From: JACRDV01 sp024860865 [NCBI: Methanobacteriota archaeon]
Lineage (GTDB): Archaea; JACRDV01
Reading direction: 5' to 3'
DNA: 24,428 nucleotides
NCBI GenBank assembly: GCA_024860865.1
Contig: JACRDV010000082.1
Location: 1-24,428 of the forward strand
Part shown: one piece after another, positions 1-24,428 of the stretch
Layout of the letters: each line of letters opens with the position of its first letter
Numbering within the stretch: the first letter of the stretch is position 1
Notes under the pieces: model-generated
Seen by the model: the letters and a program-made list of their open reading frames with translations, nothing else
Told to the model about the DNA's origin: nothing
Databases searched by the model: none
Made by a program: the position numbers and the translations under genes

Positions 1-2
1 CA

Positions 3-95
3 GCGGCTAAATTCAAGGAAGATTTGAATGAGTTTAAAAAGCTTTTTGGGCAAGCAGCAAGTGAAAAACGTAAAATTTTGGCTCATCAAGAATGA
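3..95 (+). CDS. Possible C-terminal tail of an upstream gene (partial)
   Basis: Reading from base 3, an open frame rich in Lys, Glu and Phe runs 30 codons to a TGA at 93-95 and looks like the helical end of a protein. It would overlap the DUF99 gene by 68 bases if that gene starts at 28, or by 35 if it starts at the GTG at 61. A competing reading is the frame from base 1, which ends at a TGA at 25-27, directly before the ATG at 28. Only one of the two can be the real neighbour, and the window edge prevents a decision. Confidence 0.25.
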   Translation, partial: AAKFKEDLNEFKKLFGQAASEKRKILAHQE

Positions 96-669
96 AATCA
101 GAGCTATTGGAATTGATGATGCTCCTTTTGTTTCAAAGGCGCGTGGCCAAAAAGTAATTATTATTGGTGCAATTTTGCGCGGAGGGCAATGGGTCGAGGG
201 TGTTTTAAGAGGCAATATAACTATTGATGGTAATGATGCGACTGCCGAGCTTGCTAATATGATCAATAAATCAAAACATAAAGATCAGTTGAGAGTAATC
301 CTGCTCAATGGTATCACACTTGGTGGTTTTAACATAGTTAATATCAAGGAACTTTTTGAGAGCACGGGCATACCTGTAATAGTAATTACCAGAAAACACC
401 CTGAATTCAATAAAATTAAAAAAGCGCTTGAGAACTTCGATGACAAAGAAGCCCGCTGGAAAGCCATTTGTGCTGCGGGGCGCATTTATAAGGTAAAGTC
501 AAAAGCTGGTGAGAATCCAATTTATATGCAATTCATTGGGCTTGAAAAAAAGGATGCTGAAAAAATTGTTCAAATAACCTCTGGTAGAAGCATTGTTCCA
601 GAACCAATTAGAGTCGCCCATTTAATTGCCTCGGGAGTTGTCAAGGGCGAGTCGGTTGGGAGAGCGTAA
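28..669 (+). CDS. DUF99 family protein (endonuclease V-like fold)
   Basis: This 213-residue protein matches the archaeal DUF99 (UPF0215) family. The N-terminal block has the family signature IRAIGIDDAPF, followed by a strand-rich core and the segment GIPVIVITRKHPEF. Length is normal for the family. Known structural work places DUF99 in the endonuclease V-like RNase H fold, but I know of no firmly assigned activity, so a nucleic-acid role is inference. The ATG at 28 has a weak purine-rich stretch (AAGGAAG) before it. A GTG at 61, giving MKNVKFWLIKNEIRAIGIDD, is a plausible alternative start that would lose 11 residues. The next gene lies 127 bases downstream behind its own TATA-like element. 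Confidence 0.85.
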   Translation: MSLKSFLGKQQVKNVKFWLIKNEIRAIGIDDAPFVSKARGQKVIIIGAILRGGQWVEGVLRGNITIDGNDATAELANMINKSKHKDQLRVILLNGITLGGFNIVNIKELFESTGIPVIVITRKHPEFNKIKKALENFDDKEARWKAICAAGRIYKVKSKAGENPIYMQFIGLEKKDAEKIVQITSGRSIVPEPIRVAHLIASGVVKGESVGRA

Positions 670-700
670 TATTTTCAAATCGAATTAACATAGCACTTTA

Positions 701-713
701 ACTTTATTAATTA
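701..713 (+). promoter_or_regulatory. Candidate TATA box for the signal peptidase gene
   Basis: The AT-rich element ACTTTATTAATTA lies between the DUF99 stop and the signal peptidase start. Transcription would start near 735-740, leaving a leader of about 60 bases that contains the AGGAG ribosome site at 788-792. This rests on composition and spacing only. Confidence 0.35.
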
Positions 714-796
714 GACGAGAAACGTAAATATATCCTTGCAACGGAAAGTATTTGAGCTCTTGGATAGTAAGAGAAAAAATCCCAGATAGGAGAAAT

Positions 797-1276
797 ATGA
801 AATTGCAAAAAACTATAAAGAACTTTTTCGCAGAGCATAAATCCCTAAAAAAAGAAATTTTGAGCACGGTTTTTTATGCTATTCTAGGGATCGTGCTTGG
901 GTATTTAGTTTTAAAAGGGGCTTCCTTCGCTCTAAATACCTCTATGCCAGTTGTTGCTGTAGTTTCTGATAGTATGGTTCCAACTTTTTCTAAAGGCGAT
1001 CTATTGTTTGTAAAAGGAGTTGATTCAAAAGCGCTAAAGGAAGGCGACATCATAGTTTTCAAGGTTCCACTTCAAACGCCAGTTGTACACAGACTAATTC
1101 GAATAAATGGCGATGGTACCTTTACTACTAAAGGTGATGCGAATCGCGATATATTACCATTTGAGAGGCGAATTCACAAAGAACAAATTATTGGGAAGGT
1201 CATTTCTTGGGGTGATCGGCCTATTGTTGTACCAAAGTTAGGTTGGGTCAAAATTATGTTTTCTGGTTATAGGTGA
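797..1276 (+). CDS. Signal peptidase I, S26B (archaeal/eukaryotic type)
   Basis: This is a membrane-anchored serine protease that removes signal peptides from exported proteins. I place the start at the ATG at 797 because AGGAG at 788-792 is correctly spaced; a TTG at 752 would add 15 residues with no ribosome site. The protein has 159 residues. A hydrophobic anchor spans about residues 20-45. Box B, VSDSMVPTF, carries the catalytic Ser59. His98 in VVHRL replaces the bacterial lysine, as is typical of S26B. The acidic box TKGDANRD holds Asp114. The C-terminus ends soon after the catalytic domain, without a second membrane helix. No neighbour shares its function. Confidence 0.92.
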   Translation: MKLQKTIKNFFAEHKSLKKEILSTVFYAILGIVLGYLVLKGASFALNTSMPVVAVVSDSMVPTFSKGDLLFVKGVDSKALKEGDIIVFKVPLQTPVVHRLIRINGDGTFTTKGDANRDILPFERRIHKEQIIGKVISWGDRPIVVPKLGWVKIMFSGYR

Positions 1277-1801
1277 TAACATTCGCTTTGCTTCTGGTTA
1301 CTTCTTTTTTATTGAAACAAATTATAAGAGAGTCTTTTGATTAAAATTAGAAATTAGTTAAAAAAGGTTCAAACTTGATAAAGGACCGTAAAACTTTTCG
1401 AATAAAATTATAACTAATTTTTAAACTTGTTATCACTACATTTTCGTTCACAAGAATCTAAGTGTCTGGAGGTACTTTATAGGTTTTTATGGCATGTTTC
1501 ATTTATAACTTGATTTTTGAATGAATTTATCACAAAATACTGCAACACTTCCAACTTATTCACAAAACATGTATTTTGGGATTCTGACTCTACTGCGCCG
1601 GTTTAAAAATCCTCCCATTTGTAAAAGTTAAATTATAAAAATAATATATATAAATAAATAGATAATTAAACAAATAACGTTAAATTATTATTTGCCGAAT
1701 GTAAAAGGAGGGTTGACTGGCGTCAGACTATCTTAAATATTCGAAAGTCGAATTAATTACCAAGATACTCATATTATTATCGAAGAAGAGGGGAGGTTAG
1801 T
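1277..1801 (+). other. 525-base AT-rich intergenic region
   Basis: I see no gene of useful length here on either strand and no tRNA fold. Visible elements are a CCTCCC at about 1612-1617 that could pair with GGAGGG at about 1707-1712, a run of A/T with TATA-like stretches between about 1636 and 1690, and a candidate TATA box CTTAAATATT at 1732-1741. That box would start transcription near 1765, about 35 bases before the gene at 1802. The GGAGGG is followed only by a seven-codon frame starting with TTG. A long, very AT-rich gap of this kind is unlike the tight spacing of the genes further right. Confidence 0.5.
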
Positions 1802-1999
1802 ATGGAGAGAATTAATTGGATTGCACCCATAGGTAAGCTACCTCAAGACAAATCTTTAAGAGAAAAAATCGAAGCGTTGCCTGATGCTTCTTCCATTAAG
1901 GATGTTATGGAAATTCTGCTTGCAACTGGACAAGAAATTAAGATAGAGAAGATTACTATTTTAAATGAGGAGGAATATTCTCAGCAGTTGGATGTCTAG
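1802..1999 (+). CDS. Small protein of unknown function (65 aa)
   Basis: I do not recognise this family. The ORF has a strong ribosome site (GGGGAGG at 1790-1796) placed correctly before the ATG, and it ends in a long T tract, so it looks like a real single-gene unit. The protein is acidic and has no cysteines, no hydrophobic signal segment and no Gly-Gly motif. Residues 17-45 look helical (KSLREKIEALPDA, then SSIKDVMEILLATGQ), and a strand-like IKIEKITIL follows. It lies 62 bases before a cysteine-peptidase-like gene, which suggests a functional pair (partner, substrate or inhibitor), but nothing in the sequence proves this. It could also be a small DNA-binding or antitoxin-like protein. Confidence 0.6.
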   Translation: MERINWIAPIGKLPQDKSLREKIEALPDASSIKDVMEILLATGQEIKIEKITILNEEEYSQQLDV

Positions 2000-2018
2000 T
2001 TTTTATTTTCTTTTTTTC
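2000..2018 (+). terminator. T-rich archaeal terminator
   Basis: Immediately after the stop codon of the 65-residue gene there is an almost unbroken T tract (runs of 5, 4 and 7 T). Archaeal RNA polymerase terminates on such tracts without a hairpin. With the separate promoter at 2030-2038, it suggests that the peptidase gene is transcribed on its own. Confidence 0.6.
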
Positions 2019-2029
2019 ATGTGCGAAAA

Positions 2030-2038
2030 TTTTAATTA
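2030..2038 (+). promoter_or_regulatory. TATA box of the peptidase-like gene (leaderless spacing)
   Basis: TTTAATTAA lies 24-32 bases before the ATG at 2062, the spacing expected if transcription starts at or next to the start codon. No ribosome binding site precedes that ATG, which agrees with a leaderless message. Confidence 0.55.
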
Positions 2039-2061
2039 AACCTAACAAAAAAAGTAAACAC

Positions 2062-3414
2062 ATGTCCTCTATACCTAATCTTTCCTATTTTCTAAGTCAA
2101 ATTAACTTACGAATTTACAACGGTTGCTTACGAATCGATAATGCTATAGAAGGTGTTCTTGACTTAAACTGGTTAGAAGAACATAAGCTTTTGTACCAGA
2201 AAATACCTGGGGCATATCCCTATGCCAAGAGACTTTTACTTTCAGGCCAAAATGGACAACCATGGGGGATAGTAAATCTTCGAGCTATAAATCCGGTTGA
2301 TCCTATAGATCATAGAAAGAGACATTCTAACATCTCCGAAACGTACTTAAAACCTCCTAATCAAATGAATGAGGGTAACTATAATTACATCACCTGTTTA
2401 AATACATACGACGCTTATGGTCAAAAAGTAAAATGCGTACCATTTATTATGCCAAATCCTGATTTTGGTATGTGCGCACAGGCATCGGTCTGGATATGCC
2501 TTAAAATCCTTGAAGGGAAAAGCCGAGGAGCTGTGCCTTCGAAAACAATCCCAGAGATCCAACATTTGGCAACCGGTTATCACTTTTCGGATGCACGTGG
2601 TCTTTTGTTTTCTCATATACGTAGACTCATAAAAATGAACAATTGCAATTCTTTTTATTACAATAATAAACTGATGGATCTCAGTGATGATGAAATGGTA
2701 AATATCATCTATGCTTATGTAGAATCTGGTCTTCCTGTCATAATAGGAATAGACGTAAGTAGAGTCAAATGGTGGGATAATCACCCTACAGGGTATCATT
2801 CAGTAGTGCTAATAGGGCATACAATTGATGGAGATACAGGAAAAGTTAATGGATTTATTCTTCATGATGAGAGCAAATACCCTTACCTTACTATAACGAG
2901 TGATGAACTGCTAAATGCATGGGGTCATAAAAAAGATAGCACTAATAGCCAAGTAATAAGGGAAGCAGTCGTGGGCGTGCCTCCTGTAGTACAAGTCGGG
3001 TATGAGAATGCTTTAAAATGGAGATACCTACTTGATTCGCTACATCTAGGAGGACTAATAAAAACAAACCAATTTCCTATCCGTCCTTTTCTTCTTAGTT
3101 ATACAGATGTTAACATTCTTTTTAAAGAATTTGAATTTAGCAATACAAATTTTAAGAAATTATTCTATCAGTACTTTAGTAAAATTCCACCAAAAGCATG
3201 GATGTGGCTACTTATCTTGCATGTTCATGAGAAACAAAGATTACAAAATGAGTTTGAGGGATTAATTCTATCGGATGCTACAGAAAACGATAATTTATTG
3301 TTTCTTGCAGTAGAAGAAAAGATTATTATCTACTTATCGTCGGATGATAATAAGTACTATCAAGTCATACTTCAAAATGGCGAGGTTAAAGAAGAAGTGC
3401 TAGAGATTAGGTGA
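2062..3414 (+). CDS. Papain/C39-like cysteine peptidase homologue (450 aa)
   Basis: This is a large protein with a central region resembling papain-fold C39-like peptidases. Cys138 lies in FGMCAQASVWICLKIL, which starts a helix as the nucleophile does in this fold. His246 lies in TGYHSVVLIGH, and Asp269 in GFILHDESKYPY could complete the triad. Between them, ESGLPVIIGID is also typical of the fold. Residues 1-130 and about 300-450 match nothing I know. There is no signal peptide or membrane segment, so it is probably cytoplasmic. I cannot tell what it cleaves, or whether it cleaves at all. Small genes of unknown function flank it on both sides, and the three together form an island between housekeeping genes. 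The assignment to the fold is fairly sure; the exact family is not. Confidence 0.65.
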   Translation: MSSIPNLSYFLSQINLRIYNGCLRIDNAIEGVLDLNWLEEHKLLYQKIPGAYPYAKRLLLSGQNGQPWGIVNLRAINPVDPIDHRKRHSNISETYLKPPNQMNEGNYNYITCLNTYDAYGQKVKCVPFIMPNPDFGMCAQASVWICLKILEGKSRGAVPSKTIPEIQHLATGYHFSDARGLLFSHIRRLIKMNNCNSFYYNNKLMDLSDDEMVNIIYAYVESGLPVIIGIDVSRVKWWDNHPTGYHSVVLIGHTIDGDTGKVNGFILHDESKYPYLTITSDELLNAWGHKKDSTNSQVIREAVVGVPPVVQVGYENALKWRYLLDSLHLGGLIKTNQFPIRPFLLSYTDVNILFKEFEFSNTNFKKLFYQYFSKIPPKAWMWLLILHVHEKQRLQNEFEGLILSDATENDNLLFLAVEEKIIIYLSSDDNKYYQVILQNGEVKEEVLEIR

Positions 3415-3565
3415 TAATTTTTTCACTCGTGAATAGTTCAAAAATATATATAACAACAAAAACCCTTTACGAGTTAAACCTTATATAACACTAAAAATTT
3501 TATTTTTTGAAATTGTTTCTATCGGATAGAGATGATCATTTGCTAGTTTTAGAGTGCTTAACTAT

Positions 3566-3649
3566 ATGAGCCAAAATAGAAAGTATCTGCCATCAGTGGA
3601 AATTGAAAATTATTTTGAGTTATACTTAAATGACATAAAACACATGTAA
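3566..3649 (+). CDS. Doubtful 27-codon ORF upstream of the 81-aa gene
   Basis: An ATG at 3566 opens a 27-residue frame (beginning MSQNRKYLPSVEIENYF) that ends at TAA 3647-3649, just before the ribosome site of the next gene. Its own ribosome site is weak. It could be a short upstream ORF, a small peptide or chance. The 3415-3565 stretch before it carries two TATA-like elements, AAAATATATATAA near 3440 and CTTATATAAC near 3480, so transcription into this region is likely. Confidence 0.15.
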   Translation: MSQNRKYLPSVEIENYFELYLNDIKHM

Positions 3650-3666
3650 AAAAGGAGGAAGTATAT

Positions 3667-3912
3667 ATGCAATCTTCTATTGCAGGAGAGTCTGAAACTG
3701 ATAAAAAAATTTGGTATACTTATCATAGCAACGCTCTTCAAGCAGCAAGGGAAGCTATCGAGTTAGATGAATCTATTAAGGTTCGGCCTAAGGATGAGGA
3801 TAAAAATTTAATTTGTGTAAGAAACAGTTTGCCTCCGGAGTTCTCAGAGAAGAAATTGCTCGAGTTTACGAAGACTGGAACAAAAAAAGCTGGGAATAAA
3901 GAGAGGAAATAA
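3667..3912 (+). CDS. Small basic-tailed protein of unknown function (81 aa)
   Basis: I do not recognise this protein. A near-perfect ribosome site (AAAGGAGGAAG at 3651-3661) sits 5 bases before the ATG, which is good evidence that it is translated. The middle (SNALQAAREAIELDESIKV) should form a helix. The tail is strongly basic and glycine-poor (TKTGTKKAGNKERK), as in proteins that touch nucleic acid, but that is inference. One cysteine is present, and there is no signal peptide or membrane segment. It is the last gene of the island that begins at 1802. The Nudix gene starts 73 bases downstream. Confidence 0.55.
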   Translation: MQSSIAGESETDKKIWYTYHSNALQAAREAIELDESIKVRPKDEDKNLICVRNSLPPEFSEKKLLEFTKTGTKKAGNKERK

Positions 3913-3985
3913 ATAAATTTGTAAAGGAGTAACCCGAAGTAAAACGAAGGTTATAGGTGATTCCACGAAAGTTAATTGCTTTTGT

Positions 3986-4396
3986 ATGTGTAGAGGACGT
4001 GAAGCTCCAGCCCTAACTGTTGATGCTATAATCCAAAAAAACGATGGAACTATTGTTTTGATTAAAAGAAAAAAAGAACCATTTAGAGAATGCTGGGCTC
4101 TCCCAGGTGGATTTGTAGAGTGTGGAGAAACTGTTGAACAAGCTGCAAAAAGAGAGTCAAAAGAGGAAACTGGTTTAGATGTATCTGTTACCAAATTAGT
4201 TAACGTGTACTCTGATCCAATGAGAGATCCTAGAGGCCACGTTGTATCGATTTGTTTTTTAACTGAAGAACTTGGAGGTAAATTGTTTAAAGAAACGCCA
4301 GAAACTTTCGTCCAAACGTTTAATAGAGATGAACTAAAAAATTTAAAGTTTGCGTTTGATCATCTTCAAATGCTTAAGGATGCAAATATTCTCTGA
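3986..4396 (+). CDS. Nudix hydrolase
   Basis: This protein hydrolyses a nucleoside diphosphate linked to another group; the substrate cannot be read from the sequence. The Nudix box is complete: Gly42, five residues, Glu48, seven residues, then RESKEETGL at 56-64 with the metal-binding Glu60 and Glu61. Ser58 stands where a larger hydrophobic residue is usual. The segment ECWALPGGFVECGET is typical of the ADP-ribose pyrophosphatase-like branch. The protein has 136 residues, a normal length. No ribosome site or well-placed TATA box precedes the ATG at 3986, so the start is not firm. The TFS gene follows after 9 bases, suggesting co-transcription. Confidence 0.88.
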   Translation: MCRGREAPALTVDAIIQKNDGTIVLIKRKKEPFRECWALPGGFVECGETVEQAAKRESKEETGLDVSVTKLVNVYSDPMRDPRGHVVSICFLTEELGGKLFKETPETFVQTFNRDELKNLKFAFDHLQMLKDANIL

Positions 4397-4405
4397 GGTC
4401 TTTTT

Positions 4406-4735
4406 ATGGAATTTTGCCCAAAATGTGGCAGTTTGCTTTTACCACAAGAAAATGAGGGAAAATTTTCGCTTATTTGCAGGAAATGTGGCTTTATAAAAGA
4501 TTCGTTTGACCACAATAGCTACCGATTTAATGAAGCGGTTAAGCCAAGGAATGCAATCGTTGTAGCTGATATAGAAGGAAAGATAGATCTTTTACCGAAA
4601 ATTAATGCTGCGTGTAAGAAGTGCGGAAATTTTGAAGCATACTGGTGGATGCAACAAACTCGCGCTGCTGACGAACCTGAAACCCGATTTTATCGCTGCA
4701 CTAAGTGCGGATTCACCTGGAGAGAATTTAGCTGA
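4406..4735 (+). CDS. tfs: Transcription factor S (TFIIS/RPB9-like)
   Basis: TFS stimulates RNA cleavage by backtracked archaeal RNA polymerase. The 109-residue protein has two zinc ribbons. The N-terminal one uses Cys4, Cys7, Cys24 and Cys27. The C-terminal one uses Cys70, Cys73, Cys98 and Cys101. The tip loop TRAADEPETRFYRC carries the acidic pair Asp89-Glu90 that reaches the polymerase active site. All key residues are present, so it should be functional. GAGGT lies about 6 bases before the ATG. It is probably co-transcribed with the Nudix gene upstream, while the OB-fold gene 54 bases downstream has its own promoter. Confidence 0.95.
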   Translation: MEFCPKCGSLLLPQENEGKFSLICRKCGFIKDSFDHNSYRFNEAVKPRNAIVVADIEGKIDLLPKINAACKKCGNFEAYWWMQQTRAADEPETRFYRCTKCGFTWREFS

Positions 4736-4759
4736 TCTTCAAAGGGCAAAACTTAACTC

Positions 4760-4768
4760 TTTATATAC
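4760..4768 (+). promoter_or_regulatory. TATA box for the OB-fold/PCNA genes
   Basis: TTTATATAC lies 22-30 bases before the ATG at 4790, a spacing that puts the transcript start at or close to the start codon. It would drive the OB-fold gene and, through a 12-base gap, pcn. Confidence 0.55.
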
Positions 4769-4789
4769 TAATGAGATATTGGGAAAGCT

Positions 4790-5152
4790 ATGGAAGCCTT
4801 TGAAAAATCCATTTATAAGTATGCCTCGGCTGTAGAACGAAAAATAAAAGACATTGACCCGGCAAAAGATGCTAAAGTTAAAGTTCTAGGAATTGTTGTA
4901 AATAAAGGCATAGCTGAGGGATCATTTATTATTGATGATGGCAGCGGCCAGGCATTAATTTCTATTGATGACCCAACGCTTTTAGATAACATCAAGGAGG
5001 GAATCCCTGTCAGAGTTTTAGGGGTTCCAATTAAACGAGAGACTACGATAGAGATAATGGCGGAGATTCTACAAAACATGGAAAAACTTGATATGGAATT
5101 GTTTAAACAAATAAAAGAAATTGAAGAAAAAATAAAAAAATCTCGCTTTTAG
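4790..5152 (+). CDS. OB-fold nucleic-acid-binding protein (120 aa)
   Basis: The protein is a single OB-fold domain (about residues 25-95: VKVLGIVVNK, SFIIDDGSGQALISID, IPVRVLGVPIKR) followed by a charged helix rich in Lys and Glu. The DDGSGQA turn is typical of RPA and single-strand-binding OB domains. It is shorter than replication protein A and has no zinc finger. Its place 12 bases before the PCNA gene and close to primase suggests a role in replication or repair, perhaps as a single-stranded DNA binder or a partner of another OB protein. The exact function is unknown to me. The ATG at 4790 also has GGGAAAG a few bases upstream. Confidence 0.7.
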   Translation: MEAFEKSIYKYASAVERKIKDIDPAKDAKVKVLGIVVNKGIAEGSFIIDDGSGQALISIDDPTLLDNIKEGIPVRVLGVPIKRETTIEIMAEILQNMEKLDMELFKQIKEIEEKIKKSRF

Positions 5153-5164
5153 GGGTGAATTTTT

Positions 5165-5923
5165 TTGGCCTTCCGTGCAGTAATGAGTGAAGCTCGAACC
5201 ATGAAGTCTCTTGCTGAAGCTATTTCAAATCTAATTGATGAAGGTGCTTTAAGAGCAACAAAAGAGGGCATCAAAATGAGGGCAGTTGATCCTGCTCATG
5301 TTGCAATGGTAATTCTTGATTTATCTTCCAAGGCATTTGAAGAATATGAAGTAGATGGAGAGACTGTTCTTGGGATAGATCTTGAAAAATTCAACACTAT
5401 TTTACGGCGTGCAGGCCCAAATGAAAGGTTAGAAATGAAGTTGGATGAAGGCACCAATCGCCTAAAAATTACTGTTAGAGGGATTTCTACAAGGTCATTC
5501 AATTTGCCATTAATTGAGGTATCTGAAGAAGAGCTCAGAGTGCCCCAAATTGATTATCCTGCTCAACTTAAAATTGATGCTGGCGTAATACGTGAGGGAT
5601 TAAAAGATGCTGAAACAGTATCTGACCATGTGGCACTAGAAGTCGACAAGAACACATTTTATATGCGAGCGAGCGGTGATGCTGGCGATGTTGAGGTCAA
5701 ACTAGGAAAAGATGATGAAGCTATGGTTGAGCTAAATGTTAAGGAGACAGTGAAGTCGTTGTTTAGCATCGAATATTTAGATGATATGATGAAAGCTTCG
5801 TTAGCGACTGATGTAGTTTTAATCAGCTTAGGCAACAATCTGCCAGTTCTTCTTGAGCTCAAACTCGGGGCAGAGGTTGGAAAAATAGTATTCCTATTGG
5901 CTCCACGAATTGAAACTGCTTGA
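5165..5923 (+). CDS. pcn: DNA polymerase sliding clamp (PCNA)
   Basis: PCNA forms the ring that tethers polymerases, ligase, FEN1 and repair enzymes to DNA. The 252-residue protein starts FRAVMSEARTMKSLAEAIS and shows the family segments GIKMRAVDPAHVAMVILDL, the central connector LNLPLIEV-like region (here FNLPLIEVSEEE) and the C-terminal IVFLLAPRIE. The best start is the TTG at 5165, with AGGGGTG just upstream; it gives MAFRAVM, the usual N-terminus. Only one PCNA gene lies in the window. The EndoQ gene 5 kb away ends in a PCNA-binding motif. An AT-rich stretch with T runs follows the stop. Confidence 0.97.
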   Translation: MAFRAVMSEARTMKSLAEAISNLIDEGALRATKEGIKMRAVDPAHVAMVILDLSSKAFEEYEVDGETVLGIDLEKFNTILRRAGPNERLEMKLDEGTNRLKITVRGISTRSFNLPLIEVSEEELRVPQIDYPAQLKIDAGVIREGLKDAETVSDHVALEVDKNTFYMRASGDAGDVEVKLGKDDEAMVELNVKETVKSLFSIEYLDDMMKASLATDVVLISLGNNLPVLLELKLGAEVGKIVFLLAPRIETA

Positions 5924-5973
5924 ATTAATTAATTTTTAACCACCATCCCTTTAAATCACAGTTCGACTTCCAA

Positions 5974-5989
5974 ATATTAAATTTAATAT
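5974..5989 (+). promoter_or_regulatory. Palindromic promoter element of priL
   Basis: ATATTAAATTTAATAT is a perfect 16-base palindrome whose right half (5981-5989) lies 24-32 bases before the priL ATG at 6013, where a leaderless TATA box belongs. It probably acts as the promoter. Whether the symmetry means anything, such as a regulator site, cannot be told in such AT-rich DNA. Confidence 0.5.
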
Positions 5990-6012
5990 CTTCTGTTTTA
6001 CTCTTACTGATT

Positions 6013-7041
6013 ATGGTTGGATTGGAATATCTCGCTAAGTACCCCTTTACAAGGGAAGCATCTGGATATGTTGCTCAACTCAATATTAATCCGGTTGACC
6101 TTATAACAGAGAGAGCTTACTTAAATACTAGGGAAAGGGGCAAAGCCAGAGTTTTTGAAAGTTTGGAATTTGGGCTTATCCAAAATAAATCATCTGAACA
6201 CCTAACTGAATTACTTTCATATCCCTTTGCTCGAATTATTGTTTCGCTTGTTAATGATAGGTACCTTATTAGACGCTATGCCTTGGCTGAGGCTAAGAGA
6301 GCCTACGGATTTCTAATTAATGAAGACACAAATAGGTTACTAGAAATTGCACAACGCACATTCGGTTTAAATGTAAGGCTTGTTGAGGAAAATCTAACTT
6401 TGCCTTTTATTTTCAAAATGTATTTTACTGATTATCTCAACCTTACAGAGAATCTCAGAGCGATAGAATGGAAACTAATCAATCGATTGCTTGTTAAAGG
6501 CCACGTTTTACTTAGGAAGAGAGAGTTTGCTAGATTAATTTCTGAAAATTTGAAAAGAAAGACCGAGCGCGAATTGCCACTTAAGCTAGACAGGAAGTTA
6601 GAAGCTCATTATGAAAATATCGTTCAAGAAGTTCATAGAGTTCTTATTGAGAGAAAACCAAGCATGGAAGTTTTTCTCCCGAAAAAGGCCGAAATCCAAT
6701 CATCGCCCCCTTGTATGAAAAGCCTATTGGGAGCAGTTCAAGCTGGAGAAAATGTCCCTCACCAAGGAAGATTTGCCATAACAGCTTTTTTGCTTAACAT
6801 TGGCATGAAAATTGATGAAATAATTCAACTTTACTCAGCTTTCCCAGACTTTGATGAAAAGAAAACGAGATATCAGCTGGAGCATATCTGCGGGTTGCAT
6901 GGATCTCACATTAAATATGCCCCGCCCTCTTGCAGTACCCTTAAGACTTTCAACCTTTGTTTAGATCCTGATGAACTCTGTCAAAGAATTAAACATCCTC
7001 TCACGTATTATAAACTGAAGTTGAGTGGAACAAATGGATGA
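6013..7041 (+). CDS. priL: DNA primase large subunit
   Basis: PriL is the non-catalytic subunit of archaeal primase and supports RNA/DNA primer synthesis with PriS. The 342-residue protein has the helical N-terminal domain (YPFTREASGYV at 10-20) and the C-terminal iron-sulfur domain. Cysteines at 234, 293, 307, 316 and 323 supply the four cluster ligands; Cys234 (SSPPCMKSLL), Cys307 (YAPPSCSTL) and Cys316 are the likeliest. The conserved block NVPHQGRFAITAFLLNIGM is present. Length is normal. The gene has its own leaderless promoter and overlaps priS by 8 bases, so both are made from one message. Confidence 0.95.
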   Translation: MVGLEYLAKYPFTREASGYVAQLNINPVDLITERAYLNTRERGKARVFESLEFGLIQNKSSEHLTELLSYPFARIIVSLVNDRYLIRRYALAEAKRAYGFLINEDTNRLLEIAQRTFGLNVRLVEENLTLPFIFKMYFTDYLNLTENLRAIEWKLINRLLVKGHVLLRKREFARLISENLKRKTERELPLKLDRKLEAHYENIVQEVHRVLIERKPSMEVFLPKKAEIQSSPPCMKSLLGAVQAGENVPHQGRFAITAFLLNIGMKIDEIIQLYSAFPDFDEKKTRYQLEHICGLHGSHIKYAPPSCSTLKTFNLCLDPDELCQRIKHPLTYYKLKLSGTNG

Positions 7042-8275
7042 AATAACTCAAAAATTTATTGCTAAAAAATTTAGCGAATACTATAAGACTGTTGAACTAT
7101 GGACTCCACCAGAATTTGAAAAACGTGAATTTGGGTTCATACCTTTTGGCGGGGGGATGATGATACGTCACAGAGCTTTCCAATCCAAAATTGAATTGCA
7201 AAATTATCTTCAAAGAACTGCTCCAGCCCATGCTTATCATTCTTCTGCCTATTATCAGAATCCAAGCGCAAGTACAATGAATGAAAAACGATGGCAAGGA
7301 GCTGACCTCATTTTTGATTTGGATGTGGACCATATCGACACGCCGTGCAAACAAGTGCACGATAGCTGGAGTTGCAGGTGTGGCTATGTTGGAAAAGGAA
7401 TTAAACCTGAAAAGTGTCCTAAATGTGGAGGAACCAAATTTTCTGAGCTCAATTGGTTGTGTGATGAGTGTTTAACCGCAATTAAAAAAGAAGCGTTAAA
7501 ACTCATTTATGAATTTTTATTAAATGATTTTGGATTCAAAGAAAATGACTTGTCAGTTAACTTTTCAGGGGCGCGAGGGTACCATATTCATGTTAGGTCA
7601 AAATCAGTTAGAGAATTATCCCAAGTTGGGCGCAGAGAAATTGTAGATTACATAAGAGCAGAGGGGTTATTCCCAGAGTTTCATGGACTCAGAAAAGATA
7701 AGGGGCGCATAGTTGGACCTAAACTCACAGACCCCGGATGGCGAGGCAAATTAGCTAAAGTAGCCCTGGAGTTTCTGGCTCAAGCTACTATTGAAGATTT
7801 AAAACAGCTCCCAGAAATTGGAGAGAAAAGCGCTGCTAAAATCATTGAGAACAAAGCTCGAATTATCAAAGCTCTTAAAGAGGGATATTGGGATGCATTG
7901 CCAGTCAGGAGCTCCAGCCATTTCTGGTTAAATTTACTTAAAATTGGAGCGGTGAAGTTAGGAGGAGAGATTGACCAGCCTGTAACAGCTGATGTAAAAA
8001 GATTGATTAGACTTCCTACTACAATTCATGGGAAAACTAGCTTTAGAGCAACTCAAATTTCGATAAATAAACTTGAAGGCTTTGATCCTTTATCAGAAGC
8101 TGTTGTGTTTGGAAAAAAAGAAATCTCAGTTCAAATAAATGAAGCCCCAAAGTTCAGACTTGGTGAAGAAATTTTTGGGCCATTTAAGAATGAAAAAGTA
8201 GTTCTACCTGAAGCCGCTGCAATGTTTTTAATTTGTAGAGGAGTTGCAAAACTAAATGGAAAAACTAACATATGA
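7034..8275 (+). CDS. priS: DNA primase small (catalytic) subunit with GINS-B-like C-terminal tail
   Basis: PriS carries the primase active site. From the ATG at 7034 the protein has 413 residues; a GTG at 7025 would add three. Asp95 and Asp97 in IFDLDVD and Asp313 in GEIDQPVTADVKRL are the expected metal ligands, and SGARGYHIHV (178-187) is the nucleotide-binding motif. A zinc-binding knuckle uses cysteines among 105, 114, 116, 128, 131, 143 and 146. Residues about 252-280 (EDLKQLPEIGEKSAAKIIEN) look like a helix-hairpin-helix. The last 45 residues resemble the B domain of the GINS protein encoded next. Overlap with priL (8 bases) and with the GINS gene (20 bases) shows tight coupling. Confidence 0.95.
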   Translation: MDEITQKFIAKKFSEYYKTVELWTPPEFEKREFGFIPFGGGMMIRHRAFQSKIELQNYLQRTAPAHAYHSSAYYQNPSASTMNEKRWQGADLIFDLDVDHIDTPCKQVHDSWSCRCGYVGKGIKPEKCPKCGGTKFSELNWLCDECLTAIKKEALKLIYEFLLNDFGFKENDLSVNFSGARGYHIHVRSKSVRELSQVGRREIVDYIRAEGLFPEFHGLRKDKGRIVGPKLTDPGWRGKLAKVALEFLAQATIEDLKQLPEIGEKSAAKIIENKARIIKALKEGYWDALPVRSSSHFWLNLLKIGAVKLGGEIDQPVTADVKRLIRLPTTIHGKTSFRATQISINKLEGFDPLSEAVVFGKKEISVQINEAPKFRLGEEIFGPFKNEKVVLPEAAAMFLICRGVAKLNGKTNI

Positions 8276-8876
8276 AAAACTTCGCCAAATTCAGCACGAA
8301 GAACAAAACTCATCGAGAATTCAAGCAGTTGATGAAAATTTTTATGAAATGTTACAAAACTATATACAAGAATTACAGAAAGCATATTCGGAAAGTCAAA
8401 AAAAGGGATTTTCATCTAACGTTGTAGTATTAGAAGATGAACTTAAAAATGCGCGCAGGGCAATAGAGACAATTTATGATATACGCGAGCGAAAAATAGT
8501 TTTACAAGCTATGGCAACAGCTAGAAGCAAGAAAGAAACTGAGATTGAAAATCTTACTCCTGAAGAAAAAAAGCTTTTCGAAGCTTTAGTCAAAGGGCTT
8601 AAAGAGCAACGAGACCAATTTCTTATAAAAATTCTTTCAGGTGAGCAAAAACCTGAACTCCCAATTAAAATCATTGAGATGCCAAAAATTGAACAAAAAG
8701 CCCCGGTAATCCCAATAACTCTCATTCGATTCGTAAAAAATATCGATGCTATAGTTGGAGTTGATGGCAAAACTTATGGTGCTTTTAAAAATGAAGATAT
8801 AGCTGCTCTACCAGCTTTAAATGCAAAGGTTCTGATTGAACGAGGAGTTGCTAGGGAAATTAACTTAAAGACGTAG
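8256..8876 (+). CDS. GINS complex protein (Gins51/Gins15 type)
   Basis: GINS joins Cdc45/RecJ-like protein and MCM to form the replicative helicase. The 206-residue protein has the order A domain then B domain, which marks the Gins51 type. Residues 1-125 are helical, including LKNARRAIETIYDIRERKIV. After a linker with Pro and Lys comes the B domain (about 152-202): ITLIRFVKNIDAIVGVDGK, then YGAFKNEDIAALPALNA and RGVAREI. No Gins23 gene is in the window; some archaea use a Gins51 homotetramer. The gene overlaps priS by 20 bases, so primase and helicase parts are made together. Confidence 0.9.
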   Translation: MEKLTYEKLRQIQHEEQNSSRIQAVDENFYEMLQNYIQELQKAYSESQKKGFSSNVVVLEDELKNARRAIETIYDIRERKIVLQAMATARSKKETEIENLTPEEKKLFEALVKGLKEQRDQFLIKILSGEQKPELPIKIIEMPKIEQKAPVIPITLIRFVKNIDAIVGVDGKTYGAFKNEDIAALPALNAKVLIERGVAREINLKT

Positions 8877-8943
8877 CTCAAAAAATTAGATGCTGACCAG
8901 ACTGCGTTGTTGGTCTCACAAAATCGAACAGTCTCAGAAAGCC

Positions 8944-8953
8944 ATATTAAATA
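8944..8953 (+). promoter_or_regulatory. TATA box of the L44e-S27e-aIF2a-Nop10-PAC2 operon
   Basis: ATATTAAATA lies 35-44 bases before the GTG at 8988, giving a leader of about 10-15 bases, enough for a ribosome site. The 110-base gap before it also holds a short inverted repeat, GACCA and TGGTC, separated by 11 bases near 8896-8916, of doubtful meaning. Confidence 0.5.
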
Positions 8954-8987
8954 AAACGTAACTCTAACAGCTCAGAGGTCGATAAAG

Positions 8988-9266
8988 GTGAAAATGCCCC
9001 GAAAAATCCGAACTTTCTGCCCTCATTGTAAAAAACATACTCAACATGAAGTTCATGCTGTAAAGAAGCGAGCTCGTGGAGAGCTTAGCTGGGGACAACG
9101 CCATTTCAGAGAAGTTTACAAAGGATATGGCGGATTTCCTAGACCGAAACCATCGAGCGAAAAACCAACAAAAAAAGTTGACCTTCGCTTTAAGTGTAAA
9201 GAGTGTGGAAAGGAGCACATGCGAGGAAAAGGCTTTCGTATAAAGACGCTTGAATTTACTGAGTAG
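8988..9266 (+). CDS. rpl44e: Ribosomal protein L44e
   Basis: This is a small zinc-binding protein of the large ribosomal subunit, close to the E site. The sequence begins [20 protein letters not shown], typical of archaeal L44e, and has a second CxxC pair in [10 protein letters not shown], making a split four-cysteine zinc site. It has 92 residues from the GTG at 8988, or 90 from the ATG at 8994. I prefer GTG because many relatives begin MKMP and AGAGG lies about 8 bases upstream. S27e follows after 10 bases. The order L44e-S27e-aIF2 alpha-Nop10 is widespread in archaea. Confidence 0.95.
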
Positions 9267-9276
9267 GAGGATTTAA

Positions 9277-9468
9277 TTGACAAAAAAAGTCGTCACTCAA
9301 CCAAAAAGTAGGTTCTTAAAAGTCAAATGTTCAGATTGCGGAAATGAACAAGTGATCTTTGGTTGTGCAAGCACTAACATTCGATGTTTAGTTTGTGAAA
9401 AAACATTAGCTGAGCCTCTTGGCGGAAAAGCTGAAATTAAAACCAAAATAATTGAAGTTTTGGAGTGA
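9277..9468 (+). CDS. rps27e: Ribosomal protein S27e
   Basis: This is a zinc-binding protein of the small ribosomal subunit. The 63-residue sequence has the zinc ribbon Cys18, Cys21 ([13 protein letters not shown]) and Cys37, Cys40 ([13 protein letters not shown]), plus an extra Cys30. The start is the TTG at 9277, fixed by a clear AGGAGG at 9265-9270; there is no nearby ATG. Length is normal for archaea. It lies 10 bases after L44e and 8 bases before aIF2 alpha in the same operon. Confidence 0.95.
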
Positions 9469-9476
9469 TTAAATAA

Positions 9477-10286
9477 TTGGCTCTAAAAATAAAAGAATTT
9501 CCAGAAGAAGGCGACTTAATAATTGCCACTGTAACCAAAGTCATGCCTTACGGAGCATTTGTAAAACTTGATGAGTACGCGGACAGAGAAGGATTAATTC
9601 ACGTCTCTGAAGTAGCTTCAACTTGGGTTAGAAACATAAGAGACCATGTTCGAGAGGGACAAAAAGCCGTTGCTCGAGTTTTAAGAGTTGACCCAACAAA
9701 AGGGCATATCGACCTCTCTTTAAAAAGAATTACTGACCAACAAAAGCGAGATAAAATCCAAGAATGGAAGCGCGCTCAAAAAGCTGAGAAATTATTAGGG
9801 CTTGCTGCTAAAAAAATGAGGAAGCGATTGAAAAAAGCATATGAAGAAATTGGCTCAAAGCTTGAGGAAAAATATGGAGAGCTGTATGCTGCCTTTGAGG
9901 ATGCTGCTAAAAAAGGAAAGGATGCTTTAGTAGCAATAGGAATCCCAGAAAAATGGGCCGATACTTTGACCAAAATCGCCCAAGAAAATGTTGAATTTCC
10001 AAGCGTTGAAATTGTTGGTTATGTTGACCTAAAGTGTCCTGGTCCAACCGGTATAGAAACAATTAAAGATGCTTTGCTAAAAACTAAAGAAATAAGTGAG
10101 GATGATGCTAAATTAGAAGTAACATACGTAGGCGCGCCAAGATATCGAATTCATGTAACTGCACCTGACTATAAACTTGCTGAAAAGGTGCTTGAAAAAG
10201 CAGTTGAGGCAACAACTTCAACGGTTGAAAAAGCTGGCGGGAGCGCAGAGTTCCATCGATTGACTAAAAAAGGAGTAGTGATATGA
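9477..10286 (+). CDS. eif2a: Translation initiation factor aIF2 alpha subunit
   Basis: This is the alpha subunit of the heterotrimeric factor that brings initiator tRNA to the ribosome. The 269-residue protein has an N-terminal S1 domain (about 8-86: GDLIIATVTKVMPYGAFVKL, then REGLIHVSEV), a helical middle domain, and a C-terminal alpha-beta domain starting near VEIVGYVDLKCPGPTGIE that binds the gamma subunit. Start is the TTG at 9477, with GGAGTGAT 7 bases upstream. The end overlaps nop10 by 4 bases (ATGA), so translation is coupled. Confidence 0.96.
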   Translation: MALKIKEFPEEGDLIIATVTKVMPYGAFVKLDEYADREGLIHVSEVASTWVRNIRDHVREGQKAVARVLRVDPTKGHIDLSLKRITDQQKRDKIQEWKRAQKAEKLLGLAAKKMRKRLKKAYEEIGSKLEEKYGELYAAFEDAAKKGKDALVAIGIPEKWADTLTKIAQENVEFPSVEIVGYVDLKCPGPTGIETIKDALLKTKEISEDDAKLEVTYVGAPRYRIHVTAPDYKLAEKVLEKAVEATTSTVEKAGGSAEFHRLTKKGVVI

Positions 10287-10474
10287 AATATCGACTCTGG
10301 AAGTGCGAAGTGTGCAATCAGTATACTATCCACCAAGATAAATGTCCATATTGTGGGGGGAAATTAAAAGTCCCACATCCGCCAAAATTCTCGCCTGAAG
10401 ATCCTTATGGAAAATATCGAAGGAAATTAAAAAAAGAAATCTTAGTGAGGGAGGACAAATGGAAAAAACATTGA
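10283..10474 (+). CDS. nop10: H/ACA ribonucleoprotein subunit Nop10
   Basis: Nop10 is a small zinc-binding subunit of the H/ACA particles that make pseudouridine in rRNA, where it holds Cbf5. The 63-residue protein has the zinc ribbon Cys8, Cys11, Cys21 and Cys24 and the family C-terminal segment VPHPPKFSPEDPYGKYRRK. The ATG overlaps the stop of aIF2 alpha, and the gene overlaps the PAC2 gene by 16 bases. All conserved positions are present. Confidence 0.95.
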   Translation: MKYRLWKCEVCNQYTIHQDKCPYCGGKLKVPHPPKFSPEDPYGKYRRKLKKEILVREDKWKKH

Positions 10475-11238
10475 TCAGGTTGTTTAAAGAGCCGAAACTC
10501 GATAATCCAATGTTTATCGAGGGATTACCTGGAATCGGGCATGTCGGCAAGTTGGCAGCTGAGCATTTAGTTGCTGAGCTAAAAGCCGAGAAGATTGGAG
10601 AGGTCTATTCACCTTCATTTCCACCTCAGGTTCTGATAAAATCTGATGGTACAGTAGAGCTGATGAAAAATGAGGTATTCTTTTGGAGAGGTAAAAAGCC
10701 TCAAAGCGATTTGCTTCTCTTGGTTGGGAATACTCAAGGTTTAACACCCGAAGGGCAATATGATTTGGCTGATAAAATTCTTGATTTAGTTGAAAAATTT
10801 GGAGTTAAAAAGATGTTTACATTAGGTGGATTCGCAACTGGAAAACTTGTGGAAGAACCTAGGGTCTTTGGGGCAGTTACTGACACAGAGCTAGCAAAAG
10901 AATTAGAAAAATACGGGGTTGTGGTCAAGGGAGAAGAGGGCGGTGGCATAGTTGGAGCTTCAGGGTTATTGTTAGGCCTAGGCAAAGTGCGTGGAATGCA
11001 AGGTATTTGCTTGCTTGGAGAAACATCAGGGTACCTAGTAGATGCAAGGTCTGCACAAGCTGTTTTGGAAGTTCTAACAAAAATGCTCGGTGTTAAAATT
11101 AATATGACTGAACTCGAAAACCGAGCAAAGGATACAGAGAAATTCATTTCGAGATTGCAAGAAATGGAACGGCGGGCTTTAGAGCAAATGCCAAGGCGGG
11201 TTCCAGCAAGTGAAGAAGACCTCAGATACATTGGTTAA
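10459..11238 (+). CDS. PAC2 family protein (proteasome assembly chaperone-like)
   Basis: The 259-residue protein matches the archaeal PAC2 family, whose eukaryotic relatives help assemble the proteasome core. Conserved pieces are FIEGLPGIGHVGKLAAEHLV near the N-terminus, the central LLLLVGNTQGLTPEGQYDLAD, FTLGGFATGK and GASGLLLGLGKVRGMQGICL. The C-terminal tail is a charged helix. Its function in archaea is not established; the link with ribosome and Nop10 genes is widely conserved. The ATG at 10459 has GAGGGAGG just upstream inside nop10. The convergent EndoQ gene ends only 14 bases after its stop. Confidence 0.9.
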   Translation: MEKTLIRLFKEPKLDNPMFIEGLPGIGHVGKLAAEHLVAELKAEKIGEVYSPSFPPQVLIKSDGTVELMKNEVFFWRGKKPQSDLLLLVGNTQGLTPEGQYDLADKILDLVEKFGVKKMFTLGGFATGKLVEEPRVFGAVTDTELAKELEKYGVVVKGEEGGGIVGASGLLLGLGKVRGMQGICLLGETSGYLVDARSAQAVLEVLTKMLGVKINMTELENRAKDTEKFISRLQEMERRALEQMPRRVPASEEDLRYIG

Positions 11239-11252
11239 AGTGTTCTCAGGAA

Positions 11253-13625
11253 TTAAAGAAAATGATTTAAACTTGTTTGTGGAGTCGTGGGTTTACTCAT
11301 AATTCTATCTCTATTTTCGAAAATCGGTATGCCGTACTTACCATCAAATCCTGGAACATACTTTATATTTCCTTCTCTTACTCTTATTATTGCATTGACA
11401 ATTTTTTCATTTGTTACTTTTACTAGTTCTTCTTTAGAGACATTTAATAGAACATTGAGTTCATTCCCAAATTTCTCTATTAGTTTATCATGCTCTTGTA
11501 TAACTTTTTGTGAGTAAAGTTGATTAATGCCCATAGTATAAGAGATGATTTCATATAGCGGCAACAAAGTTTTGAATGGAATTGCGTCTTTAGGAACATA
11601 ACCTTCTGGTCTATCGGCTAATTCTTCTACTCTATGTAGCACTCCGATAGTTAGTTTTCTTCTGCATTTTGGGCAAATATTGCCGAACTTCTTTGCTTCT
11701 TGTGGGCTAAGGCTAATATTACAATTTCTATGCCCATCGAAGTGGTATTTCCCGTAACTTGGATTTGTCTCAATTGTAAACAAGAATCTCTTTCTATCTT
11801 TCTTTTTTATAGCATAATAAATTTCTTTATAGCTAATTTCTTCCAGCTCGAAAACATTTGCTTCTCTTCCTAAGCGCCAAGGGTGTGGAGAGTGTGAGTC
11901 TGAATTTGAAACTAATGTAAACTTATCTAAAGAAGATAACCGCCAGTTCATCGCAGGGTCTGAATTTCCACACCAAAGTGGAATGCCATTTCGACGAATA
12001 TAAATGACATGATTTGGAACTGCTGCACAAAACACCAAGCCATTATAATCGACCCAAGATTCTATGTAATTATATTTTTTTATTGTTGATGGCAAAGTTA
12101 TGGGTTTATTTTGCCTAATGAAATAGGCATCCCAAGAATTTTCTTTTTGTCTATATATTTTATTTTGAGAAGGAGAAAGAAAAGGCGTTCCTTTTTCCTT
12201 TTTTAGCTTATAATAAGCCGAAATCCCGATTTTTAAGGCTATTTCTTGCAAATCATCGCGTAGATGAATTGAGGTTGTGGTTGCCGATAAACCTTTTTTA
12301 TTTCGTCCATAAATATGTCCATCCCCTTTAAGATAATATTTGAGCAAAATTTCTAGCAGTTCTTTTGAAAGGGATTTTATATCAGAAGGAATAAATTTTA
12401 TATCAGAAGGAATAAATTTTTTAGAACAATTATTAAATTGTTTAAGATAATTAAATAGCTGATAGTTTCTCACTCTGAGGACATTACCCCATTGATAAGC
12501 CCTATAACCAAAACTTCTAAGAATTTGTTTCATTTCATTTAGTAAAGTTTTATTCTGATTACATACATAAACATCATAGCTACCATTTCCCCCATAGCTT
12601 ACCCATCCTTCTGCTAACCAAAAACCAAAAAATTTTAACCAAGATTTCATTGATAATTTTTTTTCTTTTTTAATACGAAATCCCGAATAATACCAATTTC
12701 CGTGTTTTATCTTCGAAGCGGGTAATACGAAATACTTCTCGCTTTTGCCCATCCAAATACCATCTTTCCTAAATCGTTTTGCCCTACCAAATAGATGCTG
12801 AGCTTCTTTCAAAATGAACGGTTTTGGGTTTCGGAAATCGCAAGGAGCATATAAAAGTTTATGATTAGGGGTGACTAATAAGTCGACTCTTTTTGTCTTT
12901 AACCTATACATCTTTCCTTTGTATCTATAGGTGAATATTCCTATTGGTTTTTGAAATTCAATCTTATCAGTTTTGAGATTTAGAGTACAAATTTGATCAG
13001 AATATTGTACTTTAGAGAATTTTTTCCATCCATTATTGGTTAAAACTTCCGTTTTTTCATCATAGCAAGAAAGTCCTGTTTCTAAAGAAAAAACATGCTT
13101 AGTTTGATCTTGATAGCAATCTTCTACAGAATCAAATCCAGATTTGCTTCCTAATATCGACCTCCAAGGGGTCCAGATATGGCTACTAGTTATCATAATG
13201 TCTTTTGAAATGCTAATCAGAATCTCAACTAGTTCTGGTGCAGATATATTGAGGTTAGGTCTTCCATCGATACTGAGATTTCCATACTTGGATAAAGTTT
13301 CATTTATCTGCTCAACAATTTCAAAGGATGGCGCATGAATTAAATGATGGATATTTTTAATCTTTCCTTCATACTCAAAAATAGTCCCAATTTCGGTTGT
13401 AAGCGCGAACCAAATGCCGTTATATTTAAATAAACTAGTTCCTTCTATTGATTCTAACTTTTCTTTTAATTCAGCCAACCAGTTTGGAAACGTAAAATCC
13501 GATGTTCCTAGTAAGTTTAGTCCTTTGGTTTTTGCACCAGCTGCAAGTCCTTCCAAATTCATTTTTTGACTTGTTGCTCTTGAATACAAAGAGTGAACGT
13601 GAAAGTCCCCAATCACTAATACCAA
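11253..13625 (-). CDS. endQ: Endonuclease Q (PHP-domain deaminated-base endonuclease) with intein
   Basis: EndoQ nicks DNA 5' of deaminated bases such as uracil and hypoxanthine. Without the intein (residues 187-554) the two exteins join to 422 residues, the usual EndoQ length. PHP-domain metal ligands are visible: DFHVHS (His9, His11), TTEIG (Glu78), IHHLIHAPS, SSHIWTPW and, after the intein, NSDSHSPHPW. A zinc site follows (Cys635, Cys651, Cys654), then the family block GVLHRVEELADRPEGY. The last eight residues, QTSLNHFL, form a canonical PCNA-binding motif. The start is TTG at 13625, with AGGTGAG (13631-13637 on the minus strand) 5 bases upstream. The gene converges on the PAC2 gene and stands alone on the minus strand. 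Confidence 0.93.
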   Translation of the reverse strand: MVLVIGDFHVHSLYSRATSQKMNLEGLAAGAKTKGLNLLGTSDFTFPNWLAELKEKLESIEGTSLFKYNGIWFALTTEIGTIFEYEGKIKNIHHLIHAPSFEIVEQINETLSKYGNLSIDGRPNLNISAPELVEILISISKDIMITSSHIWTPWRSILGSKSGFDSVEDCYQDQTKHVFSLETGLSCYDEKTEVLTNNGWKKFSKVQYSDQICTLNLKTDKIEFQKPIGIFTYRYKGKMYRLKTKRVDLLVTPNHKLLYAPCDFRNPKPFILKEAQHLFGRAKRFRKDGIWMGKSEKYFVLPASKIKHGNWYYSGFRIKKEKKLSMKSWLKFFGFWLAEGWVSYGGNGSYDVYVCNQNKTLLNEMKQILRSFGYRAYQWGNVLRVRNYQLFNYLKQFNNCSKKFIPSDIKFIPSDIKSLSKELLEILLKYYLKGDGHIYGRNKKGLSATTTSIHLRDDLQEIALKIGISAYYKLKKEKGTPFLSPSQNKIYRQKENSWDAYFIRQNKPITLPSTIKKYNYIESWVDYNGLVFCAAVPNHVIYIRRNGIPLWCGNSDPAMNWRLSSLDKFTLVSNSDSHSPHPWRLGREANVFELEEISYKEIYYAIKKKDRKRFLFTIETNPSYGKYHFDGHRNCNISLSPQEAKKFGNICPKCRRKLTIGVLHRVEELADRPEGYVPKDAIPFKTLLPLYEIISYTMGINQLYSQKVIQEHDKLIEKFGNELNVLLNVSKEELVKVTNEKIVNAIIRVREGNIKYVPGFDGKYGIPIFENRDRIMSKPTTPQTSLNHFL
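11256..11279 (-). other. PCNA-interacting peptide (PIP box) at the EndoQ C-terminus
   Basis: The final eight codons read QTSLNHFL, which fits the PIP consensus Q-x-x-hydrophobic-x-x-aromatic-aromatic/hydrophobic. It lies at the extreme C-terminus, the usual place. EndoQ of Thermococcales is known to bind PCNA, and the pcn gene is in this window at 5165. Confidence 0.8.
11964..13067 (-). mobile_element. Intein with LAGLIDADG homing endonuclease in endQ (368 aa)
   Basis: The insert begins at Cys187 of the precursor (CYDEKTEVLTNNGWKKF, splicing block A) and ends at Asn554, with Ser555 as the first residue after it. Block B is VDLLVTPNHKLL with the T-x-x-H pattern, and block F is PNHVIYIRRNG. 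The end is LWCGN, so Gly replaces the usual penultimate His. Two LAGLIDADG motifs, FFGFWLAEGWV (Glu153 of the intein) and LLKYYLKGDGHIYG (Asp249), keep their acidic residues, so the endonuclease may be active. Removing the insert restores ETGLS followed by SDPAMNWRL, which reads as unbroken EndoQ sequence. The element is in frame and free of stops. Confidence 0.95.
12375..12416 (-). repeat. Perfect 21-bp tandem duplication inside the intein
   Basis: Two exact head-to-tail copies (12375-12395 and 12396-12416) encode the seven residues FIPSDIK twice, giving KKFIPSDIKFIPSDIKSL between the two LAGLIDADG motifs. The copies are identical at the base level, which points to a recent slippage event. 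The reading frame is kept. Confidence 0.95.
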
Positions 13626-14055
13626 GCTAACTCACCTTATACGAAATTTTTTACCGATTTTACTAACCATACTGACTTGTTGATCTACATGAGCACATTT
13701 TAGATGTTTTTGAACAGTATATGCAGTCTCAGCTCGTTTGCTATAATTTTGCCGTGAAATGACCAAAATTAAACCGCAGCATTTGAAAATCAGCAATTAT
13801 TCTCATTTACTCCCTTATTTTCTTTCATTGGTTGTTCTCATTTTCTTGAATGTTTCCGTTTTATTTAAGCAAATTTATTACTTATTTGTTTTTAGTAATT
13901 TTCAATAGGTATAAAAAGTAATAAATAATGAAAATCGTATGCCAATAAATCCAAGCTCTCAGGAAAATCATAATATATAACCAAGAATGATTCTCTAGCA
14001 TAAATTGAACGAAATTTGTTTTCAAAAAGTCCTGAGCTTTCAAACAGTGAGAGAA
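13626..14055. other. 430-base divergent intergenic region
   Basis: The region separates the minus-strand endQ gene from the plus-strand ferredoxin gene. Next to endQ it holds the minus-strand ribosome site AGGTGAG and an AT-rich stretch at about 13645-13655 that may be its TATA box. Towards the ferredoxin gene there is a TATA-like element at 13971-13980. Between them I see only AT-rich sequence with T runs, with no tRNA and no open frame of useful length. Confidence 0.6.
13971..13980 (+). promoter_or_regulatory. TATA box of the ferredoxin-GGR operon
   Basis: TAATATATAA would start transcription near 14003-14006. This gives a leader of about 50 bases before the ferredoxin ATG at 14056. It also falls exactly where a leaderless start at the TTG at 14005 would need it, so an N-terminally longer ferredoxin is possible. 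Confidence 0.5.
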
Positions 14056-14241
14056 ATGATTCAAATTAATCGTGAGCTATGCACTTATTGTGGTGGGTGC
14101 GTATGCGTTTGTCCAACTGGCGCCCTTGAGTTGATCGAAACTTATGTTGAAGTTGATAATGAAAAATGCAATAACTGTGGAATTTGTAGCGGATTCTGCC
14201 CAATGGGTGCCATAAAGCTTGATCGCACCGAGGCGAAATAA
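14056..14241 (+). CDS. 2[4Fe-4S] ferredoxin
   Basis: This is a 61-residue small electron carrier. It has two classical cluster motifs, Cys9-x2-Cys12-x2-Cys15-x3-Cys19-Pro and Cys38-x2-Cys41-x2-Cys44-x3-Cys48-Pro. I take the ATG at 14056, because ferredoxins normally begin a few residues before the first cluster and GTGAGAGA lies just upstream. A TTG at 14005 would add 17 residues. The stop shares a base with the ATG of the geranylgeranyl reductase gene, so the ferredoxin is very likely its electron donor, as reported for a methanogen pair of this kind. Confidence 0.92.
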   Translation: MIQINRELCTYCGGCVCVCPTGALELIETYVEVDNEKCNNCGICSGFCPMGAIKLDRTEAK

Positions 14242-15431
14242 TGGAGTTCGATATAGTTGTCGTTGGAGCCGGCCCAGCAGGCTCAAGCGCCGCAAGAGTT
14301 GCTGCTCAAAACGGCGCTAAAGTTTTGCTTCTTGAAAAGCGTCAAGAGATAGGTGCCCCAAAACGATGCGGTGAAGCTGCTCCAACTACCGAAGAATTTG
14401 AGAAACTCGGAGTTAAAATAATTTCTCAGGTGATAAGGAATGAAATTCGAGGTTATTCCTTTTATTCTCCAAAAGGAATAAATGTAAAAGTTGTTTGGGA
14501 TCATCCAGTTGGATATATGCTTGAGCGCAAAATGTTTGATAAATTTTTAGCAATTCAAGCAGCTCAAGCTGGCGCTCAAATAATGGTTAAAGCTAGAGCA
14601 ATTAATTTACTGAAGGGGAATGGTAAAATTGTCGGTGTAAAAATCAACCATTTTGGCGAAGAATTTGATGTTGATACTAAAATTGTGATTGCAGCTGATG
14701 GCGTTGAATCGAAAATTGCTAGATGGGCAGGCTTAAATTCAAAATCTCTTCGAGATGCAACTTCAAATGTCCAATTTGAGATGGCTGGTATTGAGTTAAG
14801 AGATCCAAACTTAATAGAATTCTATTTTGGAAGCAAAGTTGCGCCTGGAGGTTATGCTTGGATTTTTCCGAAGGGAGATTATACTGCTAATGTCGGATTA
14901 GGGATCAGAGGCGGACAAACTACTGCTTTTCAATATTTGAAGAAATTTATTGAGTCGAAAGAAAATCTAAGAAATGGAGCAATAATTGAGGTTAATGTTG
15001 GAGCAACTCCAATTGGAGGACCAATTGAAAAAACAGTTTCTGATAATTTAATTGCAGTAGGAGATACCGCTGGCCACATCAACCCCGTCACTGGCGGCGG
15101 AATATATAATGCTGTGCTATGTGGAATAATTGCTGGAGAAGTAGCAGCTAAAGCAGTCCAAGAAGGAGATACTTCTGAAACAAGGTTGTTTGAATATGAA
15201 GAAAGGTGGAAGAAAGCTATTTTAACAAATTTGGAAAAGGGTTTGCGAATAAAAAGTGTGTTGGAAAAAATGAGTGACGAAGAACTCGATGCTCTTGCTG
15301 AGGTCCTTGAAGGTAAAGATGTTGTGCGATTGTTTAGGGAAGATCCAATGACAGTATTTATAGAGCTTATGAAAAGGTCACCTAAGCTTTCCATCAAACT
15401 TTTACTTGATCTAAGCGGATTTCGAAAATGA
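14241..15431 (+). CDS. Geranylgeranyl reductase (digeranylgeranylglycerophospholipid reductase family)
   Basis: This flavoenzyme reduces the double bonds of geranylgeranyl chains in archaeal membrane lipids. The 396-residue protein has the FAD-binding VVVGAGPAGSSAARVA (6-21), the family motif PKRCGEAA, the substrate-region signature GGYAWIFPKGDYTANVGLG, and the second FAD motif GDTAGHINPVTGGGIYNA. All expected blocks are present, and the length is normal. The enzyme draws electrons from reduced ferredoxin, whose gene overlaps it by one base. A T-rich terminator region follows. Related members act on chlorophyll or quinone side chains, but lipid reduction is the expected role in an archaeon. 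Confidence 0.93.
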   Translation: MEFDIVVVGAGPAGSSAARVAAQNGAKVLLLEKRQEIGAPKRCGEAAPTTEEFEKLGVKIISQVIRNEIRGYSFYSPKGINVKVVWDHPVGYMLERKMFDKFLAIQAAQAGAQIMVKARAINLLKGNGKIVGVKINHFGEEFDVDTKIVIAADGVESKIARWAGLNSKSLRDATSNVQFEMAGIELRDPNLIEFYFGSKVAPGGYAWIFPKGDYTANVGLGIRGGQTTAFQYLKKFIESKENLRNGAIIEVNVGATPIGGPIEKTVSDNLIAVGDTAGHINPVTGGGIYNAVLCGIIAGEVAAKAVQEGDTSETRLFEYEERWKKAILTNLEKGLRIKSVLEKMSDEELDALAEVLEGKDVVRLFREDPMTVFIELMKRSPKLSIKLLLDLSGFRK

Positions 15432-15445
15432 GTTATATCCTTAAA

Positions 15446-15489
15446 TTTTTTCTTTAATAGATACAAGAGATTAAAGTTTTCTTTTTTTT
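15446..15489 (+). terminator. T-rich terminator region after the geranylgeranyl reductase gene
   Basis: Two T tracts lie at 15446-15454 and 15477-15489; the second has runs of 4 and 8 T. They follow the stop by 15-46 bases, as expected for factor-poor archaeal termination. Confidence 0.55.
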
Positions 15490-15591
15490 CATTGTTGTTT
15501 TATAAAGTATAGAAAGTTGAGTAGGCCACCCCATTTATACTGGTTGTTTTATTGTTGTTTTTGTTAATTATCAAAGTGGGAGAGATAAAAA

Positions 15592-15601
15592 TTTTTAAAT
15601 A
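15592..15601 (+). promoter_or_regulatory. TATA box of the thiF-Fe-S-moaD-aor operon
   Basis: TTTTTAAATA lies 24-33 bases before the ATG at 15625, and that ATG has no ribosome site, so a leaderless message is expected. No other clear promoter precedes the aldehyde oxidoreductase gene, so this element probably drives all four genes. Confidence 0.6.
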
Positions 15602-15624
15602 GGAAACATCAGAAAACAACTGAT

Positions 15625-16701
15625 ATGCCTAGTGAATTTAAGGAACTTCCTGAAGAAGAATATTTAGAGATTTATTCTAGGCAAATAGTTCTCAAGGATA
15701 TAAACTATGAAGGCCAGTTGAAACTTAGAAATGCTAAGGTTTGTATAGTGGGGCTAGGAGGCCTAGGCAGTCCAGCAGCAATTCAGCTGACAGGTATGGG
15801 TGTTGGACATCTACGTCTTGTTGACAGAGACATTGTTGAACGAACTGATTTGCATAGGCAATATCTTTATGGTGTAAATGTCCTTGGATATCCTAAAGTT
15901 GAAGCTGCTGCGAAGAGATTAAATGATTTAAATCCAGGCGTAAAGATAGAACCTTTGCCAATTTATTTAACAGCATACAATGTTGAGAGCATTATAAAAG
16001 GAATGGATGTTGTTGTTGACGGTTTAGATACAATATAACCCCGTTACATTATAAACAGAGCATGTGTCAAACATAGAATACCTTATGTTTTTGGAGCAGC
16101 TCTTGAGGCTTTTGGGAATGTGTCTACAATAATTCCCTATAAAACACCTTGCCTTGAGTGCCATTACCGCGATCTTAAGAATAGAATGTTTCCAACTTGT
16201 GCTGTAGCTGGAGTTCACCCTCCTATAGTTAACATAATCTCGAGTTTAGAGGTATCTGAAGCAGTTAGGATAATCACAGGTAAAAATCCAAACTTAATGA
16301 ATAAAATGCTTTTTTGTGACCTTAGGAATCTTGGATTTGATATAGTACAAATTCACCGCAGAGAAGACTGCCCCGTTTGTGGGCTCAAACCCATCGAGAA
16401 AACCATTAAGCACGAAGTTATTGAAGAAATTTGTGGAAGGGGTGGGAAAAGAACATTTGTAGTTGCACCAAGAGAAAACTTAGAATTAAACATGAATACT
16501 CTATATGAAGTTTTAAAAACAAAAGGGTACATTAGAGTGAGAGCTAATCTTGGCATAAATATGGCCTATAATCAAAAAGCGATTAGCATTCTTAAAAGTG
16601 GCGTTATGATAGCAAAAGGCTTCGATGAAAGAGAAGAAGTTCTTAAAATTTACAAAAATATAATAGAAAACTTGGGTATCCCTTGGACGCGTGTAGAATA
16701 A
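15625..16701 (+). pseudogene. ThiF/MoeB/HesA-type E1-like adenylyltransferase interrupted by in-frame TAA
   Basis: E1-like enzymes adenylate the C-terminal Gly-Gly of MoaD/ThiS-type sulfur carriers. The reading frame covers 358 codons plus stop, but codon 138 (16036-16038) is TAA. On both sides the protein reads as continuous family sequence: VVVDGLDTI, stop, PRYIINRACVKHRIPYVFGA. The N-terminal part has the ATP-binding VGLGGLGSPAA and the block VERTDLHRQYLY. The C-terminal part has zinc cysteines in PCLECHYR and CPVCG, the segment CAVAGVHPPIVNIISSLE, and an extra domain of about 90 residues. There is no frameshift. It could be a fresh pseudogene, an assembly error, two separately translated parts (GTG at 16120) or readthrough. 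A MoaD-like gene with an intact Gly-Gly tail lies downstream in the same operon. Confidence 0.85.
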
Positions 16702-16733
16702 TTTAGAAAATATTTTGAATCAAAAATAGAGAG

Positions 16734-16988
16734 GTGTTATTTATTCAAACTTTATCTGCTTCTTTAGAAAAGTGCACTGGATGCTTAGTTTGTGCTTTAG
16801 TATGTTCTATGATTTATGAAGGAGCATTTAATCCTAGAAGTGCTCGAATAACAATTGTAAAGACAATAGCTGGGGTTCCAAAGGATATTAAAATTAGCGC
16901 TGTCAAATGCCCAATATGCATAAAAGAAGGAAAAAATCGTTGCGTTGAACTTTGTCCATTTGATGCTTTAAAAGCAGTAGGGATATAA
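16734..16988 (+). CDS. Ferredoxin-like Fe-S protein associated with AOR
   Basis: This small protein resembles the 4Fe-4S subunits found beside aldehyde ferredoxin oxidoreductases and is the likely electron acceptor or relay for that enzyme. It has two cysteine sets: KCTGCLVCALVCS (C-x2-C-x2-C-x3-C) near the start, and KCPICIKEGKNRCVELCPF (C-x2-C-x8-C-x3-C-P). The segment EGAFNPRSARI between them is typical of this group. The start is uncertain. A GTG at 16734 is possible, but the GAGGTG that contains it looks like a ribosome site serving a start a few codons later, where only an ATT (16743) is in frame. It lies 32 bases after the ThiF-like frame and 2 bases before moaD. Confidence 0.82.
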   Translation: MLFIQTLSASLEKCTGCLVCALVCSMIYEGAFNPRSARITIVKTIAGVPKDIKISAVKCPICIKEGKNRCVELCPFDALKAVGI

Positions 16989-16990
16989 AT

Positions 16991-17278
16991 TTGAAGGTAA
17001 AGGTAGAGCTATTTGCCAATCTAAGAGAGATAGTTGGCAAAAAAGAAGTGGAAGAAGAAATTCATGAAGGGTCTACTGTATTTGGATTGGTCAAGCATAT
17101 GGCCAAAAAATATGGAAAAGAATTTGAAAGCTTCATTTTCGATGAGAATGGAGAGATTCAGGCATTTATTACTATTTTAGCCGGAGAAAAAGAGCTAACT
17201 AAGGTAACAAGTGGCTTTAATGTGGAGTTAAAAGAAGGAGAAAGGGTTGCTATTCTTTTACCATTTTTTGGAGGGTAA
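16991..17278 (+). CDS. moaD: MoaD-like sulfur carrier (ubiquitin fold)
   Basis: The protein carries sulfur as a C-terminal thiocarboxylate for pyranopterin synthesis, or acts as a small archaeal modifier. The 95-residue sequence has the beta-grasp pattern VKVELFANLREIVGKKEVEE, then GERVAILLPFFGG, ending in the required Gly-Gly. The start is TTG at 16991, directly after the previous stop; GGAT at 16980-16983 is a weak ribosome site. The position between an E1-like gene and a tungsten oxidoreductase argues for a cofactor role, with AOR as the end user. A SAMP-like role cannot be ruled out. Confidence 0.9.
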   Translation: MKVKVELFANLREIVGKKEVEEEIHEGSTVFGLVKHMAKKYGKEFESFIFDENGEIQAFITILAGEKELTKVTSGFNVELKEGERVAILLPFFGG

Positions 17279-17281
17279 GAG

Positions 17282-19168
17282 TTGAAGTTATATGGATATA
17301 TGGAAAAAATTTTGCACGTAAATTTAAGTGAAGAAAAAATTTGGACCGAGCCACTGAAGGAAGAATTTGCAAGAATGTATCTCGGTGGCAATGGATTTGC
17401 TGCTCGAATATTATATGATGAAGTAAAACAGGGCACTGATCCATTTGATTCAGAGAATAGAATAATCTTCTTCACAGGCCCAGCAAACGGGACAATTGCT
17501 CCAATGGCAGCAAAATTTGGAATCGCATTCAAATCACCTGGGACTAACACTTGGATGGATACTTATTGCAGTGGTAGCTTTGGTTATGAGTTAAAATACG
17601 CAGGATATGATTGTTTAGTAATTAGCGGTAAAAGCAAGAAGCCAGTATATCTTTTCATGGATGATGATAACGTTGAGATAAGAGATGCTTGCAAATTTTG
17701 GGGGAGAGACACATTCAAAACTCAATCAATGATTAAGAATGAGCTTAAAGATGATACAATTGGAGTTGCTTGCATAGGGGTAGGTGGAGAAAATTTGGTT
17801 CGATACGCTTGTGTAATCTCAGATCAAAGAGCGGCTGGAGCCGGTGGAGCTGGTGCAGTAATGGGTTCAAAGAATTTAAAGGCTGTGGCTGCAAGAGGTA
17901 CAAAAAAAGTGGCTATACCTGATTTTAACAAATTAGTAGAGCTAGTACAAAAAGTTGTGAAAACTTTCAAAGCTAATCCAGGATACAAGGTTCATGGGAG
18001 ATATGGAAGCGGAGCTGGAGTTTTAAGATTGCAGAAAATCGGTGCTCTTCCAGCAAATAATTGGCAAGAAGAAGTTTTCGATTACGCTGAGGAAATCAGT
18101 GCAGAGAAACAACATGAAAAGTATGTAAAGAAAAATGTCTGTTGTATTTCTTGTTTTGTTCCATGTAGTAAATATACAGTAGTTGATGATCCAAGTAGCC
18201 CATACTATGGCGCAGCTACAGTCGGTCCAGAGTACGAAGGTCAATATGGACTTGGAACCGTTGTTGGCAATCGAAGTTTAGAGGCATTGATTAAAGCTGA
18301 CCAACTCAGCGATTATTATGGACTTGGCCAAATTTCTGCTGGAGTATGCATAGCTTTTGCTATGGAATGTTATGAAAAAGGATTGATTACAAAAAAAGAA
18401 ACAGATGGACTAGACTTGAGGTTTGGAAATAATGGAGCTTTAATGGAAATGTTGCGAAAGATTGCTTATAGAGAGGGTCTTGGAGATATACTTGCAGAAG
18501 GAGTTAAAGCGGCTGCAGAGAAGCTTAGTAAAATTGTAGGTAAAGATTTATCATATTATGCACTTGAGGCTAAAGGTATGGAAGTAGCTGGGCATTCTCC
18601 AAGAAGCGTTAAAAGCCAAGCCGTTGGTTGGGCAATAACTTCTAAGGGATCTACTCATATGGATGTAAGACCCTATGCTGAAGAATCTGGTGAAATCGAC
18701 CGCAAGACAGTTGTAGGAAAGGGAAAATTAGCAAAAGATTGCCAAGACCGCACAGCTATTGAGGATTCGTTGATTATATGTCGCTTTGAGGAGAGAGTTG
18801 GCGGTTTGTTTTTAACTCAGACTCATGTTGACATAGTTAATTTAGTAACAGACATGAGTATTGATCTAAAGGAATTAATTAGAATCGCAGAGCGCATTAA
18901 CCTTTTGGAGAGAGCTTTTAACTTACGAGAAGGTTTTCGAAGAAAGGACGATACTATACCTAAAAGATTCATGGAAGAGCCTATACCTAAGGGATTATCA
19001 AAAGGCATGGTAACTCCAAGGCAAGAACTCGATATAATGCTTGACGAGTACTATGAAGCTAGAGGATGTGACAAACGAAACGGAATTATTCTTCCAGAAA
19101 AATTGCGCGAGCTTGGGGTGAATGATGTAGCCCGAGATATGGAGAAGTTATCGAAAGAAGAATATTAG
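17282..19168 (+). CDS. aor: Aldehyde ferredoxin oxidoreductase (tungsten pterin enzyme)
   Basis: The enzyme oxidises aldehydes to carboxylic acids with ferredoxin, using a tungsten bis-pterin centre and one [4Fe-4S] cluster. The 628-residue protein has the N-terminal domain (GYMEKILHVNLSEEKIW, MYLGGNGFAARILYDE), the block RAAGAGGAGAVMGSKNLKA, and the cluster ligands Cys288, Cys291, Cys295 (CISCFVPC) and Cys500 (SLIICRF). The cofactor-binding region KADQLSDYYGLGQISAG is present. The first three cluster positions match those I remember for the Pyrococcus furiosus enzyme. Start is TTG at 17282 with GGAGGG 6 bases upstream. The substrate subtype (AOR, FOR, GAPOR or WOR) cannot be read from the sequence. 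It is the last gene of its operon. Confidence 0.93.
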   Translation: MKLYGYMEKILHVNLSEEKIWTEPLKEEFARMYLGGNGFAARILYDEVKQGTDPFDSENRIIFFTGPANGTIAPMAAKFGIAFKSPGTNTWMDTYCSGSFGYELKYAGYDCLVISGKSKKPVYLFMDDDNVEIRDACKFWGRDTFKTQSMIKNELKDDTIGVACIGVGGENLVRYACVISDQRAAGAGGAGAVMGSKNLKAVAARGTKKVAIPDFNKLVELVQKVVKTFKANPGYKVHGRYGSGAGVLRLQKIGALPANNWQEEVFDYAEEISAEKQHEKYVKKNVCCISCFVPCSKYTVVDDPSSPYYGAATVGPEYEGQYGLGTVVGNRSLEALIKADQLSDYYGLGQISAGVCIAFAMECYEKGLITKKETDGLDLRFGNNGALMEMLRKIAYREGLGDILAEGVKAAAEKLSKIVGKDLSYYALEAKGMEVAGHSPRSVKSQAVGWAITSKGSTHMDVRPYAEESGEIDRKTVVGKGKLAKDCQDRTAIEDSLIICRFEERVGGLFLTQTHVDIVNLVTDMSIDLKELIRIAERINLLERAFNLREGFRRKDDTIPKRFMEEPIPKGLSKGMVTPRQELDIMLDEYYEARGCDKRNGIILPEKLRELGVNDVARDMEKLSKEEY

Positions 19169-19228
19169 CGACTGAGAGGGCAAATTCTTTATTATTCTTG
19201 TTATTCTATTATTAACAAAGGGATTAAT

Positions 19229-19519
19229 TTGGCTACAGAAAGTGATATTTTGAGTCAATTTGATGCAGATGAAGCTGCATATTGGAGCATGAGGGAGGAG
19301 CTATTAAAAGAGTTTAAGGGCAAGTGGGTAGCTGTGCACAATAGAAAAGTTGTCGCTTCAGGAAATAACCAAAGTGAAGTAATTAAAAGCGCGTATGAGG
19401 TTTTAGGCAAATCACCGTTTTATCTCAATTGTGTGGGCGAGGAGGACAAAGTTGGTAAGCGGGTATATAGATGTTTAGCGGCTTTGATAATTCAGTTGCT
19501 CCACCGTTCCCATGGCTAA
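19229..19519 (+). CDS. DUF5678-like small protein
   Basis: The 96-residue protein carries the pattern of DUF5678: FKGKWVAVHNRKVVASGNNQ, followed by a helix and SPFYLNCVGEED. Such domains are often found beside retropepsin-like proteases in archaea; their job is not known to me. The start is TTG at 19229 with AAAGGGAT upstream. After VYR (about residue 81) the sequence turns into a tail (CLAALIIQLLHRSHG) that does not look conserved, and this tail overlaps the protease gene by 49 bases. The real functional end may therefore be near residue 80, or the two genes may be fused in relatives. Confidence 0.65.
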   Translation: MATESDILSQFDADEAAYWSMREELLKEFKGKWVAVHNRKVVASGNNQSEVIKSAYEVLGKSPFYLNCVGEEDKVGKRVYRCLAALIIQLLHRSHG

Positions 19520-19854
19520 TGACGACACTTACAAATCCTTCAAAAACAAGCGAGCAAAAAGTTAAGGGATATATTGATACTGGTAGCGATGGAAGCGCGA
19601 TACCCATTAAATTAGGTCAGGATCTTGGTCTTTTCAAATACCCAATTGCTCGTGCCGAAATAAGCGGGCTTGGTGGAAAGCTAGAACAAAGAATCCTATA
19701 CGGTCTTGTCATAGAAATTGCTGGACAAGACGTAGCTATAGCTGTAGATATCCGTGATGATTTAGATTTTGTGCTTTTAGGGCGAGACATCCTGCAATAT
19801 TTTTCGCTTATGATTGATTGGAAACAGAGAATTGTAAGAATTAAGGATCCTTGA
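19471..19854 (+). CDS. Retropepsin-like aspartic protease
   Basis: This is a 127-residue protein with the aspartic protease signature YIDTGSDGSAIPIKLG (Asp36-Thr-Gly-Ser) and the second half-site strand DFVLLGRDILQYFSLMIDW. One catalytic Asp per chain means it would act as a homodimer, as retroviral protease does. There is no signal peptide or membrane segment, and no natural substrate is known. The ATG at 19471 comes directly after an in-frame TAG, so it is the earliest possible start; the ribosome site is poor, and the start lies inside the DUF5678 gene in another frame. Co-translation with DUF5678 is likely, and the DUF5678 protein may be its partner or substrate. Confidence 0.75.
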   Translation: MFSGFDNSVAPPFPWLMTTLTNPSKTSEQKVKGYIDTGSDGSAIPIKLGQDLGLFKYPIARAEISGLGGKLEQRILYGLVIEIAGQDVAIAVDIRDDLDFVLLGRDILQYFSLMIDWKQRIVRIKDP

Positions 19855-19877
19855 TTCAAATTTCGTTCTTCTTGGTG

Positions 19878-19902
19878 ATTTAAAATAAGTCTTATTTTAA
19901 AT
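19878..19902. repeat. Perfect 12-bp inverted repeat before the TauE/SafE-like gene
   Basis: ATTTAAAATAAG and CTTATTTTAAAT are exact inverted copies around a single T at 19890, 37 bases before the ATG at 19939. The centre and right arm overlap the AT-rich stretch where the promoter of the transporter gene should be, so an operator for a dimeric regulator is plausible. The T-rich right flank could instead make it the end of the protease transcript. No regulator gene is adjacent. Confidence 0.7.
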
Positions 19903-19938
19903 TTTATTTTAGATAGATAAGGAATGGGAGAAAATTAA

Positions 19939-20922
19939 ATGTTATTTCCCGTTGCAGGCGTTGACATAAATCCATTAATACCGTTTTTTGTGGGTTTGAT
20001 AATGGCATTTATTTTATCACCAGTTGGTCTTTCAGGAGGTTTCTTGACTTTACCCTTCATGATCACAGCTCTTGGATTTGCCAAGCCAAGCGTAAGTCCA
20101 ACTAATCTTGCTTTTAATCTAATTGGACCAATTGGAGCTATAGTTAGTTTTGCAAGAGAGGGAAGAATGAGTTGGGCATTGGGTTTATGTGCGTGTATTG
20201 GCACGGTGGTTGGAGCGCTTATTGGACCTATAATAAGAGTTCAATATCTATTTCAGCCAGCGCCTTACAAAGCAGTCGTCGGCGCTTTCATGTTGATTGC
20301 GGCTATAAGATTATTTTATGAAACTACTTCATGGTATTACAGGGGCAAAACTGAGTTGAAAGCACTAAAAGAGAAATTTAATGCTCGAGCGAAAGAAATT
20401 AAAGAGAAGCAAAAATCAGCTATAGCTGCAGGACTTGCACCAGAGGCAACCATCAAAACGATTTTTATATCACTTTCTAAAGTCAGATTCAAATTTTGGG
20501 GAGAGGAATTTGAGTTTGCTCCACCTCCTTTGATTCTCATAAGCTTTATAATTGGTTTGGTTTCATCTCTGATTGGTGTAGGTGGAGCATTTCTTTTAGT
20601 ACCAACTTTCGTTTCAGTAAGTGGCCTTCCAATTTATGCCATAACAGGAGCGACTTTATTGTTTACATATCTCACATCTGTTGTAGGAATTTTTGGATAT
20701 TACTTTGTGACACCTATCTTCACCAGTGAACTTCCAGTGGGCCCAGATTGGTCTCTTGGATTGCTACTTGGAGCTGGAGGATTTTTTGGGGGATACCTTG
20801 GAGCAAAAGTACAAAAGTATGTACCGGAGGGACTCCTAAAGTACCTGCTGGGTGGAGTAGTGGGGATCTGGGGTATGCTATACATACTAAATTATTTCAT
20901 AGAATTACCGATTAAGATATAA
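19939..20922 (+). CDS. Sulfite exporter TauE/SafE (TSUP) family membrane transporter
   Basis: This 327-residue membrane protein has about eight hydrophobic segments in two repeats of the TSUP fold. The first repeat starts LIPFFVGLIMAFILSPVGLS and the second ILISFIIGLVSSLIGVGGAF, each followed by a Pro/Gly-rich turn. A charged cytoplasmic loop of about 60 residues (about 135-195, rich in Lys and Glu) separates them and is longer than usual. TSUP members move sulfite, sulfoacetate, taurine-derived anions and similar small anions. The substrate here is unknown; the setting beside tungsten/molybdenum cofactor genes hints at sulfur supply, but this is inference. GGGAGAAA precedes the ATG. The palindrome at 19878-19902 may regulate it. 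Confidence 0.88.
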   Translation: MLFPVAGVDINPLIPFFVGLIMAFILSPVGLSGGFLTLPFMITALGFAKPSVSPTNLAFNLIGPIGAIVSFAREGRMSWALGLCACIGTVVGALIGPIIRVQYLFQPAPYKAVVGAFMLIAAIRLFYETTSWYYRGKTELKALKEKFNARAKEIKEKQKSAIAAGLAPEATIKTIFISLSKVRFKFWGEEFEFAPPPLILISFIIGLVSSLIGVGGAFLLVPTFVSVSGLPIYAITGATLLFTYLTSVVGIFGYYFVTPIFTSELPVGPDWSLGLLLGAGGFFGGYLGAKVQKYVPEGLLKYLLGGVVGIWGMLYILNYFIELPIKI

Positions 20923-20947
20923 ATTGATGAAGTTCTAAGTTCATAAG

Positions 20948-20957
20948 AAATTATTAT
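20948..20957 (+). promoter_or_regulatory. TATA-like element before mobB
   Basis: AAATTATTAT, running into ATAAA, lies 21-30 bases before the ATG at 20978. This supports a leaderless start at that ATG rather than at the GTG at 20969. Confidence 0.4.
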
Positions 20958-20977
20958 AAATTCTTAAAGTGATAATT

Positions 20978-21652
20978 ATGAAAGCTTTTTCAGTAGTTGG
21001 AATCGAAAGAAGCGTTGGTAAAACATCTCTTGTTGAGGCTTTAGTTAAAAAATTTATATCTCGCGGTTATAAAGTAGGAACAATTAAACACGTTACACAC
21101 GATCCGTTTACAATTGATACCTCTGGGAAAGATACCTTTCGCCATTCTCAAGCTGGAGCAAAAGTAGTTGTAAGTGTGGCATCTTCTGAAACCGCAGTGA
21201 TTTATAAAACAGATCAAGAAATGGATGCCAGTCAAGTGTTAGACTTCTTTCAAGATGTTGATTTGGTAGTTGTTGAGGGCTGGAGTTCGGTCAAATTGCC
21301 AAGAGTAATAATTGCTCGAACTGCTGATGAAGCAAAGAAAAAATTTTTGGATGGCGCAATATTGGCAATAACTGGACCAATTGCAGAAAATGCAAGCGAG
21401 AAATCTAAGTTAAAGGATATCCCTATCTTCGATAATAGATCTGAAATATTGAAGCTTGCTGATTTAATTGAAGATAAATTAGTTTTAAAAGAAAAAATCC
21501 CTAAAACCGTTGAACTTAAAATAGATGGAAAACATATTCCTCTTGTTCCATTTGTTCAAGATTTCATTAAAAGCACTATAACAGGGATGGTTTCTTCTTT
21601 AAAAAAAGTAGAACCAAATGCGAAAGAGATAAGGTTGATTATTAGAAAATAA
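20978..21652 (+). CDS. mobB: MobB, molybdopterin-guanine dinucleotide biosynthesis GTPase-like adapter
   Basis: MobB is a P-loop protein that assists MobA in adding a nucleotide to the pterin cofactor. The Walker A motif GIERSVGKTSL lies at residues 8-18. The family blocks VGTIKHVTHD, DTFRHSQAGAKVVV and LVVVEGWSS follow. From the ATG at 20978 there are 224 residues, longer than the simple bacterial form; the extra C-terminal region (about 175-224, VELKIDGKHIPLVPFVQDF onward) looks like the separate domain seen on some archaeal members. A GTG at 20969 would add three residues, but the TATA spacing favours 20978. No mobA is present in the window. Confidence 0.9.
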   Translation: MKAFSVVGIERSVGKTSLVEALVKKFISRGYKVGTIKHVTHDPFTIDTSGKDTFRHSQAGAKVVVSVASSETAVIYKTDQEMDASQVLDFFQDVDLVVVEGWSSVKLPRVIIARTADEAKKKFLDGAILAITGPIAENASEKSKLKDIPIFDNRSEILKLADLIEDKLVLKEKIPKTVELKIDGKHIPLVPFVQDFIKSTITGMVSSLKKVEPNAKEIRLIIRK

Positions 21653-22002
21653 GTTTTAGTCTCAATTTTTATGTCTACTTTTAAATATTGGGTTTTTAAA
21701 CTAGAATGATGAAGTTAGTTTGTATTTATCTTTCTTAGAAATATAACTATCATAGAAATTGTATTTTTCTACAAATTGAAAAAATTAGTTTATAGTAACT
21801 TTAAATATCTTTAAAAATTAATACGAAAAGAGAAGAATTAGGGCAATCAGTTTGCTAGTTATAGGAGAAGAACAATACTAGTTGCTACGCCACTTTCGTT
21901 ATCATCCCAAGGCAATTATTTTTATCCTTTAATCAACATTGTAGTAAATAATTTAAATTAATATTCTCCATAATTATATCATTCTCTGTTCAAGTGGACT
22001 AA
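21653..22002 (+). other. 350-base intergenic region before moaA
   Basis: The region is AT-rich and holds no gene that I can support. TTTTAAATATT near 21680-21690 looks like a promoter but leads only to a ten-codon frame at 21706. CTAGT near 21854 and ACTAG near 21877 form a weak 5-bp inverted repeat. The moaA promoter lies at its right end. I see no known cofactor riboswitch and no tRNA. Confidence 0.5.
21971..21979 (+). promoter_or_regulatory. TATA box of moaA (leaderless spacing)
   Basis: TAATTATAT lies 24-32 bases before the moaA ATG at 22003. The sequence directly before the ATG has only a poor ribosome site (AAGTGGA), so a leaderless message is likely. It should also serve moeA, which follows after 2 bases. 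Confidence 0.55.
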
Positions 22003-22926
22003 ATGATAGCTGATAATTTTGGAAGGCCTCTAACTGGCTTGAGAATTTCAGTTACTCAGCGTTGCAACTTAAACTGTATTTATTGCCATAAAGAAGGGGA
22101 AGGGGAAAGCCAACTTGAGATGGAGCCAGAGGAAATAGCCAGAATCATAAAAATTGCAACTCATTTTGGTGTTAAAAAAGTAAAAATTACGGGTGGAGAG
22201 CCATTAATCCGAGATGATATAGTTAATATTATAGATAGATTAGCTAAACTTGATGGAATCAAAGATTTATCGATTACAACGAATGCAACATTACTTAAAG
22301 AAAAGGCAAAAGAACTGGCAAATGCTGGATTAGATAGAGTTAATGTGAGTTTAGACACGCTCAATCCAAAAATATTTTCTTTCATAACTAAATCTGATTT
22401 TCTTAATACAGTGAAAGAAGGAATAGCTGAAGCAATAGCACAAAAAATGCTGGTCAAAATTAACATGGTAGTTATGCGCGGCATTAATGATGCTGAAGTT
22501 TCAGCTATGCTTGAATACGCTAAAAATATTAATGCAACACTTCAATTGATTGAGTTATTGCGCACATCTTCTAATCAAGAGTTTTTTGATAGGTATCATA
22601 ATGATATGACTCAAATTGAAAAAATACTCGAAATTGAAGCAACTGATGTTCTTACAAGAAGATTTATGCATAATAGATTGGTTTATATTTTAGACGGAGT
22701 TAAAGCTGAGATAGTTAGACCGATGGACAATTCAGAATTTTGTTATCATTGTACAAGGATGAGAATAACTTCGGATGGGAAGTTTAAACCTTGTTTAATG
22801 AGAAATGACAATTTAATTGATTTCTTAACTCCGATGAGAGCTGGAGCAACAGATGATCAGCTCAAAGAACTGTTTAGGCAAGCAGTCATGCTAAGGGAAC
22901 CGTTTTACAAAAAGCCTAAGGAATAG
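22003..22926 (+). CDS. moaA: GTP 3',8-cyclase MoaA (radical SAM)
   Basis: This enzyme makes the first committed step of pyranopterin synthesis from GTP. The 307-residue protein has the radical SAM cluster motif Cys21-x3-Cys25-x2-Cys28 (CNLNCIYCH), the SAM-binding KITGGEPLIR, and the strand motif DLSITTNATLL. The second, substrate-binding cluster uses Cys247, Cys250 and Cys264 (FCYHCTRMRITSDGKFKPCL). All essential cysteines are present. The C-terminus ends REPFYKKPKE, lacking the bacterial Gly-Gly, which is common in archaea. The protein N-terminus DNFGRPLTGLRISVTQRCN is canonical, so the start is safe. moeA follows 2 bases after the stop. Confidence 0.96.
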   Translation: MIADNFGRPLTGLRISVTQRCNLNCIYCHKEGEGESQLEMEPEEIARIIKIATHFGVKKVKITGGEPLIRDDIVNIIDRLAKLDGIKDLSITTNATLLKEKAKELANAGLDRVNVSLDTLNPKIFSFITKSDFLNTVKEGIAEAIAQKMLVKINMVVMRGINDAEVSAMLEYAKNINATLQLIELLRTSSNQEFFDRYHNDMTQIEKILEIEATDVLTRRFMHNRLVYILDGVKAEIVRPMDNSEFCYHCTRMRITSDGKFKPCLMRNDNLIDFLTPMRAGATDDQLKELFRQAVMLREPFYKKPKE

Positions 22927-22928
22927 CA

Positions 22929-24188
22929 ATGGCATCAGTTAGAATGCGAGGTTTCCTCGGAACAACTAGTTTCCTAGAAGCAAGGAAGAAATTTTTTGAT
23001 GCCGCTAATCCTAAAGTGTCTGAGTCTGAAAAAATTTCAATTTATGGGGCTCTTGGAAGAGTTTTGGCTGAAGATGTTATTGCTGAAGATGATGTTCCCA
23101 ATTTTGATAGAGCAGCAATGGATGGGTTTGCAGTTAGAGCAAGCGATACTTTTGGGGCCTCTCAAACCAATCCAATTATATTTGAAGTTATAGGCCAAGT
23201 GCAGATTGGCAGTATTTTTGATGTAAAAATTGGAAAAAATCAAGCAGCTTCTATCGTTACTGGAGCTACATTACCTGAAGGTGCTGATGCAGTAGTTATG
23301 CTCGAGTACACTAGAAGGTTAAGAGAAAACGAAATTGAAATTATCACTTCAATTACTCCTGGAGAAAATGTATCTAAAAGAGGCGAAGACATCAAAAAGG
23401 GAGAGATCATCCTCAGGAAAGGAGCAATTCTTAAACCTCAAGATATTGGAGTCATAGCTTCTCTTAATCGGACATTGGTTGAAGTGGTAAGAAAGCCCAT
23501 AGTTGCAGTCATGACAACTGGAAATGAATTAGTTGAACCTGGAGAAACTATCCAACCTGGAAAGATAATTGATACAGATAGAATAGTTCTTCTCAATATG
23601 GTGCTTGAAGCTGGTGGAATACCTTTAGATTTAGGAAGAGCGCAGGATAATCTTGAAGAAATTAAATCGAAACTAAAAATTGGTGCAGAAAAGGCTGACA
23701 TAGTGGTGATTACTGGCGGCACATCAGTGGGCATAAGAGACTACGTTCATGAGGCAATTGAAAGTCTAGGAAAACTAATTGTTCATGGTATAGCAATGAG
23801 GCCTGCAAAGCCAACTGGGCTTGGAATTATTGGTGGAAAACCAGTAGTTTCTTTATCAGGTTACCCGGTTGCTGCAATGGTGGGATTTGATCAATTTGTA
23901 AAACCATTAATTGAAAAAATGTCGGGAAAATGCGAAGAACTTAAGCCAATTATAAGGGCGCAATCTACTAGGAGGATAGCATCATCTCCAGGTGTGAGAG
24001 AATTTATAAGAGTTATTGTATTCGAGAAAGATGGAAAACTTTTTTTTGAACCGTTAAAAATTCGTGGCTCTGGGATTCTTTCTTCTATGGTAAAGGCAAA
24101 TGGTTTGGTAATAATACCTGAAAACAAAGAAGGTATAGAAGCTGGGGAAGAAGTTGAAATTACTTTATTCAAACCAATCGTGAAGTGA
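22929..24188 (+). CDS. moeA: Molybdopterin molybdenumtransferase MoeA
   Basis: MoeA inserts molybdenum (or tungsten in related archaea) into the adenylylated pterin. The 419-residue protein shows the N-terminal VPNFDRAAMDGFAVRASDT, the segment IVTGATLPEGADAVVMLEYT, the central MTTGNELVEPGE and VVITGGTSVGIRDYV, and the C-terminal KPVVSLSGYPVAAMVGFDQF plus a short beta-barrel domain. Length is normal. It lies 2 bases after moaA, so both are co-transcribed. With an AOR in the same window, tungsten is a likely metal, but nothing in the sequence fixes the choice. Confidence 0.95.
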   Translation: MASVRMRGFLGTTSFLEARKKFFDAANPKVSESEKISIYGALGRVLAEDVIAEDDVPNFDRAAMDGFAVRASDTFGASQTNPIIFEVIGQVQIGSIFDVKIGKNQAASIVTGATLPEGADAVVMLEYTRRLRENEIEIITSITPGENVSKRGEDIKKGEIILRKGAILKPQDIGVIASLNRTLVEVVRKPIVAVMTTGNELVEPGETIQPGKIIDTDRIVLLNMVLEAGGIPLDLGRAQDNLEEIKSKLKIGAEKADIVVITGGTSVGIRDYVHEAIESLGKLIVHGIAMRPAKPTGLGIIGGKPVVSLSGYPVAAMVGFDQFVKPLIEKMSGKCEELKPIIRAQSTRRIASSPGVREFIRVIVFEKDGKLFFEPLKIRGSGILSSMVKANGLVIIPENKEGIEAGEEVEITLFKPIVK

Positions 24189-24194
24189 ATGGGT

Positions 24195-24206
24195 AAAAAA
24201 TTTTTC
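24195..24206 (+). terminator. Probable end of the moaA-moeA transcript
   Basis: Six A followed by five T (24195-24205) lie directly after the moeA stop. The T run is short for an archaeal terminator, so this call is tentative. Confidence 0.35.
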
Positions 24207-24275
24207 CTACAAGTTCTATCATCAAACTTTTCAAGCAATTAATTTTGCTCCAATCTAAAGTAAAATTTAAAAAAA

Positions 24276-24322
24276 TTCGCTTTAACTCCCAAATAGGAAA
24301 GTTAAGCGAACAAAAAGTTCGC
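24276..24322 (+). promoter_or_regulatory. Overlapping, mutually exclusive hairpins in the moeA-downstream leader
   Basis: TTCGCTTTAACT (24276-24287) can pair with AGTTAAGCGAA (24300-24310), an 11-bp stem with one bulged T and a 12-base loop. GCGAAC (24306-24311) can instead pair with GTTCGC (24317-24322) around a loop of five A. The two stems share 24306-24310, so only one can form. The arrangement resembles a switching leader, but no ligand class is recognised, and the transcript start is unknown. Confidence 0.5.
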
Positions 24323-24370
24323 AAAATACTCGTTATATGAAATCGTGGACTTCGGGCGTAAAAATGATGA

Positions 24371-24380
24371 AATATAAAAA
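24371..24380 (+). promoter_or_regulatory. TATA-like element before the last gene
   Basis: AATATAAAAA lies 37-46 bases before the ATG at 24417, which would give a leader of roughly 12 bases carrying the AGAAGGAGGT ribosome site. If it is used, the hairpins at 24276-24322 would lie upstream of the transcript. Confidence 0.4.
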
Positions 24381-24416
24381 GTCGAAATCTATACCTAAAT
24401 AGAAGGAGGTAAAACT

Positions 24417-24428
24417 ATGGAAAACACA
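24417..24428 (+). CDS. Start of a gene cut by the window edge
   Basis: A very strong ribosome site (GAAGGAGGT at 24402-24410) sits 6 bases before an ATG followed by codons for Glu, Asn and Thr. Only four codons are visible, so nothing can be said about the product. Confidence 0.6.

What the first reader, a model, noticed from the sequence alone, without database searches (positions are those of the whole stretch)
11964..13067. Intein with intact LAGLIDADG endonuclease inside endonuclease Q
The insert starts with Cys and ends with Asn before a +1 Ser. It has recognisable splicing blocks A, B and F and two LAGLIDADG motifs with their acidic residues. Removing 368 residues restores a 422-residue EndoQ across a conserved stretch (ETGLS joined to SDPAMNWRL). 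I do not recall EndoQ as an intein host, though I cannot check. A mobile DNA cutter inside a DNA-repair nuclease is unusual in itself. The penultimate residue is Gly instead of His, which may slow C-terminal cleavage.
Basis: partly seen in the sequence, partly recalled or inferred. Interest (0 to 1): 0.8.

Follow-up and report, generated by a model that had tools for sequence, protein, structure and literature searches.

The report
Mobile self-splicing intein in EndoQ
A self-removing protein segment that carries its own DNA-cutting enzyme sits inside a DNA-repair enzyme of an archaeon, and close relatives sit at the same spot in unrelated bacteria, which suggests that it jumps between very distant microbes.

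Summary
Confirmed. The 790-codon ORF at 11253-13625(-) is an endonuclease Q (EndoQ) precursor with an exact in-frame 368-residue LAGLIDADG intein (11964-13067) between ETGLS and SDPAMNWRL. Eight EndoQs without it align with no gap at the join. The predicted fold is a complete HINT plus LAGLIDADG intein (pLDDT 88.7; best match TliVMA intein, Z 26.9). The penultimate Gly is in 24 of 24 aligned relatives, so it is a clade trait.

The larger result is mobility. Seven bacterial EndoQs (five from the phylum of an Omnitrophota MAG, one Wolfebacteria, one Roizmanbacteria) hold a homologous intein at the same site. In three measured pairs inteins are 66-69% identical to the window's, spliced hosts 43-50%. 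The host tree puts the window with archaea, the seven with bacteria; one clade of all eight hosts is rejected (p 1.3e-36), while the inteins form one clade (100/100). So the intein apparently crossed domains without its host gene.

EndoQ is not a new intein host: a second site (PAH|C) carries another intein in five EndoQs, and the family model TIGR00375 holds intein signal. Splicing and cutting are inferred.

The parts
11253..13625 (-). EndoQ precursor CDS (790 aa, TTG start, stop included)
   Evidence: TIGR00375 E 3.1e-56, below its cut-off; PfuEndoQ E 2.1e-60
13631..13638 (-). Shine-Dalgarno-like AAGGTGAG, five bases before the TTG start
   Evidence: sequence printed; function inferred
13068..13625 (-). 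N-extein, EndoQ residues 1-186, ending ETGLS
11964..13067 (-). intein, 368 aa, Cys1 to Asn368
13029..13067 (-). block A, CYDEKTEVLTNNG (Cys1 nucleophile)
   Evidence: Cys1 in 8 of 8 same-site inteins; invariant in 24 of 24
12861..12872 (-). block B, TPNH (Thr66, His69)
   Evidence: 8 of 8 same-site inteins
12603..12629 (-). first LAGLIDADG motif, FGFWLAEGW (acidic E153)
   Evidence: E in 8 of 8
12374..12420 (-). 21-nt tandem duplication (second copy of KFIPSDI), absent from the other seven same-site inteins
   Evidence: overlaps the pLDDT<50 segment 214-220 of the intein model
12312..12338 (-). second LAGLIDADG motif, YYLKGDGHI (acidic D249)
   Evidence: D in 8 of 8
11964..12035 (-). blocks F and G, VFCAAVPNHVIYIRRNGIPLWCGN (penultimate Gly, terminal Asn)
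   Evidence: G-N in 24 of 24; His353 in 7 of 8 same-site inteins, Asn in L165
11253..11963 (-). C-extein, EndoQ residues 555-790 (+1 Ser) and stop codon

Best explanation
It is a class 1-like, endonuclease-bearing intein in EndoQ. The precursor is translated whole. The HINT domain then splices: Cys1 takes the N-extein as a thioester, Ser+1 accepts it, and Asn368 cyclises to free the intein, leaving 422-residue EndoQ. The insert lies between stretches of the PHP metal site (H149 on one side, D576/H578 on the other; roles by analogy), so unspliced precursor should be inactive; the assembly shows no second EndoQ, so splicing is presumably needed. At the DNA level the LAGLIDADG domain presumably cuts endoQ alleles without the intein across GAAACAGGACTTTCT|TCAGACCCTGCGATG, and recombination copies the intein in. 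This site encodes highly conserved residues, so its DNA stays recognisable between distant lineages, and the element has moved between bacterial (Omnitrophota-type) and archaeal EndoQ genes. Shown: anatomy, clean join, predicted fold, same-site relatives, conflict of trees. Inferred: splicing, cutting, the exact target, loss of activity in the precursor, and direction (bacteria to archaeon).
For: Clean join against 8 EndoQs without the insert. Key splice and endonuclease residues kept in 8 of 8 same-site inteins, except His353 (7 of 8) and Cys347 (7 of 8). AlphaFold model pLDDT 88.7, pTM 0.88. Foldseek top rows are TliVMA and PhoVMA inteins, PI-SceI, 2cw7 and PI-PfuI; VIA-align Z 26.9, 312 residues, rmsd 4.0 to 7qsu. 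Same-site inteins in L043-L045 and in 5 of 384 genomes of the phylum of L043's genome, that genome included. Intein identity 66-69% against spliced-extein identity 43-50% in the three window pairs. Extein tree: the seven sit in a 29-row clade (SH-aLRT 98) whose named rows are bacterial, the window among archaeal EndoQs. AU test: one clade of 8 hosts rejected, dlnL 278, p 1.3e-36; inteins one clade 100/100, window nested 96/98, bacterial seven as a clade p 0.026. L044 lies beside EF-P, MnmA and ComEC-like genes, which are bacterial types (read by eye), so it is not a misbinned archaeal contig. dN 0.11-0.28 with dS near or past saturation; dN/dS at most 0.18 where computable.
Against: No biochemistry. 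The window copy alone has a 7-residue duplication in the endonuclease part, which may weaken cutting. Intein_splicing is below its Pfam cut-off. The window's exact place among archaeal EndoQs is weakly supported (no starred set holds it); a tree with the bacterial inteins apart from the window's is rejected only at p 0.026. Target DNA (central 30 nt) is no more alike between occupied sites than to empty ones: 27, 23 and 21 of 30 for L043, L044 and L045, against a median of 22 and a best of 28 for 66 loci with the site empty. The precursor model was poor over the intein (mean pLDDT 62.6), so splice-site geometry in place is untested. L043's neighbours (pyrimidine genes, by eye) do not tell the domain.
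Confidence: 0.88

Rival explanations
1. The whole EndoQ gene with its intein was passed between bacteria and the archaeon; the intein did not move by itself.
For: Close inteins at exactly the same site in both domains.
Against: Exteins are only 43-50% identical where inteins are 66-69%; the window extein groups with archaea and the other seven with bacteria; one clade of hosts rejected at p 1.3e-36.
Confidence: 0.04
2. The intein still splices, but in this archaeon the endonuclease is decaying (post-homing stage), the 21-nt duplication being the first lesion.
For: The duplication is unique to the window among 8 same-site inteins and overlaps the only pLDDT<50 segment within the endonuclease part. 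L167 has GDSH in place of GDGH, so relatives vary too.
Against: Frame, both acidic residues and the fold are kept; the duplication lies in a loop ahead of the second LAGLIDADG helix.
Confidence: 0.3
3. The insert is retained as a permanent extra domain of EndoQ and never spliced out.
For: Penultimate His is absent, and splicing is unproven here.
Against: It splits invariant catalytic-domain sequence; all splicing nucleophiles are kept; the same Gly-Asn ending occurs in 24 of 24 aligned inteins from several hosts; splicing without the penultimate His is on record (Chen et al. 2000, seen only as a title in the reference list of PMC4031507).
Confidence: 0.04
4. Splicing is conditional (redox, temperature, metal or DNA damage) and gates EndoQ activity.
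For: The insert splits the PHP catalytic part, and Cys1 with Cys366 (8 of 8 same-site inteins) could form a redox pair; stress-responsive splicing is described for mycobacterial DnaB inteins (PMC6195587, abstract in listing).
Against: No direct evidence; patchy presence (5 of 384 genomes in the richest phylum sampled) fits a parasite better than a regulator.
Confidence: 0.1

Closest known systems
TliVMA / PhoVMA inteins and PI-SceI (LAGLIDADG inteins)
   Same: HINT splicing domain with an inserted two-motif LAGLIDADG endonuclease; full-length structural match (7qsu Z 26.9, 312 aligned).
   Different: Only 13-18% identity; host is EndoQ and not V-ATPase; ends Gly-Asn, where the VMA inteins end His-Asn (recalled).
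Inteins of the same sequence family in anaerobic ribonucleotide reductase (L016), MCM (L027), a PurD-like protein (L168) and viral proteins (L123-L142)
   Same: 29-39% identity over the full length in A2, shared blocks and the (W/F)xGN ending (L168 35%).
   Different: Other hosts and sites; the 20 of them put in the intein tree fall outside the EndoQ-site clade (100/100).
Second-site EndoQ inteins (PAH|C..HN|C), in L004, L031, L039, L094, L144; recalled as the Mja Hyp-1 / MJ0043 kind
   Same: Same host protein, LAGLIDADG intein at the catalytic part; also in both archaeal and bacterial genomes.
   Different: Other insertion site (right after H149), His-Asn end and +1 Cys in the 4 of 5 that are complete (L039 runs off its contig); the L031 one is 20% identical to the window intein (E 4e-6), the others were not compared.

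Membership tests
Class 1 LAGLIDADG intein | N-terminal nucleophile Cys1 (or Ser), terminal Asn, +1 Cys/Ser/Thr | tested here: met
   Cys1, Asn368, Ser+1; Cys1 and Asn in 8 of 8 same-site inteins; Ser+1 in all eight ORFs
Class 1 LAGLIDADG intein | Block B Thr-x-x-His | tested here: met
   TPNH 66-69, 8 of 8
Class 1 LAGLIDADG intein | HINT fold | tested here: met
   predicted model; (many inteins and Hedgehog among the rows)
Class 1 LAGLIDADG intein | Two LAGLIDADG motifs with acidic residues | tested here: met
   E153 and D249 in 8 of 8; Pfam LAGLIDADG_3 50.7 bits
Class 1 LAGLIDADG intein | Penultimate His (common assisting residue, not defining) | tested here: not met
   Gly instead; Gly in 24 of 24 aligned relatives. 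Listed among assisting residues in PMC4031507 (passage)
Class 1 LAGLIDADG intein | In-frame insertion whose removal restores the host | tested here: met
   clean join against 8 EndoQs without the insert
Class 1 LAGLIDADG intein | Protein splicing and site-specific DNA cutting | not testable with these tools
   needs bench work
Class 2 or class 3 intein | No Cys1/Ser1 at the N-terminus | tested here: not met
   Cys1 present
Endonuclease Q (host) | PHP catalytic domain and Zn-binding domain similar to PfuEndoQ over the full length | tested here: met
   H9, H11, E78, H93, H149, D576, H578 and C635, C651, C654 invariant in 9 rows. TIGR00375 is matched below its curated cut-off, as it is by L002 and L006
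Endonuclease Q (host) | Cleavage 5' of dU, hypoxanthine or AP sites | not testable with these tools
   none

The most novel reading that the evidence does not exclude
EndoQ carries two independent intein sites, both occupied in Archaea and in Bacteria, and the site found here belongs to an element that is still homing across the domain boundary through a conserved target of about 30 bp, using a penultimate-Gly splicing subclass whose conditional splicing might switch DNA-deamination repair on and off.
Probability: 0.12. Interest if true: 0.7.

Novelty: new member of a known kind. Interest (0 to 1): 0.42.

Why it matters
The intein tree and the host tree disagree across the Bacteria-Archaea divide, so this looks like a homing element that crossed domains without its host gene. 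Empty and occupied sites are both in hand, so homing and splicing can be tested directly. The clade ending in Gly-Asn, found in viruses, archaea and bacteria, offers natural material for how splicing works without the usual penultimate His. The NCBIfam model for EndoQ also carries intein signal, which matters for annotation.

Tried and rejected
Whole-gene transfer: rejected by the tree comparison. Misbinning of the bacterial contigs: not supported for L044, whose neighbours are bacterial types by eye. L043's neighbours (pyrimidine genes) and L045's do not tell the domain; there the case rests on the record titles and on their EndoQs grouping with bacterial rows. Viral EndoQ: 91 pattern matches in viral contigs, none a relative. 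Phage and plasmid carriers of the intein: only distant hits, about 33% at best, in 59 phage records and 1 plasmid record. Second copy in the window's assembly: none found. More archaeal phyla for this intein: phylum of G047, 1 of 156 at E up to 1e-50, a 35% intein in a PurD-like host; phyla of G008 and G065, 0 of 19 and 0 of 23 at E up to 1e-80 (the tool warns that such empty answers show little). Codon tests: dS mostly saturated, only bounds. Precursor structure: poor over the intein, not used. Literature: 'endonuclease Q' + 'intein' 2 papers, passages unrelated to an EndoQ intein; 'intein' + 'TIGR00375' 0; 'MJ0043' 1 irrelevant paper, listing only; 'intein' + 'Omnitrophica' 0; 'intein' + 'PHP domain' + 'archaea' 1, listing only, on DNA polymerase III; 'intein' + 'Patescibacteria' 2, listing only; general intein and EndoQ searches, listings only, apart from passages of PMC11354406 (gave no catalytic residue numbers), PMC5874633 and PMC4031507. 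The MJ0043 / Mja Hyp-1 statement is recall that no call confirmed; InBase was not searchable.

Dropped rows and limits: L094 (second-site intein) and L057 (EndoQ in two frames) were left out of the 91-row extein tree. The extein AU test used 39 of these 91 rows chosen by hand, after the tree had been seen. A2 took 18 of the 20 viral loci; L126 and L133, near copies of L125 and L132, were left out and end Gly-Asn too. These viral loci were found with the window intein as query. In one search, 66 of 80 loci had the motif with enough flank and the site empty.

Full report
Observation. The minus-strand ORF 11253-13625 (790 aa, TTG start with AAGGTGAG upstream) matches endonuclease Q on both sides of residues 187-554: PfuEndoQ 5zb8 at E 2.1e-60 in two stretches, TIGR00375 at E 3.1e-56 but below its curated cut-off. 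In an alignment with eight EndoQs that lack the insert, it is a single clean gap between GLS/GMS and SDP, and the flanking residues are among the invariant ones. The assembly, 92% complete, shows no other EndoQ and no other copy of the intein.

Anatomy. Cys1, TPNH in block B, F-block Cys347 and His353, Gly367-Asn368 and Ser+1 are present, and the LAGLIDADG motifs keep E153 and D249. AlphaFold gives a confident model of the whole intein (pLDDT 88.7, pTM 0.88). Foldseek and VIA-align put it with VMA inteins, PI-SceI and PI-PfuI over the full length and with I-DmoI over the endonuclease part (7qsu Z 26.9, rmsd 4.0, 312 aligned). Profile scores of the splicing part alone are weak. A 21-nt tandem duplication adds a second KFIPSDI in the endonuclease. 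It is absent from the seven same-site relatives and overlaps a low-confidence loop of the model (residues 214-220).

The penultimate Gly. In alignment A2 of 24 inteins (window, three bacterial EndoQs, anaerobic ribonucleotide reductase, MCM, 18 of the 20 viral loci) the last two residues are Gly-Asn in 24 of 24. PMC4031507 lists the penultimate His among assisting residues and cites work on splicing without it (passage and reference list). I conclude that Gly is an old trait of this clade, with unknown compensation, and not a local defect.

Relatives at the same site. Three of 80 carry an intein at exactly this site: L043 Omnitrophota, L044 Wolfebacteria, L045 Roizmanbacteria. One of 80, L094, carries another intein at another site. 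Of 384 genomes of the phylum of L043's genome, 5 have the intein at 68-72% identity, one of them L043's own; the other four ORFs were read and are EndoQ with the same junction. Of 379 genomes of the phylum of L044's genome, 97 had matches at E up to 1e-35, and in the cut list, best first, only L044's own genome shows this intein. Among the 101 genomes, 70 of which matched the precursor somewhere, only the window's own shows it in the cut list.

Mobility. The window intein is 69.0, 65.9 and 66.7% identical to those of L043, L044 and L045; the spliced exteins are 49.5, 49.9 and 43.0% identical. In the 91-row extein tree the seven bacterial hosts lie in a 29-row clade (SH-aLRT 98) whose named rows are Omnitrophota, Patescibacteria-type and other bacteria, while the window lies among Aenigmatarchaeota, Nitrososphaerota and Thermoproteota EndoQs, with weak support for its exact place. 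Holding the eight hosts together costs 278 log-likelihood units (p 1.3e-36; 39 rows). The eight inteins form a clade at 100/100 with the window nested at 96/98; making the bacterial seven a clade is rejected only mildly (p 0.026). The simplest reading is that the intein moved between domains by itself. Bacteria to archaeon is the likelier direction, though an unsampled donor is possible. Over the central 30 nt of the site the window is identical to L043, L044 and L045 at 27, 23 and 21 positions, and to 66 loci with the site empty at a median of 22, best 28. So the target is conserved enough to be recognisable across lineages, but occupied sites are not specially alike. dN of 0.11-0.28 against mostly saturated dS suggests purifying selection on both domains.

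EndoQ as an intein host. A second site, right after the conserved H149 (PAH|C), holds a different intein in L004, L031, L039 (cut by its contig end), L094 and L144, again in archaeal and bacterial genomes. The L031 one is 20% identical to the window intein (E 4e-6). The curated model TIGR00375 matches the L031 intein (with one extein residue) at 155 bits over profile positions 1-134. That is more than the true N-extein of the same protein scores over the same positions (47 bits); the C-extein scores 487 bits from position 135. The simplest reading is that an intein-bearing EndoQ was among the sequences used to build the model. From recall this would be M. jannaschii MJ0043. EndoQ with an intein is thus probably not new; the site used here I could not find described.

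Mechanism and limits. Splicing by the class 1 route, an inactive precursor, and homing through a LAGLIDADG cut are inferences from anatomy and family knowledge. Both sites lie in the PHP catalytic part: the insert separates H149 from D576/H578, and in the 7k30/7k31 entries of PfuEndoQ the residue matching D576 is Asn where 5zb8 has Asp (alignments), which I read as a catalytic mutant. [quoted passage not shown] The window's organism is an unnamed archaeon by its genes (PCNA, both primase subunits, eIF2-alpha, Endo_dU, TFIIS-like zinc ribbon), alone in its phylum in the held set.

Verdict. A real intein of a known kind at an apparently undescribed site of a host that other inteins also use, with clear evidence of transfer between domains. 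Interest is moderate.

Noticed in passing
L031:1419-2597 (protein P0004) and NCBIfam TIGR00375: The EndoQ family model TIGR00375 matches an EndoQ intein almost alone with 155 bits at profile positions 1-134, more than the real N-extein of the same protein (47 bits), so the model appears to contain intein sequence.
   Followed up: partly
15625-16701 (+): A MoeB/ThiF-like gene is split by one in-frame TAA at 16036-16038; the two halves match consecutive parts of the family. Nonsense mutation or sequencing error.
   Followed up: partly
28-669 (+): An Endo_dU family protein (PF01949, E 8.1e-63) lies in the same window as EndoQ, so two candidate deaminated-base endonucleases are within 14 kb.
   Followed up: no
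19471-19854 (+): A small clan AA (retropepsin-like) aspartic protease candidate, TIGR03698 at E 2.2e-9 but below its cut-off.
   Followed up: no
2062-3414 (+): A 450-aa ORF without a convincing family (UxuA E 0.0005, below cut-off; none); by eye it resembles a C39-like cysteine protease.
   Followed up: no
L123-L142 (viral contigs): Inteins of the same Gly-Asn family sit in viral proteins, many at similar small-residue|..N|SH sites; of eight host ORFs scanned, one matched glycosyltransferases, one an ATP-dependent DNA ligase domain, one DUF2341, and five nothing but LAGLIDADG.
   Followed up: partly
L169 (Wolfebacteria genome G102, contig 17): An ORF that reads by eye as anaerobic ribonucleotide reductase, in the genome that also has the EndoQ intein, carries three intein-like inserts, one of the same Gly-Asn family at 38% identity.
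   Followed up: partly
L032 and L033 (ends of two contigs of G008): A gene that reads by eye as PurD-like, with an intein of the same family, is broken across two contig ends.
   Followed up: no
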